A DNA stretch of 64,000 bases from Dehalococcoidia bacterium (GTDB taxonomy: Bacteria; Chloroflexota; Dehalococcoidia; Bin125): contig JAJDTU010000009.1 of assembly GCA_022826965.1 (NCBI GenBank), positions 124,001 to 188,000 of the forward strand, written 5' to 3'. Both the position numbers and the translations under genes were made by a program. This document shows, one piece after another, positions 1 to 64,000 of the stretch. The stretch's first letter is position 1, and the number at the start of each line of letters is the position of its first letter. The notes beneath the pieces were generated by a model, which saw only the letters and a program-made list of their open reading frames with translations, was not told the DNA's origin and did not search any database.

Positions 1-2
1 AG

Positions 3-191
3 GACGCTGTCGGGGCGGAGGGGTTGGTGTTCCGACCAGCGCTGCGGCACCAGGGGTATCACCCGGGGGTGCTGGCCAAGCTGGCGGAGCACGGACTGGT
101 TGATCTGACTCATATCGGTGAGTCGGCGTACCGGGTGTACGTGACTCCGGTCGGTCGGGACTGCTTTGACGATATGTGCGGCTTGACCTGA
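3..191 (+). CDS. 3' end of an unidentified protein, possibly winged-helix
   Basis: The window opens inside a frame that is open from base 3 to a TGA at 189-191, giving 62 visible residues; the 5' part lies outside. The tail has alternating helical and strand-like stretches (AKLAEHGLVDL, then AYRVYVTPVGRDCF) resembling the recognition helix and wing of a small winged-helix regulator. That is only a resemblance; no family could be assigned. It stops 5 bases before the ATG of the MutY-like gene, so the two are probably co-transcribed. Confidence 0.5.
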   Translation, partial: DAVGAEGLVFRPALRHQGYHPGVLAKLAEHGLVDLTHIGESAYRVYVTPVGRDCFDDMCGLT

Positions 192-196
192 GCATT

Positions 197-1135
197 ATGC
201 CCGGGACACGCGCCGAACCGGATCTGCCTCGTCCGCTCTCGCCGCAGCGGTTGGGGGCGATACGCAAGCGTCTACTGGCGTGGTACGCCGAGCACGAGCA
301 ACCGTTCCCGTGGCGGAACGCTCGCGACCCATACGCGGCGCTCGTGGCCGCAGTGGCGGCCCAGCAGACGCAGATGTCCCGCGTGCTGCAGATCTACGAT
401 CGCTGGATGGCGGCGTTTCCCACGATCCGGGATCTCGCCGAAGCCTCGGACGCGGACGCGATTCGGGTGTGGGGTCGGGCCGGCTATCCACGGCGAGCCG
501 TGTACCTACACCGCACCGCGCAGATCGTTTGTGAACACTACAACGGCCGGCTGCCGAGCGAGCGGACGTTACTGGAATCGCTGCCCGGGGTCGGCCCGTT
601 CACGGCGGCGATTGTACTCAACTTTGGACATGGCATCGATGCGGCGGCGGTCGACACGAACATTGTTCGGGTGCTGGGACGCCTGTTGTTTGGTGATTTA
701 CAACCTGCAATCGACACGCCGAGCGGTGACATCCGATGGGCGGCGGAGCGACTGTTACCAGATAGACAAGCAACTCGCTGGAATCCTGCGTTGATGGACT
801 TCGGCGCGTCAATCTGCAGCCCGACTCCTAAGTGTGAGCTCTGTCCACTCGCAACGCTTTGCGTCGCGGAGCCAAAGTTCGGCGCGGGGCAGCGGCCCGC
901 CGCAGCACGCGCCCAGGGTCCGTTCACGGGCTCGCAACGGGAGCTACGCGGGATGATCCTTTCACTGTTGCGAGCGTCGGACGCGCCGCTAACGCGCTCA
1001 TCAGTCATTGAACATGTCGCTCGTGAGGCACGGGTCAAGCAATCACGCGTTCTCTTATCAGAACGTTCATTGATCGAGGATCGATTGATCAGGCGAATCG
1101 ATCATATGCTCACCCTTGGTTCGAGTGACATTTGA
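197..1135 (+). CDS. mutY: MutY-like HhH-GPD DNA glycosylase (short form, altered active site)
   Basis: Helix-hairpin-helix DNA glycosylase of the MutY family, which normally removes adenine opposite 8-oxoguanine. Seen in the 312-residue product: the GPD-fold N terminus (PFPWRNARDPY), the hairpin LPGVGPFTA (about 129-137), the catalytic Asp in AAVDTN (D153) and a four-Cys iron-sulfur motif (C207, C213, C216, C222). The NUDIX-like 8-oxoG-reading domain is missing; a short basic helical tail replaces it, as in short actinobacterial MutY. Two oddities: the residue expected to be the catalytic Glu four before QQT is Ala (A52), and the first Cys spacing is X5 instead of the usual X6. A GTG at 176 would add seven residues and overlap the upstream frame; ATG 197 is preferred. 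Glycosylase activity is uncertain. Confidence 0.85.
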   Translation: MPGTRAEPDLPRPLSPQRLGAIRKRLLAWYAEHEQPFPWRNARDPYAALVAAVAAQQTQMSRVLQIYDRWMAAFPTIRDLAEASDADAIRVWGRAGYPRRAVYLHRTAQIVCEHYNGRLPSERTLLESLPGVGPFTAAIVLNFGHGIDAAAVDTNIVRVLGRLLFGDLQPAIDTPSGDIRWAAERLLPDRQATRWNPALMDFGASICSPTPKCELCPLATLCVAEPKFGAGQRPAAARAQGPFTGSQRELRGMILSLLRASDAPLTRSSVIEHVAREARVKQSRVLLSERSLIEDRLIRRIDHMLTLGSSDI

Positions 1136-1162
1136 CGGATGCGCCTAACAAGTGCATATACT
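1132..1162 (+). promoter_or_regulatory. Probable sigma-70-type promoter
   Basis: TTGACG (1132-1137) and TATACT (1157-1162) are separated by 19 bases. They overlap the stop codon of the MutY-like gene and lie about 90 bases before the next start at 1254. The spacing is slightly long, but the match is the best in this part of the window. Confidence 0.5.
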
Positions 1163-1253
1163 GAGTTCGCCGCTGGAAGGTACATGAGGCCGTCACGAAG
1201 TCAAATCACATACGTCCGTTTGGCATTGTGCCGGAGGGAGAGGAATCGCAGAC

Positions 1254-1763
1254 ATGGCTGACACATTTGCGGGGCAACTGCAGTCCGAGCTGGCGGCCAT
1301 CCAGACGGAGATCGACCGCCTGGAGAACAAGCGCCGGCTGATCCAGGAGTTACTGAGTAACGAGTCATCGGGCGCCGCACCCAGCGCGCCTCGGCCGGCG
1401 CGGCGTCGAGCCACTCGACGGACGACGGGCGGCGCCAAGCGCACACGTCGCCCGCGCGGCCTGATTACGGGCAAGGTTCGGGAGTTCCTCGGTGCGCAGA
1501 GCGGGCCGGTACACGCGACGGAGATCCTCGCCTTCCTGGAGAAGAACGATGCTGCGCCGCAGTCAGCCAAGCCCATGCCGACCTTGCAGTCGACGCTGCA
1601 ACGAATGAAGGAAATGGGCGAGATCGAGAACAACGGACGCAACCGTTGGTCGCTGCTCGCCGGAGGAGGCGGATCAAGTCCGGCTCCAGCCCCACGATCG
1701 GACGCGCCTCCGGTGGTCACGTCAACGACGACATTCGGTACGCGTCCAGGAGGTAGCCAGTAG
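1254..1763 (+). CDS. Coiled-coil / basic-linker / winged-helix protein, unknown function
   Basis: A 169-residue protein in three segments. Residues 5-40 form an acidic amphipathic helix (LQSELAAIQTEIDRLENK), probably a dimerising coiled coil. Residues 45-80 are an Arg/Lys/Ala-rich low-complexity linker likely to contact DNA. Residues 80-145 (from ITGKVREFLGAQSGPVHATE) look like a winged-helix fold similar to HARE-HTH or restriction-associated wHTH modules. The C terminus is Ser/Pro-rich and disordered. The ATG follows GGAGG-like sequence at about 1233, and a TTGACG/TATACT promoter lies upstream. A nucleoid-associated or regulatory role is an inference; no family was recognised with certainty. 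Confidence 0.7.
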   Translation: MADTFAGQLQSELAAIQTEIDRLENKRRLIQELLSNESSGAAPSAPRPARRRATRRTTGGAKRTRRPRGLITGKVREFLGAQSGPVHATEILAFLEKNDAAPQSAKPMPTLQSTLQRMKEMGEIENNGRNRWSLLAGGGGSSPAPAPRSDAPPVVTSTTTFGTRPGGSQ

Positions 1764-1769
1764 CGGCGG

Positions 1770-1800
1770 CCGGTCGCGACCGGAGGTCGCGCGGTAGAAT
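1770..1800 (+). promoter_or_regulatory. Perfect 14-bp palindrome followed by a TAGAAT box
   Basis: CCGGTCGCGACCGG (1770-1783) is a perfect palindrome without a loop, so it looks more like a protein site than a hairpin terminator. TAGAAT at 1795-1800 could be the -10 box for the NIPSNAP gene at 1882. Whether the palindrome is an operator is unknown. Confidence 0.35.
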
Positions 1801-1881
1801 AGGTTCAGTCATTGGCGCCGTGGTCAACGCTGTTTGCACCGGACGACGCGACGTCTACACGCTCTGAAGGGCAGTCAGGTT

Positions 1882-2202
1882 ATGTTGTTTGAGCTTCGCC
1901 AGTACACGATCAACGAAGGACGGCGGGAAGATTTCGTCCGCTTGATGGAGGAGCAGATCATTCCCTTCCAGGTATCGAAGGGTATGACGATCCTCGGGTC
2001 GTTCACGTCGGAAGAGGATGACAACACGTACATCTGGATTCGCCGCTTCCACTCGGAGGAAGAGCGAGAGCGACTCTACGAAGACGTGTACGGATCGGAC
2101 TACTGGCGAGACGAGATCGCCCCGCACGTCTCGGAGATGATGAACCGCGACAGTATCTCGGTGCAGCGGCTGGAAGCAACGCCTCGCTCTCCGATCCAGT
2201 AG
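1882..2202 (+). CDS. NIPSNAP family protein
   Basis: A 106-residue NIPSNAP-type ferredoxin-like (dimeric alpha-beta barrel) protein. The start MLFELRQYTI, the following basic/acidic helix (REDFVRLMEEQI) and the aromatic strand TYIWIRRF are characteristic. Family members have no settled enzymatic role; in bacteria they often accompany oxidoreductases and catabolic genes. ATG 1882 is chosen because the family begins with this strand and a purine-rich GAAGGG lies about 12 bases upstream; an upstream ATG at 1834 would add 16 unrelated residues. The likely -10 box is TAGAAT at 1795. Confidence 0.8.
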   Translation: MLFELRQYTINEGRREDFVRLMEEQIIPFQVSKGMTILGSFTSEEDDNTYIWIRRFHSEEERERLYEDVYGSDYWRDEIAPHVSEMMNRDSISVQRLEATPRSPIQ

Positions 2203-2216
2203 TGACGCCTGTCAGC

Positions 2217-2242
2217 TCGCAACGAGCCAGGCTAATGCGCCG
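2217..2242 (+). terminator. Weak stem-loop between NIPSNAP and thioesterase genes
   Basis: GCCTG and GCTCG on the left pair with CGAGC and CAGGC on the right, with a three-base bulge and a CAA loop. There is no T-run, so it may be an attenuator or an RNA-stabilising hairpin rather than a terminator. Confidence 0.25.
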
Positions 2243-2254
2243 GGCGGCGGCGCT

Positions 2255-3073
2255 GTGAGTGAGCGTGTGCTCGATGGCGCATTGTTTACGCGCGACGGTG
2301 AAGGTTACGTACCAACCGACCGGGCGCGCGGACCCTGGTCGCGGGACGCGCTGCACGGGAGCCCGGTCGCGGCCCTGATCGCGCATTGCGTCGAGCAGGA
2401 GTTGAGTCGCTCGAGGCGGGAAGAGTCGGGCGCGGTCGGCGAACTGCGCATCGCCAGGCAAACGATCGATCTCTTCCGTCCGGTGCCGTTCGGCCGACTG
2501 GATGTTGATGTCGAGTCGATACGTCAGGGTCGTCGGGTTGCCGTGTTTCAGGCCCGAGTGAGTTGCGACGGGAGGCCGCTCACGCAGGCCACGACGCTGT
2601 GTTTGCGGGGTGATGCCGGCTTCGGCGCGGTCGGGGCCAACCATGCGGACGAGGCGCCTCCGCCGCCGGAGGAGGCAATGCCGGCGAAGGTCGATCGGGT
2701 GGGCAACCGCTGGGTGTCATACCCGGGCACGCTGGCGATGCGGCATCTGGTTGCGCCCGGTGGAACGGAACCGGCCGTTGTCTGGATACAGGCGGACGCG
2801 CCGGTGCTCGCCGAGGCGGAGTTGACGCCGGCGGTTCGGGCGGCGGGCATCGCCGACTTCGTGTCGCCGTTCGCGAACATGCAGCCAGGCCGCAGCGGAT
2901 ACGTGAACGCGGACATCACGCTGCATGTGCACCGTCCGCCGATCGGTGAGTGGCACTACCTGCGGGTCGTCTCACGGGGGGCGGCCGATGGTGTGGCGAC
3001 GGCGCAGGCAGTGCTGGGGGACAGAGGCGGCGCGTACGGCGCTTGCTCGGCGTCGAGCCTGATCAACCTCTAA
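2255..3073 (+). CDS. TesB-like double hot-dog acyl-CoA thioesterase
   Basis: A 272-residue protein with two hot-dog halves, matching TesB-like thioesterase/acyl-CoA-binding proteins. The first half has GPWSRDALHGSPVAALIAH, the usual helix that packs on the sheet, followed by the strand segment TIDLFRPVPFGRLDVDVE. The second half holds ADFVSPFANMQPGRSGYVN and HVHRPPIGEWHYLRV, typical of the C-terminal hot-dog. It is expected to hydrolyse or bind acyl-CoA in the cytoplasm. The start is GTG 2255; a later start would remove the first strand. It lies 52 bases after the NIPSNAP gene and probably shares its transcript. The substrate cannot be read from sequence. Confidence 0.8.
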   Translation: MSERVLDGALFTRDGEGYVPTDRARGPWSRDALHGSPVAALIAHCVEQELSRSRREESGAVGELRIARQTIDLFRPVPFGRLDVDVESIRQGRRVAVFQARVSCDGRPLTQATTLCLRGDAGFGAVGANHADEAPPPPEEAMPAKVDRVGNRWVSYPGTLAMRHLVAPGGTEPAVVWIQADAPVLAEAELTPAVRAAGIADFVSPFANMQPGRSGYVNADITLHVHRPPIGEWHYLRVVSRGAADGVATAQAVLGDRGGAYGACSASSLINL

Positions 3074-3119
3074 GAGGGGTTCTGCCGAGCTTCGGATAGC
3101 ACCTGACCATCAAGATCGT

Positions 3120-3125
3120 TAATAT
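3120..3125 (+). promoter_or_regulatory. TAATAT box six bases before the start codon
   Basis: TAATAT (3120-3125), then six bases, then ATG 3132, with no Shine-Dalgarno sequence. This matches the leaderless arrangement seen at about ten other genes in the window. Confidence 0.45.
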
Positions 3126-3131
3126 CTGTGC

Positions 3132-5180
3132 ATGGCTGGGCGCATCGTCGGCATGATTTCCGTCCTGACCCTTGCCGGGGTGATCACCTCGGCCGTGGTG
3201 CTACTGCTGCTTGCGCTGGATTCGGAAGATGACACCGGCCGCAAATCGGCGGAGGTGTTCGCCGAGGCAGTCGCTCGTTCGCTGCTGGATGCCGACCTGG
3301 CGTCGCTGAGCGAGGAGGAAGTCGACGCGCTGATTCGATTGAACGCGTCGTCCGCGGCTGACGTCGAAGGCGAAGCCGTCGAGCTTGACAACATCTGGGT
3401 GTTCAATGTGCAGGCGCGGCTTGCAGCGTCATCGGACGGCTCGCGACCGATCAGTCGGACTGAAGTGGCGAGTGCGCGCGAGGCGATGGAGGGCGGGGAC
3501 GGAGCGGTCGTCGAAGCGCTGACGGAGGGTCGGTACGCCGGGACGGCGGCGATCCGCGCCGAGGACGGCAGTCCGCTGGGCGCGGTCAGGGTCGAGTTCA
3601 CGAGCAATCACATCGGCAATCACTTCGATCTGTACCGGGCCGAATACCTGATCGGCGTGATCGCGCTGCTGCTGGTCCTGGTGCTGGCCAGTTGGTTCCT
3701 GGCCAAGCGGCTCGCGAGGCCGATCGGGCTAATGGTTCGGGCCGCTCGGGCGGTTGAAGACGGACAGCAACCGGAACCGTCGGTCGCTGCATCGCTGCGC
3801 AACACATCGTTGACGCGCGACGAGTACGGCGAGCTGGCGGGCGTGTTCCTGGACATGGCTCGCGAGGTGGGTGCACGGGAGATCAGACTGAACGCGATCG
3901 TCGAGGAGCGCACCGTTGAACTGTCGGAGAAGAACCAGGCGCTTGAGGATGCGCAGCGCGAGATTCGCAACGACCTGGAGATGGCGCACTCGGTACAGGC
4001 GGCGCTGGTCCCATCGGACCTGCCGGAGGACCCGCGCGCCGGGGTTGCCGCATTCATGACGCCGGCGCTGGATGTGGGCGGCGACTTCTACGACGCGTTC
4101 ATCACCGAGCACGGACGCCTGGCGTTCGCCATTGCGGACGTGTCCGGCAAAGGCGTGGCTTCGGCGCTGATGATGGCGGTCGGGCGGGCATTGCTGCGAA
4201 GCGCGGCGAATCAGCATCCCGACCCGAGCCTCGCCGTTGCCGAGACGAACGACCAGCTCTGCTCGATGAATCCGAAGGAACTCTTCATCACGGCGTTCTT
4301 CGGTGTGATCGATCTGGAGCTGGGGACGCTGACCTACGTCAATGCGGGGCACGATCCGCCGTACCTGATGCGGCCGAACGAAGGGCCCGAGATGATCCCG
4401 ATGACGGGCGGGATCGCGCTGGGCGTGCTACCGGAACTGAACTACACGGAGACGACGATACCGCTCGATGAAGGCGCCTCGATGTTCCTCTACACGGACG
4501 GCATCACGGAGGCGGAGGACAGCGCCGGGCAGCAGTTCGGACGGGAGCGGCTGGAGGAGAAGCTCGCCAGTCTCAACGGCGAGGGTCCGCAGGAGCTGAT
4601 GGAGTCCGTGCTGAGCGATCTGCGCACGTTCTCGGGCGACGCGAAACAGTTCGACGACATTACCTGCATGGCGCTTCAGTTTGTCGGCGGGGCGGTTGAG
4701 GAGACATTCATTCCGGGCCGCGGCGAGACGCACCTGGCGTCCGGCTGGCGGCGCATGGTGGTTCAGCCGACGCTGGAGACGTCGCTGCCGCGGGTGGCGG
4801 CCTTCGTCGAGCGGTTCGCCGAGACGGAGGGGTTCGATCCGATGGAGCTGTACCGGATCAACCTGGCGCTGGACGAGTTGTTCACAAACACGATCGAACA
4901 CGGATTCCCTGGTCGGGAGAACGAGGCGGACATCTCGATCGCAATGCGCCGTGAAGGCGAGACGATCGTGGTTCGCTACGAAGACAACGGACCCGCATTC
5001 AATCCGCTGGAGGCGACGGAGCAGGACACGGAGTTGGATCTGCTCGAACGGCCGATTGGCGGACTGGGGTTACAGCTGATTGCGTCGACGTTCGATGCGG
5101 TAAACTACGAGCGGATTGACGACCGCAACGTCACGACGTTGAGACAATCGCGGGCGACGTCTGAGGATGATTCCGACTAG
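3132..5180 (+). CDS. Membrane sensor PP2C phosphatase (RsbU/SpoIIE) fused to an RsbW-like kinase domain
   Basis: A 682-residue partner-switch regulator. It has transmembrane helix 1 (5-29), an extracytoplasmic sensor region (30-172), transmembrane helix 2 (173-193), a HAMP-like linker and a coiled coil (about 255-290). The PP2C phosphatase follows, with intact metal-binding motifs: DVGGDFYD near 315, IADVSGKG, YTDGITEAED and FDDITCM. The C terminus is a GHKL ATPase/kinase with N-box NLALDELFTNTIEHG near 576, EDNGP, and IGGLGLQL. RsbU-type phosphatases dephosphorylate a STAS antagonist and RsbW-type kinases phosphorylate it, so both opposing activities appear to sit in one chain. The STAS gene follows directly. 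No sigma factor gene is nearby. Confidence 0.92.
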   Translation: MAGRIVGMISVLTLAGVITSAVVLLLLALDSEDDTGRKSAEVFAEAVARSLLDADLASLSEEEVDALIRLNASSAADVEGEAVELDNIWVFNVQARLAASSDGSRPISRTEVASAREAMEGGDGAVVEALTEGRYAGTAAIRAEDGSPLGAVRVEFTSNHIGNHFDLYRAEYLIGVIALLLVLVLASWFLAKRLARPIGLMVRAARAVEDGQQPEPSVAASLRNTSLTRDEYGELAGVFLDMAREVGAREIRLNAIVEERTVELSEKNQALEDAQREIRNDLEMAHSVQAALVPSDLPEDPRAGVAAFMTPALDVGGDFYDAFITEHGRLAFAIADVSGKGVASALMMAVGRALLRSAANQHPDPSLAVAETNDQLCSMNPKELFITAFFGVIDLELGTLTYVNAGHDPPYLMRPNEGPEMIPMTGGIALGVLPELNYTETTIPLDEGASMFLYTDGITEAEDSAGQQFGRERLEEKLASLNGEGPQELMESVLSDLRTFSGDAKQFDDITCMALQFVGGAVEETFIPGRGETHLASGWRRMVVQPTLETSLPRVAAFVERFAETEGFDPMELYRINLALDELFTNTIEHGFPGRENEADISIAMRREGETIVVRYEDNGPAFNPLEATEQDTELDLLERPIGGLGLQLIASTFDAVNYERIDDRNVTTLRQSRATSEDDSD

Positions 5181-5187
5181 GCTAGTC
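5175..5187 (+). promoter_or_regulatory. Inverted repeat overlapping a TAGGCT box upstream of the STAS gene
   Basis: GACTAG-G-CTAGTC (5175-5187) is a perfect six-base inverted repeat containing TAGGCT (5178-5183), a TANNNT-type -10 box. It overlaps the stop codon of the phosphatase gene. AGGAG at 5208-5212 is the ribosome binding site for ATG 5220. The STAS gene may therefore have its own, possibly regulated, promoter. Confidence 0.35.
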
Positions 5188-5219
5188 ACGCCGCTTCAGG
5201 CCGATAGAGGAGACGACTG

Positions 5220-5555
5220 ATGGTTGACCTTTACCCGGAATACGACGACAGCGTGCTGGTTCTGAACCCGCTGGGACGAATCGACGGGACCAACGCCAAG
5301 GCGTTCGAGGAGGCGTTGCTGGGCCGAATCGACGCGGGCGACAATCAGATCTTGATGAATTTTGAGGGGATCAACTACATCTCCTCGGCGGGCCTCCGGG
5401 TTCTGCTGATGGCCGCCAAGCGAACGAGCCAGTCGGCCGGCCAACTCGCGCTCTGCGCGGTGCAGGATCACATCCAGGAAGTGTTCAAGTTCTCCGGCTT
5501 CGCGGAGATCATCCCGATCCACGACGACCGCCCGGGCGCGCTGAGTACGTTCTAG
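5220..5555 (+). CDS. STAS-domain anti-sigma factor antagonist
   Basis: A 111-residue single-domain STAS protein of the SpoIIAA/RsbV type. The motif NYISSAGLRVLL (about 52-63) carries the phosphorylatable serine; S56 aligns with the known acceptor. In the classical switch this protein, when dephosphorylated, binds the anti-sigma kinase. The upstream gene encodes phosphatase and kinase domains in one chain, so this is the obvious partner. AGGAG seven bases before the ATG supports the start. A large hairpin follows the gene. Confidence 0.92.
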   Translation: MVDLYPEYDDSVLVLNPLGRIDGTNAKAFEEALLGRIDAGDNQILMNFEGINYISSAGLRVLLMAAKRTSQSAGQLALCAVQDHIQEVFKFSGFAEIIPIHDDRPGALSTF

Positions 5556-5573
5556 CGCTTCCCGCCAACCGCA

Positions 5574-5636
5574 CACGCCGCCTGACCGCGGCCCGCTGCT
5601 TTTCCTGGCAGGCGGGCGCTGCGCTCAGGCGGCGTG
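5574..5636. terminator. Nested hairpin between convergent genes
   Basis: Twelve-base perfect arms (5574-5585 and 5625-5636) enclose an inner stem, GCCCGC (5591-5596) with GCGGGC (5612-5617). It sits between the convergent STAS and aminotransferase genes, so it can serve as a bidirectional terminator. There is no clear T-run. Confidence 0.55.
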
Positions 5637-5652
5637 GTGGTTCTCGACTCTC

Positions 5653-7020
5653 CTAGAGACCCAACTCGGATTCGAGTCTCGCGATCGAGCGGGAGATGCG
5701 GTTGACCAGTTCGTCGGCCTCTTCGAGGTTCGTGGTCAGCGGCGGGGCGAACGGCACCGAGGTCCCGGCTCGCGCGAGGACGCCTTCGTCCCTCAGGTAC
5801 TGGGTCATGCGTGCCTGCACGTTGTCGGCTTCCTCGAAGTCCTCGCCGGTGAGCGGATCCTTCTTCAGCTCGACGACGTGCATCATGCCGATGCCGCGGG
5901 TCTGGTGAATGGTGCGATGATCCTCGCGCAGCTGCACGAGGCGTGAGCGCACGTGCTCGCCGACGCGGGCGGCATTGTCGACGAGGCCCTCGCGCTCGAT
6001 GATGTTGAGGTTGCCGAGCGCCACGGCGCAGGAGACGGGGTTCGCGCCCCAGGTAATCCCGCCGATGGTTCCGTCCTTGCCGGCCTCTTCGAAGGTCTTC
6101 GCGATTTCGTCGCTGACGAGCGTGGCGGCGATGGGTGAGTAGCCGGATGAGATCTGCTTGGCGGTGGTCATGATGTCGGGCTGGACGCCGAAGTGGTCCA
6201 TGCCGAACCACTTGCCGGTGCGACCGAATCCGTTGATCACCTCGTCGGCGATCAGCACGATGTCGTGCTTGTCGCAGATCTCGCGCAGGGTCTGCCAGTA
6301 TTTCGGGTCGGGGACGTAGCTGCCGTTGGCGGTGGAGATTGGCTCGGCGATGATCGCCGCGACCGTGTCGGGCCCGGCCGCCGTGACAACATCCTCGATC
6401 GTGCGAGCGCAGAAGACGTCGCACTCGGGGAAGGTCTTTTCGTAGGGGCAGCGGTCGCAGTTGACGCCGGGGACGTGGATCGAGCCGGGCACCAGCGGCT
6501 CGTAGGGGGCGCGCATCGAATAGGTCGCGGCGTTGACCGAGAGCGCACCGGCGGTCTGGCCGTGGTAGGAACCGATCCGCGAGATCACCTTGAACTTGGC
6601 GGCGTTGCCTCGGATGCGGTGGTACTGCTTGGCGATCTTGAGGGCTGTTTCGACCGCTTCTGATCCGCCGTTGACGAAGACGGCCTTGCGAATGTTGGAG
6701 GGCGTCAGCTCGGCGAGCTTGGTGGCCAGGTTGACGGCCGGCTCGGAGGCGTAGGCGAAGGTGTTCTGGTAGGCGAGTTGGGACATCTGCTCATGGGCGA
6801 TGTCGGCGAGTTCGGTGCGACCGTGTCCGACCGCGTTGAGCCAGAGACCGGACATGGCGTCCATGTACTCGCGTCCCTGGTCGTCGTGCAGGAAGATACC
6901 CTCGCCTTTGCGAATGACGAGCAGTCCGTCGTCGGCCGCGAGGTCGGCGTGCGACTGTGTGGGGATCCAGAGGTGATCCAACGATTGCTTGCGTAGCGCT
7001 TCCTGGGTCGGGGTGGTCAT
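5653..7020 (-). CDS. Class III PLP-dependent aminotransferase
   Basis: A 455-residue fold-type I aminotransferase of the omega-amino acid/acetylornithine-like class III. Visible motifs are FVNGGSEAVETALK (cofactor phosphate region), SYHGQTAGAL, LIADEVINGFGRTG (D259 binds the PLP ring nitrogen) and TTAKQISSGY (K288 forms the Schiff base). A Cys cluster NCDRCPYEKTFPECDVFC (187-204) occurs in related proteins and might bind metal. It probably transfers an amino group from an omega-amino acid, beta-alanine or polyamine to pyruvate or 2-oxoglutarate; the substrate is not predictable. A TATCCT box at 7054-7059 and AGGAC before the ATG support the start. Confidence 0.92.
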   Translation of the reverse strand: MTTPTQEALRKQSLDHLWIPTQSHADLAADDGLLVIRKGEGIFLHDDQGREYMDAMSGLWLNAVGHGRTELADIAHEQMSQLAYQNTFAYASEPAVNLATKLAELTPSNIRKAVFVNGGSEAVETALKIAKQYHRIRGNAAKFKVISRIGSYHGQTAGALSVNAATYSMRAPYEPLVPGSIHVPGVNCDRCPYEKTFPECDVFCARTIEDVVTAAGPDTVAAIIAEPISTANGSYVPDPKYWQTLREICDKHDIVLIADEVINGFGRTGKWFGMDHFGVQPDIMTTAKQISSGYSPIAATLVSDEIAKTFEEAGKDGTIGGITWGANPVSCAVALGNLNIIEREGLVDNAARVGEHVRSRLVQLREDHRTIHQTRGIGMMHVVELKKDPLTGEDFEEADNVQARMTQYLRDEGVLARAGTSVPFAPPLTTNLEEADELVNRISRSIARLESELGL

Positions 7021-7110
7021 CGAACGTCCTGTCGTGCCATGGGTTGTTCGGACAGGATAGGTGGTGGGATCGAGATGCGTTTTGGCTGGAAGCGGGATGC
7101 GGGATGAGGA

Positions 7111-7196
7111 GAGCCCCCTCTGCCTGCGGCATCTCCCCCCGCCTACGCGGGGGGCAGGCTCTAGCCCTCTCCCAGAGGGAGAGGGGATCGGGGGGG
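7111..7196. repeat. Dispersed GC-rich palindromic repeat, copy 1
   Basis: GAGCCCCCTCTGCCTGCGGC (7111-7130) opens this copy. A C-run/G-run palindrome follows to about 7160, then a second hairpin, CCCTCTCCC with GGGAGAGGG. It lies between the aminotransferase and GNAT genes. At least five other copies or partial copies are in the window. Confidence 0.8.
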
Positions 7197-7212
7197 CGGG
7201 GGTTGGGGCTGA

Positions 7213-7818
7213 TCAGCGTTGGGCGGAGGTGGGGGCGCCTCGGGCGCGGAGGTCGTAGGCCATGACAACGAGGTCTCGGAGGCGGCCGCTGCGGTCCATG
7301 ACCCAACCGGGCAGGGTCGCGACGGCCTGGAAGCCGAGCGATTCGAAGACGGCTTGCGCGCTGAGCTGATCGTGGGTCATGCGGGCGGAGATGCGCTCGA
7401 GGCCGATCGAGTCGGCGATCGCGAAGATCTCCTCGGCCAGGAAGCGTCCCAGGCCCTGGCCACGGATCTGGGTGTTGACGGTGACGCGGATCTCGCCGAT
7501 GTGATCGGTCCAGCCGGCTTCGTTGTGGACCAACGACGCCTCGCCGACGATGTCTCCCGCGTCCACGGCGAGGACGGTGGTCGTGCGGTGCTGGGCGATG
7601 TTCTCAAGCCAGCGGTCAACGACGCCTTCGTCGGTGATGTCCCAGGGCAGGTAGAGCAGGTCGTCGCGCGAGAGCGAGCGAGCGAAGGCGAGGAAGCGTG
7701 CTTTGTCGGCAGGAGCCATCAGGCGCATGTCGATCTCGCGGCCGCCCCGCAGGGTGGCGCGACTGGGGTATCGCCGGGCAATCAGGGCGGCCTGGCGGGC
7801 GGATGCATCGGTGGTCAT
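7213..7818 (-). CDS. GNAT family N-acetyltransferase
   Basis: A 201-residue GCN5-related acetyltransferase. The acetyl-CoA pyrophosphate-binding motif GQGLGRFLAEEI follows strand beta-4, and the C-terminal part (LERISARMTHDQLSAQAVFE, then SLGFQAVATLPGWV) matches the last helices of the fold. It resembles stand-alone GNATs that act on small molecules or on lysine residues. ATG 7818 is chosen over an ATG 81 bases upstream because GGGAG lies nine bases before it and the extra residues do not fit the family. The repeat copy 1 lies just after its stop. Confidence 0.87.
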   Translation of the reverse strand: MTTDASARQAALIARRYPSRATLRGGREIDMRLMAPADKARFLAFARSLSRDDLLYLPWDITDEGVVDRWLENIAQHRTTTVLAVDAGDIVGEASLVHNEAGWTDHIGEIRVTVNTQIRGQGLGRFLAEEIFAIADSIGLERISARMTHDQLSAQAVFESLGFQAVATLPGWVMDRSGRLRDLVVMAYDLRARGAPTSAQR

Positions 7819-7949
7819 CGTTCTACTCCCGTTCCAAGGACCTGGCGAGTCGCGTTCTCTGTATCGGACATTCGCATTCGCGTGCGCGCAGAGTACCACT
7901 GCACCGGCGCCATTGATTGCAACCGCGTTGCGGACTCGGGGGGAGGAAA

Positions 7950-8501
7950 TCAGCTCGACGGCGGGCGCCAGCGGGTGGTCTTGGGCTGTAGCCGAGCGCC
8001 TCGGTCGGCGGCTGAGTCGGCTTCGATCGTGACGTCGTCGCCCGGGTACATCGTGCCCTGTCGGACGACGCGGGCGTAGAGGCGGGATCGGCCTGGATGC
8101 GTGGCCTGGTTGATGCGGTTGAAGTCTCCGTCGCGGAAGCTCTGGGCGATGATGCGGCAGGGCGCGGCGTAGGAGGTGATCTCGACAATTACCTGTTCAC
8201 CGAGGTGAACGCGCGAGCCGGGGACGAGCTTCTTCCAGTCGATGCCGCGGATCGTGACGTTCTCGCCGGTGGTACCGGGGCCGATCTGATGGCCGTCGGC
8301 GCGGAGGCTGTCGAGGATTTCGGCGGAGAACAAGCAGACGGCGCGCTCGGTGCCGCCGTGGTGTCGCCGGTCGCGCTGTCGGTCCTGGGTGAGACCGTAC
8401 TCGTTGACGATGGCCTCGGGAACGGCGCGCTTGGGGACGCCGCCGGGTGAGACGTTGAGTTGTTCGATTCGTCCGTTGGTTTTGGCGTTGACTGTGGCCA
8501 T
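7950..8501 (-). CDS. MOSC domain protein
   Basis: A 183-residue MOSC (molybdenum cofactor sulfurase C-terminal) domain. The motifs RHHGGTERAVCLFSAE, GTTGENVTIRG and APCRII with its conserved Cys are diagnostic. MOSC proteins bind or transfer sulfur for molybdenum-cofactor enzymes, or reduce N-hydroxylated compounds when paired with electron carriers. No molybdoenzyme or cofactor gene is in the neighbourhood apart from nuoG 38 kb away. The ATG at 8501 lacks a strong ribosome binding site. Confidence 0.9.
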   Translation of the reverse strand: MATVNAKTNGRIEQLNVSPGGVPKRAVPEAIVNEYGLTQDRQRDRRHHGGTERAVCLFSAEILDSLRADGHQIGPGTTGENVTIRGIDWKKLVPGSRVHLGEQVIVEITSYAAPCRIIAQSFRDGDFNRINQATHPGRSRLYARVVRQGTMYPGDDVTIEADSAADRGARLQPKTTRWRPPSS

Positions 8502-8602
8502 ATCGGTACCCCGCAGGAGATCGGTCGATTCGGAATTGCACGCATTCTAGGGAGTATTCGCGGGGCAGCGGGAAGTCCGGCGGGGCCTCGGCAGGCGGGC
8601 CG

Positions 8603-8649
8603 GAGCCCCCCTCTGCCTTCGGCATCTCCCCCCGCTTCGCGGGGGGAGA
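8603..8649. repeat. Dispersed GC-rich palindromic repeat, copy 2
   Basis: Same core as copies 3 and 4: CTCTGCCTTCGGCATCTCC and then a perfect CTCCCCCCGC/GCGGGGGGAG hairpin with a three-base loop. It lies downstream of the FAD oxidoreductase gene, where its hairpin could also stop transcription. Confidence 0.85.
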
Positions 8650-8672
8650 AATTGGGCTGTAGGTGAGGCTGA

Positions 8673-10316
8673 TCATGGAGGGGGAAACTCGGTGCCCCAG
8701 TGGGCGATCATTCCGTCGACGTAGAGGACGCGGAGGGCGGTGAGGAGGCCGGGGAGGAGTTGGGCTCGCTGGCGCGGTTCGACACCTTCGAGGAGGTCGT
8801 TGACGAGGTCTCGGACGGAGCGTTGGCCGTCGATTTTGGTGGCGAGGGCGGCGATGAGCATTGAGATTGGGGCACCCTGTGGGCGCGTCGGCGAGGAGAT
8901 CACGGCCCCCCACTCGAACTGTCCGTCGCCGATGACGGGCTTGCGGGCCAGGGTGACGCCCGGGGCGAGCGTGGGGACGGCATCGAGCATTGGGCTGCGA
9001 TCGGGCCAGGCGGAGTCGATCAGTTTGGCCATTCGGGCGTCGCGCTCGGCGCGTTCGGATTCGACGGCGGCGACGCCTTCGACAAAGTCGGGCGGCGCTT
9101 CGCCTCGCTCGAGCACGACGCGCTCGTAGCCCTGGGGCGGCTGTCCGGCAACGGCGGCGATGAAGGCTTCACGCGGCGAGACGTCATCGGAGCTTTGAGT
9201 CATGCGGCGGGCTTCCCAGAAGTAGGAGTCGGAGGTGCGGTTGGAGGCGTAGAAGAGGGCGGCCATCTCGCGGAACTGGTGGTACTGCTGCATGTAGAGC
9301 TGGGTGTAGACCTCGGCGGCGGGTTCGCGCATTTCGGGGTCGCGCAGGGCTGAGGTGACGTAGGCCGAGGCGAGGACGGCGGAGGAGAGTGCCAGATGCA
9401 CACCGGAGGAGAAGAGCGGATCGATGAAGCAGGCGGCGTCGCCGACGAGGATGTAGCCGTCGCCGACGAGTCGTTGCGAGGTATACGACCAGTCGCGGAT
9501 GACGCGGGGGGCGTCGATGATTTCGGCCGGCTTGAGCATCTCGGCGGTGCGTTGCGTCATTGCGAGCTGGCGGCGGTAGAAGTCCTTGGTTGGCGCATCG
9601 CCGAGTTGCGCGCCGCCCCAGGCAGCGTCAACCACGACTCCGACCGACATGATGTCGTCGGGTAGGGGGATGGCCCAGGACCAGCCGTGCTCGTACGCCT
9701 CGATGAAGATGTTGCCGGCGTCGGGCTCGGGCAGGCGGTCGGCGCCGCGGAAGTAGCTGTAGACGGCGAGATTGCGGAAGAACTCGTCGTTGACGCGCAG
9801 GTCGAGACGTCGGGCGAGGAAGCCGTTCTGGCCGCTAGCGTCGACGATCCAGTCGGCTGCGTGGGCTTGAGGTTCTCCGCTCGCCGATTCCACCGTTACC
9901 GATTTGGCGCCGGTCTCGTCGAGGCTGACATCGACGACGCGCGATCCCTGGTGCACGGATACGCCGTTGCGCTCGGCGTTGCGCAGGAGCATGTGATCGA
10001 AGGTGGGGCGCCAGACCTGGTAGGCGTGTGGATAACTGGCGTTGGTCTCGGCGAAATGCCAGGACCAGGGTTCCGGATCGCGGCCCCAGACCATGGTCGC
10101 GCCGTACTTCGGGGTAAAGCCGGCGGCTTCAATCTCGTCGATGACGCCGAGGGTCTCGAGGATCGGGATGGAGGCAGGGAGGAGGGACTCGCCGACGTGT
10201 TCGCGAGGGAAGACCTCACGCTCGAAGAGGGTGACGTCGAAGCCCTGCCGGGCGAGGAGGGTGGCGGCGGTTGAGCCTCCGGGTCCACCTCCGATGACGA
10301 TGATGCTGTCGGACAT
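8673..10316 (-). CDS. FAD-dependent halogenase-like oxidoreductase with an extra C-terminal domain
   Basis: A 547-residue flavoprotein. The FAD fold is shown by IVIGGGPGGSTAATLLARQG at the N terminus and by YILVGDAACFIDPLFSSGVH further on. HVGESLLP and WSWAIP (a WxWxIP signature) place it with flavin-dependent halogenases and related FAD hydroxylases, not simply with geranylgeranyl reductases. WxWxIP is also found in non-halogenating relatives, so halogenation is unproven. The last 100 residues (about 440-547; LATKIDGQRSVRDLVNDLL, then LRVLYVDGMIAHW) look like a small helical/winged domain resembling PqqD-type modules. No stand-alone flavin reductase is adjacent. It is in a run of leftward metabolic genes. 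Confidence 0.82.
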   Translation of the reverse strand: MSDSIIVIGGGPGGSTAATLLARQGFDVTLFEREVFPREHVGESLLPASIPILETLGVIDEIEAAGFTPKYGATMVWGRDPEPWSWHFAETNASYPHAYQVWRPTFDHMLLRNAERNGVSVHQGSRVVDVSLDETGAKSVTVESASGEPQAHAADWIVDASGQNGFLARRLDLRVNDEFFRNLAVYSYFRGADRLPEPDAGNIFIEAYEHGWSWAIPLPDDIMSVGVVVDAAWGGAQLGDAPTKDFYRRQLAMTQRTAEMLKPAEIIDAPRVIRDWSYTSQRLVGDGYILVGDAACFIDPLFSSGVHLALSSAVLASAYVTSALRDPEMREPAAEVYTQLYMQQYHQFREMAALFYASNRTSDSYFWEARRMTQSSDDVSPREAFIAAVAGQPPQGYERVVLERGEAPPDFVEGVAAVESERAERDARMAKLIDSAWPDRSPMLDAVPTLAPGVTLARKPVIGDGQFEWGAVISSPTRPQGAPISMLIAALATKIDGQRSVRDLVNDLLEGVEPRQRAQLLPGLLTALRVLYVDGMIAHWGTEFPPP

Positions 10317-10356
10317 GAGACGAGGTTATCGGGCGTGGTTGGATCAGGAGCTGGGG

Positions 10357-10409
10357 GAGCCCCCCTCTGCCTTCGGCATCTCCCCCCGCTTGCGCGGGGG
10401 GAGAGGGGA
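10357..10409. repeat. Dispersed GC-rich palindromic repeat, copy 3
   Basis: Nearly identical to copy 2, with a CTCCCCCCGC/GCGGGGGGAG stem and a four-base loop. It lies upstream of the FAD oxidoreductase gene and downstream of the flavin monooxygenase gene. Confidence 0.85.
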
Positions 10410-10447
10410 ACATTGGTCCCTCGCGATGATGCGCAGGGAGGAACGCA

Positions 10448-10475
10448 AGAGACCCGCGCTCCGGCGCGGGTCTCT
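10448..10475 (-). terminator. Strong hairpin after the flavin monooxygenase gene
   Basis: A perfect 12-base stem (AGAGACCCGCGC with GCGCGGGTCTCT) and a four-base loop, 24 bases past the stop of the leftward gene at 10499. The trailing strand reads TGCGTTCC, so the U-tract is poor, but the stem strength and position argue for termination. Confidence 0.65.
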
Positions 10476-10498
10476 GGTTGTTGAACTGGTGGTTGCGA

Positions 10499-11794
10499 CT
10501 AGTCGCCCGACATTGGGGCTCCGGTCTGGGTGTCGACTTCGAAGGCTCCCTTGAGGTCGAGTTCCTTGCCCATCTCGCGGACGGCGGGGATGACTTCCTC
10601 GCCGAACAGCTTCAGTGAGCGCATCGCGTCCTCGTGGTTCATCGCGCCGTCGCCGTCCCAGAAGAAGATGTTGCCGGGGCGCAGCTCTTCGAGGACGTGG
10701 CGGATCTTGGGGATCACCGTGTCCGGCGTACCTGTGATGATCGAGTACTTGTTGACCTGTTCCTCGTAGGTGCCGAACGCGTCGGCGTCGACCTTGTCCT
10801 GCTCAGCTTCCTTCTCGGCGAGGGCGGCCTGTTGCTCCTGCTGGCGACCGCGCGCAGCGGCTGCGAAGGTGCTGACCGTCGGCAGGAGCTGGGTGCGCGA
10901 GGTCAGACCGGGCAGGTTCTGCAGGTTGCTGCGGACCGTGCCCTGGTTGCCCTCGAGGAACGGGTTGGCGGGACCGGAGATGTACTTGCGGCCCGCTTCC
11001 TCGGCCAGTTCCTCGGTCTCATCGACGTGGACCTTGAACAGGTAGCCGTGGTGCTCGGTCGACGCTTCGTAGCCGTTCTCCTGGGCGACCTCGTCGTAGT
11101 AGTTGAAGGACTGCTTGGTCGGCTCGATCTCGGTGGCGAGCATGACGTAGGGGTAGCGATGCTCGGCGCACCACTTGACGGTGTTCCTCGACATGACGCC
11201 GGGGATCCAGATCTGGGGGTGCGGCTCCTGGTAGGGGCGCGCCCAGGGGTTGACGTAGCGGTACTGGTAGTGCTCGCCCTCCCAGCGGAACGGGCCGGGG
11301 GTCGACCAGGCCTTGACGACGAAGTCGTGCGCTTCCTGGAAGCGCTCCCAGTTGAACGGGGCCTGCGAGTTGTGGGCGACGGATTCGCGGCCGGTGCCGC
11401 GGACCCAGCCGGTGACCAGGCGGCCGCGGGAGATCATGTCGATCTCGGCCAGTTCCTCGGCCAGCCAGAGCGGGTCTTCCCAGATCGGGAGGACGTTGCC
11501 GAGCAGGACGATCTTGGCGCGCTTGGTGATACGAGCGAGGATCGCGGCTTCGACGTTCATCACGCCGCCCATGCAGAAGGGAGTGGAGTGATGCTCGTTG
11601 AGCATCAGGCCGTCAAAGCCCATCTCCTCGGCGTAGACCTTCTCGTCGAGGTAGCGGTTATAGAGCTCGGCGCCGATCCGGGGGTCGTAGTCCCCGTTCG
11701 TCATCCCGAGGTCTTCGATTTCGCGGCCGGTCGCGCCGACCCAGCCCGATTCGAAGTCCTGATAGGGACGTTCGGTGAAATAGCCAATGAACAT
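10499..11794 (-). CDS. LLM-class FMN-dependent monooxygenase
   Basis: A 431-residue bacterial-luciferase-like flavin oxidoreductase. Typical TIM-barrel segments are FDGLMLNEHH near 60, the strand RAKIVLLGNVLPIWEDP, the loop SRGRLVTGWVRGTGRES that contacts FMN, and PHPQIWIPG. Such enzymes use reduced flavin and oxygen to oxidise ketones, sulfonates, long alkanes or recalcitrant organics, and are abundant in some marine Chloroflexota. An Ala/Glu/Lys-rich insertion (about 315-340) precedes the last barrel helices. The ATG has GGAGG about 20 bases upstream and AGGAACC closer in. It probably works with the neighbouring alpha/beta-hydrolase in degradation. Confidence 0.92.
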   Translation of the reverse strand: MFIGYFTERPYQDFESGWVGATGREIEDLGMTNGDYDPRIGAELYNRYLDEKVYAEEMGFDGLMLNEHHSTPFCMGGVMNVEAAILARITKRAKIVLLGNVLPIWEDPLWLAEELAEIDMISRGRLVTGWVRGTGRESVAHNSQAPFNWERFQEAHDFVVKAWSTPGPFRWEGEHYQYRYVNPWARPYQEPHPQIWIPGVMSRNTVKWCAEHRYPYVMLATEIEPTKQSFNYYDEVAQENGYEASTEHHGYLFKVHVDETEELAEEAGRKYISGPANPFLEGNQGTVRSNLQNLPGLTSRTQLLPTVSTFAAAARGRQQEQQAALAEKEAEQDKVDADAFGTYEEQVNKYSIITGTPDTVIPKIRHVLEELRPGNIFFWDGDGAMNHEDAMRSLKLFGEEVIPAVREMGKELDLKGAFEVDTQTGAPMSGD

Positions 11795-11903
11795 GGTTCC
11801 GGTTCCTGTTCCCTCCGGCTCAGAGAGTGGATGCCCGAGCCGGCTGTACGTTCCTCAAGATGATACGTGACGGCGAATCGTCACGCCTTGATCGTCTGCC
11901 TCG

Positions 11904-12704
11904 CTACGAGCTGATGTGCGCGATCACGGCGTCGGCCGTGGCCTGAGCGTCTTCGAGCTCGACGAGATGGCCGAGCCCCTCGAGCACCTGGATCCTGCTG
12001 TTGGGCAGGCTAGCGTCGTAGACCGCGGCGACTCCCTGGGGAACGACTCGGTCGTTCTCGCCCCAGAGCAGCAGGGTGGGCGTTTCGAGCTCGGTGAGCA
12101 GATGCGGGAGCTGGCGGTTGAACATCCAGGGCTTCCAGGTGAGGCGCGCGGTCATCTCGCGCGAGAAGTCCCAGAGCTCCTTCAGTTCGGGGGCGGCTTC
12201 GTCGCCGAAGATCTCGGCGTAGGCCTCGTCGGAGGAGAAGCCGAGCTTCACGTACTCCTCGAACTCGTAGAAGATCACGTCGGCGATCTCGCCCTCTTCG
12301 GGTTGGACGCCGGCGGCGCCGATCAGTGTGAGGCTGTCGAGGCCGTGCAGGTGCATGCAGGCGAGCTCGGCCGCGACCCAGCCGCCGAAGCCCATGCCGA
12401 CGAGGTTGGCGTCGGTGTCGATGCCCATCTTGTGGATGGCGCTGTGCAGCATGATCGCGATGTCGCGCGGGTGGCGAGCCCAGACCGGGCGCTCCGACTG
12501 TCCGTAGCCGGGCATGTCGATGGCGGTGACGGTGTGGTCTTCGGCGAGCAGGTCGTAGAACGGAATCCAACCGGGTCCGGTGGAGTGGTGCAGGACGACG
12601 ATGTTGGGTCCGCTTCCGTCCTGAAGCGCGTTGACCTTGAGGCCCGATACCTCGACGGCGATCTGTGAGTGCGTTTCTGCTGGTGTGTCGGCTTGTGTCG
12701 TCAT
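11904..12704 (-). CDS. Alpha/beta-hydrolase-fold protein without the nucleophilic Ser
   Basis: A 266-residue alpha/beta-hydrolase fold. The oxyanion-hole strand IVVLHHSTGP, the strand TAIDMPGYGQSERP, the acid strand TLLLWGENDRVVP and the final His in GLGHLVELE are all present. At the nucleophile elbow, however, the canonical G-x-S-x-G-G reads GMGFGG: G105 replaces serine, with no Cys or Asp in its place. The fold may thus bind a ligand or act by another mechanism, as in cofactor-independent dioxygenase or lyase branches, rather than hydrolyse esters. ATG 12704 has AGGAG seven bases upstream; a longer frame to 12833 is less likely. It neighbours the flavin monooxygenase. Confidence 0.85.
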   Translation of the reverse strand: MTTQADTPAETHSQIAVEVSGLKVNALQDGSGPNIVVLHHSTGPGWIPFYDLLAEDHTVTAIDMPGYGQSERPVWARHPRDIAIMLHSAIHKMGIDTDANLVGMGFGGWVAAELACMHLHGLDSLTLIGAAGVQPEEGEIADVIFYEFEEYVKLGFSSDEAYAEIFGDEAAPELKELWDFSREMTARLTWKPWMFNRQLPHLLTELETPTLLLWGENDRVVPQGVAAVYDASLPNSRIQVLEGLGHLVELEDAQATADAVIAHISS

Positions 12705-12859
12705 ACACGTGCTCCTGACGGTGATTCCGGCGACGTTGTCTCGGCTCGGAAGGGGGGGTGCGGGAGTTCCGCCGGTCGGACAAGCGGAAGAACTAGTTAG
12801 GCGCAGGCTAAGCGCCCATCGGCTCAGCGGCAACTGAGCGGGGAGACACGGGCACTACA

Positions 12860-12900
12860 GCCGTTCGAAAGCCGTTCGAAGATACGGCCAGTCGTAGCAT
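12860..12900 (+). promoter_or_regulatory. Tandem 11-bp repeat and TAGCAT box before the permease operon
   Basis: GCCGTTCGAAA and GCCGTTCGAAG stand side by side at 12860-12881, each containing the palindrome TTCGAA. TAGCAT (12895-12900) lies nine bases before ATG 12910. Two equal sites one helical turn apart suggest binding of a regulator over the -35 region. Confidence 0.4.
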
Positions 12901-12909
12901 TGCAACATC

Positions 12910-15900
12910 ATGCTCGGACTGTTCCGCCTGCTCAGGCTGGCCGCCCTTCGCGAACTGCGGGGCGGTTGGCTGTTGATGTTCGGCGCGGCTTCACTGCTGA
13001 TCATTGCTGCGGCCCTGGTGGCGTTGCCGCTCGTGTTTCGAGCGGCCTCGGCCGATCTCGCACTTCGTGAGTTGATCGAGCAATCGCCGCGCGGGACCAC
13101 CTTTGCGGACCACTCGCGCGCCTTCCGCCCGGCCAGCGCTGAGGACTTCGATCGAATCGAGCGCGAGGCTTCGGAAGCTCGCGAACGGCACTTGGAGCAG
13201 TTCCCGGGGCTGGTCGGCGACACGCGGCGGATCATGGAGACGCCCGAGCTGTTCGCCGGGTTTACGCGGCTCGACAACGGTCTGAACGAGTCGCTGCAGG
13301 CGTACTTGATGTCGTTCGAGCAACTGCGGACCAACGCGCGGCTGGTGCGGGGCGACTGGGCCGGTTCGGCCGACGAGGTGGTGATCGGCTCGCGACTGGC
13401 GGAGCAGCTACACATCGATGTGGGCAGCACGGTCAGCTTCAGCGAGGAGATGCAGTTCGAGATTTCGGGGATTATCGAGCCGGTCGTGGCCGATGTCACG
13501 CGGGTGCTGGCGTTGCACTACACGGATGTCTGGTTCGAGTTGCAGTTCGATATCACGCTGGGCGGCGCCGAGGTGCCGTACTTTGGCATGTTCGCCGAGC
13601 CCGACGCGCTTGAGCGGTTCGGTGCGCCCGTCACGCATCGGATGCGGACAGAGTTCCAGACCGAGGCGATCAACTCCGACCAGGTTGAGGACGTGATCGA
13701 GTCGCTGGGCGCGTGGCAACAACAGCTGAGTCGACTGGAGAGCGGCTCGGCGGGCACGCTGTTGGTGGGCGCCCTGCAGACCTTCGTACGCCAGGCTCAG
13801 TTCTCGGCCGGGCAGTCGCTGCTGGCCGGTCTGCAGATCGCTGCGGTGGCCATGTTTGGCGTGGCGCTGGTCGGGCGAGTGATGGCGCAGCGGACGCGGG
13901 TCGATCGCGAACGGCTCGCGGCTCGCGGGGCGAAGCCCTGGCAACAGGCGGGTGCGCAGGCGATGCTCGGCGGTGTCGCGGCGCTACCGGCGGCGGTTCT
14001 CGGCGCGCCGCTGGCGGCGTTCGCGTTGAGTCACGCGGGCCGGCTGGAGGCGGTGGCTCGAGTCTCGGGCGGTGAGCCGTTCGATACGCGGCTGACGGCG
14101 GAAGCGTGGGGGCTGGCGATCCTGGGCGCGGTGATCGCCTGGATCGCATTCGCCGCGCCGGCCTGGTTCGATGCCCGGCAGCGGACGAATGAACGCGTGG
14201 CGCAGGGGCGTCCGCAGCGACAGTCGTTGGTGCAACGGGCGTGGCTCGATGTGGCGCTGCTTGCGCTGGCGACCGTGCTGTTTCTGCAGTTCGAGACCGA
14301 GGCGTCGGGCGGAGCGCTTGCGGCGTTTGAGTCGGGCGGGATCAACCCGGTGCTGATGCTGAGCCCGGGACTGCTGCTGCTGGGTGCGGCACTGACGATC
14401 ATGCGGCTGGCGCCCCGGGTCTGGGGATTCGCGGCGGCGCTGCTTTCGAGATCACCGATTCCGTCGTGGTTGTATCTCGGGGTGCTCAACGTCGCGCGGA
14501 ATCCGACCGGTCCGATGTTGCTGACGGCGCTGGTTGCGTTCATCACTGCCGTGGGGCTGATCTCGGCGACGTATGCCTCGACGATTCGGACGGTCGAGCG
14601 GTCGCGGATCGAGTACGAGGTGGGTTCCGACCTGCGCGGCGTGTCGATCGGCGGCAACCTGTCGAACTCGACGGTGGGCCGCGTGACCGAGCCACTGCAG
14701 AGCCGTGAAGGGATCATGGCGGCGGCGGCGTATCGCGGGATCGGCGCGATCGGCGGCGACCGCGAGGGCAGCCGCGTCGTGCTGCTGGGACTGCAGACAA
14801 ACCGATTGTCGGAGATCGCGTTGTTGGACGAGGACTTGTTGGGAACGTCGCCGGACGAGTTGTTGGCGGCGATCGAACGTGAGCCCGGGCGCGCCGGGCA
14901 GGAGTTGCCGGACGGGGCGGAGGCGTTGACGCTTCGCGTGCGCAGCGATCCGGGGAACAGCAATCTTGAGCTGGCGGCTCGGGTGCTCGACGCGCGCGGG
15001 CAGGTGCACATGCGTCCGTTCCGGACGAATACGGCGTCCGTGGTTGACGGGGACTGGGACACGTTTCGCGCGCCTCTGGGCGGGCTTGAACAACCGTTGC
15101 GCATCGCCGCGATTATTTTGCGGCCGCAGGCGCGGGTGGTTCGAGCACCGACCGGGACGTTGTATCTCGACGACTTGAGCGCACAGGTCGGGGAGCAGCC
15201 GGTGTCTGTGGATGCCTTTGACGAGGATGGACCGTGGCTGCCGGCGTCGGGCGGCGCCGGCGAGGACCGGATTTCGTTCGAGGGCGGAGGTCTGCGCTAC
15301 CACTGGTCGCAACTTGCGGCCAGCGACGAGCGAATCATCGTGCGCGAGTCGCCGAACCTGCCGGTCAACGCGGCGATGGACCGAGCGTCGATGGATGCCG
15401 CCGACCTGAGCGTCGGCGACATTGTCCCGATTGCGGTCAGCAATGCGAGCATCCCGGTCCGGATCCAGGCGGCCGTCGATTACTTTCCGACGCTCAATCC
15501 GGCGCAAGGCGGGTTCCTGGTCGTGGACCTGCTGGCGCTGCGTGGTGCGGCGCTGGTCGCGGCGGTTCAGGCGGTGCTGCCGATCACGGAGGTATGGACT
15601 GCGACGGAGACCAACGGGGGGCGTCTCGTCGCAGCCGAGCTGCTGGACGATGTGTACCTGTCCAGCGCGGTGCTCGACGCGGAGGCGAAGATTGTCGCGG
15701 CGGAGGAGGATCCGTTTCGCTCGGGCGGGGCGGCCGCATTGTTCGTGGTTGGGTTCATCGGACTGTTGGTCGTGGGTTCGGCGGCATTGATCTTCACACT
15801 CGCTGCGGCGGGCGGGGAGCGGGCTCGCGAGTTCGCGCTGATGCGGACGGTCGGCGCGGGTCGGGCCGGGTTGACCGCGCAGGCGGCAGTGGAGGTCGGC

Positions 15901-16152
15901 CTCGTACTGGCGGCCGGCGTGGCGCTTGGATTCGGTCTGGGACGGGCCGTGGCGGGCGCGCTACTGGCCTTCCTCGATGTCACGGCGGAAGGAGTGGCGG
16001 CTGCGCCGCCGACGGTGCTTTCGATCGACTGGGTACTGGCCGGCATTGGCGTCGGGGTGATCGTGTTGTGCGCAGTGCTGGGCACGACCGCGATCTCGCG
16101 CTGGGCGACCGGTCGTGAGGCGGCTCCGCTGCTGCGCGAGGGCGCCGACTGA
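12910..16152 (+). CDS. Large FtsX-type ABC transporter permease (first of pair)
   Basis: A 1080-residue integral membrane protein with the layout of MacB/FtsX-family permeases. An N-terminal transmembrane helix (WLLMFGAASLLIIAAALVAL) is followed by a large extracytoplasmic domain. Central transmembrane helices (about 300-560) come next, then a second extracytoplasmic domain (about 570-920) and three terminal helices, including the segment GGERAREFALMRTVGAGRAG that is typical of the FtsX fold. Such permeases export lipoproteins, lipids or peptides, or transmit mechanical signals to cell-wall enzymes. The stop TGA shares its last base with the ATG of the next gene, so they are translationally coupled. 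No ATPase gene is adjacent. Confidence 0.88.
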   Translation: MLGLFRLLRLAALRELRGGWLLMFGAASLLIIAAALVALPLVFRAASADLALRELIEQSPRGTTFADHSRAFRPASAEDFDRIEREASEARERHLEQFPGLVGDTRRIMETPELFAGFTRLDNGLNESLQAYLMSFEQLRTNARLVRGDWAGSADEVVIGSRLAEQLHIDVGSTVSFSEEMQFEISGIIEPVVADVTRVLALHYTDVWFELQFDITLGGAEVPYFGMFAEPDALERFGAPVTHRMRTEFQTEAINSDQVEDVIESLGAWQQQLSRLESGSAGTLLVGALQTFVRQAQFSAGQSLLAGLQIAAVAMFGVALVGRVMAQRTRVDRERLAARGAKPWQQAGAQAMLGGVAALPAAVLGAPLAAFALSHAGRLEAVARVSGGEPFDTRLTAEAWGLAILGAVIAWIAFAAPAWFDARQRTNERVAQGRPQRQSLVQRAWLDVALLALATVLFLQFETEASGGALAAFESGGINPVLMLSPGLLLLGAALTIMRLAPRVWGFAAALLSRSPIPSWLYLGVLNVARNPTGPMLLTALVAFITAVGLISATYASTIRTVERSRIEYEVGSDLRGVSIGGNLSNSTVGRVTEPLQSREGIMAAAAYRGIGAIGGDREGSRVVLLGLQTNRLSEIALLDEDLLGTSPDELLAAIEREPGRAGQELPDGAEALTLRVRSDPGNSNLELAARVLDARGQVHMRPFRTNTASVVDGDWDTFRAPLGGLEQPLRIAAIILRPQARVVRAPTGTLYLDDLSAQVGEQPVSVDAFDEDGPWLPASGGAGEDRISFEGGGLRYHWSQLAASDERIIVRESPNLPVNAAMDRASMDAADLSVGDIVPIAVSNASIPVRIQAAVDYFPTLNPAQGGFLVVDLLALRGAALVAAVQAVLPITEVWTATETNGGRLVAAELLDDVYLSSAVLDAEAKIVAAEEDPFRSGGAAALFVVGFIGLLVVGSAALIFTLAAAGGERAREFALMRTVGAGRAGLTAQAAVEVGLVLAAGVALGFGLGRAVAGALLAFLDVTAEGVAAAPPTVLSIDWVLAGIGVGVIVLCAVLGTTAISRWATGREAAPLLREGAD

Positions 16153-19100
16153 TGTCGCAGCAGGCGCCGACTCCAGCCTCGAGTTCCAGGGGCGAGACAG
16201 CGAAGGAACTGGGCCGCCTGGCGCTGCGGCGTATCGCTTCGGCGCCGAGGCTCTCGACGGTGCTGCTGATCGGGGCGCTGCTGGCAGTGGGCCTGGCGAG
16301 CAGCGCGCCGATCTTCATCGAAGCGGTGCGTGATCTGGGGCTGCAGCAGACGCTCGCCGATGCCGACCCGGCATCGCTCGACCTGCGATTCAACCAGACC
16401 AACGTGACGGGGGCGGCCGAGTCGATCGACGACGTTGCGTCGCTGATCCACGAGGAAGTGACGGCTGCAGCCGCGTCGCTCACGGTTGGCCGGATGACCG
16501 CTCTGCGAACCGGCGGATACATCCTGCGCAGGTCGGACGAGCCGTTCGATCCGCCCGATGCCGATCACGCCACGTTCGTCGCACAGAGCGATCTGAGGGA
16601 CCTCTCGGAAATCGTGGCCGGCCGTGAGCCGGAGGCAACGAGCGATCTGCTGGAGGTGATGGTCGAGCGGCGGCAGGCGCAGCAGTTTGGTCTCGACGTT
16701 GGGGACGAACGCCTGGCGCAGCCGTTCTGGCTGGGGACCGAGCATGAGACTCGGGTGAGGATCGTGGGGATTATCGAGCCGTCGACCGACGCGCGGCGCT
16801 GGTCGACGCTCGATCCGCTGTTCCTGCCGGTCGCGGCGCTGGACACCGAACTACGGTTCTGGACGACCCGGGCGGGGATTCTCGGCATACTCGCCGAGCA
16901 GTCGCCGACGCTGCGGCTGTCGCTGCTGCAACGATTCCGGACCGACTTGCACGGGGCATCGGCGGCGGATGCGTCGGCAGCGGCCGATGCGCTGCAACAG
17001 ATGACGCGGCGGATTTCGCAGTCGGTGGACGGGATCCAGCAGGAGACGGAACTGGTCGACACGCTGGTCGGGTTCAGCCAGCGCTTCCAGTTCGCGCAGT
17101 CGACGCTGTTGATGATCGTGCTGCAGCTCGTGGGCGCTGTGTTGGTCTATGCGGTGGTGGCGTCGGCGATGCTCGCCGAGCAACGCACCGAGGACACGGC
17201 GTGGCTTCGTTCGCGCGGCGCGCGGCAGCGCGACGTCGCGGTGCTGCACATCGTTGAGGCCGCGATTCTGACCGCTCCGGCGATTGTCCTGGGGCCGCTG
17301 ATCGGCATGGGGCTGGTCAGTCTGCTGGGATTCGTCCCGCCGTTCGATGAGGCGCTGGCCGGTACGGGCGCAGGTCCGTTCCTGCCGGTTCCGCTGCCGG
17401 TCGAGTCGTGGTACCTGGCGCTGGGCGCGGGGGCGCTGGCGCTGCTGGCTCAGGCGGTGCCGACATATCGGGCGACGCGGCAGACGATGGTGACCACGCG
17501 CCGGGAGCGTGGACGGCCGCCGGCGTCGTGGACTCAGCGGGCCTTGATCGACGCGGCCGTGGCTGCGCTGGGCGCACTGCTGATCTTCGAACTGCAGTGG
17601 GCCGGCGACCCGATCGACTCGCCGTTGGTCGGAGAGACGCGGCTGGACTGGTTGGCGGTGGCGACGCCGACGGTGTTGCTGTTCGTGGTCGGGCTGATCG
17701 TGCTGCGGTTGTTCCCTCCGACGATGCGACTGCTCGCTCGACTTGCGTCGCTGTGGCGCTCGTTGACGTTGTTGATGGGGGCGTGGTACCTGGGGCGTAC
17801 GCCGACGCATTACGCGCGGACGGTGCTGTTGTTGACGATCGCGGGGGCGCTGGCGGTGTTTGCGGCGTCGTTCAGGACGACGCTCGATACGTCGTACCAC
17901 GATCGTTCGCTGCACGCGGTGGGCGCGTCGGTGCGGCTGACCGAGCCGATCTCGGACATCGTTCAGTATCAGGAGATTGAAGAAGTGAGCGGCGCATCGG
18001 TGGCACAGATCAAGCGGATCGTGGGGGCGTTCGAGGGGGATGAAGACTCCGGTCGTCTGCAGATCGCGGCGGTGGACTCCGAAGTGGTCGCCGATCAGTT
18101 GGTCGAACGCGACGCCGATTGGGCGTTGCCGCCGGCGGACCTGAGGGAGATTGCGGTACCACCGAACGAGGTCCAGGGTACCGTGATCGACGACCTCGGC
18201 GGCCGGCTGGAGTTGCAGATTGCGGTCGCGCACCTCGAGCAGGAGACGGTGATTGGGATCAAGGTCTTGGACGCCCTCGGGCGTTACTGGTGGTACGCCA
18301 TCGACACGCTCATCCCCGCCGAAGTGCAGGAAGAGCCGGAATGGATCACAATCTCCAACCGCCTGACGGAGGAACCGGCCGCCTATCTGCCGCTGGAGGG
18401 CGCGCGGCTGATCCAGGGGCAAAGCAGATTCAGCCCGACGGTGGCGGAGCGGCCGGTCGCGCCACTGACGCTGGTGTCGCTTGACCTGGCGATCACGCGG
18501 GCCGCGGGAGAGATCTTGCTGGGCGACTTGACCTACGCCAGGGGTGGTGAGAGCGACCTGTTGGCCGACTTCAGTTCAGGACGCTGGGAGGCGACACCGC
18601 TCGAGGTGGGCGAGGAGCCGCTCGACATTCTCGTGGTCAGCGAGGCGGGGGCACGGTATCGCTGGAATGCCATTCCATCGTCTCTGCGCGGAGTGCGCTA
18701 CATGGCGGAGCGGGGGCCGTTGCCCGCCCTGTTCTCGGCGCAGGCGATCGAACAGGGCCGGCTGAACATCGGCGAGACGGTCAAACTGCGCATCGGGCCA
18801 TCCTCGATGACGTTTCTGGTCGCCGGACAGTTTGAAACCTTCCCGAGCTACGACCCGCAGCGCGACGATCCGCTCGTGTTGATCGACCGCGCCGCATTCA
18901 TCGATCGGCTGTACGGCAGCGCGGCGGCCGGCGTGGCGCTGGCCGTGAGCAATGAACTGTGGGCTTCGGCGTCGCTGCAGCGCTGGGCCGGTCTGTTGGC
19001 TGAGCACGAGCTCGCGATCGAGGGCGATGGCGTCGCCACGATTGAGAGTGCGCGAGAGGAACTTGCGGCCGACCCGTTGATCGTCGCGTCGTGGAACGGG

Positions 19101-19511
19101 GTCTTCGTCGGCGCGCTGGCGGCGGTGGCGATCGCGTCGGCGTTCGGTCTGGTGGTGCTGACGGCCGTGACGGCGCAGGCGCGGCGGGTGGAGTTTGCCG
19201 TCTGTCAGAGCGTCGGGATGAGCATGCGCCAGATCCTGGGTCTGATCGCGCTGGAACAGTTGATCATCATCGCGATCGGCCTAGGAGCGGGGTTGATCGT
19301 GGGGACTCAGGCGGGCGCGGTGCTGCTGGACTTCTTCGCGCTCACTCCGGATGGTCGCGACGTGGTACCGGCGTTGCAGTTCGTCATCGACTGGCCGGGC
19401 GTAGGCATCCTGTTCGGCGCGTTATCGGCGTTGTTCGCGCTCAACCTGGGCGCGTTCCTGTGGTTCCTGCGGCGGATCGAGCTGCACGGAGCGCTGAGGT
19501 TGGCGGCGTAG
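16152..19511 (+). CDS. Large FtsX-type ABC transporter permease (second of pair)
   Basis: A 1119-residue paralogue of the preceding permease with the same layout. There is an N-terminal helix (STVLLIGALLAVGLASSAPI) and a soluble domain to about 310, then a block of helices (about 310-580), a second soluble domain (580-970) and three C-terminal helices with ARRVEFAVCQSVGMSMRQIL. The start overlaps the upstream stop by one base. The two probably assemble as a heterodimer that borrows an ATPase encoded elsewhere. The stop is only three bases from the stop of the convergent DUF4389 gene. Confidence 0.88.
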   Translation: MSQQAPTPASSSRGETAKELGRLALRRIASAPRLSTVLLIGALLAVGLASSAPIFIEAVRDLGLQQTLADADPASLDLRFNQTNVTGAAESIDDVASLIHEEVTAAAASLTVGRMTALRTGGYILRRSDEPFDPPDADHATFVAQSDLRDLSEIVAGREPEATSDLLEVMVERRQAQQFGLDVGDERLAQPFWLGTEHETRVRIVGIIEPSTDARRWSTLDPLFLPVAALDTELRFWTTRAGILGILAEQSPTLRLSLLQRFRTDLHGASAADASAAADALQQMTRRISQSVDGIQQETELVDTLVGFSQRFQFAQSTLLMIVLQLVGAVLVYAVVASAMLAEQRTEDTAWLRSRGARQRDVAVLHIVEAAILTAPAIVLGPLIGMGLVSLLGFVPPFDEALAGTGAGPFLPVPLPVESWYLALGAGALALLAQAVPTYRATRQTMVTTRRERGRPPASWTQRALIDAAVAALGALLIFELQWAGDPIDSPLVGETRLDWLAVATPTVLLFVVGLIVLRLFPPTMRLLARLASLWRSLTLLMGAWYLGRTPTHYARTVLLLTIAGALAVFAASFRTTLDTSYHDRSLHAVGASVRLTEPISDIVQYQEIEEVSGASVAQIKRIVGAFEGDEDSGRLQIAAVDSEVVADQLVERDADWALPPADLREIAVPPNEVQGTVIDDLGGRLELQIAVAHLEQETVIGIKVLDALGRYWWYAIDTLIPAEVQEEPEWITISNRLTEEPAAYLPLEGARLIQGQSRFSPTVAERPVAPLTLVSLDLAITRAAGEILLGDLTYARGGESDLLADFSSGRWEATPLEVGEEPLDILVVSEAGARYRWNAIPSSLRGVRYMAERGPLPALFSAQAIEQGRLNIGETVKLRIGPSSMTFLVAGQFETFPSYDPQRDDPLVLIDRAAFIDRLYGSAAAGVALAVSNELWASASLQRWAGLLAEHELAIEGDGVATIESAREELAADPLIVASWNGVFVGALAAVAIASAFGLVVLTAVTAQARRVEFAVCQSVGMSMRQILGLIALEQLIIIAIGLGAGLIVGTQAGAVLLDFFALTPDGRDVVPALQFVIDWPGVGILFGALSALFALNLGAFLWFLRRIELHGALRLAA

Positions 19512-19514
19512 CTG

Positions 19515-20084
19515 CTAGCCGAGCCGGAAGGGCGGGTAGCGGTCGGTGATTAGGAGGAAGGCGTAGGCCTCGACCCGCAGGATCCAGCGCTCCACGTTCA
19601 ACATGAACGTGAACAGCGGTCGCGGATACTGGCCGGTGAAGAGGATCGCGAACCAGGCGATTAAGACGACGATGCTCTGCAGCCCGACCAGCAGCCAGAC
19701 AATGAAGTAATGCGGCAGCGCAAACAGCCACTTGACCAGGGGCAGCCATCGATTGAGTTGGGCCGCGTCGGGATAGTCGAGGTCGAGCCGGACCGACTGT
19801 TCTTCGTCCGTCGATGGGTACTGATCGGTCATCAAGTTGAGATACGCATTGACTCGATTGTGGAAGCGGGTGGCTTCGAGATTGAAGTCGAACCACCAGC
19901 GCGGATACTTGCGGCGCACCACCAACACCAGGGCGACCGGCGTGCAGAGCATCGGCGGAACGAACCAGAGCAGGATGACGACCGGGATCGCGAGGATCGG
20001 TCGGAGCAGCGTGGAAATGCGATCGAGCGATTGCGGGTACTCGATGTCGAGACGAGCGGGATACTCATCGGCGGTGCGTTGCAT
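19515..20084 (-). CDS. DUF4389 membrane protein
   Basis: A 189-residue membrane protein matching the DUF4389 pattern. Two similar halves each begin with a YPxxLxR-type motif (RLDIEYPQSLDRIS and RLDLDYPDAAQLNR) followed by two hydrophobic helices, PILAIPVVILLWFVPPML in half 1 and HYFIVWLLVGLQSIVVLIAW in half 2. W/Y-rich amphipathic loops such as YPRWWFDF are also typical. The function of the family is unknown. It is a single gene, convergent with the permease operon. Confidence 0.85.
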   Translation of the reverse strand: MQRTADEYPARLDIEYPQSLDRISTLLRPILAIPVVILLWFVPPMLCTPVALVLVVRRKYPRWWFDFNLEATRFHNRVNAYLNLMTDQYPSTDEEQSVRLDLDYPDAAQLNRWLPLVKWLFALPHYFIVWLLVGLQSIVVLIAWFAILFTGQYPRPLFTFMLNVERWILRVEAYAFLLITDRYPPFRLG

Positions 20085-20165
20085 GGCGAAGCTCCCTGAG
20101 TGAGCGGAATGCGCGGGGCCGGTTTGCGCAGCCTATCGACTATGGCAAGCGGGAACGGTCGGGGC

Positions 20166-20732
20166 TCAGGGAACGATGCCGAGTGTGCGCTGGATCTGGC
20201 GGACGTGGAAGAGCTGATGATCGGCGGCGGTGAGCGCGATGGTTCGCAGGGACATATCGAGCACGTCGCCGTCCAGTTCGATGTTGGCCGGTTCGCGGAG
20301 CTGATCTGATGACAGGTCCGCGAGCAGGCGCTCTGTGTCTTCGCGCACGCTGGTCAAGGCCCAGCGGAGTTCGGGCAGCGATGCCTCCGACTCCGTATCG
20401 GGCAGGTTGACGCCGCCAACGGGTGGGATCGGGAGCTGCGGGGCGACCTCGCGGCGCAGCAGCATGAGTTGAGGATGCAGCCACCGCTCGGAGTGGACGA
20501 CGTGCAGGAGGATTTCGCGAACAGACCATTCGGCGGGCCCGAGGCGTTCGTCGAGGCGATCGTCGGCACAGGCGTCGAGCAACGATCGCAGTTCTTCGAA
20601 GTTCTGGGCGAGCGCAGCCTCGATGTCGACGGGGACGTTTACAGAATCAGCGATGATGTTTACCTCAACCTGTACCCAACGCGTGGGGCGTCGCGCACAG
20701 TGTCGATGAACGGCGGCGGCGGGACAACTCAC
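20166..20732 (-). CDS. DinB-like four-helix protein
   Basis: A 188-residue DinB/YfiT-like protein. The helix GPAEWSVREILLHVVHSE contains the first His of the usual metal triad, and the terminal ADHQLFHVRQIQRTLGI contains the other two (HxxxH spacing). Family members are putative Zn- or Ni-dependent thiol-transfer enzymes, or are of unknown function. The only in-frame start before the first helix is a GTG at 20732, which leaves an untypical N-terminal 25 residues; a rarer start codon nearer to the helix is possible. It is divergent from the DUF309-dUTPase gene. Confidence 0.8.
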   Translation of the reverse strand: MSCPAAAVHRHCARRPTRWVQVEVNIIADSVNVPVDIEAALAQNFEELRSLLDACADDRLDERLGPAEWSVREILLHVVHSERWLHPQLMLLRREVAPQLPIPPVGGVNLPDTESEASLPELRWALTSVREDTERLLADLSSDQLREPANIELDGDVLDMSLRTIALTAADHQLFHVRQIQRTLGIVP

Positions 20733-20763
20733 TGATCAGCGAACACCGAAGGCGGCCGGCCTG

Positions 20764-21648
20764 ATGGCCCGAGTTCGTGAGACCCCGTCCCGAGCCGAAC
20801 AACTTTCGCTTGAACCGACGGTGTCTACCGAGCATCGGGCCGAACTCGCGAAGGGCGCGGCGGAGTGGGATGCGAAGCAGTTTTTCGACGCTCACGAGAC
20901 GTGGGAAGAGATCTGGCAGGTCGAGCGTCGAACCGTCCGGAGCTTCTACCAAGGGTTGATCCTGTTGGCCGCCGGGTTGCATCACTGGACCAGCACGCAC
21001 CGGCCTCGCGGGGTGCGAATCAAGTTGTCATCCGGAATTGAGCGCCTGGCGCCGTATGCGCCGTCGTACCTCGGGGTTGACGTGTCGACGACGATCGGCG
21101 ATGCGGCGGCTCTGCTGCGCCAGGCGCCCGACGATCCAGCTGTGTTGGCGGACACGCCGCTGGACAACTTCCCGCCGTTCCGTTGGGCTGTGACGGACGG
21201 CGGCAGGCTCGGAGCCCTGCGCGTGCGGCGATTGCGCGCGGCGGCGCAGTTGCCCACGCGCGGCTCCGAGCTGTCTTCCGGTCTGGACCTGTATGCCGAC
21301 CTGTCGGAGTTGGGCGGTTCGCTCAACCTCACATTGATGCCGCAACCGGTGCCCACCGGCATTGCCTGCGCACCGCCGCCGGGCTACGAGATCCAGATTC
21401 GACCGCGTTCGGGTCTGACGCGCCGGGGCGTGGAGATCGGTTGGGGCACGGTCGATGCGGACTACCGCGGTGAGTTGCTGGTCTCGATGTCGCTGCGCGG
21501 GCCGTCAGGACGCGGCTACCGCATCGAACACGGTGATCGCATCGCACAGCTGGTCGTGGCGCCGGTCGCGCTGTCTGCCGTGGAAGAGGTGGATGAACTG
21601 GACGACACCCCGCGCGGCGCCGGCGGGTTCGGCTCGACGGGCCGCTGA
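20764..21648 (+). CDS. dut: DUF309-dUTP diphosphatase fusion
   Basis: A 294-residue two-domain protein. Residues 25-125 match DUF309 (FFDAHETWEEIWQ, then FYQGLILLAAGLHH), a small all-helical domain of unknown role. Residues 155-294 are a complete trimeric-type dUTPase with all five motifs: SSGLDLYA (motif 1), RPRSG (2), GTVDADYRG (3, catalytic D231), EHGDRIAQ (4) and GAGGFGSTG (5). The dUTPase half converts dUTP to dUMP and pyrophosphate, protecting DNA from uracil. The reading frame is continuous with no slippery site, so the fusion is real in this sequence. The fluC-type gene starts three bases after the stop. Confidence 0.93.
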   Translation: MARVRETPSRAEQLSLEPTVSTEHRAELAKGAAEWDAKQFFDAHETWEEIWQVERRTVRSFYQGLILLAAGLHHWTSTHRPRGVRIKLSSGIERLAPYAPSYLGVDVSTTIGDAAALLRQAPDDPAVLADTPLDNFPPFRWAVTDGGRLGALRVRRLRAAAQLPTRGSELSSGLDLYADLSELGGSLNLTLMPQPVPTGIACAPPPGYEIQIRPRSGLTRRGVEIGWGTVDADYRGELLVSMSLRGPSGRGYRIEHGDRIAQLVVAPVALSAVEEVDELDDTPRGAGGFGSTGR

Positions 21649-21651
21649 TCG

Positions 21652-22023
21652 ATGACGGTGGCGGCGATTGCCTCGATTGCGCTCGGCGGCGCGGCCGGTT
21701 CGGTGCTGCGCTACCTGCTCAATCGCTGGGTCGGGCAGCCGGACGGCTTGCCGCTGGGCATCCTCGTGGTCAACCTGAGCGGGACGCTGGTGCTGGGTCT
21801 GGTGGCAACGCTGTTCCTGGAGCGACTCGGCGTGTCGGACAACATGCGCCTGGCTATCACGGTGGGGTTGCTGGGCGGCTTCACGACGTTCTCGACCGTC
21901 TGGTTGGACACGCTGCATCTGCTCAACGGAGGACGCTGGGTCTGGGCGTTGACCAACCTGCTGCTGTCCGCGGTGGGCGGATTGGCCGCCGCGTGGCTGG
22001 GCCAACAGCTGGCTCGGCTCTAG
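21652..22023 (+). CDS. crcB: FluC/CrcB fluoride channel
   Basis: A 123-residue four-helix Fluc-type fluoride exporter. Motifs are GGAAGSVLRYLLNRW, ILVVNLSGTLVLG (the conserved pore Asn) and GLLGGFTTFST with the fluoride-track TTFST. The channel works as an antiparallel dual-topology dimer; only one gene is present, so it may be a homodimer. It starts three bases after the dUTPase fusion gene and is probably expressed with it. No fluoride riboswitch was recognised upstream. Confidence 0.93.
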   Translation: MTVAAIASIALGGAAGSVLRYLLNRWVGQPDGLPLGILVVNLSGTLVLGLVATLFLERLGVSDNMRLAITVGLLGGFTTFSTVWLDTLHLLNGGRWVWALTNLLLSAVGGLAAAWLGQQLARL

Positions 22024-22117
22024 CTTCGAGACTTAACTTCGAGGCGGTTTCGCGCTCCGCCGCCAAGGCGGGAATGTGTATAGAGTGGCTACAGGCGACG
22101 GGGCGGTTGTGCCACTG

Positions 22118-23512
22118 ATGTCCCAAATACCTACGCATCCTCGACGGCGTGGCGTCGGGTTCGTCGCTCTCTTTGCCATTTTGCTCATTTGCTCATTCAT
22201 CCTCTCGGCCTGTGGATTGTTCGGCGGCGACGACGAGCAACCGGACGTCGTCGAGCGTCCCGACACGGCGGCCGAGACGACGCAAACCAGCGAGCCCACG
22301 GCGACGGCGGCGGCGACTCAATCGGAGGCCCAACAGCAGCAGACTGCTCAGCCGACCGAGACCGTGCGGGTGACGACATCGTCGTCGCAGGAGGACGCCG
22401 CGCAGCAGCAACAGGCCGATGCCGCGGTCGACGAGCCAGAGACCGACCCCAGCATCTACATCGTCCAGCCGGGCGACACCCTGGCCCAGATCGCGAACCG
22501 GTTTAACGTACGTATCGACGATCTGATCACACTGAACGGGATCCAGGATCCGGACGTTCTACATGTCGGTCAAGAACTGAGGATTCCGGGCCAGGAACAG
22601 GCCAGCAGCGAGTCGGACGATGCCGAAGAAGAGCAAGCGGCTCAAGACGAGCAGCAAGAGGCAGAGGACGAGCAGATAGAGCCGCCGAGTGTCGAGCTGC
22701 CGACCGTTGCCGTTCCGGCAGCGACGCCGACGCAGGTGTCGTACACGCAGTTCCCCCAGCCGGGTCCCGAGCAGACGACCGACACGATCCCCGATCCGCC
22801 GACCAACTTCCTGCAGTACGGGGCGGCGGCATTGCCCTGGTTGCATGGGATCAACGAGGTGGAGCCGATCATCGAGCTGTTCAAGGCCTGGCCGATGCCT
22901 CCCCTGGCAGTCGGGAACGATCGGATCGTGCTCGTCGACACATCCGACGACGGCCAGTTCTCCGCTTCGATCATCTACACGGACCCGAATTCGTTCGGCG
23001 CTGCCGTTCCCTACTCGAACCTGGTTGTCTATGACCCGGTGCCGGGAGTTCCGTCGAAGTATCGGATCGCGTACGACCACGCGCTCAGCTACGCGCGGGA
23101 GGTTCAGGGGTTGCAGCAGCTCGTCGACGTCGATCTGACCGGGGACGCCGTTCGCGACCTCACGTTCCGCGAGATCACGTGCGACGAGTCGGGCTGCGTG
23201 AGCAGCTTCTATGTCCTTTCGTCGACAGGCGACGGCTACCGGACGGTGACGAGCGCGGCCGCGCAGGTCGGCGCGGTCTCAGCGATTGAGATCCTGGATC
23301 GCACGGGCGATGGAGTGCCCGACATCGTGGTCAATGGCCTGGCGATGGACGAGTCGGTCGCCTCGCGCTACACCTTCGTGTTCACGGTCCAGGGCGACAG
23401 CCTGATCGAGGCGTTGAGGATCGCGTTGGACGGCAGTCCAGCGGACGAGGCGGATTCCGCGGACAGCGAGGATGCCGAGGGGCAGGAGGAAGACTCGCTC
23501 GAGGAGGAGTAA
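22118..23512 (+). CDS. LysM-domain lipoprotein
   Basis: A 464-residue exported lipoprotein. A basic n-region, a hydrophobic stretch and the lipobox LSAC (Cys 32) predict lipid attachment. A long Thr/Glu/Gln-rich, probably disordered linker follows. Next is one LysM domain (about 113-158; from YIVQPGDTLAQIANRF to LHVGQELRIPG) that should bind cell-wall glycan, then a second acidic linker. The C-terminal domain (about 225-450) contains two Asp-rich, EF-hand- or FG-GAP-like turns (DLTGDAVRDL and DRTGDGVPDI). ATG 22118 is chosen because it gives a normal signal peptide; an upstream GTG at 22076 would add 14 residues. TAGAGT at 22081-22086 may be the -10 box. Confidence 0.85.
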   Translation: MSQIPTHPRRRGVGFVALFAILLICSFILSACGLFGGDDEQPDVVERPDTAAETTQTSEPTATAAATQSEAQQQQTAQPTETVRVTTSSSQEDAAQQQQADAAVDEPETDPSIYIVQPGDTLAQIANRFNVRIDDLITLNGIQDPDVLHVGQELRIPGQEQASSESDDAEEEQAAQDEQQEAEDEQIEPPSVELPTVAVPAATPTQVSYTQFPQPGPEQTTDTIPDPPTNFLQYGAAALPWLHGINEVEPIIELFKAWPMPPLAVGNDRIVLVDTSDDGQFSASIIYTDPNSFGAAVPYSNLVVYDPVPGVPSKYRIAYDHALSYAREVQGLQQLVDVDLTGDAVRDLTFREITCDESGCVSSFYVLSSTGDGYRTVTSAAAQVGAVSAIEILDRTGDGVPDIVVNGLAMDESVASRYTFVFTVQGDSLIEALRIALDGSPADEADSADSEDAEGQEEDSLEEE

Positions 23513-23655
23513 CTGCCCCCTGCGGCGGTCCGAAGCGTTCGCAGACCCTGATTGCCCGCTGCCACCGGGAGGCATAGCCTCAGACGGGTAGCTCCCGCAG
23601 CCCGAGCATGGTTCGAGTCGTGTTGGCCGGCTGCGCCGAGCGGGTGATGTAGTCG

Positions 23656-25755
23656 ATGTCCCTCGTCAGCCGTCCGTCCAGGCGATTCGGCACCCGGTCG
23701 GCGCATCTCTTCTGGCGTCTGCCGTTGGTGGGCCGGGTCCGGGTTCCGCGCAACCTCGTTCCGCTGCTGCTGGCGGTGGCGGTCGGACTTGCAGCCGGAT
23801 TCGCGGCGGTGGCGTTGAGCGCCCTGGTCGATGGCCTGACCATGGTGTTCGACGAGCTGACATCGCTGCTTGATGGTCTCGCGGGCGGCTGGACCCTGAT
23901 GCTGGTTCCGGCGATCGCGGCGATTCCAGTGGCGTTCGTCGTCTCGCGGGTGGCCTCGGAGTCGCAGGGCGCCGGCGTGCCTTATGTCATGGTCGCGGTC
24001 GAGCGGGCCGGTGGATTCGTGCGACCGATCATTGCGCCGGCCAAGCTGGTGGCGACCGGATTCACGCTGGGAGGGGGCGGCGCCGCAGGACGCGAGGGTC
24101 CGATTGTCCTGATCGCGGCGTCCCTGGCGTCGACGATCGGTCGGGTGACGAAGCAACCGTCGGACATGCTGGTCCTGATGGTCGCGGCGGCGGCGGCGGG
24201 TGGAATCTCGGCCACGTTCAACACGCCGATCGCGGGGACGTTCTTTGCGCTCGAGGTGGTGCTGCGGCGGTTCAACGTGCGCAACTTCACGATCGTGGTC
24301 GTGGCTGCGGTGGTCGCGAACATCGTCGCCGTGGCCTTCTACGGCGACTCGGCCGGTCTCGACTTGCCCGACTTCGACATCAACAGCAGTTGGGAACTGT
24401 TCCTGCACGCGATCGTCGGGATCTCGGCGGCGATTGCCGGGATTCTCTTCGTGCGAACGCGCTTTTTCACCGAGGACGTGTTTGAGTTCCTCGGCGTGTC
24501 GATGTCGGTTCGGCCGATTCTGGGCCTGTTCGGCGTCGGTGTGTTGGCGCTGATCGAATCGAACATTCTTGGTTCCGGGCTGGACCAGATCAGGATCTTC
24601 GCCGAGGGCGATACGGCCGTATCGACGCTGGCGATCATGATGGTGCTCAAGCTGGTTGCGGCTTCGCTGACGATCGGCTCGGGCGCTTCAGGGGGGGCGT
24701 TTGCTCCGCTGCTATTCGTGGGCGCGACGCTGGGCGCCCTGATGGGCGCGGGATTCGAGTCGGCGCTGCCGAGCATCGTGGGACCGACCGGCACGTATGT
24801 CGTGGTGGGTATGGCGGCGGTCTTCGCGGCGGCTGCGCGCGCGCCGTTGACCTCCCTGTTCATCGTGTTCGAGCTCAGCGGATACTCGCTGATCCTGCCC
24901 TTGATGACGGCGGTGGCGCTGGCCGCCGCGCTGGCCCAGCTGTTGACCCGGGACACGATCTACAACGTCCGGCTACGCCGAGCCGGACTGGACGTCCACG
25001 AGGAGTCGGGGCCATCGCCACTTGACGATCTCACCGTGGCGGCGACCATGCGCACGGACACGCCGATCGTGTCGCGACTGGCGACGATCACGGACCTGGC
25101 CAACGCCATGAGTCAATCACGAGGGAACGTGGTGGCGGTGGCCGACCAGCGCAACCGCTTCATCGGCCTGGTGACGGCGACTGACGTAGCGTCGGCGGTT
25201 GAGCGCGGCGAGATGGATCGACGGGCGTTCGACCTCGCGGTCGTCGCGCCGGTCTTCGTTCACCCCGACGACAACCTGCGCTATGCGCTGTCGGTGCTGG
25301 TCGATCACGATGTGCGCCAGCTGCCCGTGGTCGCGCGTGAGGACGAGACGCGCTTGATGGGCATGCTGACGCAGCGCGACGTCCTGCGTGAGGTCGCTCA
25401 GCCGAGCGACCGGGACGCGGGCCAGCGGGCCGCGCCGGCGCCGGTGCGGCGACTGGTCGGCGCGATCGAGATCGAGGCGCGGGTGGAGCCCGGTTCGCGG
25501 GCCGAGTCGAGCATGGTCTCGCAACTGCCGCTGCCTGAAGCGTCGGTGATCACGGCGATTCACCGGCGCGGTGAGATTGTGATTCCGCGAGGCAACGTGA
25601 AGCTGTTGGCGAACGACTTGGCGATCGTGCTGTCGGTGCCGCCGGAGGAGGCGACGGTGCGGTCGCTGTTCATCAACCACACTGAGCAATCGCGGAACAA
25701 CTGGTGGTTCTTGCCGCACGCGCCGCCGTCGCCCAACGACGAGTCGCAGAGTTGA
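23656..25755 (+). CDS. ClC-family chloride channel/transporter with CBS pair and RCK_C domain
   Basis: A 699-residue protein. The ClC core spans about 35-435 with the selectivity segments GAGVP, GREGPIV (the gating Glu is present) and GASGGAFAPLLF. The inner Glu that carries protons in E. coli ClC (E203) is Val here (FALEVV), and the pore Ser of GSGIP is Ala; together these suggest channel-like or altered coupling. A CBS-domain pair (about 458-580) and a C-terminal RCK_C/TrkA-C-like domain (about 595-675) should bind nucleotides or other ligands and regulate the pore. It is a stand-alone gene with 143 unremarkable bases upstream. Confidence 0.92.
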   Translation: MSLVSRPSRRFGTRSAHLFWRLPLVGRVRVPRNLVPLLLAVAVGLAAGFAAVALSALVDGLTMVFDELTSLLDGLAGGWTLMLVPAIAAIPVAFVVSRVASESQGAGVPYVMVAVERAGGFVRPIIAPAKLVATGFTLGGGGAAGREGPIVLIAASLASTIGRVTKQPSDMLVLMVAAAAAGGISATFNTPIAGTFFALEVVLRRFNVRNFTIVVVAAVVANIVAVAFYGDSAGLDLPDFDINSSWELFLHAIVGISAAIAGILFVRTRFFTEDVFEFLGVSMSVRPILGLFGVGVLALIESNILGSGLDQIRIFAEGDTAVSTLAIMMVLKLVAASLTIGSGASGGAFAPLLFVGATLGALMGAGFESALPSIVGPTGTYVVVGMAAVFAAAARAPLTSLFIVFELSGYSLILPLMTAVALAAALAQLLTRDTIYNVRLRRAGLDVHEESGPSPLDDLTVAATMRTDTPIVSRLATITDLANAMSQSRGNVVAVADQRNRFIGLVTATDVASAVERGEMDRRAFDLAVVAPVFVHPDDNLRYALSVLVDHDVRQLPVVAREDETRLMGMLTQRDVLREVAQPSDRDAGQRAAPAPVRRLVGAIEIEARVEPGSRAESSMVSQLPLPEASVITAIHRRGEIVIPRGNVKLLANDLAIVLSVPPEEATVRSLFINHTEQSRNNWWFLPHAPPSPNDESQS

Positions 25756-25792
25756 GCATCGACGCTCGATGAGAGCGAATGAGCGGGAAGCC

Positions 25793-25798
25793 TAGAAT
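25793..25798 (+). promoter_or_regulatory. TAGAAT box seven bases before the start codon
   Basis: TAGAAT (25793-25798), seven bases, then ATG 25806. No Shine-Dalgarno sequence is placed for this ATG. A 15-base hairpin (CATCGA-CGC-TCGATG, about 25758-25772) after the ClC stop codon separates it from the upstream gene. Confidence 0.45.
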
Positions 25799-25805
25799 CC
25801 GTTGC

Positions 25806-26216
25806 ATGGCGCGACTGTTCACGCTTTCGCAGGCTCGACGGTCCCTGCCCGAGATCGCCGCGGTGGTGACCGTGATGCGTAAACGAGCGCTTCGGCTCGA
25901 CGAACTCTCGGCGCTCTCATCGTCGATGAGCCGCACGATGAGCGCGGACGGCGATCCGGTTGTCAATGAGGACTCGGCGATTCGGGCGGAGATCGGGAAG
26001 ATTGAAGCGCAGATCGCGGCGCTGATCGAGCACATCCAGCGTCAGGGGGTCGAGGTCAAGGACATCAGGCGGGGCCTGGTTGACTGGCGCGCAGAGCGGG
26101 ACGGACGCGAGGTCTACCTGTGCTGGCAGTACGGCGAGCAGACGGTGAGCTGGTGGCACGAGTTGGCCGACGGGTTCGCGGGGCGGCAGCCGATCATCGC
26201 CTCCGAGTGGGCCTGA
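25806..26216 (+). CDS. DUF2203 protein
   Basis: A 136-residue protein matching DUF2203. It starts MARLFTLSQARRSLPEI, has a long helical middle and ends with the family signature (VKDIRRGLVDWRAERDGREV, then YLCWQYGE, WWHELADGFAGRQPI). The function is unknown; the conserved Cys, Trp and His suggest metal or redox chemistry. ATG 25806 is chosen over 25779 because the family begins here and because of the TAGAAT box. The methyltransferase gene begins 10 bases after the stop, so they form an operon. Confidence 0.88.
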   Translation: MARLFTLSQARRSLPEIAAVVTVMRKRALRLDELSALSSSMSRTMSADGDPVVNEDSAIRAEIGKIEAQIAALIEHIQRQGVEVKDIRRGLVDWRAERDGREVYLCWQYGEQTVSWWHELADGFAGRQPIIASEWA

Positions 26217-26226
26217 GGCGTCGGTC

Positions 26227-27009
26227 GTGCCTCACCATCGAACGCTGGCGCCTCCATTGCGCCCGGGCGGGGAACTCCCGGTCATTCACCCGGAGCTGCA
26301 GCGACACTACGACTCGCTGTACGACCTGCTGCTGAACGGACGAGCGCCACGTGACGCCCGTCCGGTGCTGGATGTCGGGACCGGCGATGGACTCGCGCTG
26401 GCGGCGATCACGATGGGCACGCCGCTGCATGGCGTCGCGATCGACGCGGCCTCTCCTGCGCACTGGATGGGGCCGGCGGATTGGGGTGTCGTCCGCGCGG
26501 ATGCGCAGCGATTGCCGTTCGCCGATCGGAGCTTCAGATCGGCCCTGATGGTCGATGTGTTCGAGTGGTTGCGACATCCAACCGTGACGCTGGCCGAGAT
26601 CGCGCGGGTCAACAGCGGCCCGATCCTGCTCGTACAGACTGACTGGGACGGGCTCTGGTTCCAGGTTGACGAAGCTGAGCACGGCCGCGATCTGGTCAGT
26701 GCTTACACGAAGGGGGCGCCGGAGAACCTGCGGAGCAGGATCCGATCACGCGGGGCTGAGGCCGGTCTCTCGGTTGAGGGGATTTCGAGCGTGACGATCA
26801 GTACGGACAGCCTCAAGCCGGGATCCCTGGCCTGGGACACGCTGGACTCCATCCGGCGCCACCTGGTGCTGGAATCGGCCCAGATCCGAGCGCGGCGGTT
26901 CGATGACTGGCGTCGCGAGCTGCAACACGCGGCGGCCGAGGGTCAGTTCACGATGTCGGTACGAAGAGTGGTTGCGCTGCTGAGTCGCAACGGCGGTGAC
27001 CGCGCCTAG
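26227..27009 (+). CDS. Class I SAM-dependent methyltransferase
   Basis: A 260-residue Rossmann-fold methyltransferase. SAM motif I is PVLDVGTGDGLAL (about 44-56), the acidic end of strand 2 is VAIDAAS, and motif IV/post-IV is ADAQRLPFADRSF followed by MVDVFEWLRHP. The C-terminal region (190-260) is helical and specific to this protein. The substrate is unknown. The start is GTG 26227, ten bases after the DUF2203 stop. The stop codon overlaps that of the convergent ABC ATPase gene within a single CTAG. Confidence 0.85.
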   Translation: MPHHRTLAPPLRPGGELPVIHPELQRHYDSLYDLLLNGRAPRDARPVLDVGTGDGLALAAITMGTPLHGVAIDAASPAHWMGPADWGVVRADAQRLPFADRSFRSALMVDVFEWLRHPTVTLAEIARVNSGPILLVQTDWDGLWFQVDEAEHGRDLVSAYTKGAPENLRSRIRSRGAEAGLSVEGISSVTISTDSLKPGSLAWDTLDSIRRHLVLESAQIRARRFDDWRRELQHAAAEGQFTMSVRRVVALLSRNGGDRA

Positions 27010-27908
27010 TCGCGTCTCTGTCGCGACGAGCCATGGACATGGCCGGCGCGATGCTCGTGCTCGTCCATGTGTAGCTGCAGCTCGTCGGCGAGGACCAAGG
27101 TGTGATGTTCGCGAGACTCTGTTTCGTCCATGTGGACGTCGCCGCGAGAGAAGATTGCCAGTTCACGCCCGAACGTGCGGCGCAGGACTTCTTCGGTGAG
27201 GACTTGGGTCGGTTCGCCCTGGGCCACGACACCGCCCTCGGTGGAGTTGACGCAGATCACCTGGGCGTAGTGTTCGATCACGGTCGATAGATCGTGGGTG
27301 GTCATGATCACGGAAGTGCCGAGGTCAGTCAGTTCGCAGAGCACGTCAAAGAGCTGGTCATCCGAGACTGCGTCGAGTGCGGCGGAGGGCTCGTCGAGCA
27401 GCAGGATTCTTGGCTCACGCGCCAGGGCTCGCGCGATCAGCGCGCGTTTGCGTTGGCCGCCGGAGAGTTCGTTGATCTGGCGATTCTGCAAGTCCTGGAC
27501 GTCCATCATCACCATGGCACGGTCAACGGCGATGCGATCGTCCTGGGAGCGGATCAGTCGTCCGATGCGGCGCTTCCAGCTGAACTGGTAACGACCCATT
27601 TCGACGAGTTCACGAACCGTCAGCGGGAACCGCCAATCGACGTTGCTGACCTGGGGCATGTAGCCGAGGTACGCGCGCGCCTCGGTCGGCGAATCGCCGC
27701 CGACTGTGACCTCGCCCTGGGACGGCGAGAGCAGGCCGGCGATCGTCTTGAGCAAGGTGCTCTTGCCCGAGCCATTGCCGCCGATGATGCCGGTGAAGAC
27801 GCCGCCCGGGATGCTCAAGTTGAGGTGTTCGAAGACGCGATGTCCGCCGTAGCCCACGGTCACGTCGCGCAGCGCCACGTCGGCACCGGAGACCGGAGCG
27901 ATCGTCAT
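27006..27908 (-). CDS. Zn/Mn-type ABC transporter ATP-binding protein
   Basis: A 300-residue ABC ATPase closest in pattern to ZnuC/MntB-type subunits. Walker A GGNGSGKST (43-51), signature LSGGQRKR (148-155), Walker B ILLLDEP and the switch His in MTTHD (202-206) are intact. The tail (about 245-295) is rich in His, Asp and Glu (HMDEHEHRAGHVHG), suggesting metal binding. No permease gene is adjacent, so it must pair with subunits encoded elsewhere; the divergent gene at 27994 encodes a metal-receptor-type protein. Its stop (CTA, 27006-27008) overlaps the TAG of the convergent methyltransferase gene. Confidence 0.9.
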   Translation of the reverse strand: MTIAPVSGADVALRDVTVGYGGHRVFEHLNLSIPGGVFTGIIGGNGSGKSTLLKTIAGLLSPSQGEVTVGGDSPTEARAYLGYMPQVSNVDWRFPLTVRELVEMGRYQFSWKRRIGRLIRSQDDRIAVDRAMVMMDVQDLQNRQINELSGGQRKRALIARALAREPRILLLDEPSAALDAVSDDQLFDVLCELTDLGTSVIMTTHDLSTVIEHYAQVICVNSTEGGVVAQGEPTQVLTEEVLRRTFGRELAIFSRGDVHMDETESREHHTLVLADELQLHMDEHEHRAGHVHGSSRQRRD

Positions 27909-27980
27909 GTGGTTTCCCGACTAGACGGTGTGCCGTCGTTGGCGACGTGCGGCACGCCGCTGAGCAGCACAGCACGCTGA

Positions 27981-27986
27981 TAGCCT
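27981..27986 (+). promoter_or_regulatory. TAGCCT box seven bases before the start codon
   Basis: TAGCCT (27981-27986), seven bases, then ATG 27994, without a Shine-Dalgarno sequence. Confidence 0.45.
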
Positions 27987-27993
27987 CAGCAGT

Positions 27994-28890
27994 ATGCCAA
28001 GCGTAGTTGATGCCACCGACACCGAGCTCGATCTGGAACGTCCGGCGCGCGAGATCGTCTCGCTGGTGCCGTCGTTCACCGAGCTGATCTGCTCGATGCG
28101 GCTCGGCAATCGGTTGGTCGGCGTGACGAAGTTCTGCGTCGAGCCGGCGGAGGTCACAAATGCGATCCGCAAGGTCGGCGGAACGAAGAACCCGGACGTT
28201 GAGCGGATCATTGGGCTCAACCCGGAACTCGTGCTCGCCAATCGCGAGGAGAACAACGAGGAGGACGTGGTTGCGCTGCGCAAGGCCGGGCTGAACGTGT
28301 ATGTCGGCGACGTGCGGACTGCCGACGAGGCGAAAGCCGAGATTGAGAACGTGGCTCGCCTGGTTGGCGGAATCACGCTGAAGATCGGCGACGGCCTGGA
28401 GGAGGCGCTTGAGGAGCAGCGTCACGTGCAGCGCCTGCGACCTCGGGTCCGGGCTGCGGCGCTGATCTGGCGCAACCCGTACATGGCTGCGTCGGGCGAT
28501 ACGTACATCGGCGACCTGCTGCGAGTCTGCGGAGCGATCAACGTCTGCGAGGAATCGACCCGCGGACGGTACCCGCGGCTGCAGCTCAGCGAGCTGATTG
28601 AGCTGGATCCCGACGTGATCCTGCTGCCTTCGGAGCCATATCGCTTTCGAGAGCGTCATGCGGAGGAACTGCTTGCCCAACAGGGTCTGTCGGCAGCGCG
28701 GCATGGGCACGTGTACCTGTGCGACGGTCAGAACCTGACCTGGTGGGGCGTGAGGACAGCGGCGGCGATCGCGGAGGTATCGGGCTTGCTGGACAAGGCT
28801 CGAGCGGGCTGGCAGGCGGAGGCGGCGATGGTCTCGGAGTTGCCGCCGGGGTTGAATCTGAATGTGACCCAGCAGGACGTGGTGGAGTAG
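27994..28890 (+). CDS. Helical-backbone metal receptor (BtuF/FhuD-like) without signal peptide
   Basis: A 298-residue protein of the Peripla_BP_2 (cobalamin/siderophore/metal receptor) fold. IVSLVPSFTELICSMRLGNR near 17 and VGGTKNPDVERIIGLNPELV near 62 are classic, and the C-terminal lobe has YIGDLLRVCGAINV. There is no signal peptide or lipobox: the first 15 residues are acidic and the core starts at once. It should therefore be cytoplasmic, unlike normal transporter receptors. Such cytoplasmic forms are often annotated as cobalamin-binding proteins. It is divergent from a metal-type ABC ATPase and followed by repeat copy 4. Confidence 0.85.
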   Translation: MPSVVDATDTELDLERPAREIVSLVPSFTELICSMRLGNRLVGVTKFCVEPAEVTNAIRKVGGTKNPDVERIIGLNPELVLANREENNEEDVVALRKAGLNVYVGDVRTADEAKAEIENVARLVGGITLKIGDGLEEALEEQRHVQRLRPRVRAAALIWRNPYMAASGDTYIGDLLRVCGAINVCEESTRGRYPRLQLSELIELDPDVILLPSEPYRFRERHAEELLAQQGLSAARHGHVYLCDGQNLTWWGVRTAAAIAEVSGLLDKARAGWQAEAAMVSELPPGLNLNVTQQDVVE

Positions 28891-28912
28891 GCCGATTCGG
28901 CCCTGTCCAGGC

Positions 28913-28962
28913 GAGCCCCCCTCTGCCTTCGGCATCTCCCCCCGCTTCGCGGGGGGAGAGGA
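28913..28962. repeat. Dispersed GC-rich palindromic repeat, copy 4
   Basis: Same core as copy 2, with the CTCCCCCCGC/GCGGGGGGAG hairpin. It lies between two convergent genes (stops at 28890 and 29001), where the hairpin could end transcription from both sides. Confidence 0.85.
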
Positions 28963-29000
28963 GAAGCGAGATCTGCGGCTGGCGACGAGGAGGGAATTGG

Positions 29001-29831
29001 CTACAGGGGCCGGCCGCTGTCGAGCATCAGGGCTCGGGCTGCGATCTGGGCGGCGAGGACGGCTGCGGTCGTGAGGTAGAGGAGGCCGGTGGCGGCCATC
29101 ATCGAGCGCATTCGCGCGGTGGTCCAGGCCATCCAGCCGAAGACGAGCGGCAGGGCGAATCCGACGACGATACGCAGCCAGAAGGTTGGATCGCCGGTCA
29201 GCGACCGATCGCGTCCGCCCACAGGATCATCGATTGAGACGGCCAACGCGACCCCGAAGAGCACGGCCTGAATCGCGACGACGATCAGGAATGCCGCGGT
29301 GATCTCGACCAACGGTCGGGCCGGCAGTCGCGGCGTGACGAGATACCAGTGTCCGAGCGCCAATCCGACGGCGGAGAGGCCCAGGGCCAGCGCGCCGAAA
29401 CTGAGGCTGAACGCGGTGAGGGCCTCGGGCGATCCGGCCAGCGTCACCGCCATGAGCCCCAGTGCGGCCAGCGAGAGTCCGCTCAGCGCCCATCCGATTC
29501 GACGCGCCCAGGCGTCGCGGTCGGTGTACAGCGCCAGGTTGTGCAGCACCGAGACGGCGGTCAGCGTTGCGAGTACCCAGACCAGTACGTCGCGCGGAGC
29601 GGAGCGGACGGGGAAGCCCTCGACCACGTCGCCGTCGAGCGTAAAGGCGGTCCAGAAGGCGAGACCGAGGACGATGGGGACCATGATCGTGGTGGCGCGG
29701 ACGAAGCCCGGCGTGGCCTGACCGCGGAGATGGACGGCGTGCATGACCAGCGCGCCGCCGACGCCCAACTCGAGGAGCAAGAGCAAGAGCGTGTAGGGCA
29801 ATGCTCCCGACACAGCCGCGGAATCTGCCAC
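29001..29831 (-). CDS. Polytopic membrane protein, unknown function
   Basis: A 276-residue integral membrane protein with about eight hydrophobic helices, starting at LPYTLLLLLLELGVGGALVM and ending near LYLTTAAVLAAQIAARALML. A loop motif GLALGHWYLVTP with an in-membrane His is its most distinctive feature and could ligate heme, but this is a guess. No transport or enzyme motif was recognised. The small gene at 29838-30050 ends seven bases upstream and is probably co-transcribed. Confidence 0.7.
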   Translation of the reverse strand: MADSAAVSGALPYTLLLLLLELGVGGALVMHAVHLRGQATPGFVRATTIMVPIVLGLAFWTAFTLDGDVVEGFPVRSAPRDVLVWVLATLTAVSVLHNLALYTDRDAWARRIGWALSGLSLAALGLMAVTLAGSPEALTAFSLSFGALALGLSAVGLALGHWYLVTPRLPARPLVEITAAFLIVVAIQAVLFGVALAVSIDDPVGGRDRSLTGDPTFWLRIVVGFALPLVFGWMAWTTARMRSMMAATGLLYLTTAAVLAAQIAARALMLDSGRPL

Positions 29832-29837
29832 CGTCGA

Positions 29838-30050
29838 CTACGACTCGAGTTTCAACAACAAGACCGTGCGCCTGAGCCCCTCATCACCGATTTCGACCTG
29901 GACGCTGAGCACGCGGTAGCGATCATCCCGTCCACCGCGGCGGAAGCGCAGGATGTCGCCCTTGCTCCAGGGGTAGTCCGTCTCCAGCGTGTCAAGCAGC
30001 ACTTCACGCCGCTCGGTGAAGGTGTCGGACTCCCAGAACTCCGTCAGCAT
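29838..30050 (-). CDS. Small protein with a beta-rich core, unknown
   Basis: A 70-residue protein. The predicted strands DILRFRRGG, DRYRVLSVQVEI and RRTVLLLKLES suggest a small beta barrel, similar in feel to short SH3-like or KOW-like proteins. ATG 30050 has GGGAGG six bases upstream; a longer frame from 30110 is possible but lacks this. It precedes the membrane protein gene by six bases. No function is proposed. Confidence 0.6.
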   Translation of the reverse strand: MLTEFWESDTFTERREVLLDTLETDYPWSKGDILRFRRGGRDDRYRVLSVQVEIGDEGLRRTVLLLKLES

Positions 30051-30127
30051 CGCATCCCTCCCGCGACAGACGTACCGAACCATCGTAGCCCACCGAAGAG
30101 CGCGCTCCATATGTCAGAATGACGGGC

Positions 30128-30571
30128 ATGAGCGACACGGAGACCTCCCGACGCTGGCTGATGAAGGCGCTGCGGGAGGCGTCGGGCGAAATGCACGAGT
30201 TGATGATGCGCGCGCTGCGCCGCTCGATGCCGGAGGCCGAGGCGCTGGTCGAGCGAGCCTGGCGGCACGAGACGATCGCCGCCTGGCAACTGGGGCATTT
30301 GCTGTTCCAAGACGTCGAGGACCTGCCGCTGCACGACTACGAGTGGCTGGAGCAGGTGATGATTCCGGACTGCTACGAGCAGCTCCGCGAGTGGTATCAC
30401 ACGCGGGAGCAGATCTCGGGCGTGCTCTACATGATGTCTCCGTTCGAGTGGGAGCAGACCGCGAATCACCGATTCCGGGGGGAGTTGAGCGTGGAGTCGA
30501 TTGCTCGCTCGATGCATCAGACGGACCTGGAGATCCTGAACACGCTGCGGGCGCAGCTTCAACCGACGTAG
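30128..30571 (+). CDS. DinB-superfamily-like helical protein
   Basis: A 147-residue all-helical protein of the DinB/DfsB type. HETIAAWQLGHLLFQDVE carries a His in the first helix pair, and the last helix HQTDLEILNTLRAQLQ fits the family. The middle (SPFEWEQTANHRFRGELSVE) matches the usual loop before helix 4. The start may be ATG 30119 or 30128; CAGAAT seven bases before 30128 resembles the leaderless boxes elsewhere. Its TAG stop is directly followed by the reverse stop of metF, leaving no gap between the two convergent genes. Confidence 0.75.
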   Translation: MSDTETSRRWLMKALREASGEMHELMMRALRRSMPEAEALVERAWRHETIAAWQLGHLLFQDVEDLPLHDYEWLEQVMIPDCYEQLREWYHTREQISGVLYMMSPFEWEQTANHRFRGELSVESIARSMHQTDLEILNTLRAQLQPT

Positions 30572-31468
30572 TCAGTCTGTGGGCCAACCCAGCGCCGAGG
30601 CTACCTCCGACGCGGCCCGGGCAAAGTTCATCGTGTAGATGTGCAGGCCCGGGGCTCCGAGCTCCAGCAGTTCGCGTCCGAGATTTGCCGCGACCTCGAC
30701 ACCGATCTCGCGCCGTTCGGCTGCACCGGAGGCGGCCTCCAGTCTGTCGCGGATCTCGGTCGGGAAGTCGGTGGCGTTGAGCGCCGACATGCGCTCGATG
30801 CCGGCGACGTTGATGGGCGGCATGATGCCCGGGATGACCGGCGTTTCGACGCCTCGCGCGTCGAGTTGATTGACGAACTGCTCGTAGTACTCGGCGCGAA
30901 AGCCGAACTGGGTGATGGCGAAGTCGGCCCGGCGCAGCTTGGCGGCCTGGTGGGTGAGGTCCGCCTCGACGGAGGCGGCCATCGGGTGGCCTTCGGGATG
31001 GGCGGCCACCCCGATGTCCCAATCGGCTCGTTCTCTGATGAAGTCCGCAAGTTCAGCGGCGGTGTCGAATGCGTGCAACCCCCCCTCAGCCTGCGGCAGC
31101 TCCCCCCCAGAGGGGGGGAGCGGGGAGGTGGATTGCGGCAGGTCCCCGCGCAGGGCCAGAATGTTGTCGACGCCGTCGGTCCGATAGTCCGCAATGATGG
31201 CGGCGATCTCGTCGCGGGTGTGGGCGACGCAGGTCAGGTGAGGCATGGCCTCGACCTGGAAGTGGTCTCGGATGGTCTGGACCCAGTCCCGTGTGGGGCC
31301 TCGGGTCGTGCCTCCGGCTCCGTAGGTGACGGACATGAAGTGGGGACGGTGCTTGGAGAGCCGGGCCAGCGTCCGCCTCAGACGCTCGGCGCCTTCCGCG
31401 TCTCGGGGGGCGGAGAATTCAAAGGACAATGTTGGGCCCGCATCAAGCAGTTGCGTGATGCGGGCCAT
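30572..31468 (-). CDS. metF: 5,10-methylenetetrahydrofolate reductase with a repeat-derived insertion
   Basis: A 298-residue MetF TIM barrel that reduces methylene-THF to methyl-THF with FAD and NAD(P)H. Motifs are LSFEFSAPRD, FMSVTYGAGG, MPHLTC, DNILALRGD (FAD binding), AAHPEGHP, QFGF and PGIMPP. Between LRGDLPQ and HAFDT (about residues 113-131) there is a Pro/Gly/Ser/Glu stretch (SPLPPSGGELPQAEGG). It is encoded by bases 31079-31128, a copy of the dispersed palindromic repeat that has kept the frame open. The loop joins strand and helix near the flavin, so effects on activity are possible, but the rest is intact. Confidence 0.93.
   Translation of the reverse strand: MARITQLLDAGPTLSFEFSAPRDAEGAERLRRTLARLSKHRPHFMSVTYGAGGTTRGPTRDWVQTIRDHFQVEAMPHLTCVAHTRDEIAAIIADYRTDGVDNILALRGDLPQSTSPLPPSGGELPQAEGGLHAFDTAAELADFIRERADWDIGVAAHPEGHPMAASVEADLTHQAAKLRRADFAITQFGFRAEYYEQFVNQLDARGVETPVIPGIMPPINVAGIERMSALNATDFPTEIRDRLEAASGAAERREIGVEVAANLGRELLELGAPGLHIYTMNFARAASEVASALGWPTD
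31079..31128. repeat. Dispersed palindromic repeat inside metF, copy 5
   Basis: A CCCCCCTCAGCCTGCGGCAG stretch is followed by a CTCCCCCCC/GGGGGGGAG palindrome. It aligns with the CTCTGCCTTCGGCATCTCC plus C-run/G-run core of copies 2-4. It is read in frame on the minus strand of metF and adds about 17-19 residues. Confidence 0.8.
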
Positions 31469-31496
31469 GATTCGATTCCATCTATGGGAGGTGGAG

Positions 31497-31545
31497 AGCC
31501 CTCACCCTCACCCTCCCCCAGAGGGAGAGAGAGCCGGAAGGGGAA
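31497..31545. repeat. Partial dispersed repeat, copy 6
   Basis: GAGCCCTCACCCTCACCCTC followed by CCCCAGAGGGAGAGAGAGCC. It resembles the second hairpin of copy 1 (CCCTCTCCCAGAGGGAGAGG). It lies between erpA and metF. Confidence 0.6.
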
Positions 31546-31557
31546 GGAAACTGGCTG

Positions 31558-31941
31558 CTAGATGCAGGAGCGGGCCTGGGAGGCGCCTTCGCCGCCGGCG
31601 GTGTCGAAGCTCGAGCCACAGGCGCAGGAGTGCGATGCGTTCGGGTTCGAGATCGAGAAGCCCTGCTTCATCACGTCGTCGATGTAGTCAACGCGCGAGC
31701 CGGCGATCAGCGGAGCGGACTCTTCGTCGACGAGGAAGCGGACGCCGTTTTTCTCGATGACCTGATCGCCGGTTTCGGCGTCCATGGCGAGGGCCATGCC
31801 GTACTGGTAGCCGGAGCAGCCGCCGCCGACCACGAAGACGCGCAGCGCGCCCTCGGCGAAGCCCTTGTCCTCGAGCAGAGACTTGGCCTTCTCAGCGGCC
31901 AGGTCGGAAACGTCCAGCATCTCAGTCATTTGAAAGACCAT
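31558..31941 (-). CDS. erpA: A-type iron-sulfur carrier/insertion protein (ErpA/HesB family)
   Basis: A 127-residue A-type carrier. The three cluster Cys are in the usual positions: GGGCSGYQYG and SHSCACGSSF. These proteins deliver [2Fe-2S] or [4Fe-4S] clusters to apo-enzymes; clients in this window include the complex I subunits and the MutY-like protein. The last 12 residues (ending SCI) form an extra tail with one more Cys. GAGAGG lies nine bases before the ATG at 31941. A TACACT box (31985-31990 on the minus strand) and a perfect inverted repeat further upstream may govern expression. Confidence 0.92.
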   Translation of the reverse strand: MVFQMTEMLDVSDLAAEKAKSLLEDKGFAEGALRVFVVGGGCSGYQYGMALAMDAETGDQVIEKNGVRFLVDEESAPLIAGSRVDYIDDVMKQGFSISNPNASHSCACGSSFDTAGGEGASQARSCI

Positions 31942-31984
31942 CGCAACAGTCCTCTCATCGCCTCGTTATCGGGAGGTTGGAGCC

Positions 31985-32041
31985 AGTGTAGCAGGCGCGG
32001 TGGGACGATCTGGTGTTCCGCGTTGACGCCCGGAACACCAG
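31985..32041 (-). promoter_or_regulatory. erpA promoter with operator-like inverted repeat
   Basis: On the minus strand TACACT (31985-31990) is a good -10 box. Upstream, CTGGTGTTCCG (32010-32020) and CGGAACACCAG (32031-32041) are perfect 11-base arms with a 10-base spacer. They lie where an activator or repressor would bind, just before the -35 region. No gene ends here, so a terminator is unlikely. Confidence 0.5.
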
Positions 32042-32129
32042 CATGAGATTTGTGATCGGTGGGAGACGGTCCGGTTCAACGATGGACTGTCCACAGATTG
32101 TCACAATGTGGCGTTGCCATGCTGCTACA

Positions 32130-32149
32130 GAACTACAGTTCGGTATAAT
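32130..32149 (+). promoter_or_regulatory. LexA/SOS box next to a consensus -10 box
   Basis: GAACTACAGTTC (32130-32141) fits the Gram-positive LexA site GAAC-N4-GTTC exactly, and TATAAT (32144-32149) follows two bases later. LexA bound here would block the promoter core. The next gene starts at 32177 with GGAG six bases before its ATG. Confidence 0.8.
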
Positions 32150-32176
32150 GTTCTTCCACTTTGAGCGGAGCCAGGC

Positions 32177-33610
32177 ATGCCACCAGTTTCCTGCGTGCAA
32201 GTCACTCACTTCCGGGCACGGGCGGAGTTGGCCCGGCGGCCCGAGTTGGCGGATTGCGCCGGCCTGATCGTCGATCGTTCGAGGCGCAAGGCCGTCGTGG
32301 TCGATTGCCTGCCCGCGGTTTCCGGATCATTGCTGGGGATGCCGTTGGAGCGTGCGCGCTCGTTTGCGCCGGACGCGGTGGTGATCGATGCGGACGAGCC
32401 GCACTACCGGGGCGAGTTCGAACGGATGCTGTGCGCGCTTGAGCAGGTCAGCGAGCAGGTGGAAGGAGCGGAGCTGGGCGTCGCCTACGTGGGAGTGGAC
32501 GGCACATCGGCGATGAATGCGGAACTGCTTTGCGCGCTGCCTGAGCACTACCAGCCACGCATCGGGATCGGCGCGAACAAGTTTGGCGCGTTCGTCGCCG
32601 CGTACACGCGTCGTTCGTCGGGCGTGAGTAGCGTTCCACCTGACGCGGCAGCGTTTCTCGCGCCGCACTCGATTGATCTGCTGCCCTGCTCAACCGCTCT
32701 GACCGACGAGCTGCGCTTGCTTGATCTGCGCACGCTGGGCGAGGTTGCGGCGCAGGATGTCAACGCGTTGCTGGATCGCTTCGGGCACGAGGGGCGGCGC
32801 GCCTGGGAACTCTCGCGCGGGATCGACGACCGTCCGCTTGTTCCTCGCACGCACGAGGAATCGATCACGGAGACGCTCGCGCTGCCGTCCGAGGCGACCA
32901 CGCTGGAACTGCTGCGGGCGGCGGTGGACCGGCTGTTGCAACGGGCCTTCGCGCAGCCGCGCATGCAAGGCCGCTACGCCAACACCGCCAGGCTGAGCTG
33001 CTCGCTCGACGACGCGCCGGCCTGGGAGCAGACATTTCATTTCAAGAGCGGCGTGGGCGGTTGGCAGCGCGCCGCAGAGATCATCAAGGGACGATTGGAG
33101 ACGGAGCATCCGCCGGCTCCGGTCGAAGCGATGACAGTCACGCTGGCGAACCTCGGCGGGGCGACAGGCGAGCAGGGTTCGCTCTTCCCCGATCTGCGCC
33201 ACGATCGCGAGCGGCGCCTGCTGGAGACCGAACGGCAGCTGCGGGTGCGGCTGAACGGCCAGCGCTCGCTCAGCCGGCTGGTCGAGGTCGCGCCCTGGCA
33301 TCCGGTCCCGGAACTGCGCACGGCGCAGGTCTCGATCGACCCGTCGAGCGACGACGGCATGCGGCCGTTGAGCACACCGGAGATGGTCGCGGTGCGCGCG
33401 GGGCCGGCGCAGGAACCGCTCGCGGTTCAGATCGGCGAGCGCTGGCGAGAGGTGACGGGAATCGAAGAGCAGTGGAGTTTCGATCTCTGGTGGAGAGCCA
33501 GGCCAACGACCCGGACGTACTACCGGGTGAGTCAGGCGAACGATCAGCAGCTCGTCCTGTTCCGCGATCAACGCGAAGGCTGCTGGTATCGGCAGGGCGG
33601 GGTCGGATGA
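32177..33610 (+). CDS. imuB: ImuB-like inactive Y-family polymerase homologue
   Basis: A 477-residue Y-family (UmuC/DinB-like) protein. The palm is recognisable (IGIGANKFGAFVAAY), as are the helix-hairpin-helix region (DLRTLGEVAAQDVNALLDRF) and the little-finger domain. The metal-binding acidic residues are missing: the N-terminal Asp segment reads VTHFRARAEL and the SIDE motif is replaced by VGVDG. This loss is typical of ImuB, which acts as a scaffold rather than a polymerase. GEQGSLFPD near 337 looks like a beta-clamp-binding motif (QxSLF). The C-terminal WWRARPTTRTYYRV motif is found in ImuB relatives. It overlaps the dnaE2 start by four bases (ATGA). Confidence 0.87.
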   Translation: MPPVSCVQVTHFRARAELARRPELADCAGLIVDRSRRKAVVVDCLPAVSGSLLGMPLERARSFAPDAVVIDADEPHYRGEFERMLCALEQVSEQVEGAELGVAYVGVDGTSAMNAELLCALPEHYQPRIGIGANKFGAFVAAYTRRSSGVSSVPPDAAAFLAPHSIDLLPCSTALTDELRLLDLRTLGEVAAQDVNALLDRFGHEGRRAWELSRGIDDRPLVPRTHEESITETLALPSEATTLELLRAAVDRLLQRAFAQPRMQGRYANTARLSCSLDDAPAWEQTFHFKSGVGGWQRAAEIIKGRLETEHPPAPVEAMTVTLANLGGATGEQGSLFPDLRHDRERRLLETERQLRVRLNGQRSLSRLVEVAPWHPVPELRTAQVSIDPSSDDGMRPLSTPEMVAVRAGPAQEPLAVQIGERWREVTGIEEQWSFDLWWRARPTTRTYYRVSQANDQQLVLFRDQREGCWYRQGGVG

Positions 33611-36600
33611 GCTACGTCGAACTGCACGCCAAGAGCTTTTGTTCCTTCGGCCTGGGCTCGTCTCACGTGCACGAACTGCTGGCGCAAGCCGCCGAGTTCG
33701 GGATGCCCGCGCTGGCCCTGACCGATACCAACCTCTGCGGCGCGCTGGAGTTCGCGCGGCTGGCAACCAGCCTCGACATCCAGCCGATCACGGGCGGCGA
33801 GCTAACCCTGACGGATGGCTCCCGCCTCGCCTTGCTGACCAGGACACGCACGGGCTACGCCAACCTCTCGCGCCTGTTCACACTGGCCAACGAGATCGAC
33901 CGGCGCGAGCCCAAGCTCGATCCGGCGCTCCTGGCCGAGCACGCCGACGGGCTGGTGCTGCTCAGCGGGGGACGCAATGGACCACTCTCGCGGCTCGTCC
34001 TGGCAGGTGATCGAGCCGCAGCCCGCGAGCTGCTGGGGAGCTATCGGGAGTGGTTCGGAGCCGATTCGGTCTACGTCGAGTTGCAGCGGAACTTCCTGCA
34101 CGGCGACCGCGAGCGCAACCGCGAGCTCGTTTCGCTGGCCCGCGAGGTTGACGCGCGGCTGGTCGCCACGAACGACGTGCATTACCACGTACCCGAGCGT
34201 CACCGCCTGCAACAGGCGCTGGTCGCCGCGAACCACAACACGACGCTGGACCAGGCGCTGCGCCATCTCCACCCGAATTGCCACTTGCACCTCAAGTCTG
34301 AGGCGGAGATGGCGCAGCTGTTCGCCGATCTGCCCGAAGCGCTCGACAACAGTCAACGAATCGCCGCACAGTGCAGCTTCAGGCTCGACGCCGACCTCGG
34401 CTACACGCTGCCGCAGCCATTGGTGCCGGAGGGGTACACGACGGAGAGCTACCTCAGGCGGCTCTGCGACGAAGCGGCCGTCCGACGCTATGGCTCGCTC
34501 AACCGGCAAGTCGAGGCGCGGCTGGACGAAGAGTTCGGCCTGATCCAGCGGCACAAGCTGGCCGGCTTCCTGCTGCTCTACCGCGAGATCGTGCGCCTGG
34601 CCCGGCGGATCATGGAGGAGCGCGGCCTGGTCGAGCCGGAGACGCCGCTCGAGCAGCAACCGCCCGGACGCGGGCGCGGCTCGTCCGTGGCGTTCCTGGT
34701 CGGGTACCTGATCGGGATCAGCCACATCGATCCGCTGCGCTGGGATCTCACGCTCGAACGCTTCCTGCCCGAGGACATGACCTCGCTGCCCGATATTGAT
34801 CTCGACTTCCCGCGCGGTCTGCGCGATGAGCTGATCGAGCGCGTGCACGAACACTTTGGCCGTGACTACGCCGTCCTGGCGGGGGCGATCTCGACCTACT
34901 CGATCAAAGGCGTGATCCAGGACCTGGGCAAGGCGCTGGATCTGCCGCCGGACGAGCTGCGCTCGTTGTCGGAGCAACTGCACTCGCGCGGCGGAGGCGG
35001 GCTGCGCGAGCAGATGGAGCAACTACCCACATTCAGAGACAAGGTGGACGCGTACGGCTGGCGCACCCTCGTCGAACTGGCGCCGCAGTTGATCGGCGCG
35101 CCGCGCGGACTGAGTCAGCATGTCGGCGGGATGATCCTGAGCAGTTCGCCCATCCCGGAGATGGTTCCAGTGCGAGCCGGCGCGATCGCGGGCCGCTACA
35201 TCATGGACTGGGACAAGGACAGCGTGGCCGACGCCAACTTCGCCAAGATCGATCTGCTCTCGCTGCCCGTCCTGGATCAACTCGATGAGGCGTTGGATCT
35301 GGTCGAGCAGCGGGAGGGCGAGCGTCCCGACCTGAGCCGGATCAGTCCCGAGGACGACGGCGTCTACGACCTGATCAACGAGGGACGGTCGAAGGGAGTA
35401 TTCCTGCTCCAATCGCCGGCCCAGCTCAAGATGGCGCAACGGCTCAGATCACGCAATCTGCGCGATCTGGCGTACCAGATCGCCCTGATCCGGCCGGGCG
35501 TCGGCACCCAGGGCAGCGCGGTGAGCCAGTTCGTCGAGCGCTACCGCCACGGTGCGCAATGGGAATACGATCATCCGCTTGAACAACGCGCGCTGGAGCG
35601 CGGCTACGGCGTGATCGTCTGGCAGGAACAGGTCGTGCAGCTGATCATGGATGTGGCCGGGATGACCAGCGCCGAGGCCGACCAGGTGCGGCGCGCGTTT
35701 GCGAAGACGAACAACGAACATCTCATCGAGATGCACCGCGCGCGCTTTCTCGAGGGTGCGCGAGCGAACGGCGTCGCGAGCGATATCGCGCAGCGCATCT
35801 TCGCCAAGATCAACGGACATTACATGTTCCCCGAGTCGCACTCGCACGCCTTCGCGATCACCGCCTTTCAGGCCGCCTGGCTGAAGCGCTACTACCCGTT
35901 GGAGTTCTTCGTCTCGTTGATCAACAACCAGCCGATGGGCTTCTATCCCGTCGAGACGCTGAAAGAGGACGCGCGCCGGTTCGGCGTGTTTTTCCTCAAC
36001 CCCTGCATCAACCGCAGCCGGGTGCGCTGCGGGCCCGAGGACGGCGCGGCCAGGCTGGGATTGGGCATGATCAAGGACATCGGCCCCGAGTCGGCCAAGC
36101 TGATCGTGAAGGAGCGCGAGCTTCACGGCCCGTACTCGGACGCCGGCGAGCTTGTGCGCCGGACCGGGCTCAAGCCGCAGTCCGTCCGCTCGCTGGTCGA
36201 GGCGGGTGCGTTCGACGTGCTGACGCCCAACCGCCGCGAGGCGCTGTGGGATGTCGGACTCTCGATCCGGCCGGCGCGCCACGGCCAGCGCGCCTTCCCC
36301 GTCGCTACGGCAGACCCGCCGCCAAGGTTCAACGACTTCACGGACTTCGAGAAGATGGCCGGCGAGTACCGCGTGCTCGGCATCTACCCCCGCGGTCACG
36401 TAATGGAGTTCATCCGTCCCAGTCTCGATGCCAGCGTGCGTACGACCGCGGAGACGTATCAGGCTGAGGACGGCGAGCGGATCCAGGTCGCGGGTTGGCC
36501 GATCGCTCGGCAGCACCCGCGAGGCGCAGACGGGATCGTGTTCGTCACGATCGAGGATGAGACCAGCGACGTGCAGGCGTTCATATCACCCAAGGTGTTC

Positions 36601-36747
36601 GCCCGCTGCCGGCGGGCGCTGGCGAATCAGATCATCCTGTTGACGGGCCGGATCGATCGTTGGGACGGCACAACCAACATCTTCGCCGAGCGGGTCGATG
36701 TCGTCGGCGCTGACGTCCGCCTGCCTTCCGCTCACGACTGGCACTGA
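33607..36747 (+). CDS. dnaE2: Error-prone DNA polymerase III alpha subunit (DnaE2/ImuC)
   Basis: A 1046-residue C-family polymerase. It has an N-terminal PHP domain (YVELHAKSFCSFG, ALTDTNLCGALEF), then the palm with the catalytic acidic residues in SLPDIDLDFP (D398 and D400) and FAKIDLLSL (D549). Next come thumb/fingers, a tandem helix-hairpin-helix and a C-terminal OB domain. The PHP start HAKSFCSFG differs from the HxHSxYS of replicative DnaE, and the length is shorter than DnaE1, both typical of DnaE2. It makes mutagenic translesion products with ImuB after DNA damage. The true start is ATG 33607, inside the ImuB stop; the open frame extends far upstream but that part belongs to imuB in another frame. 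Confidence 0.95.
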   Translation: MSYVELHAKSFCSFGLGSSHVHELLAQAAEFGMPALALTDTNLCGALEFARLATSLDIQPITGGELTLTDGSRLALLTRTRTGYANLSRLFTLANEIDRREPKLDPALLAEHADGLVLLSGGRNGPLSRLVLAGDRAAARELLGSYREWFGADSVYVELQRNFLHGDRERNRELVSLAREVDARLVATNDVHYHVPERHRLQQALVAANHNTTLDQALRHLHPNCHLHLKSEAEMAQLFADLPEALDNSQRIAAQCSFRLDADLGYTLPQPLVPEGYTTESYLRRLCDEAAVRRYGSLNRQVEARLDEEFGLIQRHKLAGFLLLYREIVRLARRIMEERGLVEPETPLEQQPPGRGRGSSVAFLVGYLIGISHIDPLRWDLTLERFLPEDMTSLPDIDLDFPRGLRDELIERVHEHFGRDYAVLAGAISTYSIKGVIQDLGKALDLPPDELRSLSEQLHSRGGGGLREQMEQLPTFRDKVDAYGWRTLVELAPQLIGAPRGLSQHVGGMILSSSPIPEMVPVRAGAIAGRYIMDWDKDSVADANFAKIDLLSLPVLDQLDEALDLVEQREGERPDLSRISPEDDGVYDLINEGRSKGVFLLQSPAQLKMAQRLRSRNLRDLAYQIALIRPGVGTQGSAVSQFVERYRHGAQWEYDHPLEQRALERGYGVIVWQEQVVQLIMDVAGMTSAEADQVRRAFAKTNNEHLIEMHRARFLEGARANGVASDIAQRIFAKINGHYMFPESHSHAFAITAFQAAWLKRYYPLEFFVSLINNQPMGFYPVETLKEDARRFGVFFLNPCINRSRVRCGPEDGAARLGLGMIKDIGPESAKLIVKERELHGPYSDAGELVRRTGLKPQSVRSLVEAGAFDVLTPNRREALWDVGLSIRPARHGQRAFPVATADPPPRFNDFTDFEKMAGEYRVLGIYPRGHVMEFIRPSLDASVRTTAETYQAEDGERIQVAGWPIARQHPRGADGIVFVTIEDETSDVQAFISPKVFARCRRALANQIILLTGRIDRWDGTTNIFAERVDVVGADVRLPSAHDWH

Positions 36748-36820
36748 CTCCGATCGAAGATCGCATCGTGCCGAGCCGAACGCCTCAGGACAGGTCAGGG
36801 CGGCGAATTCGACGAATCGT

Positions 36821-36826
36821 TACCCT
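36821..36826 (+). promoter_or_regulatory. TACCCT box six bases before the start codon
   Basis: TACCCT (36821-36826), six bases, then ATG 36833, with no Shine-Dalgarno sequence. Confidence 0.4.
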
Positions 36827-36832
36827 AACCCC

Positions 36833-37996
36833 ATGGAACGCGCATATTTCGACCATGCAGCGACGACGCCGTTGGAGCCTCGGGTGTTGGAGGCGATGGT
36901 TCCAGCGCTACAGCACGGCTGGGGCAATCCCTCGGGAATCTATCGGGAGGCTCAGTACGCGGCCGGCCTGCTGGATCAGGCGCGCGACGATGTCGCAGGA
37001 GTACTGGAATGTTCCGCCTCGGAGGTGGTGCTGACGTCGGGCGGGACGGAGTCGGACAATCTGGCGATACGGGGAGCGGCGCTCGCGCGTCAGACGGCGG
37101 GCCGGCATTTGATCACCCAGGCGACCGAGCATCATGCGGTGCTGCATGTGATGGAGCAGCTTGAGCATGAGGGTTTCGAGCTGACGGTGCTGGGGGTGGA
37201 CGGCGAGGGGTTTGTCGACCCGGACGAGGTCGCGTCAGCAGTGCGGGATGACACGACGGTGGTCAGCATCATGCTGGCCAACAACGAGATCGGGACTGTG
37301 CAGCCGGTCGGCGAGATCGCGCAGGCGGTGAAGGCGCGGAATCGACGGACGATCGTGCATTCCGACGCGGTACAGGCGGCTGGCGCGGTCGATATCCGTC
37401 CCGACGTGCTGGGCGTGGACCTGATGTCGTTGACGGCGCACAAGATCTACGGGCCGAAGGGCGCGGGGGCGCTGTACGTGCGGCGTCGGACGCCACTGCA
37501 GCCGATGCAACTGGGCGGCGGTCAGGAGGAGGAGCGTCGGGCAGGCACGGAGTCGGTAGCGCAGGCGGTGGGGTTGGCGAAGGCTCTGCAGTTGGCGGAG
37601 GAGGAACGGCTTCAACGGACGGGACATACGTCGGAGCTGCGTGGTCGGTTGTGGCGCGAACTGAACGAGCGGGTGCATCCGATCCGGTTGAACGGGCCGT
37701 CGGACTGGTCGCGCCGGCTGGCGAACAATCTGAATGTGAGTTTCCCCGGGGTCGAGGGCGAGAGCATCCTGCTGCAGCTCGACCTGGAGGGGTTCGCCGC
37801 GTCGTCGGGCTCGGCCTGTAGTACGGGGAGTACCGAGCCGAGTCACGTGTTGACGGCGATCGGGCTCGATCCTGACACCGCGCACAGCACGCTGCGCCTG
37901 AGCCTGGGGCAGTCGAACACCGAGAAGCAGGTCGACGGGATTGCGCGGACGATCGAAGAGATCACCGCGCGCCTCCGAGCGTTGTCGCCAGTGTAG
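36833..37996 (+). CDS. Cysteine desulfurase (NifS/IscS-like)
   Basis: A 387-residue class V PLP enzyme that takes sulfur from cysteine for Fe-S clusters or thiolated tRNA. MERAYFDHAATTPLEPRVLE is the classic start. TSGGTESDNLAIRG binds PLP phosphate, TAHKIYGPKGAGAL contains the Schiff-base K204, and SSGSACSTGSTEPSH contains the persulfide C329 on a short loop (group I type). The start at 36833 is chosen over 36698 because the family begins here. No IscU, TusA or MnmA partner is adjacent; an A-type carrier (erpA) is 5 kb away. It is convergent with the AlkX-like gene, 11 bases apart. Confidence 0.93.
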   Translation: MERAYFDHAATTPLEPRVLEAMVPALQHGWGNPSGIYREAQYAAGLLDQARDDVAGVLECSASEVVLTSGGTESDNLAIRGAALARQTAGRHLITQATEHHAVLHVMEQLEHEGFELTVLGVDGEGFVDPDEVASAVRDDTTVVSIMLANNEIGTVQPVGEIAQAVKARNRRTIVHSDAVQAAGAVDIRPDVLGVDLMSLTAHKIYGPKGAGALYVRRRTPLQPMQLGGGQEEERRAGTESVAQAVGLAKALQLAEEERLQRTGHTSELRGRLWRELNERVHPIRLNGPSDWSRRLANNLNVSFPGVEGESILLQLDLEGFAASSGSACSTGSTEPSHVLTAIGLDPDTAHSTLRLSLGQSNTEKQVDGIARTIEEITARLRALSPV

Positions 37997-38007
37997 GTTT
38001 GTGAGGA

Positions 38008-39132
38008 TCACGCAGTTGGGTCGGGTTGCAGAGACCAGCTGATCTCAGCGTCGAGAAATCTCCCGATCTCGGCGAACTCAGCCTCGAGTTGCGCCTGTGC
38101 GCTCTCTGACAATTCCTCGAAGCATGTGACCCTGACGGTCAGTCCGCGGGCTCGACGTTTGCGGTCCCAGGTGCCGACCAGTCGGCCGTCGATCAGGACG
38201 CAGGGACGGAGCATGCCGCCGCCGGCGTTGACGCGCTTGAGCAGATGGTCCGGGACATCGAGGTCTCGTTTGGCGTAGCCGACGATGTAGGGGTCGAATG
38301 GTCCCAACACTCGCAAGACGCCCTGCGGGCCGTGCAGCACATCGTTGAGCTGAGCTGCTCCGGTATGCGACATCCACATCGTCCGGCCATCGACGTTGAC
38401 TTCGGTCAGATCCTCCGCAGCCGCCTGTAGACATCGGCGGGTGTCGGCGGCGGGCAGCCCCGACCACCAGCGGAAATCGGACTGTGTGGCCGGGCCGTAG
38501 GCGGCGAAGTAACGCCGGGCGAGTTCGGCGCCCGGGTCAGGTGGCGGGTCGGCCGTGGGCAGCCAGTCATCTATCAGGACGTGAGTAGCCTCGCCGTCGC
38601 GGTTGGGACCGAAGCAGCTGACGCCCAGCAGCGAGGTGGTGCGCAGCAGGTGCGGTGTTGCCTGACCATCCGACGGCAAGCCCGCCGAACGGAAGGCGTC
38701 GCCGATCTCGGCTCGGGTCATCGGTCCATTGGACGCCAGTTGCTTGCGCAGGAACTTGAGCACCTTGCCGTGGTCGTCGTCGGAGATGCCGAGATCGGCT
38801 CGACGTTTGAGCGCCTTAGCGTCCATGGCTTCGCCGAGCAGGTCGAGCATCCAGCGAAGGTCCTCGGACGGGACGAGATGGAGGGTGCCTCGCATGAGCC
38901 AGTTGCGGACGATCGAGCGGTCGGAGAGGCGGGCATGGTCGACGTCGGCGGCGGTCAGGCCGGTCGAGCGGACGCCGACGCCGAGTTGCTCGCCCAGACG
39001 GTCCTGGGCCTGGATAGCAGCGGCGGATCGGACGGTGTCGGCTGCGCGCGCGTCGCGTTGGGTGCCGAGCAGCTGGGCGTGCAGGCGGAGGCGATGAGCC
39101 TCGCGGCGGGTGAGGGCGATCTCGGCGGTCAT
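38008..39132 (-). CDS. AlkZ/AlkX-like winged-helix DNA glycosylase-family protein
   Basis: A 374-residue protein of the HTH_42/YcaQ-AlkZ superfamily, built from three winged-helix domains. The signature IQAQDRLGEQL contains the QxQ pair (Q41, Q43) that is catalytic in AlkZ, which unhooks interstrand crosslinks. RNWLMRGTLHLV and YFAAYGPATQSDFRWWSGL are further family motifs. It is probably a base-excision enzyme for bulky or alkylated bases, though many relatives are untested. It lies near the DnaE2/ImuB cassette, but no SOS box was seen. The start at 39132 has a TAGGCT box seven bases upstream and no ribosome binding site. Confidence 0.87.
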   Translation of the reverse strand: MTAEIALTRREAHRLRLHAQLLGTQRDARAADTVRSAAAIQAQDRLGEQLGVGVRSTGLTAADVDHARLSDRSIVRNWLMRGTLHLVPSEDLRWMLDLLGEAMDAKALKRRADLGISDDDHGKVLKFLRKQLASNGPMTRAEIGDAFRSAGLPSDGQATPHLLRTTSLLGVSCFGPNRDGEATHVLIDDWLPTADPPPDPGAELARRYFAAYGPATQSDFRWWSGLPAADTRRCLQAAAEDLTEVNVDGRTMWMSHTGAAQLNDVLHGPQGVLRVLGPFDPYIVGYAKRDLDVPDHLLKRVNAGGGMLRPCVLIDGRLVGTWDRKRRARGLTVRVTCFEELSESAQAQLEAEFAEIGRFLDAEISWSLQPDPTA

Positions 39133-39139
39133 GGGTATC

Positions 39140-39166
39140 AGCCTAGGAGGGCTGACTTGGTAGGCT
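39140..39166. promoter_or_regulatory. Back-to-back TAGGCT boxes for two divergent genes
   Basis: On the minus strand TAGGCT (39140-39145) is seven bases from the AlkX-like ATG. On the plus strand TAGGCT (39161-39166) is seven bases from the GTG of the methyltransferase. The whole divergent control region is only 41 bases, so both -35 regions must overlap the opposite promoter. Confidence 0.5.
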
Positions 39167-39173
39167 CACGGTC

Positions 39174-39965
39174 GTGACCAGTCCAAGCGGCGACGGATGG
39201 CAGCCGGACCAATACGCCCGGTTCAAGGCGGAGCGGGAGCAGCCGTTCTACGACTTGCTGAACCTGGTCGAGCCGGTGCTCGGCGGGCGGGTTGTCGATC
39301 TCGGCTGCGGAACCGGCGCGCTGACCGTGGCGTTGCACACGAAGACCTTGGCGGATGAGACGATCGGGCTTGACCGCTCGGAGGCGATGTTGCAGCAGAG
39401 CGCGCAGCACGCGGGCAGCGGGATACGGTTCGTGCGGGGGGACATCGCGGAGTTCGACGGGTTCGGGGGGAGCGGGCTGGATGTCGTGTTTGCGAACGCG
39501 TCGATCCAGTGGGTCCCGGACCATGCCTCTCTGTTTCCTCGGCTGGCGGCGACGCTGAGTCCGGGCGGGCAGTTGGCGGTGCAGATGCCGGCGAACGAGG
39601 ATCATCCGTCGCACGCGGTGGCCCGGCAGGTGGCGCAGGAGTCGCCGCACGCCGAGGCGCTGGGCGGGTTTGTCTATCGGCACTCGATCGAGTCGGCAGA
39701 GTGGTACGCGGAGCAGTTGGCGCGGCTCGGATTCGTCGACCAGCACGTGCGGTTGCAGGTCTATCTGCACCGCTTGCCGGGTCCGGAGGACGTGATCGAG
39801 TGGGTCAAGGGGTCCTTGTTGACGGGCTATCGGGATCGGATGTCGGCGGCGGACTACGAGGCGTTCCTGGCGGACTATCGGGAGCAGTTGTTGTCGGTGC
39901 TGCCCGACGAGCGTCCCTTCCTCTACCCATTCAAGCGCCTGCTCCTCTGGGGGCGAATGGGGTAG
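39174..39965 (+). CDS. tam: Trans-aconitate methyltransferase-like SAM methyltransferase
   Basis: A 263-residue class I methyltransferase. The start WQPDQYARFKAEREQPFYDL is characteristic of Tam (trans-aconitate 2-methyltransferase) and close relatives. SAM motif I is VVDLGCGTGALTVAL, motif II GLDRSEAML, and ANASIQWVPDH is the usual Tam/UbiE segment before the catalytic pocket. The C-terminal part (VIEWVKGSLLTGYRDRM) also agrees with Tam. It would detoxify trans-aconitate formed from the TCA intermediate. The start is GTG 39174 with the TAGGCT box. Confidence 0.88.
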   Translation: MTSPSGDGWQPDQYARFKAEREQPFYDLLNLVEPVLGGRVVDLGCGTGALTVALHTKTLADETIGLDRSEAMLQQSAQHAGSGIRFVRGDIAEFDGFGGSGLDVVFANASIQWVPDHASLFPRLAATLSPGGQLAVQMPANEDHPSHAVARQVAQESPHAEALGGFVYRHSIESAEWYAEQLARLGFVDQHVRLQVYLHRLPGPEDVIEWVKGSLLTGYRDRMSAADYEAFLADYREQLLSVLPDERPFLYPFKRLLLWGRMG

Positions 39966-39980
39966 GCGGGTGTCAGTTAT

Positions 39981-40020
39981 TGCTAGTTTTTTGCTAGCTC
40001 CCGCTAGCTCTTGCCAGGTT
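39981..40020 (+). repeat. Four degenerate 10-bp tandem units
   Basis: Units TGCTAGTTTT, TTGCTAGCTC, CCGCTAGCTC and TTGCCAGGTT stand head to tail, giving GCTAG every 10-11 bases. They directly precede the left inverted repeat of the A/T-richer island. Confidence 0.55.
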
Positions 40021-40081
40021 TTCTCGGCTCGTTATGTTCGGGGATCTTGCGGATTCCCTGTGTTTTGCTGGGTTTCGTGAT
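40017..40081 (+). repeat. Left copy of an imperfect inverted repeat flanking an island
   Basis: CCTGTGTTTTGCTGGG (40057-40072) recurs inverted at 43380-43395. The surrounding bases also agree (GCGGATTC before it, TCGTGA after it, and GTTTTCTCGGCTCG further out), for roughly 60 bases in all. Confidence 0.65.
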
Positions 40082-40150
40082 CGGGGTTCGGGTTTCTGGC
40101 GGGACTTTTTTTTCGTGGGCCGCCTGCGTAGAAAAACCGGGGACCCGGCG

Positions 40151-41044
40151 TTAGTCGCTCTCCTGTTCTTGGTTCATGGTAGCAGGTTGTTGGAGGGATG
40201 GCTGGACGCCTTGTTGGCGCTTGCGGCGGGGGGCTCTGCGGAAGGTCTGGGGGGCGGCGAAGCGGGGGTACTCGGGCTGGTCTCCGTTGAGGAGCTGCTC
40301 GATGGTGAGGATCTGGACCTTCGGGTACTGGTTGCCGGGCAGGGTTTCGGGCTCGTAGAAGCCAGCGACGATCGCTTCCTGGCGCATCGGCTCGGTGGGA
40401 TGTTCGAGGGTGATGAAGATGCCGACGGCGGCGTCCTCGCGCTCCATGTCGCCCTTGAGCGTGGCGATCATGCCTCGATTGACGTGGCCGCTCTTGACCT
40501 GGACGATGATTCGCTTGGCCTTGCCCGAGTTGTCGTCGAAGAAGTTGATGTAGCCGTCGATGCCCGAATCGGCGCTCTTCTTGCCGGTCGCCGGGCGCGC
40601 GTCGACGAGGCCGAGGGCCCAGTACTCGAACTGGTAGCGGCCGTCGTGCTCCGATTCGGTGGCGAGGGCGCAGGCGCTGGCGACGTCCTGGGGCAGGCCG
40701 ATGACGGTGTAGTCGGAGAGTTCCGCCGCGAGCTAGGCCATCATGTCGTGTTGGCCGAGGAACTCGCGCATTGCCTGGAGCAGCTTGCCCAGCTTGTCGG
40801 GGCCGCCGGTGACGACCTCCTGGTAGGCGCGCTCGGAGTCGATCGTCCAGTGCCAGGTGTCGTCAAAGGCGGTGATCTGGGCGGCGGAGTCCTCGCCGGA
40901 GCGCTCCTTGGAGAAAACTTTGTAGGTGGCGTTGGAGTTGAAGGGCAGCTGAAGGTAGATGAGGTCGACGGACTCGTCTGCGATGTGTTCTCGGAGGACG
41001 GAGAGGTTGTCGCCCAAGTAGAACTGGTTGGTGGACTCGGTCAT
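40151..41044 (-). pseudogene. Decayed DNA methyltransferase with a restriction-endonuclease-like C terminus
   Basis: One minus frame runs from ATG 41044 to a stop at 40151, broken only by an in-frame TAG (40733-40735). The N part (FYLGDNLSVLREHIADESVD, LIYLQLPFNSN) is the start of a type III/N6-adenine methyltransferase, but the catalytic motif D-P-P-F reads QLPF. After the TAG the frame continues into the C-terminal domain (QFEYWALGLVDARP, DSGIDGYINFF, IIVQVKSGHV), similar to an Mrr-like nuclease fold with QVK. About 300 residues that should hold the rest of the methyltransferase are missing at the junction. The gene is inactive by point mutation, stop and internal deletion. The partner restriction gene is not seen. 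Confidence 0.85.
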
Positions 41045-41357
41045 TGGTGGTCTCCAGAAATGCCTTCACCACACAGTAGCGTGGCGGCCGGGTGTAGGTA
41101 CTCCGAGACCGACTGCGGTACAAGGATCACAGACCCGAGGAAGAGCGGTATACCAGCAACTACGGCCGCCACTTCGATGTCGATCTCCGCAGCCTCAGAC
41201 GCCCCCCCGACCTCGCTGCACCTGCCTGAATCGGCCGCAACGCGGGGATTCGCTGCAATGGCAACCCACGACTACGGAGGATCACCAACCGCATCCCATG
41301 CCCAGCAAACGATCACGTGGAATCAACCATCCCGCTGCAATAGGACGGACAGGACTG
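41045..41357. other. Non-coding stretch inside the island
   Basis: About 313 bases between the methyltransferase remnant and the SIR2 gene. Open frames here lack homology signs and ribosome binding sites, and no strong hairpin or repeat was found. It may be decayed sequence. Confidence 0.5.
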
Positions 41358-42890
41358 TTACTCCCCAAACGGGAATCTACTCACAACTACGTTTCCTTCT
41401 TGTACTTCCTCCTCCGGACCATAGGACTCGGCTACGCGCTCGATATTACCCCGGCCTTCACGTTGAAGGCCCTCTACCACCCCAGGATAACGCTCCTCGA
41501 CACGCGACAGCAAATCGCTGGCACTCTCCTGATCATCAGTCGAGGCTCCGAATTTACCTTCACTCAAGTCCATCAATAAATACGATGCGTAAAACAGTTC
41601 GGCATCAAAGGTACCCTCCTCATGGTACTCCATCTCCCTACCAACCTTCTTAATTATAGCTCCTCTCACATCAGAGCCCAACCGTGCTTCCCTAACTGCG
41701 TCCCAGTCTATACGTGGATCATACTGGAGCCCCATCCCCTCCGGCGTCAGTGCTCCCTTAATGAGAACTTCCACAATTCTCAGATTATCTGGAAACCGCA
41801 CATGGAGTGTCGCCGCTACCTCGATACTATCTTCCGTGATTTCCGTTTCGGTCGAAAACAGATCCAGTACGTCCTCAACGTACTGTTCAGGGAGCCGATA
41901 ACTGCTCAACCGGTGGACATCTGGACTTCTCTGTCGGCTCCACGGGGGCTTGCTCTCTCTGAGAGCGGACTCAGCCCGTCTGAGGAGTGTCTTAGATACA
42001 AACGGCTTCTCACCGTAACCCGGTATGTCAGGAGTGCACACGCGCCATGCAAGTTCATAAAGAAACTCACTAACTAGCACGGGATAGTCTCCTTCTTCAC
42101 AATTGCCGTCGGGATCCAAAATCACTGTCTCGATACCGGCGTCCTTGTAAAGCAGTTCCTCTACTTGATTCGGTTTGACGATAACCATATACGAAGTGGG
42201 AAGGTCAGTTTGGTCCACTCCTCGCATCATATCGAGGAGGCGGAACCATATTATACGGATATTGATGTCAGAGAACGAGTAGCCGATAAACATCACTGAC
42301 TTTCCAAGCAAGTCCGCCCGGAATTTCAAATCCATCGGTGACTCGAAGTTCAATCTGCGGTAATATTGCGATTCGGTCAGGACTAGGCTGGGGTCGTTGG
42401 TCAGATCGCCGTGGTACTTGATTATCTCTGTCTGATTCCCAGTGCTGAGGGCAAGATCACGCGGCGTCGCTACCATCTCATAGGGGAGCTTAAGCTCTTG
42501 ATAGGTACGTTCAATGAGGTCGTCGAAGTTAGTGGTATAGATTCGCTGGGCGCCAAGGTTGATCAGATCAACGTAGCCTCCGAAGGTAAGTGGGGAGACA
42601 TTTCCAAATTGGCGGTCGATTTCTCTCCGCAGAGGACCGACTTGCTTGCCTTCGGTCAAATAGTAGTATTCTGCAATCCGAAGTCTGTCGTTACCCGTTA
42701 GCTCTACCACTTCTTGATGAGTAAGATTGCGCTGCCCGCGACTTCGTCCCCCCAGGTTTTGCCCAAGGTGTTTGAGGAGGTCATCCCAGGATGGGTAGCC
42801 GACGTTTGCCGACATGCCGGCACCGACAAACGGGATGACTCGGCGCTCCCGGAAGAGCTGGATGAGTTCGTCTGGTATGGCGAAGGTCAT
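41358..42890 (-). CDS. SIR2-like domain protein, probable defence effector
   Basis: A 510-residue protein. The N half is a SIR2-like (SIR2_2) NAD-binding domain: VIPFVGAGMSANVGYPSWDD (18-37), YTTNFDDLIE (118-127), IIKYHGDL with H160, and MFIGYSFSD. The C half (about 300-510) is a helical region of unknown type. Stand-alone and fused SIR2-like proteins of this type often serve in anti-phage defence by consuming NAD, so defence is a reasonable inference, strengthened by the neighbouring restriction and toxin-antitoxin remnants. Codon use and base composition are clearly more A/T-rich than in the flanks, indicating transfer. ATG 42890 is chosen because TACACT lies seven bases before it and the domain starts here. 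Confidence 0.88.
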   Translation of the reverse strand: MTFAIPDELIQLFRERRVIPFVGAGMSANVGYPSWDDLLKHLGQNLGGRSRGQRNLTHQEVVELTGNDRLRIAEYYYLTEGKQVGPLRREIDRQFGNVSPLTFGGYVDLINLGAQRIYTTNFDDLIERTYQELKLPYEMVATPRDLALSTGNQTEIIKYHGDLTNDPSLVLTESQYYRRLNFESPMDLKFRADLLGKSVMFIGYSFSDINIRIIWFRLLDMMRGVDQTDLPTSYMVIVKPNQVEELLYKDAGIETVILDPDGNCEEGDYPVLVSEFLYELAWRVCTPDIPGYGEKPFVSKTLLRRAESALRESKPPWSRQRSPDVHRLSSYRLPEQYVEDVLDLFSTETEITEDSIEVAATLHVRFPDNLRIVEVLIKGALTPEGMGLQYDPRIDWDAVREARLGSDVRGAIIKKVGREMEYHEEGTFDAELFYASYLLMDLSEGKFGASTDDQESASDLLSRVEERYPGVVEGLQREGRGNIERVAESYGPEEEVQEGNVVVSRFPFGE

Positions 42891-42897
42891 GACACAA

Positions 42898-42903
42898 AGT
42901 GTA
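42898..42903 (-). promoter_or_regulatory. TACACT box seven bases before the SIR2 start
   Basis: On the minus strand TACACT, seven bases, then ATG at 42890. A second TACACT lies five bases further upstream. Confidence 0.45.
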
Positions 42904-43041
42904 GTGTACTCGACTGCTCTATTCATAGCGATAGTCCGCAAAGCAGCCCCGAAGACTGAGCCAAAGATGTGGCGTCTTGTCCACACCGAGCCGAGATGGC
43001 GCCCAACGCCGCCCGCACAGCGTCGAGCATGTCGACCTCCG

Positions 43042-43158
43042 CACGTGCTCGCGGTGGGTCTGGTCGATGTTGGTTTGGCAGCCCCGACCCTCCAGCGCCT
43101 GCGCCCGGAACCAGTCGATCACGTCGGCGTCGATTCTCAGCGTGATCTGTTGCTTGAC
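43042..43158 (-). pseudogene. BrnA-type antitoxin remnant
   Basis: The minus frame contains VKQQITLRIDADVIDWFRAQ followed by GRGCQTNIDQTHREHV. This matches the C-terminal ribbon-helix-helix of BrnA (DUF4415) antitoxins. The sequence before and after in the same frame does not look like BrnA, no start is placed, and no BrnT toxin gene is visible. It is best read as the leftover of a BrnT/BrnA module. Confidence 0.6.
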
Positions 43159-43300
43159 CAGCCGCTGCAATTTGCCCCACCTGGCCTTCCACGATTCATC
43201 CAGGCAACACGACGGCCAGGCCCAGATCGCACTACATTCAGAACAACAGTGTCGACGGCAAGAAAGCGGTTCCCATGAGTGCCTCGACCCACCGCTCCAG

Positions 43301-43330
43301 ATCCGAACGGATCCGAACAAACCCGAACAA
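43301..43330 (+). repeat. Three tandem 10-bp units
   Basis: ATCCGAACGG, ATCCGAACAA and ACCCGAACAA lie head to tail; a fourth degenerate unit, CCTGAACGAA, lies six bases further on. Same period as the array at 39981-40020. Confidence 0.6.
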
Positions 43331-43369
43331 GGAAACCTGAACGAATCTCAAGGAATCTGGGGCCTCGGA

Positions 43370-43436
43370 TCTCACGATCCCCAGCAAAACACAGGAAATC
43401 GGCGTTTTTTCTCGTAACTCGCGCCGAAAAAACTCA
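43370..43436 (-). repeat. Right copy of the imperfect inverted repeat
   Basis: Read on the minus strand this gives GCCGATTTCCTGTGTTTTGC and then TGGGGATCGTGA, matching the left copy at 40049-40081. The more distal GTTTTTTCGGCGCGAGTTACG resembles GTTTTCTCGGCTCGTTATG at 40018. Confidence 0.65.
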
Positions 43437-43534
43437 CCCGAGGTCTGAAACCCCAGAATTCGTCAGCCCTCTACCAGGCTCGGCGACCGTTGAGCCCTCG
43501 TGTATCCTGACCGCTGAGGGTGAATGGAGTTGGG

Positions 43535-44242
43535 ATGGTTTCTCCGACGATTGACACTGGGGGGGCTCCGATCCCTCTTCTGGATCCGGTGACGGACGTT
43601 GAGGACGAGCTTCGGTCTCAGCTGCTGGTCTCGACGGTGGACAAGGTGTTTGGCTGGGCCCGGCGGTCTTCTCTGTGGCCGGCGATGTTTGGCCTGGCTT
43701 GCTGCGCGTTCGAGATGATTGCGACGGCGAATGCTCGATACGACCTGGCCCGCTTTGGGGCCGAGGTGTTTCGCGCGTCGCCGAGGCAGGCGGACCTGAT
43801 GATCGTGGCCGGCACGGTGACCTGGAAGATGGCGCCGCCGGTTCGGCGGATCTACCTGCAGATGGCCGAGCCGAAGTGGGTGATCTCGATGGGCTCCTGC
43901 TCGAACATCGGCGGGCCGTTCGCGCATGGCTACTCAACCTTGCCGGGCGTGAACAACGTTGTCCCGGTCGACGTCTACGTGCCCGGTTGTCCGCCGCGGC
44001 CGGAGTCGCTGCTGGCCGGTCTGATGCTGCTGCAGCAGGTGATCGACGAGGAGCACGCGAACGGCCATCGCAAGCGCCGACCGGAACCGACGGGCGACTT
44101 CTCGCGGATGCTGCCCGAAGGCGACCCGATCCGGCAGGAGCTGGAATCGCTGTTCCCGCCGTACCTCAGCGCGGACGGTCAGCCACGCGACAAGTGGACG
44201 GGCGCGCTGCCGCACGATCAGAACTTCTTCACGAGCCGCTAG
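43535..44242 (+). CDS. nuoB: NADH-quinone oxidoreductase subunit B
   Basis: A 235-residue complex I subunit that carries the N2 [4Fe-4S] cluster, the last electron carrier before quinone. The cluster ligands are in GLACCAFEM (C56 and C57), [10 protein letters not shown] and VPGCPPRPE. The C terminus is longer than in E. coli and is Pro/Arg-rich. ATG 43535 has GGAG six bases upstream; a GTG at 43520 is in frame. nuoI follows 37 bases later. The A, C and D subunits usually adjacent to nuoB are missing here, so the complex is encoded at several loci. Confidence 0.95.
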
Positions 44243-44279
44243 ATTGACCCGAACGAACAGGCGCTAGAGGGACAGGCAC

Positions 44280-44765
44280 ATGGTCTTCGGCAAGGGCATC
44301 GCCAAGGGACTGATGACCGTGGTCAAGCACGTGCGCAAGGAACCCGTGACGGTGCAGTTCCCGGAGGAGGAGCGCGACATCCCGCCGCGGGCGCGGACGA
44401 ACCTGGTCTGGTTCGTGGAGCGTTGCACGGGCTGCTCGACCTGCGCGCAGGCATGCCCCGACGGCTGCATCCTGGTCGACACGGAGCCGCGCGAAGACGG
44501 CTCGTTCCTGGTCAACCGCTACGAGATTGATTTCCGGCTGTGCATGTACTGCGGCCTGTGCGCCGAGGCGTGTCCGTATGAAGCGATCCAGGTGGGCGGT
44601 TCGTACACCAATGTGGTGACGAATCCGAATCGGCTGTACAAGGACAAGGGCGACCTGATCGAGCTGGCCAACGAGTACCTCGAGCAGCACGACTGGGTCT
44701 ATCCGAACGGTCAGCAGGCGGTCCAGCAGACGGTGCACCCGGAAGAGCGTCGGCAGCACCACTAG
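44280..44765 (+). CDS. nuoI: NADH-quinone oxidoreductase subunit I
   Basis: A 161-residue 8Fe ferredoxin-like subunit that carries clusters N6a and N6b. The two motifs are CTGCSTCAQACPDGC (C49, C52, C55, C59) and CMYCGLCAEACPYEA (C88, C91, C94, C98). It passes electrons from NuoG to NuoB at the membrane. GAGGG lies seven bases upstream of the ATG. The gene lies downstream of nuoB in the same direction and is followed by a convergent gene. Confidence 0.94.
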   Translation: MVFGKGIAKGLMTVVKHVRKEPVTVQFPEEERDIPPRARTNLVWFVERCTGCSTCAQACPDGCILVDTEPREDGSFLVNRYEIDFRLCMYCGLCAEACPYEAIQVGGSYTNVVTNPNRLYKDKGDLIELANEYLEQHDWVYPNGQQAVQQTVHPEERRQHH

Positions 44766-44829
44766 CCGACAGGTCCAGACTCAGGCCCGGTTCCGCCATT
44801 GAATCGGAGACCCATTCCGAGCCCTGGGG

Positions 44830-46500
44830 CTAGCACTTCAACTGCGCGAGGCGGAGTTCGACCTCCAGGTCAAGTTGCTCAACGACCAGCACGTTGGCCG
44901 GCTCCTGCTCGGTCGCCGGTTCTGATTCCTCGGGATCAGCGTGGCAACCATCGACGGCGACTCCGACGTGGTACTCACCCGGTGCGAGGTAGGCGCGGAA
45001 GCTGCCATCCGGCCAGGCGGCAGCGCGGGCTGCAATCTCTCCGGTCGAGGTCTGCCACAGATGAACCTCATAGTCCTGGATCGCTTTGCCGTCTGCATCG
45101 ACGGTCGATCCGCTGACGAGCTGTCGCAGCGTCGCGCCCTGGATCCTCGAGTCGGCTCGCTGGCAGGTAGCGTTGAGTTCGAAGTCGCCCAGGGTCTCAT
45201 CGACCAACCTGGCGAGGTCGGGCGCATATTGGATCAGGTCGAGCCGGTTGTTCTTGTGCGGGTAGAAGGGACCGACCAGCCCGAACCAGGATTGAACGCC
45301 CGTCGCCCAGTATTCGGCCGTGTTTCGTCCCGCGTGGGTTCCATCCCAGGGACCCGACTCGGCGCCTGATCGGTAGGCCGAGGCCAGGGACTGGCTGAAT
45401 CCACCGCTGCTGATGCCGCTCCGGATTGCGAAGTCGATCGCGTGGGCGAACTCATGCACCGCCACGTCGTGGCCCAGGTAGGGGTCGTCGTGGTCGCAGA
45501 GCAGGTTCTCTTCGGGAATCAGCGTCGGGGTTAATCGGTTCGGCCCCAGTCCGCGCGGGCCCTCGTCACCGAAGGCCTCCAGTTCGATTCGATCCCGGTA
45601 CTGCCGATACGGGGTCAGGTCGAAGGTGTCTTCTGAGCGGCCGACGACCACGATGTGGACTCGGTGGCGAATCAGGGTTTCGCGGATGTCGGGCCGGTTG
45701 ATTAGCATCTCATCGAAGATTGCGGCTGCGCGGAACAGGGCTTCGTCGGCGACGTTCTCGGTTGAAATGACGGCGATGCCGTCGGCGTCGAGATACTTGT
45801 CGAACGAGGCGTACCAGCGGACGTGATCGGGCGGTGGTCCGAGCGGGTAGAGGGCGCGGTCGCCGCTGGGCTGCAGCCAACGTGTTTCCGCCGTCGCGAA
45901 GATCCACAGGCCGTCACCGCGGCGCAATCGATGTTGAGGCTCGGCGCTCAAACTGGAGCCGGCCTGATAGAGGTCGAGTTCGCCGCTCACGGCACTCGAA
46001 TAGCGGGCGTGGGTGAAGGACTCGCCGATTGAGCGGATCGCCAGATCGATCGGTGTACCGCTCGGTCCCGTCCACGCGACGAGGTTTGGGCCGGGCTTCA
46101 GCGCCACCCACTCGCCATCGGCGACGGTGGGTTGATGCCACTCGACCGGGTCGTCGCCAGCGATGCGCACGACCAGGCCCATGCCCGGCCTGATGGTCTG
46201 AAGCGAGGACTGAACATTGCGAGCGGAAACGTGATATCGGCTCGACTCAGCGTCCCAGGTGTAGATCAGCTCCGCCTGCGGAATCTGGTCGAACACGTCC
46301 TGAGCGGAGACCGCGTACCCGACCCAGCCAATCAGGTTGTCTCCGGGGTGCAAGACTCGCAGGTTGGGAGAGGTCTGCTCGCCCGCCGCCAGCGCCTGGG
46401 TTAGCCACAAGGCGAGCGACAGGACGCAGACCACGGCGGTCAGGCGCGAGGCTGCGCGGCGCCGACCGTTCTGCCAAACTGCGCTCCTGGTGTATCGCAT
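44830..46500 (-). CDS. Secreted HExxH metallopeptidase-like protein
   Basis: A 556-residue exported protein. The signal peptide has a basic start (NGRRRAASRL) and the core TAVVCVLSLALWLTQALA. Residues 45-215 are two related beta-rich segments (RVLHPGDNLIGWVG, ALKPGPNLVAWTG) resembling a repeated adhesive domain. Residues 225-430 hold a gluzincin-like active site: AVHEFAHAID (H349, E350, H353) with a likely third ligand E396 in TAEYWATG, as in MtfA/lethal-factor-type peptidases. A carboxypeptidase-regulatory-like beta-sandwich (from ATLRQLVSGSTVDADGK) ends the chain. It sits between nuoI and nuoG on the opposite strand. A TAGAAT box (46541-46546, minus strand) and GAGG near the ATG support the start. 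Confidence 0.8.
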   Translation of the reverse strand: MRYTRSAVWQNGRRRAASRLTAVVCVLSLALWLTQALAAGEQTSPNLRVLHPGDNLIGWVGYAVSAQDVFDQIPQAELIYTWDAESSRYHVSARNVQSSLQTIRPGMGLVVRIAGDDPVEWHQPTVADGEWVALKPGPNLVAWTGPSGTPIDLAIRSIGESFTHARYSSAVSGELDLYQAGSSLSAEPQHRLRRGDGLWIFATAETRWLQPSGDRALYPLGPPPDHVRWYASFDKYLDADGIAVISTENVADEALFRAAAIFDEMLINRPDIRETLIRHRVHIVVVGRSEDTFDLTPYRQYRDRIELEAFGDEGPRGLGPNRLTPTLIPEENLLCDHDDPYLGHDVAVHEFAHAIDFAIRSGISSGGFSQSLASAYRSGAESGPWDGTHAGRNTAEYWATGVQSWFGLVGPFYPHKNNRLDLIQYAPDLARLVDETLGDFELNATCQRADSRIQGATLRQLVSGSTVDADGKAIQDYEVHLWQTSTGEIAARAAAWPDGSFRAYLAPGEYHVGVAVDGCHADPEESEPATEQEPANVLVVEQLDLEVELRLAQLKC

Positions 46501-46540
46501 GGTCCTCGGGGTCTGTTTGCGTTGTCGATGCCTCTTCGAA

Positions 46541-46561
46541 ATTCTAAGCGGCTGATAGACT
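46541..46561. promoter_or_regulatory. Divergent -10 boxes for the metallopeptidase and nuoG genes
   Basis: TAGAAT on the minus strand (46541-46546) and TAGACT on the plus strand (46556-46561) are ten bases apart. nuoG has an untranslated leader of about 30 bases with GGGGAGG before its ATG. Confidence 0.45.
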
Positions 46562-46598
46562 GAGCGACGGTTCTGCGTGCCTTGAGCGGGGAGGCCTT

Positions 46599-49223
46599 AT
46601 GGCGACGATCACGATCAATGGACGGGCGGTTGAGGCTGAGGTTGGCGCTCCGCTGGTCGAGGTGATCAAGAACGCCGGCTTCGCGATCTCGAACCTTTGC
46701 TACGTCGACGGCCTGGCTCCGTACGCCGGTTGCCGCACCTGCGCGGTGGAGGTCGAAGGGATGCGCGGGCTGCCCCTGTCCTGCACAACGACCGTGATGG
46801 ACGGCATGGTCGTGCGGACGGACACGCCCGAGGTGACCGAGATGCGCCAGGAAGTCCTGGCGGTGATCCTGGCCAACCACTCGGACCGTTGCCTCACCTG
46901 TCACCGGGTCGAGCATTGCCGCACGGGCGAGATTTGCCTGCGCGACAACGAGGTGACGCATCGCTGCGTGACCTGCTCCAAGAACTACCGCTGCGAACTT
47001 CAGACGACCTGCGATGCCGCGGACGTCGGACGCGCCAACGTTGAGCCGTACATCGACGAGGCCCGCACCTACTACCGCTTCCAGCAACCGGAACCAGACC
47101 GAGCAAACCCGTTCTTCGAGTTCGACCCGCAGATGTGCATCATCTGCACGCGGTGCGTCCGAGCCTGCGACGATTTGCGACACACGACGGCGATCACGCT
47201 GGCGGGTCGCGGCTTCTCGACGCGGATCGCGTTCGGCGCCGGCGGACAGATTGACGAATCGAACTGCGATTTCTGCGGTGCGTGCATCGATGTCTGTCCG
47301 ACGGCGACGCTGATGGAAGCGCCGAACAAGTGGGTCGCTCGCCCGGACAAGTGGGTGACGACGACCTGCACCGAGTGCTCGATGGGCTGCACCATCCAGA
47401 TGGGGGTTCGGGACGGCCGCGGGATCCAGGTGCGGCCGGGCAACGGCAACGACGTCTCGCGCTCGCAGATCTGCGTGCGTGGACGCTTCGGGTACGACCA
47501 GACCCGAGACAAGGATCGGTTGCGCGCCGCGTCGATCGGCCGCGGCGAGGACGCGTTCGAGCAGGACGGCGACGCGGTGGTTGAGCACGCGGCGGCCGCG
47601 ATATCAGCGATCCTGGCAGAGCACGGACCGGCCGCTGTGGGCGTCCTCGGCTCGGGTCAGATGACGCTCGAGGAGCTGTACGCGCTGAAGACGCTGGCGA
47701 CTCGGCTTGGGGTGACGAATCTCGACTCGTCGCTGGGGCCGGTGACGGCGGCGATCGGCGACGCATTGAACGACGCCTTCGGCTCGGAGCATCTGCCGTC
47801 GCGGCTCACAACAGTGGAGTCGGCCGACCTGATCATTGCGATCGGCGACGACATGTCTGCCTCCAACAATGTGCTGGGCGTGCGGATCAAGGACGCCGTG
47901 GCGAACAGTGGCGCGTCATTGATCAGCATCTCGTCGCGGCGCAACCCGCTGGCCGAGTACGCAGTGGACGACGATCATGTACTTCATCCGGCTGACGGCG
48001 ATCTCGCCGGCGTCGCTCAGGCGCTGGCGACCGGCGTGGTCAAGGATCTCGACGTTCGGACGGCGCTGACCGAGATTGAGGGGCTGTCGGATGTGAGCGG
48101 CTCGGTTGAGGGCGTTGACGCTGCGTCCGCAACGTTGTTGCGCCGACGCGGCGGTTCGGTCGCCATCGTGGTGGCGCCGTCGCGCACGAACGCCGCCCAG
48201 GCGGGCGCCCAGGTTCGGGCGGCCGCCAACCTGGCGATTGCGCTGGCCGGTCCGGCCGACGCTCCGGCGTCGCTGCATGTACTTCCGCCCGAGTCCAACT
48301 CGGTTGGACTGCGGGACCTCGGAATCGCCCCCGGCGACGGCGGGCTGGACGTCTCCGCGATGTTGCAGGCGGCGCGCGAAGGCGGCCTCAAGGCGCTCAT
48401 CGTCGCTCGTGACAACCCGGTGCTGCTGCACGCGGATCGGGCGGGCACGATCGCCGCGCTGGAGAACCTGGACGCACTGGTCGTGATCGACGAGGTTGCG
48501 ACGGAGACGGCGGAGCGCGCGACGCACGTGTTGCCCGACGTCTCGGCGTTCGGCAAGGACGGCCACATCACGAATGCCGACCGACAGATCCTTCGTCTGC
48601 GCACCGCGACGGTCGAGCAGCGCAACGCACGGACGCTCGGCGACTGGCTGCATGCGCTGGCCGGGGGACTTCCGGCGGTCGAGACGCCGACGACGAACGA
48701 AGATGGCGAACCGGGCGAGCCGGTTCCGGCGCCGAGCCAGCCCCGGGACGTTCGGGCAGCTCGAACGGCATTGGCTGCATCCGACAGCCGTTATGCGTCA
48801 CTGGCGGAGCCCGGCGCGACGCAGACACGCATGCCGATCAACGGCGCGGCGACGCAGCGCTTCCTGGCAGTTCCTTCGACCGGCGCGACGAACGGCGACG
48901 ATTCGCTGACGCTGCTCTCGGGGCGCGACCTCTACACCGATCGCCTAAGCGCGGCTCGGGGCGATGTCAACGCTGATCTGTTGCATCGCGCGGAGGGCGT
49001 TCAGATCAATCCGGCCGACGCTGCCGCGCGCGGGATCGAAGACGGCTCGGCGGTGAGCCTGTCGGCGAACGGAGCGCAGATCATCCTGGCGGCGGAGATC
49101 ACCGAGGAGATTCCCGCAGGCGCGGTCTGGACTTCCAGCCTGGCGCAGCGCGGCGCGGTGCAGTCCGTTCAGACCGCCAACGCCGAACGCCTGACGTCAG
49201 TTGGCGTTGCGCCGGCGGAGTAA
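46599..49223 (+). CDS. nuoG: NADH-quinone oxidoreductase subunit G
   Basis: An 874-residue complex I subunit with Fe-S and molybdopterin-oxidoreductase-like domains. A [2Fe-2S] domain (LCYVDGLAPYAGCRTC) is followed by the His/Cys-ligated cluster region (CLTCHRVEHC, RCVTCSKNYRCEL), two 4Fe motifs (CIICTRCVRACD, CDFCGACIDVCP) and a further cluster (CTECSMGC). The C-terminal molybdopterin-type fold (about 290-870) lacks obvious cofactor ligands, as usual for NuoG. The CxxC plus HxxxC region is longer than in E. coli, with extra Cys. nuoE and nuoF are not adjacent. GGGGAGG precedes the ATG. Confidence 0.92.
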   Translation: MATITINGRAVEAEVGAPLVEVIKNAGFAISNLCYVDGLAPYAGCRTCAVEVEGMRGLPLSCTTTVMDGMVVRTDTPEVTEMRQEVLAVILANHSDRCLTCHRVEHCRTGEICLRDNEVTHRCVTCSKNYRCELQTTCDAADVGRANVEPYIDEARTYYRFQQPEPDRANPFFEFDPQMCIICTRCVRACDDLRHTTAITLAGRGFSTRIAFGAGGQIDESNCDFCGACIDVCPTATLMEAPNKWVARPDKWVTTTCTECSMGCTIQMGVRDGRGIQVRPGNGNDVSRSQICVRGRFGYDQTRDKDRLRAASIGRGEDAFEQDGDAVVEHAAAAISAILAEHGPAAVGVLGSGQMTLEELYALKTLATRLGVTNLDSSLGPVTAAIGDALNDAFGSEHLPSRLTTVESADLIIAIGDDMSASNNVLGVRIKDAVANSGASLISISSRRNPLAEYAVDDDHVLHPADGDLAGVAQALATGVVKDLDVRTALTEIEGLSDVSGSVEGVDAASATLLRRRGGSVAIVVAPSRTNAAQAGAQVRAAANLAIALAGPADAPASLHVLPPESNSVGLRDLGIAPGDGGLDVSAMLQAAREGGLKALIVARDNPVLLHADRAGTIAALENLDALVVIDEVATETAERATHVLPDVSAFGKDGHITNADRQILRLRTATVEQRNARTLGDWLHALAGGLPAVETPTTNEDGEPGEPVPAPSQPRDVRAARTALAASDSRYASLAEPGATQTRMPINGAATQRFLAVPSTGATNGDDSLTLLSGRDLYTDRLSAARGDVNADLLHRAEGVQINPADAAARGIEDGSAVSLSANGAQIILAAEITEEIPAGAVWTSSLAQRGAVQSVQTANAERLTSVGVAPAE

Positions 49224-49402
49224 GCGACGGCCGCTCACCGGCAGTAGGCGACGGCCCTCTGACGGCCTCGGTTGCACCACCCTCTCGCAAATCGATCTAC
49301 CCTAGTCTCATCGTCGCGTGACCGCCGTAGAGAGGTTCAGAGCCCGAGTTCGATCAGCCAGTAGACATCGTTCGCATATCCCATTCCCGAATCGATTCCG
49401 TC

Positions 49403-50659
49403 ATGACGTTGCAACATCCCGATCCTCCCGTCGCTCCACCTCGCGGACACCACGTGTTCATCGACGGACCGTCGATCGACGGCACGCTGGGCCGCGTCAT
49501 TGGTCAGCCGCCGGGACCTGACACACGACCTGACTGGCGCAGGCTTGAATCCTTCGTCAAACAGAACTGCGGTCCGGCTCCGTACACGGCCACATTCGTG
49601 TTCTGGGCTCCGGGACAACAGGGGTTCATGCACTTCCTGCAATCCTCGGGATTCATGATCGCGCTGGGCGATCGCTTCGTCCCCGGCCAAAGCTGCGCCG
49701 ATCTGATCCGCGAGCGCGTCGCCCGGCTGAACGACGCCGCGCTGGCCGACCAGGAGTGGCAGATCATCGTCGGCACGCACAATGAGGATCTGATCGCCGA
49801 CCTGCCTCGACTCGCCGATCAGGCGGACCGGGTCAGCGTGTTCGGTTTCACCGAGTTCATGCCTGATGCGCCGGAACTTGAGGACCAGATCGACTTCTAC
49901 GACATTGAGGACGACGCCCAACTGTTTCGCTCACCCCTGCCGCGGGTCGAGTTTGAAGACGATGCCGAAGCCCTCTTTGAGGCTGACACATCCGCGCCAT
50001 TTCAGCCGCCGCTGGTCGAGCCGCAAGCGCTGGAGCAGCCGGTCGCCCCGCCGACCTTCCAACGGCTGGAGAGCGACGGCGTTCGCGACTTCTACCTGAT
50101 CGTCGACGGCCGGAGCATCGAGAAGGAACTCGGGGAGATCCTCGGCGAGAAGCCGAATCCGGGCACGCGTCCCGACTGGGGCACGGTGCTCGACTTCGCG
50201 CGCAGCCGCTCGCAGTCCGTCGACGGCGATGTCAGGGCGCTGTTTGCGCACATCGCCCCCGGACATGCGGGATTTCGGCGTGCCCTGAAGGATCTGGGGT
50301 ACACGTCCAGTCCGGTACGGCCGGATGACTCTCAGCCGATGCGACCCGTTGTGGAAGAGTTCATCTGTGGACTCCTGGGAGCGAAGACGTTGAGCGGGGA
50401 GATTGGCGAGGCGCCCGACATCATGGTGCTGGGCCACGGCCCGGCCATGTTCGAGGCCCTGAGCAGCATTCCGGACCACGGCCAACGGCTCTGCGCGTTG
50501 GGGTTTCCGGAGCGTATGCCACCACTGGAGTTCTATCCGCGGATCGAGCAGCTCGATATCGAACGCGACGCACAGGCGTTCGGCGCGGAGTTGCCGCGTG
50601 AGTTCGGCGTCGACGTGGACGACTTCGATCCGGACGAGGAGCTCGCCCGGCTGTTCTGA
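49403..50659 (+). CDS. Tandem NYN-domain protein
   Basis: A 418-residue protein made of two diverged copies of a NYN (PIN-like nuclease, LabA/DUF88-type) domain. Copy 1 (about 17-175) starts HVFIDGPSIDGTLGRVIGQP and continues TRPDWRRLESFV. Copy 2 (about 228-400) starts YLIVDGRSIEKELGEILGEK and continues TRPDWGTVLDFA. The catalytic Asp after the first strand is kept in both (FIDG, IVDG). An acidic linker joins them and an acidic tail ends the protein. NYN domains cleave RNA; substrate and partner are unknown. The ATG has no clear ribosome binding site. Confidence 0.8.
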   Translation: MTLQHPDPPVAPPRGHHVFIDGPSIDGTLGRVIGQPPGPDTRPDWRRLESFVKQNCGPAPYTATFVFWAPGQQGFMHFLQSSGFMIALGDRFVPGQSCADLIRERVARLNDAALADQEWQIIVGTHNEDLIADLPRLADQADRVSVFGFTEFMPDAPELEDQIDFYDIEDDAQLFRSPLPRVEFEDDAEALFEADTSAPFQPPLVEPQALEQPVAPPTFQRLESDGVRDFYLIVDGRSIEKELGEILGEKPNPGTRPDWGTVLDFARSRSQSVDGDVRALFAHIAPGHAGFRRALKDLGYTSSPVRPDDSQPMRPVVEEFICGLLGAKTLSGEIGEAPDIMVLGHGPAMFEALSSIPDHGQRLCALGFPERMPPLEFYPRIEQLDIERDAQAFGAELPREFGVDVDDFDPDEELARLF

Positions 50660-50715
50660 GGACGTTGTGAGCGGCCGGCTGCCGTTCGAGTCGGGAACGG
50701 TCTGGGCCTGGTGCG

Positions 50716-51876
50716 CTACAGGTCGAAGGGCAGAGCGCTGCCGATGGCGAAGGTGATCCCGGCAAACACGACGCCGACGAAGACCGATCGAGCGGCGGAG
50801 TAGAGCGGGTTGCGGCTGGTGACGAGCGAGGTGAACAGGCCAGCGATGGCGAGCGTCACGACACTGGCCACGACGCCGGCAACAAGCGCCCAGTAGTTGA
50901 CCGTCCAGTCGGCCGCATGCCAAAGCAGGAACGGCGCGAGCGGAATCAAGGCGCCGAATGAGAACGACAGGAACGAGCTTGCGGCGGCCTTCCAGGGATT
51001 GGCGAGGCCTTCCGGATCAAGGCCGAGCTCTTCGCGGACCATCGTGTCGATCAGGGCGTCGGGCTGTTGCGAGAGTTCAGCGGCGACCTGTTCGGCCAGT
51101 TCCTGAGAGAGTCCCTTGGCTCGATAGATGCTGATCAGTTCGCGCCGCTCTTCGGCCGGATCGAGCAGCACTTCGTCGCGTTCCATGGCGATCTGGCGCT
51201 GCAGAACCTCGGACTGGCTGCGGACGGAGATGTACTCGCCGCCGGCCATCGAGAAGGCGCCGGCCAGCCAGCCGCCGATACCGGCGACCAGCACGGCTTC
51301 GGAGCCGATGGCGACGCCGGCGACGCCGGCGATCAGGGCGAGATTGGAGACGATTCCGTCATTGAGACCGAAGAGCGCAGCGCGGAAGGTCGACGCGCCC
51401 TGGGCGCCGACGCCCGCATGACCCTCCCCGATCGCTCCCTCGGCGCCGAACTGCGGCGCCAGCTCGGCGAGGGTGGCTCGGTGCTCCCGTTCCTCCTCCG
51501 CCAGACCACCTGAGTCGGGATCGGCGACGTAGCGTTGGATGTCGGTGAGCTCCTCACGGCGTAGCTGAGAGATGATGTAGCCGAGACCGAAAAGTCGAGC
51601 CTCGAAATCCATCAAGCGCACGCGCAACGACGGGTGATGCGCTTCGACGTAGGCGTTCGGCTCTTCGTCTCCGAGCAGCGAGATCCAGTGGGCCGCGTGC
51701 TGGCGCTCCGAATCGGCCATGCTGCGCAAGACCGTGGCCGGCTGCGGGTCGCTCATACCGGCCAGCCGGTCGTACAGCCAGGCTGCGTCGAGCTCGTCGC
51801 CGATCATCTCGCGGAGGCGCTCGATGCGTTCATCCGTGAGCGGCACGTGGGTCCGGGGCTGATCCATTGTCGCCAT
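50716..51876 (-). CDS. Ferritin-like domain fused to VIT1/CCC1 metal transporter
   Basis: A 386-residue protein. Residues 1-140 are a ferritin/rubrerythrin-like helical domain with E-x(n)-ExxH ligands (MIGDELDAAWLYDRLA, SERQHAAHWIS, AEEEREHRATLAEL). Residues 150-386 are a VIT1/CCC1 transporter: FRAALFGLNDGIVSNLALIA, then SMAGGEYISVRSQSEVLQRQ, a cytosolic loop, and three more helices ending at ALPFDL. Such fusions move iron or manganese out of the cytoplasm, with the ferritin part gathering the metal. TACACT six bases before ATG 51876 suggests a leaderless start, and a longer frame to 51951 is less likely. It is divergent from hisG. Confidence 0.9.
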   Translation of the reverse strand: MATMDQPRTHVPLTDERIERLREMIGDELDAAWLYDRLAGMSDPQPATVLRSMADSERQHAAHWISLLGDEEPNAYVEAHHPSLRVRLMDFEARLFGLGYIISQLRREELTDIQRYVADPDSGGLAEEEREHRATLAELAPQFGAEGAIGEGHAGVGAQGASTFRAALFGLNDGIVSNLALIAGVAGVAIGSEAVLVAGIGGWLAGAFSMAGGEYISVRSQSEVLQRQIAMERDEVLLDPAEERRELISIYRAKGLSQELAEQVAAELSQQPDALIDTMVREELGLDPEGLANPWKAAASSFLSFSFGALIPLAPFLLWHAADWTVNYWALVAGVVASVVTLAIAGLFTSLVTSRNPLYSAARSVFVGVVFAGITFAIGSALPFDL

Positions 51877-51882
51877 GCGGCC

Positions 51883-51888
51883 AGTGTA
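51883..51888 (-). promoter_or_regulatory. TACACT box six bases before the ferritin-VIT1 start
   Basis: On the minus strand TACACT, six bases, then ATG 51876, with no ribosome binding site. Confidence 0.45.
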
Positions 51889-51974
51889 TCCCGCTACACC
51901 GGGCATTCCCGTGGATGCGCGATGATCAGCACGTAGCAGCAGGAACGACACAGACCTACTTCGGAGCCGGCGTC

Positions 51975-52844
51975 ATGCTCAAGCTGGGATTGCCCAAGGG
52001 TTCGCTCGAAGCATCTACATTCGACCTCTTTCGGCGCGCCGGGTTTCATGTGTCGGTCAATTCGCGCTCGTACTTCCCCGAGATCGATGATGAGAGCATC
52101 AGTTGCACGATGTTCCGCGCGCAGGAGATGGCGCGATACGTCGAGGACGGCGTGGTGGACGTGGGAATTACGGGGCACGACTGGGTGGTCGAGACGGGAG
52201 CGGACGTCGTCGAGGTCGCGGAGATGACCTACAGCAAGGCCACCAGCCGGCCGGCGCGCTGGGTGCTCGCGGTCCCGGCCGAATCACAGGTTCAGGAGAT
52301 CGCGCAGCTCGAAGGCGGTGTGATTGCGACGGAGCTGGTTCGCACGACGCGACAGTACTTCGCCGAGCGCGATATCGATGTACGGGTCGAGTTCAGCTGG
52401 GGCGCGACGGAGGTCAAGGCGCGGATCATCGACGCGATCGTTGACGTGACGGAGACCGGGTCGTCGCTGCGAGCCAACAACCTGCGCGTGATTGCGGAGG
52501 TGCTCGAGAGCACGGCTCGATTGATCGCGAACAAGGACGCCTGGGCCGATCCGCAGCGGCGGGAGAAGATCGAAGCGATCAACACGCTCCTGCAGGGCGC
52601 AATCACGGCAACGACGAAGGTCGGGCTCAAGCTCAACACGCCTCGGGAGCGGCTGGAGGACGTGCTCGCCATCATTGGCAAGTTCGGCGAGCACGCCCCC
52701 ACGATCAGTCCGCTGATCGACAGCTCATGGGTTGCGCTGGAGATTATTCTCGATGAGCGCCAGGAGCGAGAGATGATCCCCGAACTGCGCCGTGCCGGCG
52801 CCAGCGGCTTGGTCAGCTACCCGCTGAACAAGGTCATCTCGTAA
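51975..52844 (+). CDS. hisG: ATP phosphoribosyltransferase (long form)
   Basis: A 289-residue HisG that catalyses the first step of histidine synthesis (ATP + PRPP). MLKLGLPKGSLEASTF starts the catalytic part; VDVGITGHDWVVETG and the PRPP loop DAIVDVTETGSSLRANN are present. The C-terminal regulatory (ACT-like) domain (about 215-289; AIIGKFGEHAPTISPL, then GLVSYPLNKVIS) makes it the long, histidine-inhibited hexameric form that does not need HisZ. GGAG lies eight bases before ATG 51975. No other his gene is near. Its last 120 bases overlap the end of the convergent secreted-protein gene. Confidence 0.94.
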   Translation: MLKLGLPKGSLEASTFDLFRRAGFHVSVNSRSYFPEIDDESISCTMFRAQEMARYVEDGVVDVGITGHDWVVETGADVVEVAEMTYSKATSRPARWVLAVPAESQVQEIAQLEGGVIATELVRTTRQYFAERDIDVRVEFSWGATEVKARIIDAIVDVTETGSSLRANNLRVIAEVLESTARLIANKDAWADPQRREKIEAINTLLQGAITATTKVGLKLNTPRERLEDVLAIIGKFGEHAPTISPLIDSSWVALEIILDERQEREMIPELRRAGASGLVSYPLNKVIS

Positions 52845-55337
52845 GCCCGGAGCTCGCTCGAGTTCGGCACTGCCCAGCCAGGCGTTGACCGGAGCATCCT
52901 CCGGGACGACCCACCGAGAGGTCGTGTCCATGTCGGCGCCGTCCGGCACGTAGGTGGCCTGGACGAGGCCGTTGCCCAGGCGTCGGGCGTAGATCCTGCC
53001 GAGCTCATCGCCCTCGTGCATGATCGGTCCGGTGCGCAGCCACTGGTCGGCGGGAGCGCCGACTGGCAGGGTTCGCTGGCGTGGCAGCGATCGGTCGCCG
53101 CTGGAGAGATCGGCTGCGAACTCGACCCGTCCGTCAGGCAGCACGCGGGCCAGCAATCGGTTGACGGTCACGACGGGCGGAGCCGGAGGTTGTACGTCGA
53201 CTTCCGGCTCGGGAATGACCGGGTTCGAGTCCAGATCGAGACCGGTGAGCAACAGATCGTGATCGTCGCTCGCGGTCGAGGCGCCGCAGTATGCGCGATC
53301 CAGCATGTAGCCGTAGATCGGCGACTCCAGCCGCAGCGCACCGTCGGAGAAGGAAAGCGCGCCAGCGTCGACACGACAGTCGATGCCGGCTGCGAAGGCG
53401 TCGAGCATCGCCGCGACCGCAGGGTCGTCCCAACCGTCCTCGGCATCCCGCTTTGCCAACACGAGGACGGCGGCTTCGACCAGCGGCGCATCAACATGTT
53501 GGGCAAACGCCAGCTGGGCCTGCACGTCCAGCGCCTCTTCCGCTGAGATCACTCGGTCGGGGTCCAGCAATGTCGCCCAGTCCCGGCCGAACTGCTCGAT
53601 CCGGCGCGCCGCCGCCTCGCCGGCCAGAACGACGATCTCCTCCGCCGCGTCCGCGCTCTGGAAGTGCTGTGGGTCGAATCGGGCGTTCACGAGCGTTTCG
53701 CGATGCGCCGCGTCGAGTGTCGCGAGCAACGCCTCGAGCGTTGGGGCCGACGCGTTGGCAACCTCGGACAACGGCAGCCCCCCTCGTCCAACGATGGAGA
53801 AGAGGGATTCTGCCTGCGCGTTGAGAGAATCGAGGGTCGAACTGAAGTCGCCCAGTACCTGGGTCCGCACGCCCGCGGCATAGGTTGCGAGTGCTGTGAT
53901 TTCAGGATCCAGGCCGTCTTCCTCGTCGGATTCCGAGTCGTCCGAGGTCGCTTCAGTCTGGTCGGCCGTGTCCGTCGCCTCTTGTTCGACCTCATCGACC
54001 GGGGTGACCGTCGTTTCGACCTCGCCATCATCGGCGGCGATCGCGGAGACCTGATACTCGACGCCGTCAACGTTCACGTTCACCGGGTCAAACTCGAAAC
54101 CGGCAAGCACCATGATCGGCCGCGCCAACGTGTGGAATGCGAGCGTGTCGAAGTCATCGTTGATGACCGCGACCATGAGCATCACATCGGTAGGGCCCGT
54201 ACGCCACCTGAACAATCCCTCAAACGGATGCAGCTGAGAGAGCTGTTGGCTTTCGAACGCCTGAACGGTCTCGTCGGAGTGGTAGGAGGCACCCACGGGC
54301 AAGAGCTCTGTGTCTCCGTCGAGGACGTCAATCCACGGGGTTCGCCAGTCCTCGATGTACGGCCAGCGGACTTGCACTCGCAGTCTGGCGTCGGGATCAA
54401 GCGCAGAAAGTGGCTCGTCTCCCAGGTTGCCCACCCGGTAGTTGATAGCGAACGGCAATCCGCGGACGACGCGGCCGGGCGCATCGATCGCCTCCAGCTT
54501 GACCAATGGTCCGTCTTCGGCTGTTGCGATGGTGAGTTCGAACTCGGCGGCAATCAGCGCCTTGAGGTCGCGATCACCCCAGTTGGTCGCCTCGATCATG
54601 TACGTGCCGGCGCCGAGCACTCGTTCGATTCTCGAATTCAGACCAACGCCGCCGTCGTCGTCGGACTCGAGCAGCGTCCCACTTTGGTCGAGGAGGTATA
54701 CATATGAGTCGGCGAGATCCGAAGTGAGATCGATCTGAATGCGGCGGGTCTCGGTCAGCTCGAAGCGGTAACGCTGCCCAGCGCGATCCGGCCGGTAGTC
54801 GGATTCACATCCGTAGTGCGACCATTGACCAGCGGCGCTCAGCGTGTCGACGAGTACGCCCAAATCGACGACGTCGAGGCAGCCTTCGACGATGCGAACG
54901 CTGAGAACGAAGGAACCGCCCTCACGGCCGGACCAGCCCAGGGCACTGACCTCGATCTGGTATGTGCCGGCGGCGAGCTCGCGCTCGATGCGCGCGTCGT
55001 TGCCGCCGCCTGTGTCGTCATCGGCCTCAATCAAGCGGCCATCCTCGGCGAGGAGGTAGAGCAGGGCGTCCCGCTCCGGCGAACTCAGGTCGATCCTGAC
55101 TTCGGCATCTTCGGCGAGGGCAAAGCTGAACAACTGGCCGGGCCGGTTGGCGAGGAACTGCGATTGGTCGCATTGGTCGGTCGACCACGCGCCACTGCCC
55201 GTCAGCACGTCCGTCAACTCGCCCAGTGCGGTCGGTGCGGGACAGTCGAGTGATTCTTCCTGCGCGCGAGCCGACCCCCAGCCAGCGAACACCGCATAGA
55301 GCAACAGCAATGCCAACGCAGCCACGAGTGTTCGCAT
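52725..55337 (-). CDS. Large secreted protein with two PPC-like domains
   Basis: An 870-residue exported protein. The signal peptide is RTLVAALALLLLYAVFAGW. Two bacterial pre-peptidase C-terminal (PPC)-like beta-sandwiches follow, at about 40-150 and 165-275; each has the pattern of a beta-strand ending in D-L-S/T, then DALLYLLAEDGRLIEADDD or DSYVYLLDQSGTLLESDDD. A beta domain, an acidic Glu/Thr/Asp linker (about 435-465) and a long helical region with Ala-rich stretches come after. The last 40 residues are encoded antisense to the 3' end of hisG. ATG 55337 is chosen; a TTG at 55349 is in frame. Function unknown. Confidence 0.8.
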   Translation of the reverse strand: MRTLVAALALLLLYAVFAGWGSARAQEESLDCPAPTALGELTDVLTGSGAWSTDQCDQSQFLANRPGQLFSFALAEDAEVRIDLSSPERDALLYLLAEDGRLIEADDDTGGGNDARIERELAAGTYQIEVSALGWSGREGGSFVLSVRIVEGCLDVVDLGVLVDTLSAAGQWSHYGCESDYRPDRAGQRYRFELTETRRIQIDLTSDLADSYVYLLDQSGTLLESDDDGGVGLNSRIERVLGAGTYMIEATNWGDRDLKALIAAEFELTIATAEDGPLVKLEAIDAPGRVVRGLPFAINYRVGNLGDEPLSALDPDARLRVQVRWPYIEDWRTPWIDVLDGDTELLPVGASYHSDETVQAFESQQLSQLHPFEGLFRWRTGPTDVMLMVAVINDDFDTLAFHTLARPIMVLAGFEFDPVNVNVDGVEYQVSAIAADDGEVETTVTPVDEVEQEATDTADQTEATSDDSESDEEDGLDPEITALATYAAGVRTQVLGDFSSTLDSLNAQAESLFSIVGRGGLPLSEVANASAPTLEALLATLDAAHRETLVNARFDPQHFQSADAAEEIVVLAGEAAARRIEQFGRDWATLLDPDRVISAEEALDVQAQLAFAQHVDAPLVEAAVLVLAKRDAEDGWDDPAVAAMLDAFAAGIDCRVDAGALSFSDGALRLESPIYGYMLDRAYCGASTASDDHDLLLTGLDLDSNPVIPEPEVDVQPPAPPVVTVNRLLARVLPDGRVEFAADLSSGDRSLPRQRTLPVGAPADQWLRTGPIMHEGDELGRIYARRLGNGLVQATYVPDGADMDTTSRWVVPEDAPVNAWLGSAELERAPGLRDDLVQRVADQAAGAGTAQFGDHLSLLALIENNLQRNP

Positions 55338-55445
55338 CGGAGGATCCAATCGCTATGCCTTATGTCCGCAACACATGCTATCCCCACCTCGGGGTCAGGA
55401 GGATCCGGCGGGGAGGATCGAAATCGACGCCGCGGGCTCTTGCGC

Positions 55446-56591
55446 CTATTGATCGTCCTCGGCAGGAGCAGCGGGTTCCTCTGCGGGAGGTTCGGGATCC
55501 TCAGGCGGAGGTAACGGACGGAAGCGCTCGGGCACGTCGTGACGGGGGTCGTCGTGGAAATCGCTCCAGCAATCGACATGGCCTTCGCTGGTGATCGCGC
55601 AGGCGGCTTGATCGCCGAAGAGGCGGACGTAGGAGCGGGCAGCGGTGGTGTCCTCGTCGGGGCCGCCTTCGAAGAGGATGGTGAAGGGGATGGCCCAATA
55701 CTGGAATCGGATGAGGTCGGGAGGGCAGAAGTCAATCTCGGGGGCGATCAGGTCCAGGCATTGGTGGAAGATCTGGCGGCACTGGATGGAACCGTCGTCG
55801 AGGATTGCGCAGCCCTGCGATCCGAGCACGTGGACGTTGCGAAACAACTGTGTGAATGGCTGGGGAGCACCGGGAGCGGTGCGAGCCTGGGCAGTTCGGC
55901 AGCGCACGTCACCGGCAGCGGTGACTCCGCAGAGGCCGTTGCCGCTGGCGGAGATGGAGACGAACGGGCCGGCATCGGAGACGAACCGATCGATGGTCAA
56001 GTCGCCCCAGCAGGTCGTGCTGCCGTCAGTATCGAGGGCGCAGAACTCCCGGCCGGTGGTGATCAGCTGGACGAAGTTGTCGCCGTCCGGGGCGGCTCTG
56101 GGCGGCTGGAGCAGCCCCCAGCAGTCGATTTCGCCCTGAGCCGTGAGCGCGCAGGCGTAGTGTCGCCAGGGATGTACGACGATCTGGACGAGGTCCGTGC
56201 GGTCCGGGGGGATGAGTTGGGCCAGACCGACGAAGTCGAGGTCGGCTTCGGGGTCGCGGGCCAGAAGTCCGTCAATCTTGGCTTGAACGGATGCGTAGGT
56301 GACGCCCCAGCAGACGGCGGCTCCGTCCGTGGAGATGGCGCAGGCGTCATTCGGTCCGATGCTGACGTCGGTAAACGAGCCCTCGGGAACATCCTGGACA
56401 AGAGGGATGTCAAAGCCCCAACAGTCGATCTCGCCGGTGTCGAGGAGAGCGCAGGCGGCAGTCGGGCTGATGTCGATCTGGACGGGGGTCTCGGCTCGGG
56501 CGGGGGCGACGAGGAGCAAGACGAGAAGCACAAGGGCGGCGAGCGGTACCAGAACGCGGATGACGGAACGGAGCGGCGGCATGAGAAGCAT
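55446..56591 (-). CDS. Secreted RCC1-like beta-propeller protein
   Basis: A 381-residue exported protein. The signal peptide VIRVLVPLAALVLLVLLL precedes at least six repeats of the RCC1/BNR-type unit that ends in ACALLDTGEIDCWG, ACAISTDGAAVCWG, ACALTAQGEIDCWG and FCALDTDGSTTCWG. These suggest a propeller with paired Cys that could form disulfides. The C terminus is Pro/Glu-rich and disordered. It may be involved in adhesion or surface binding. The start could be 56591 or 56582; both give a signal peptide. It follows the other secreted gene on the same strand 108 bases upstream. Confidence 0.78.
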   Translation of the reverse strand: MLLMPPLRSVIRVLVPLAALVLLVLLLVAPARAETPVQIDISPTAACALLDTGEIDCWGFDIPLVQDVPEGSFTDVSIGPNDACAISTDGAAVCWGVTYASVQAKIDGLLARDPEADLDFVGLAQLIPPDRTDLVQIVVHPWRHYACALTAQGEIDCWGLLQPPRAAPDGDNFVQLITTGREFCALDTDGSTTCWGDLTIDRFVSDAGPFVSISASGNGLCGVTAAGDVRCRTAQARTAPGAPQPFTQLFRNVHVLGSQGCAILDDGSIQCRQIFHQCLDLIAPEIDFCPPDLIRFQYWAIPFTILFEGGPDEDTTAARSYVRLFGDQAACAITSEGHVDCWSDFHDDPRHDVPERFRPLPPPEDPEPPAEEPAAPAEDDQ

Positions 56592-56706
56592 CTTCGCGGT
56601 GGTTGCGAGCAAGATAGAGGAGCGCGAATGGGTTGGTGTGGGCCCCAGGAGCGTCAGCACGCGTCGGCTACGATCGCGGCACGATACAGCGTGATTGGAT
56701 TACGAG

Positions 56707-58146
56707 ATGGCACTCCGAACTGCTGCCGAATACGTTGAGTCACTGCGCGACGGACGAGAGATCTGGTACCGCGGGGAGCGCGTCGACGATGTAACGACAC
56801 ACCCGACGATCAGCAAGGCGGTCAAACACGCCTGCATCGACTACGAGATGGCCGAGTCGGACGAGTATCGCGACCTGGCCACGTACCGGGAGGATGGCGA
56901 GAGCTATTCGGCCTACTACCGCATCCCGCGCAGCACTGAAGATCTGCTCAATCGGTCGAAGCTGATCGAGGCAGCGACGGCCGAGGGCGACACGCTGGTG
57001 GTGCTGATCAAGGAGATCGGCACGGACGCACTGTTTGCCCTGCTGGCGGTGACCTCCGAGTTCGAGGACCCCGTCTACTTCGAGCGGGCCAGGGCGTTCT
57101 ACGACTACTGCCGCTCCAACGATCTCTCGCTGGCTGTGGCGCAGACAGACATGAAGGGCGATCGAGTCCGCCGGCCGTCGCAACAATCTGATCCGGACAT
57201 GTACCTGCGCGTGGTCGAGCGGCGGCCGGATGGGATCGTGGTGCGTGGGGCCAAGGCACACACGTCAGTGGTAACCAACACCAATGAGGTGATCGTGCTC
57301 CCGACTCGAGCGATGGGGCCAGACGAAGAGGACTGGGCAATCGCCTTCGCGCTGCCGGTCGACACGCCGAATCTGCGCTTCATTGCCTCACCGTTCGGCG
57401 ACGGGGCTCAGCATGAGGGCGAGCGTCCGATATCGGCCGTGCGCAAAATGATGGAAACGATCACGATCTTCGACGATGTCTTCGTGCCCAACGATCGAAT
57501 CTTCCTCAACGGCGACACGGAGGCGGCGGGCAATCTGGCGCTGACCTTCGTCGAATACCACCGCTTCACCGCCGTCTCATACAAGCTGCCGTTGATCGAC
57601 GCGCTCGGCGGCTGCGCGGCGCTGGCAGCGGATTACAACGGGATTATCGGCGTATCGCACGTGCGCGAGAAGTTTGTCGACCTGATCTCGTATGCCGAGA
57701 CGACTCGCGCGTTGATCGAGAAGTCGGCCGAGCGTTGTATCGCCAAGCCCAACGGTCAGGTGGCGCCCGATCCGATGACGGTCAACCTGGCCAAGTCGCA
57801 TTTCGCGCATGGCTACCACGAAGCCGTGCAGCATGTTCAGGAGATCGCGGGCGGGATCCTGGTGACGGGTCCGGGGGACGAGGACTGGGAGACGGAAGAA
57901 CTGCGCCCGTTTCTGCAGAAGTATCTGGCGGGACGCGACGGCGTAGACGGCGAGCAACGGATGAAGCTGCTCAACTTCATTCGCGATCTGACGTCGTCCG
58001 ACTACGGGGCCTACCAGGAAGTGCTGGCGATCCACGCCGAGGGTTCGCTGCAGGCGGAGCGGCTGCAGGTCTTCCGCGCGTTCAACGAAAACGGCAACGC
58101 GCGTCGGGTGATGCGCCTCGCCGGTAGAATGGCTGGCGTCAGGTAG
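56707..58146 (+). CDS. 4-hydroxyphenylacetate 3-hydroxylase-type flavin monooxygenase (HpaB family)
   Basis: A 479-residue HpaB-family oxygenase, acyl-CoA-dehydrogenase-like in fold, which uses reduced FAD and oxygen to hydroxylate phenolic rings. LRTAAEYVESLRDGREIWYR is the typical start. Two further segments fit: VAQTDMKGDRVRRPSQQSDP, and GIVVRGAKAHTSVVTNTNE, which binds the flavin. Likely substrates are 4-hydroxyphenylacetate, other phenols or 4-hydroxybutyryl-CoA-like compounds; the subgroup cannot be told from motifs. The family needs a separate flavin reductase (HpaC); none is adjacent. ATG 56707 is chosen over TTG 56695. A TAGAAT box at 58125-58130, near its end, may start the next gene's transcript. 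Confidence 0.9.
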   Translation: MALRTAAEYVESLRDGREIWYRGERVDDVTTHPTISKAVKHACIDYEMAESDEYRDLATYREDGESYSAYYRIPRSTEDLLNRSKLIEAATAEGDTLVVLIKEIGTDALFALLAVTSEFEDPVYFERARAFYDYCRSNDLSLAVAQTDMKGDRVRRPSQQSDPDMYLRVVERRPDGIVVRGAKAHTSVVTNTNEVIVLPTRAMGPDEEDWAIAFALPVDTPNLRFIASPFGDGAQHEGERPISAVRKMMETITIFDDVFVPNDRIFLNGDTEAAGNLALTFVEYHRFTAVSYKLPLIDALGGCAALAADYNGIIGVSHVREKFVDLISYAETTRALIEKSAERCIAKPNGQVAPDPMTVNLAKSHFAHGYHEAVQHVQEIAGGILVTGPGDEDWETEELRPFLQKYLAGRDGVDGEQRMKLLNFIRDLTSSDYGAYQEVLAIHAEGSLQAERLQVFRAFNENGNARRVMRLAGRMAGVR

Positions 58147-58189
58147 CGCCTCGAGAGGCGACTCGACAGGCGACTCGGAGATCAGGAGC

Positions 58190-58855
58190 ATGCCGGAACT
58201 GCCGCTCTTTCCGCTGCAGATTGTCGTGTTTCCCGGCGAGTCCGTGCCGCTGCACATCTTCGAACCCCGCTATCGGCAACTGGTCAAAGACACGCTCGAT
58301 ACGGGTGATCCGTTTGGCATCGTCCTCACCCGCCGCACACGTCAACAGGCCAGCGTCGAGGAGCGCGAGCCGACGCACGAGGTCGGCTGCACCGTGCGCA
58401 TGGAGTCGAACGAGGCGTTTCCCGACGGGCGATTCAACATCGGCTGCGTCGGCGAGCGCCGGTTCCGGATTCTCGAGAAATTGGGCGAGCGCCCGTATTG
58501 GGTGGCCAATGTCGAGTATCTCGACGATCCGGCGGACGCAGAGTCGGCCGAGGCCTACATCGCCTACGACACGTCCGCCTCGCTCTACCGTGACCACCTT
58601 GGGTTCGCGTTGGCGCTGCAGAACTCGTGGCAGCGAACGTATCGCCTGCCCAGGCGGCCCAACCCGCTGGTCAATCACATCGCCTCGAGCATCGAAGCGC
58701 CCGCTTCGGTGAAGCAGGAGATCCTGAAGTCGGAATCGACGGTAGAGCAGCTCAATCTGCTGAGCAGGATCCTGAGGGCTTCAAATCGTCAGCTGATGGA
58801 CCGGGTGAGCCTGCATCACAAGCAGCGCTACGAGGGCCTCGGGGTTGGGAACTGA
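58190..58855 (+). CDS. Lon N-terminal (LON substrate-binding) domain protein
   Basis: A 221-residue protein that is just the LON N domain plus a helical tail. LPLFPLQIVVFPGESVPLHI, then FEPRYRQLVKD, and RFNIGCVGERRFRILE are the family motifs. It has no AAA+ or protease part. Such proteins are thought to be adaptors or to bind substrates; a role is not established. GATCAGGAG precedes the ATG. Upstream, AGGCGACTCG occurs twice in tandem, 11 bases apart. Its stop lies in a hairpin shared with the convergent HEPN gene. Confidence 0.88.
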   Translation: MPELPLFPLQIVVFPGESVPLHIFEPRYRQLVKDTLDTGDPFGIVLTRRTRQQASVEEREPTHEVGCTVRMESNEAFPDGRFNIGCVGERRFRILEKLGERPYWVANVEYLDDPADAESAEAYIAYDTSASLYRDHLGFALALQNSWQRTYRLPRRPNPLVNHIASSIEAPASVKQEILKSESTVEQLNLLSRILRASNRQLMDRVSLHHKQRYEGLGVGN

Positions 58856-58887
58856 CTGAGTGGATCGGTCGGCGACTACTCAGTCAG
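58852..58887. terminator. Hairpin spanning both stop codons of two convergent genes
   Basis: Perfect 10-base arms CTGACTGAGT (58852-58861) and ACTCAGTCAG (58878-58887) with a 16-base loop. The left arm includes the TGA of the LON gene (58853-58855) and the right one begins at the stop of the HEPN gene (58876-58878). Confidence 0.6.
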
Positions 58888-59253
58888 CGGAGACAACAGG
58901 TCCAATAGCTCGGCGACTCTCTCGATGTCGGCAGCGATCACCTGCGCATCGAGGAATTCGTCTCGTTCGTAGAAGTATCCGTGGAGGTCGTTGGGACTAC
59001 CGCGCAGGTCGCTCACTCGATCGTTGCCTGTTAGTTTCCAGACGTTGTTCAGAACGACGCTGAAGTCGCGGTGCTTTTCGTACTCCCAACCATGATTAGC
59101 CGCCACTGCCTTGGTCATGTGCGCTGCTGCGCCCCAGCCCTTCTCACAGGCCTGATGCAAGTCCCCCCCCGACAGGTACCCACGCGAGCGCTCAAGGAAC
59201 TGATGCGCCTGCCTCACATAGGTCTCCACTTCGGATCGATCCATCGTCGTCAA
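58876..59253 (-). CDS. PaREP1/HEPN-like protein
   Basis: A 125-residue helical protein with the PaREP1/HEPN pattern: YVRQAHQFLERSRGYLSGGD, then LHQACEKGWGAAAHMTKAVA. HEPN proteins are often RNases paired with a nucleotidyltransferase (MNT) antitoxin; the typical RxxxxH of active HEPN toxins is not evident and no MNT gene is adjacent. The start may be TTG 59253 (with GAAGGGA seven bases upstream) or ATG 59244. It is probably a nucleotide- or RNA-binding accessory protein. Confidence 0.7.
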   Translation of the reverse strand: MTTMDRSEVETYVRQAHQFLERSRGYLSGGDLHQACEKGWGAAAHMTKAVAANHGWEYEKHRDFSVVLNNVWKLTGNDRVSDLRGSPNDLHGYFYERDEFLDAQVIAADIERVAELLDLLSPLTE

Positions 59254-59287
59254 GGTGAATTCCCTTCGACCTGCCGATCAATGTTAC

Positions 59288-60442
59288 CTACAGTGCGCTG
59301 GCGCCGTTCTGGCGAACGTGACGCGTCACCGTCAGGCGCAGCAATTCGGTTGGGCCCTCTGCGATCCTGAGTGACCGGCTCGTGCGATAGAGACGCTCGA
59401 GCGGATGTCCTCTGAGCAGGGACTGAGCTCCGTGCAGTTGGATCGCTCGATCGACCGTTCGGTGCAGGCACTCTGAGGCCAGCCACTTGGCAGCAGCGAC
59501 TTGCGTGCCGGCGGTCGGCTCGTCGGCCTCGCGAGCCTCGGCGGCCTGGTAGAGCGCCGTCCTTGCCGAGAACGTATCCGCCACCATATCGGCGAAGATC
59601 GCCTGGACCTGTTGTTGCTCGGCGAGCGACTGACCGCTCCGGTGCGGCCCCTCGATGCGCTCGAGCGTTGTGCGATTCACCCAACGCGACCAGCCGATGC
59701 AGTCGGCGGCAACGCTGAGACGCATCCGATCGATGTTCTGCAGCGCGCGCGGGAGGCCGTCGCCGACGTTGCCCAGCAGCCTCGATGCCGGCACTTCGAC
59801 CGACTCAAAGTTGAACGGTGAGTGCGTGCTGCCGTCGATGGAGGCGCCAAGTTCTCCTTCGCTCACCCCTTCGGCGTCGCGGTCGACGACCAGCAGGGCG
59901 GTTCCCTCCTCGGGCACATTGGCGACGACTACGAGCCAATCGGAGGTCGAGCCACCCGTCACAAAGCCCTTGGTTCCCGTGACCAGGAATCCGTCTGATC
60001 CGTCACCGACTGTTGCTCGCACCGCTTGCGTCGGCTGCCGCGTGCCGTCGGGCCGCAGCGCCTCGGTGAAGGCGAAGGCGGCTGTTCGCTCGCCACGGAC
60101 GACGGGGCGGTACAGCTCATCCCGCTGCGCAGCATTGTCGGCAAGGCGCATGAGCCCAGGGCCCGAGCCAAGCACCCGAGACGCGAACGGATTGCCGCTC
60201 AGCGCCAGCGCCTCGTGGGCAGCCGTAATGATTCTGGGGCCCGCGCCGAGACCGCCGTCGGACACCGGCACGGCCAACCGATAGAAGCCGGCGGCATCCG
60301 ATCTCCTGGCGATCTCGCGACGCAGTTCCTGCGATGGCGACTCGGGATCATCATCGGCGGTGATTGGGTCAATCTCGTCTTCGACGAAGGTGAGCAATCG
60401 CGACTGGAGATCCGCGAGGTCGTCGGACAGTTCAAAGTGCAT
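59288..60442 (-). CDS. Acyl-CoA dehydrogenase
   Basis: A 384-residue FAD-dependent acyl-CoA dehydrogenase. The helical N domain, the middle beta domain (FAFTEALRPDGTRQ, then GFLVTGTKGFVTGGSTSDWL) and the C-terminal helices (QLHGAQSLLRGHPLERLYR) fit the family. E362 in RIAEGPTELL is at the position of the catalytic base in medium-chain enzymes. It may act in beta-oxidation or on a branched/unusual acyl-CoA. GGAG is nine bases before the ATG at 60442. No thiolase or hydratase is adjacent. Confidence 0.88.
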   Translation of the reverse strand: MHFELSDDLADLQSRLLTFVEDEIDPITADDDPESPSQELRREIARRSDAAGFYRLAVPVSDGGLGAGPRIITAAHEALALSGNPFASRVLGSGPGLMRLADNAAQRDELYRPVVRGERTAAFAFTEALRPDGTRQPTQAVRATVGDGSDGFLVTGTKGFVTGGSTSDWLVVVANVPEEGTALLVVDRDAEGVSEGELGASIDGSTHSPFNFESVEVPASRLLGNVGDGLPRALQNIDRMRLSVAADCIGWSRWVNRTTLERIEGPHRSGQSLAEQQQVQAIFADMVADTFSARTALYQAAEAREADEPTAGTQVAAAKWLASECLHRTVDRAIQLHGAQSLLRGHPLERLYRTSRSLRIAEGPTELLRLTVTRHVRQNGASAL

Positions 60443-60494
60443 CAGTGCGGCTCCGAGATCCGGGGGGCAGGGTCGTGGTCTTCTGTGGATACCG

Positions 60495-61664
60495 CTAATC
60501 GGCCATCTGCGCCAGTTCGAAGTCGCGCAGTTCGGGCGGTCGCGCCTGGGTCAATGCGACACCCAACAGGCAAGCGGAACCGAGCATCAGTCGTGCGTGG
60601 ACCAGCTCGCTGTCCGATGCATCGGCCCGGGCGAGCAGGATCACTCCGGCCGCGGACTCCAGGACATCAAGCGTCGCCTCGTCGCTGAGCGAGTCGGTGA
60701 GCAACAGGACGTAGCCGTTGGGGCTCAGAACCCCGGTCGCGGCGCGCAGCATCAACTCCGATCGGCGCACGGGCGTCCATGTCTCACCGCCCAGCCAGGC
60801 GGGCGGGGCCGTGTACGCGAGCTCGAAGGCCGGTCGACGGCCGTCCAACCAGATGACCGCTCGACCCCTCGCAGCGAGTGTGCGAGCGGTCCGCACTAGC
60901 GTGGCGGTGACGCTGGACGCATCATCCAGCGGCACAAGCGCAATAACTCCGGACACATCGTTGATCGCGTTGGCGAGCAGGACCGCTTCGTCTTTGCTCC
61001 CGCGCTCCTCTGTCGCCCTCACGACCATGCCGGACGACGGTCCGGTTGGCGCGGCGGCCCCGTGCTCCGCTTCGGCGGATATCACGGCGAGGGGCCGGAA
61101 GCCAATCCGACCGAGCCGACCGAGAGCCGATGCGGGACCGCCAGATCTGCGGGCAGTGCCCCAGGCCAACGCGAGACCGCCGATCAGACCGATCGCCGAG
61201 GCCCAGGCTGCGGCCCATTCGGTTGCCGGCGCGACCTTCCTCGCGCCGGGCCGGACCAGTCCCAGTACATCGAGGCCAGCGTCTTCGCCGTAGCGGACAT
61301 AGGCTTCGCTGACGGCTGCATGAGCGAGTGAAATCGCCAGCGCCTCGGCGTCGGCCTGGCGCGGGGCGCGCACCGTGACGCGGATCAACGTATCGGTCAG
61401 TTCGATTGCGACGCCGTCGAGTTCCGGCGGTCCGTGCTCGGTGGCCATCATGCCGGACGTGGCGGCATCCTGGACTGCCGGATCAAGCAACAGCGCCGCA
61501 TACTCAGAAGCGCTCGGTCCTTCGCGCGCCCAGAGATGCACGTCGGCATCCCAGGCGGAGGCGACCGTCTGTGAGGCGAGGACCGCAATCGCCGCACCCA
61601 GCGCCGCCATAACGAGCGGCAACCACCAGGCGAACCCGTCCCGTAGTCCTCGTCTCGTGGACAC
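60495..61664 (-). CDS. Wzz/BY-kinase-like membrane protein with degenerate P-loop
   Basis: A 389-residue protein with the layout of polysaccharide co-polymerases. Helix 1 is at 14-33 (WLPLVMAALGAAIAVLASQT), an extracytoplasmic helical region (35-150) follows, helix 2 is at 152-170, and then a cytoplasmic domain like a bacterial tyrosine kinase/MinD fold. In that domain, IALVPLDDASSVTATLVRTA aligns with the Walker A stretch, but the G-x-G-K-S/T signature is absent, and the Walker A' segment LLIDAD reads IWLDGR. GVILLARADASDSELV aligns with strand 5. It lacks the nucleotide-binding residues and the Tyr-rich tail. Start GTG 61664 has TACAAT six bases upstream. Confidence 0.72.
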   Translation of the reverse strand: MSTRRGLRDGFAWWLPLVMAALGAAIAVLASQTVASAWDADVHLWAREGPSASEYAALLLDPAVQDAATSGMMATEHGPPELDGVAIELTDTLIRVTVRAPRQADAEALAISLAHAAVSEAYVRYGEDAGLDVLGLVRPGARKVAPATEWAAAWASAIGLIGGLALAWGTARRSGGPASALGRLGRIGFRPLAVISAEAEHGAAAPTGPSSGMVVRATEERGSKDEAVLLANAINDVSGVIALVPLDDASSVTATLVRTARTLAARGRAVIWLDGRRPAFELAYTAPPAWLGGETWTPVRRSELMLRAATGVLSPNGYVLLLTDSLSDEATLDVLESAAGVILLARADASDSELVHARLMLGSACLLGVALTQARPPELRDFELAQMAD

Positions 61665-61670
61665 AGTTCG

Positions 61671-61676
61671 ATTGTA
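61671..61676 (-). promoter_or_regulatory. TACAAT box six bases before a GTG start
   Basis: On the minus strand TACAAT, six bases, then GTG 61664. No ribosome binding site. Confidence 0.45.
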
Positions 61677-61824
61677 TCTGCGCCAGTGGCGGCCACATCT
61701 GGCTCAACGGTCGCTTTACGTACGGTTTCAACGAGTCGTCGAGGCCCGCTCGGCGGTCGCTGGTTGCGCGCGATGCCGCGATGTCGGACGGGATTACGTT
61801 GAAGTGCGGCACCGCTGGCTCAAG

Positions 61825-61830
61825 TAATCT
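61825..61830 (+). promoter_or_regulatory. TAATCT box six bases before the start codon
   Basis: TAATCT (61825-61830), six bases, then ATG 61837. No ribosome binding site. The 148 bases back to the opposite TACAAT box show no further motif. Confidence 0.45.
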
Positions 61831-61836
61831 CGGGCC

Positions 61837-64000
61837 ATGCGGCGCGGCTTCCACCTCCTGTGCCTCACAGTGGTCGTGACGGCGATCGGTGTCCTGCTTG
61901 CCCCGATGGCAGGCGCGGCCGAGGTCCGCGTACACGTCGATGTGCGAGTCGAACCGTCCGGACCGCACACCGAACAGCTCTTGACCGAGGCGGGATTGGA
62001 GATCGAGCTCGCGGTTCCGAAGCTCGGTCGGTGGCAAGGCTGGCTGGACGCGACTCGAATCGACGAACTGCTGGCGATCGATGGTGTGGTTGGCGTTCAG
62101 CGTCCGCTCTACGCGAGCTTCGCCGCGGGCAGCGCCCTGACCGAGGGCGATGAAGCGCTCAACGCCTCGTTGGCGCGCACACGATTCAACGTCGACGGAT
62201 CCGGGATTCGGGTCGCGGTGATCTCGGATGGCATCAAGGGGCTCGAACAGGCGCAGCGGGCCGGAGAGGCTCCCAAACTGGTCGACGCGAGGGCATTCGG
62301 CGCCGGGGATCTCAACCGAGGTCAAGAAGGCACCGTGATGATTGAGATCGTCCACGATCTCGCACCCGGCGCTGAAATCTTCTTCGCGGCCGTCACGACC
62401 GATCTCGACCACATCGCCGCCGTCAACCACTACGCGCGATATGTCGACATCATCGTCGACGACGTCTCGTATGCCTTTCCCGCCGATCAGCGCAGCGACG
62501 TCTCAGTGAACACCACGCGGGCTCTGGAGCATCCCAACTGGCCGTTGCGACTCTACGTGACCGCCGCAGGCAACTGGGCTGAATCGCACTGGGCCGGCGC
62601 ATGGCAGGCCGGTGTGAGCGCGGTCGAGCTCGGTCTGCCGCAGCCGGGGACGGTCCATGCCTTCAGCGGCGCGAGGGGGACGGAGCCTCTGTACGGGGCC
62701 GGCAACGGCTTCCGCATTGAGCCGGGTGATCACATCCGCCTCGCGCTGTTCTGGGATGACAGCTGGGGCGGATCCACAAACGACTACGACCTCTACCTCA
62801 TGTCGGGCGTCGGCACGATCCTGGCCTCGAGCGAGACCCGCCAGGGCATCGGCATCCTCAATCACTATCCACGTGAACACCTGGAATACGTGCATGAAGG
62901 AGAAGCGATCTACGCCTATGTCGTCATTCAGAACCACAACGATGACGCGGGTCAGGTGCACTTCGACCTCTTCGCCTTCCATTTCGGCGGGGTTCAGCTT
63001 CGGCTGGATCACCGCATAGCCGAGGGCAGCATCCTCGCCCAATCCGACGCCGACGGCGCGCTCACGGTTGGCGCGGTCAACGTCGGCCAACAGATGGTGG
63101 CGCCTTACTCGAGCCGCGGCCCGACGGTCAACGGTGTCTTCAAGCCCGAAATCACCGCCGTTGACCGCGTGACAGTGTCCGACACGACGCACTTTGCACC
63201 GCGCTTCTCCGGCTCGTCGGCGGCGGCGCCTCACGTCGCCGGTGTGGCGGCGTTGTTGCTCGAGGCGCAACCGGCCCTGCTATCGCTTGACGGCGGCAAT
63301 GCCATCCTTGAGCGTCGGCTGATTCGCGAGATTCTGATCGACACGGCAGTCGACATTGCGCCGGCGGGGCCCGACATGGCTTCGGGAGCGGGCCTGATCA
63401 ATGCCGATGCAGCGCTGGACCTTGCAAGAGAGAGCGTGGCGATCGTCACGTTGGAAGCGGACAGCGGCCCCGGGACGCTCAGACAGGCGCTGTTGAGCGG
63501 GGCCGGAGTCATCGTTCTCCGCGCGGACCGATCGACACCGACGATCGTGCTGGAGTCGCCACTTCCTGCCGTTCCAGCACGCACAATCCTCGACGGCACT
63601 GGTTGGAGTATCGATGCGTCCGCTGTCGACGTAGGTCTTGAACTCGGCGATAGCGCTGAAGTCTGGGGTCTGACCGTGTACGGCGCGAACGAAGTTGCCA
63701 TCCTGCTGAGCGGAGATGACACGCGAGTCGCGAAGGTCGAGACCCGTTACAACCAGGTCGGCATCCTGGTGGCCGGCTCCAACGCGCATATCGAAGCCGC
63801 CAGCATTGTCAATAGCGCCTCGCACGGCATCGTCGTGGGACCGGCGGCGTCCGCCTCCATCTCCGCCAGCATGATCGAGCGCAACCGCGCCTCCGGCGTG
63901 AGCATCGACCCAGCCGCCGGCGATGTGCTCATCGGGCCATTCGAGGTTCCGCCGTTGCTGGCGCCGGCCAGTGAGTCCTGGCCGCCGATCGGCCCGATCG
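61837..64000 (+). CDS. Secreted subtilase-like protein (3' end outside the window)
   Basis: A frame open from ATG 61837 to the end of the window (721 codons), so the protein is incomplete. A signal peptide (LLCLTVVVTAIGVLLAPMAG) leads into a subtilisin-like S8 domain: D131 in VAVISDGIKG, oxyanion N246 in TAAGNWAE, and Ser461 in FSGSSAAAPHVAG. The usual His of HGT is Glu164 in QEGTVMIEIVHD. A beta-sandwich (about 290-390; ALFWDDSWGGSTNDYDLYLM) is inserted within the S8 domain. After about 525 a right-handed beta-helix begins (SGPGTLRQALLSGAGVIVL), with repeats to the end. It is likely cell-surface or secreted. TAATCT lies six bases before the ATG. Confidence 0.85.
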   Translation, partial: MRRGFHLLCLTVVVTAIGVLLAPMAGAAEVRVHVDVRVEPSGPHTEQLLTEAGLEIELAVPKLGRWQGWLDATRIDELLAIDGVVGVQRPLYASFAAGSALTEGDEALNASLARTRFNVDGSGIRVAVISDGIKGLEQAQRAGEAPKLVDARAFGAGDLNRGQEGTVMIEIVHDLAPGAEIFFAAVTTDLDHIAAVNHYARYVDIIVDDVSYAFPADQRSDVSVNTTRALEHPNWPLRLYVTAAGNWAESHWAGAWQAGVSAVELGLPQPGTVHAFSGARGTEPLYGAGNGFRIEPGDHIRLALFWDDSWGGSTNDYDLYLMSGVGTILASSETRQGIGILNHYPREHLEYVHEGEAIYAYVVIQNHNDDAGQVHFDLFAFHFGGVQLRLDHRIAEGSILAQSDADGALTVGAVNVGQQMVAPYSSRGPTVNGVFKPEITAVDRVTVSDTTHFAPRFSGSSAAAPHVAGVAALLLEAQPALLSLDGGNAILERRLIREILIDTAVDIAPAGPDMASGAGLINADAALDLARESVAIVTLEADSGPGTLRQALLSGAGVIVLRADRSTPTIVLESPLPAVPARTILDGTGWSIDASAVDVGLELGDSAEVWGLTVYGANEVAILLSGDDTRVAKVETRYNQVGILVAGSNAHIEAASIVNSASHGIVVGPAASASISASMIERNRASGVSIDPAAGDVLIGPFEVPPLLAPASESWPPIGPI

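Follow-up and report, generated by a model that had tools for sequence, protein, structure and literature searches.

The window analysed here, a stretch of 64,000 nucleotides from a contig of a Dehalococcoidia bacterium, contains a gene in which a DUF309 domain is followed by a dUTPase domain. The frame runs unbroken for 294 codons, from the ATG at 20764 to the TGA at 21648. The gene, its features and the adjacent downstream gene are:

20764..21648, + strand: fused DUF309-dUTPase gene, 294 amino acids plus stop, identified from the frame, Pfam, NCBIfam and relatives
20791..21150, + strand: DUF309 helical domain, residues 10-129 with the Pfam core at 29-80, from AlphaFold helices and a Z score of 17.1 to 2IJQ
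20893..20916, + strand: DUF309 signature HExxExxW, residues 44-51 (H44, E45, E48, W51)
20962..20964, + strand: codon of residue 67, from an alignment of fused and unfused DUF309
21187..21213, + strand: interdomain linker, residues 142-150, variable, with low pLDDT at 145-148 and a four-codon insert in some relatives
21214..21645, + strand: dUTPase domain, residues 151-294, from Pfam, NCBIfam and structure matches
21274..21303, + strand: dUTPase motif I, SGLDLYADL region, residues 171-180
21400..21417, + strand: dUTPase motif II, RPRSGL, residues 213-218
21445..21477, + strand: dUTPase motif III, GTVDADYRGEL, residues 228-238, with the catalytic Asp and uridine-stacking Tyr by homology
21532..21558, + strand: dUTPase motif IV, GDRIAQLVV, residues 257-265
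21613..21642, + strand: dUTPase motif V, RGAGGFGSTG, C-terminal arm, residues 284-293
21652..22023, + strand: crcB, fluoride channel family by Pfam, starting 3 nt past the fused gene

Pfam placed DUF309 (PF03745) at residues 29-80 (E 2.3e-16, 59.7 bits against a cut-off of 27) and dUTPase (PF00692) at residues 161-293 (E 4.4e-20, 72.2 bits against a cut-off of 22), while the NCBIfam dut model TIGR00576 matched residues 153-294 (E 3.1e-33, 114.5 against a cut-off of 102.55). A genome-wide profile search of the source genome yielded one match to each of the two families, both inside this gene. Frame, Pfam, NCBIfam and motifs thus confirm the preliminary description of a DUF309 domain joined in frame to a dUTPase with all five motifs. 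The AlphaFold monomer model (mean pLDDT 91) contains six helices and one short helix in the N-terminal part (residues 10-129), a joint of low confidence at residues 145-148 and, beyond the joint, an all-beta domain. The pTM of 0.58 suggests that the relative placement of the two domains is not fixed.

The fused gene is immediately preceded by a DinB_2 superfamily gene of opposite orientation (20166-20732, -), and the Pfam scan revealed no sequence link between it and DUF309. On the other side, positions 21652-25755 are occupied by crcB, a LysM-domain gene and a CLC channel gene with CBS and TrkA_C domains, in that order. crcB is probably co-transcribed with the fused gene, outside the fusion itself.

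All five dUTPase motifs are intact, the majority of their residues are invariant in an alignment of 15 relatives, and their assignment was also backed by alignment to solved dUTPases. A Foldseek search with the model of this domain returned dUTPases in all of the best 50 rows (E 2e-11 to 4e-10), with a high rmsd over the whole alignments. The C-terminal part would thus represent a normal homotrimeric dUTPase that converts dUTP to dUMP and PPi, with active sites predicted to form between subunits and motif V acting as the closing arm. Searches of phage and plasmid sequences gave no match covering 80% of the fused protein, the rows listed spanning the dUTPase part only, and the idea that the fusion came from a phage or plasmid was rejected on these grounds.

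In the DUF309 half, H44, E45, E48 and W51 show no variation, and this extends to class members and loci that had not been picked by a motif pattern. Residue 67 is Leu in 15 of 15 fused proteins and Gln or Lys in every unfused DUF309 of the class with which they were compared, a difference that hints at altered constraint following fusion. The model of the domain matched the solved DUF309 structures 2IJQ (Z 17.1, rmsd 1.9 over 114 residues) and 2CWY (Z 11.4, rmsd 1.9 over 94 residues). The next matches were TPR-like and other helical folds, with TPR chains at Z 7-9, a range common for helical bundles; besides DUF309 itself, no family in the fold search stood clearly above this helical background, and a Pfam scan of the fused protein at E 0.001 gave no match to a TPR family. 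DUF309 occurs in both bacteria and archaea, as seen in the control genomes of Bacillus subtilis, Synechococcus, Thermus, Haloferax and Sulfolobus. Our literature search by family, structure and gene name found no function for DUF309, and the text matches to its name that we examined were to numbers such as DUF3090 and DUF3093.

To quantify the conservation of the joint, we compared the gene with its relatives. The same in-frame joint is present in 14 of the 15 genomes of the genus, the source genome included, as well as in G017, which belongs to a sister genus (61% identity), so that the architecture sought in other genomes following the preliminary description is indeed common to several of them. 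The only genus member lacking the joint, G006, had no match to either part. Identity to the source protein spans 61-94% in the set of 15 genomes, and the linkers differ in length by whole codons only, all indels being in-frame. Within the genus, NG86 omega ranged from about 0.04 to 0.12 in DUF309 and from about 0.06 to 0.13 in dUTPase, with higher values in the linker in most comparisons. These low values indicate that both domains are under purifying selection. The relatives from the genome scan are recorded as Dehalococcoidia or Chloroflexi metagenome bins, several of them with bin names of marine sponge origin.

We also examined the gene order in two further sister genera, represented by three genomes, in which DUF309 and dut are separate genes in the same order. 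The GTG of dut shares 1 nt with the DUF309 stop in G015 (TAGTG), the two genes overlap by 7 nt in G018 (GTGCTGA), and they are 10 nt apart in G019. Since the separate genes overlap or nearly touch, the fusion is best read as having been born by collapse of a tight DUF309-dut pair, which a small indel could have joined. In the DUF309 tree, the fused sequences form a single clade (100/96) adjoining the unfused sisters, and in the dUTPase tree the unfused G016 groups with the fused G017 with weak support (93/81). Such a grouping would mean that the DUF309 part was lost in G016 or that two fusions occurred, and because it is weak, it leaves uncertain how many fusions and losses took place. G016 contains dut and has no DUF309 anywhere in the genome, which demonstrates that dut can persist without DUF309. 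At this locus (L033:4022-7675), dut is preceded by unrelated sequence, with an IS1595 transposase nearby, in what amounts to a natural loss of DUF309.

A survey of 294 genomes of the class, in which all counts are lower bounds and kinship is ignored, identified DUF309 in at least 104 genomes, a dUTPase match in at least 135 and both in at least 79. Among the latter, at least 35 from seven families have the two either fused (15) or as close, co-oriented neighbours (20), DUF309 in these 20 lying upstream of dut within about 2 kb. A dUTPase match was obtained for 79 of the 104 genomes with DUF309 versus 56 of the 190 without it, counting the matches listed and ignoring kinship. Among the matches listed there were also 25 genomes with DUF309 and no dUTPase match, and 44 with both families in which the two do not appear together. 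DUF309 and dut are separated by an alpha/beta hydrolase gene at many unfused loci, and the genes often overlap by a few bases. This hydrolase belongs to the Abhydrolase_1/6 families and has a GHSSGG-type nucleophile motif.

The order DUF309, alpha/beta hydrolase, dUTPase is seen in several families (L125:4706-6430, L128:4336-6623, L132, L133, L037, L039, L134 and L135). One genome, G153, the only one of its family in the set, has a single ORF of 414 amino acids immediately before dut, in which DUF309 is joined to the alpha/beta hydrolase (L123:5271-6515, -). In class families with DUF309 away from dut, the neighbours include a two-component system, an ABC/FtsX exporter and a trypsin-like protease, and no single common partner emerged.

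The pairing was not recovered outside the class. No DUF309 gene was found close to a dUTPase gene in other Chloroflexota classes among the matches listed, and 65 DUF309 loci, mostly from other phyla and selected by motif pattern, had no dut within flanks of up to 8 kb, some of the contigs being shorter than this. On the basis of these loci and listed matches, we rejected the idea that adjacency of DUF309 and dut is a general bacterial trait. Other arrangements were observed at these loci. At 15 loci in Planctomycetota (within L063-L121), DUF309 is followed, mostly after 30-220 bp, by a gene for a protein with a LON substrate-binding domain, which in several cases precedes the gene for GTP cyclohydrolase I (folE), while the genes for endonuclease III (nth) and dCTP deaminase (dcd) are divergent and upstream of DUF309. 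In Acidobacteria (L065, L070, L071, L072 and L093), dnaX is located 275-420 bp past DUF309 on the same strand.

The reading that we favour, and to which we give about an even chance of being correct, is that of a lineage-specific two-domain protein that arose by collapse of the DUF309-dut pair and consists of a normal dUTPase with a tethered accessory DUF309 domain. DUF309 would here be a TPR-like alpha-helical module on a short flexible linker, and the dUTPase trimer would display three such modules. DUF309 is most likely a separate accessory or interaction module, and probably dispensable for dUTPase catalysis. Several observations sit uneasily with this reading. The joint has been retained under purifying selection in the genus and in a sister genus, and DUF309 and dut are repeatedly adjacent in seven families, both of which suggest that the merger was not a matter of chance alone. 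In addition, unfused G016 groups, albeit weakly, with fused G017 in the dUTPase tree, and the TPR-like matches beyond the two DUF309 structures are at Z scores common for helical bundles.

The preliminary description went further and proposed that the fusion ties DUF309 to nucleotide sanitation. In this alternative, which we consider possible but doubtful, DUF309 has a role in dUTP or dNTP housekeeping, where it would control, localise or extend the dUTPase, for instance by bringing the enzyme to the replication machinery or through action on a related nucleotide. The recurrence of the DUF309-dut order in seven families of the class, the high co-occurrence of the two families, and the location of DUF309 beside the divergent nth and dcd genes in Planctomycetota and just before dnaX in some Acidobacteria are all consistent with such a role. 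However, the hydrolase that often intervenes, and that is once fused to DUF309, is not a nucleotide enzyme by Pfam, and in the matches listed for the class DUF309 occurs both without dUTPase and apart from it. The absence of the pairing from the other Chloroflexota matches and from the 65 loci of other lineages, as well as the loss of DUF309 from G016 with retention of dut, further argue against it, and with partners this numerous some DNA and nucleotide genes are expected by chance. The proposed tie to sanitation was thus upheld in part: the conserved order within the class speaks for it, while the intervening and fused hydrolase, the solitary dut of G016 and the different neighbours outside the class do not. 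Since DUF309 fuses with and adjoins other genes and dut stands alone in a relative, an involvement of DUF309 in nucleotide sanitation is a weakly supported possibility, and the recurring operon of DUF309, hydrolase and dut is the better lead.

Alternatively, the merger may have been neutral, with DUF309 having an unrelated job, sharing only a transcript with dut, and the fusion persisting because it is harmless. With gene ends that overlap, a small indel would readily produce a fusion, the neighbours of DUF309 vary by lineage, and in G153 DUF309 has joined a different downstream gene, so that a merger by itself does not reveal the function of the domain. Yet the association of DUF309 with dut is broader than the fusion, spanning the seven families, and both domains have been retained throughout the genus under purifying selection, and we regard a neutral merger as unlikely. 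In a more speculative model, to which we attach rather little probability, the Dehalococcoidia would possess a single physical module for housekeeping in which DUF309, as the helical adaptor, docks either the alpha/beta hydrolase or dUTPase, and the two kinds of fusion would be snapshots of the complex of all three.

It is very improbable that the gene gives two products, with an internal start near the joint also yielding free dUTPase and fusion being only partial: the GTG codon of V154 is present in 15 of 15 fused genes and dut of the unfused sisters starts at a GTG or ATG a few codons earlier, but V154 lies inside the first dUTPase strand, by eye no conserved ribosome site precedes it, and the GTG of V143 is not conserved. 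Finally, although the scan named metagenome bins as relatives and some close relatives have two ORFs, an assembly or frame error, which the preliminary description had raised together with a joint found nowhere else and split genes in relatives, was rejected with near certainty, given an unbroken frame, the same in-frame joint in 15 genomes at 61-94% identity, linker lengths that shift by codon units only and low omega in both domains.

The DUF309-dUTPase fusion of this group of uncultured Chloroflexota is accordingly real and conserved, and it seems to be undescribed as far as the literature searched is concerned, in line with the earlier remark that no described fusion was known. Two structures of DUF309 have been solved, and we found no role assigned to the family, for which the conserved fusion and recurring operon supply concrete partners in the form of dUTPase and the alpha/beta hydrolase. 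If DUF309 alters the behaviour of the dUTPase, this would be the first function for the family; if it has no effect, the locus would represent a clear gene fusion by operon collapse, with the before-and-after series intact.

Compared to known systems, the C-terminal part shares its five motifs and length with the trimeric dUTP diphosphatases (PF00692/TIGR00576), with identities to solved dUTPases mostly of 24-42% in the structure search, whereas the helical DUF309 domain that makes up the first 145 or so residues sets the protein apart from a plain trimeric dUTPase. That domain has its fold and HExxExxW signature in common with 2IJQ (Haloarcula rrnAC1037) and 2CWY/2CXD (Thermus TTHA0068), but these are stand-alone proteins while DUF309 is here joined to an enzyme, and position 67, Gln or Lys in the unfused class members compared, is Leu in the fused clade. 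The fusion in G153 likewise has DUF309 at the N-terminus, merged with the next gene of the same operon, but its partner is the alpha/beta hydrolase rather than dUTPase. The thymidylate kinase fusion of a baculovirus, pelu112, reportedly has dUTPase as its partner. It has been described as a fusion involving enzymes of nucleotide metabolism (PMC4895240). Its partners work in a single pathway, whereas the dUTPase studied here is joined to a domain without known function.

Follow-up and report, generated by a model that had tools for sequence, protein, structure and literature searches.

The operon at positions 32130–36747 of the window (the whole 64-kb stretch of Dehalococcoidia DNA that was analysed) is likely to encode a translesion mutasome that is repressed by LexA and lacks ImuA, whose scaffold arose by a fusion in Chloroflexota separate from that of canonical ImuB, and which later moved between phyla. 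With the balance tilting only slightly in its favour, a fuller reading is that an ImuB-type scaffold originated a second time, in a Chloroflexota lineage without ImuA, as a protein working with RecA itself, that the cassette spread horizontally among sponge symbionts of at least three phyla, and that in some Acidimicrobiia a local damage-type promoter took the place of its box. The locus has these features:

32130–32141, plus strand: LexA (SOS) box GAACTACAGTTC, GAAC-N4-GTTC (sequence; position conserved in homologous loci, also found 5′ of lexA)
32144–32149, plus strand: TATAAT, the −10 element of the promoter for the operon (sequence; TAnnnT conserved behind the box)
32177–33610, plus strand: fused iPolY-ImuB-C scaffold of 477 aa with ImuB architecture (Pfam IMS at the N-terminus; profile match; AF2 model; split homologues)
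32204–32482, plus strand: stretch from T10 to G101/V102, where the Y-family active site has lost its catalytic acids (aligned to DinB of the same genome)
33173–33187, plus strand: putative beta-clamp motif QGSLF, residues 333–337 (conservation; disordered loop in the model)
33194–33286, plus strand: RecA-NT-like helix and strand, residues ~340–370 (AF2 model; non-significant RecA similarity)
33353–33607, plus strand: ImuB-C domain, residues 393–477 (encoded by an ORF of its own at 26 loci in the class; hhalign with the canonical ImuB C-terminus)
33607–36747, plus strand: dnaE2, error-prone DNA polymerase of 1046 aa (NCBIfam PRK05672; catalytic motifs; tree)

The scaffold and polymerase genes

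Pfam detected only an N-terminal Y-family domain (IMS) in the 477-aa scaffold. The protein had been annotated from its letters as ImuB-like, with lost catalytic acids and a QGSLF clamp motif; both the loss and the QGSLF sequence, a putative clamp motif, were confirmed. On alignment with the genome's own DinB, the three metal-binding D/D/E positions corresponded to T10/G101/V102, so that all three acids are gone; QGSLF occupies residues 333–337, with Q333 invariant in 42 homologues. No row of the fused or split alignments had an intact D/D/E triad. Since the triad is broken in fused and split rows alike, the Y-family active site was probably lost before the fusion.

A profile of 42 fused proteins matched canonical ImuB over its full length, including ImuB-C, with 99.7% probability; the scaffold thus combines an inactive Y-family domain and ImuB-C in one chain, as in the canonical mutasome. 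The AF2 model (mean pLDDT 84, pTM 0.53) displayed a Y-family fold, with DinB/Dpo4-type proteins as the top Foldseek matches, and a beta-rich C-terminus. QGSLF fell inside a disordered loop, followed by a helix (340–358) and a strand (366–370) where the RecA-NT motif is expected. Profile comparison of the scaffold with RecA gave the right register for RecA-NT but was not significant against column shuffles.

DnaE2 matched the NCBIfam model PRK05672 (error-prone DNA polymerase) at 1.5e-237, yet below the model's cut-off. It contains the catalytic motifs PDIDLDF and KIDLL, whereas the PHP motif seems to have degenerated (HAK, TDT). As first annotated, dnaE2 starts inside the scaffold stop through an ATGA overlap (33607–33610); outside the closest relatives this overlap is not retained. 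A gene for an AlkZ-like DNA glycosylase (PF06224; window 38008–39132, minus strand) is situated two genes downstream of dnaE2.

Probable LexA control of the operon

The initial annotation placed a perfect GAAC-N4-GTTC box two nucleotides 5′ of TATAAT, and this was confirmed: a GG spacer separates GAACTACAGTTC (32130–32141) from TATAAT (32144–32149), and the scaffold ORF starts at the ATG at 32177. A strict sigma-70 consensus scan called no promoter here because no good −35 element is present.

A single perfect box is not rare. Two were observed in the window against 1.0 expected, and 32 in the 3.0-Mb genome against 28 for a reversed control pattern, which is near the chance number; few of the other genomic boxes whose context was inspected were promoter-like. 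The second one in the window, GAACTACGGTTC (16848–16859), has no −10 element behind it and is probably a chance occurrence. It is the positional conservation beside a −10 element that points to GAACTACAGTTC as a real operator. Among the homologous loci, 13 of the 15 fused and 18 of the 26 split ones have a perfect box at their 5′ side. Among 75 named homologous loci it was upstream in 44, a 126-fold excess over background: the upstream DNA, 22,108 nt in all, contained 44 boxes, and the other 825,004 nt contained 13. TAnnnT followed within 14 nt in all 44. Despite the near-chance count in the genome, conservation over these 75 loci led us to reject a chance match.

The SOS control proposed at first annotation agrees with the presence of one LexA in the genome (L017 1709–2434, minus strand). 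This protein has an Ala-Gly site together with Ser and Lys, as expected of a self-cleaving LexA. A box of its own, GAACGGAGGTTC, lies ~130 nt 5′ of the lexA start, and at the same place in 14 members of the genus the box is perfect in nine and has one mismatch in five. The sole box 5′ of recA has one mismatch. The lexA box (L017 2562–2573) is also situated just 5′ of a TTATAAT facing a divergent gene (L017 2695–3447, plus strand), and this single box may serve two promoters. Given a lexA gene in the genome and a LexA motif at the operon promoter, LexA control of scaffold and dnaE2 appears well supported on sequence grounds.

Ten Acidimicrobiia copies of the fused gene without a GAAC-N4-GTTC box (L172, L176, L179, L180, L184, L186, L187, L188, L202 and L207) share TGTCAC-N9-TAAGGT, or a close form, upstream. 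The recA promoters of four such genomes (L229, L230, L233 and L234) carry TGTCACTGGTCGTCTTTAGAGT, a similar TGTCAC...TAGAGT element. We take the TGTCAC type to resemble the LexA-independent recA promoter of actinobacteria, with slightly different spacing. This suggests that the Acidimicrobiia copies were rewired to the damage response of their new host.

These data bear on the view that the box arose by chance or is the site of another regulator and that the operon lies outside SOS control. Most copies of one Acidimicrobiia group lack the box and the genomic count is close to chance, as this view would have it; however, the box keeps its place beside the −10 element and 5′ of lexA itself, and the box-less copies have instead a conserved element like that of their recA promoters. 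We regard the view as very improbable and LexA repression as the preferred reading.

Absence of ImuA and a proposed role of RecA

ImuA, noted from the start as missing from the locus, was sought in the whole genome with a profile derived from four ImuA proteins of proteobacteria and a Thermomicrobium roseum homologue. In the 97% complete assembly this profile detected only RecA (59 bits), against 190 bits for the positive control, a held-out Azospirillum ImuA, so neither locus nor genome yielded an imuA; it is possible that one lies on a contig missing from the assembly. The other fused-type genomes tested likewise gave RecA and no ImuA with this profile, and two split-type genomes gave a very weak second match only. 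Two Caldilineaceae (G490 and G491) had two RecA-like proteins each, the pair being encoded apart from the fused cassette; one of them could act in the place of ImuA.

Two other searches were set aside. As a test for ImuA, PF00154 found one RecA in the genome and proved insensitive, since proteobacterial ImuA gave no match to it; NF033429 had no matches in 400 genomes of the phylum and none in the control genomes either, and was uninformative.

In ImuA-less systems RecA has been proposed to take the role of ImuA (PMC6511836, PMC12926913). By analogy, RecA would be the expected third partner of the present cassette, so two genes need not mean two components. A mutasome made up solely of scaffold and DnaE2, lacking any partner of the RecA family, would suit a genome without ImuA and a RecA-NT similarity that is not significant. 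The model, however, places a helix and a strand where RecA-NT should be, in the register expected from RecA, and published ImuA-less systems retain a RecA-NT motif (PMC6511836, PMC12926913). We therefore hold the partnerless arrangement to be unlikely and favour one with RecA.

In the mechanism proposed here, RecA filaments would trigger self-cleavage of LexA and thereby free the box at the promoter, and a single operon would supply both scaffold and DnaE2. The catalytically dead Y-family/ImuB-C scaffold is predicted to dock on the beta clamp through QGSLF and to hold DnaE2 by its C-terminal beta domain, while DnaE2 would carry out error-prone synthesis. RecA would probably stand in for ImuA, with the RecA-NT-like segment of the scaffold as its binding site.

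Origin of the fused scaffold

In other members of the class, 26 loci encode iPolY and ImuB-C as two adjacent or overlapping ORFs, with dnaE2 coming next in most cases; a single ORF encodes both in the window's genus and in two genomes from a different family. The seam is recognizable: in split systems iPolY ends in ...VEPWSRIPERR... and ImuB-C carries ...RPLNAPE..., and fused proteins keep both motifs as ...VAPWHPVPELR...RPLSTPE.... The 75 named loci came from a scan of 84,980 species genomes; 74 of them were fused and 72 had a dnaE2 match, the scan patterns having been drawn from the fused alignment and being thus biased towards fused forms.

In the DnaE2 tree all fused rows formed one clade (support 100). 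This clade joined the class's split systems (100), and canonical DnaE2 stood apart from them (100). Grouping fused with canonical DnaE2 was rejected (AU p 6.7e-67). The canonical references in the trees were proteobacterial plasmid copies only, and the published DnaE2X references were left out of the DnaE2 tree. The iPolY tree agreed with the DnaE2 tree, and alone it did not reject a clade of fused proteins with canonical ImuB (AU p 0.186).

Because the trees set the fused clade beside the split systems, and the canonical grouping is rejected for DnaE2, it appears that a second ImuB-type fusion took place, independently and without ImuA. Adjacent, overlapping iPolY and imuB-C genes would have been joined in Chloroflexota, apart from the fusion that gave canonical ImuB. 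The protein is imuB-like in architecture; as to lineage, trees and split homologues place it outside canonical ImuB and point to a separate iPolY and ImuB-C fusion. Repeated fission from a fused ancestor would be a less likely account of the same pattern.

A canonical ImuA-ImuB-DnaE2 system that lost imuA, its fusion inherited from canonical ImuB, would explain why the ImuB domain order is matched over the full length, and the iPolY tree by itself allows it. It is nevertheless improbable: DnaE2 joins the split ImuA-less systems of the class and is kept from the canonical clade by the AU test above, several fissions would be needed in the relatives, and a plain search with the scaffold recovered no canonical ImuB on plasmids, despite 845 plasmid records carrying a DnaE2-like polymerase. 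We thus retain the separate fusion as the likelier origin.

Distribution and probable transfer

The record names of the fused loci include Dehalococcoidia, SAR202, Chloroflexi/Chloroflexota, Caldilineaceae, one Anaerolineaceae, Acidimicrobiia and Ca. Entotheonella. Three fused loci are in chromosome-level records (Acidimicrobiales OX638344.1, Entotheonella OX639990.1 and Caldilineaceae OX638330.1), which disfavours misbinning. Of 247 genomes in the class to which the Acidimicrobiales host belongs, only 5 had a strong match.

The fused clade lies beside the split systems of Chloroflexota, so that finding it in other phyla as well implies transfer; the fused cassette would have moved between phyla after the fusion. 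Monophyly of the Acidimicrobiia copies was not rejected by the AU test (p 0.174), a result compatible with different numbers of inter-phylum transfers. RecA identity was not used as evidence of transfer: RecA of Acidimicrobiia and that of other families in the class are about equally distant (near 60%). Among viral, phage and plasmid carriers no fused cassette was found.

Two or three fused cassettes per genome were seen in the genome with L200, L203 and L206 (CATOSI010000001–3), in G009 (C35 and C25) and in G025 (C25 and C21); in the L206 copy the iPolY match extends over two frames. G001, G005 and G008, three members of the window's genus, gave a DinB-type match only and had no fused cassette, and the cassette seems to have been lost or gained within the genus.

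Judging from the names of the MAG records, bacteria with the fused cassette seem to live mostly in marine sponges. The 'jk18x' bins are Ircinia symbionts (PMC9531527), and the prefixes RHO, IRC, COS and APA would, as names, fit the sponges of PMC8163846. A literature search combining sponge and DnaE2 returned nothing relevant. Occurrence in several phyla of apparent sponge symbionts points to a shared stress or to gene exchange in that habitat.

Comparison with known systems

The ImuA-ImuB-DnaE2 mutasome is an inducible mutator of many bacteria. The idea of a compact two-gene mutasome, put forward in the initial annotation, is supported by the lexA with its box and by the lack of imuA; DnaE2 systems that have an inactive Y-family protein and no ImuA had been published before. 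Such operons consist of iPolY, standalone ImuB-C and DnaE2X, or of iPolY and DnaE2B, and ImuB has been proposed to stem from the joining of a Y-family protein to ImuB-C; the available parts of the two surveys report no fused form without ImuA (PMC6511836, PMC12926913).

The DnaE2X-iPolY-ImuBC-RecA type (Kyrpidia tusciae), as described there (PMC6511836, PMC12926913), resembles the window's cassette in its operon of inactive Y-family protein, ImuB-C and DnaE2, in the lack of ImuA and in RecA as proposed partner. Its layout is that of the split relatives in the window's class, whose systems the window's DnaE2 joins, in a tree that omits published DnaE2X references. It differs in that ImuB-C is standalone, whereas in the window and at 74 of the 75 named loci ImuB-C is fused to iPolY. 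The DnaE2B-iPolY-RecA systems (Streptomyces DinB2 and Geobacter DinB2 types; PMC12926913) are alike in having two genes, an inactive Y-family protein with DnaE2 and no ImuA; they have no ImuB-C, a domain present in the window's scaffold.

With canonical ImuA-ImuB-DnaE2 (PMC12926913; Agrobacterium and Burkholderia cassettes) the window shares the scaffold domain order and full-length profile match, the operon with dnaE2 and LexA-type control. It differs in having no ImuA in the genome, in a scaffold from which plain search finds no canonical ImuB, and in a DnaE2 of another clade, outside DnaE2A as represented by proteobacterial references only. Thermomicrobium roseum (L215), in the wider Chloroflexota, also has a Y-family protein with an ImuB-C-like tail adjoining dnaE2, but its operon contains its own RecA-like (ImuA) gene and its DnaE2 is only 36% identical to that of the window.

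The window's cassette is predicted to work like the published ImuA-less systems and like ImuB, but departs from each in a defining trait, having no ImuA, no DnaE2A by the present tree and no standalone ImuB-C. A fused ImuA-less lineage makes the proposal on the origin of ImuB testable, in that one can ask if a fused scaffold works with RecA alone. If the reading given here is true, the cassette is a convergent version of the fused ImuA-less form which that earlier proposal requires.
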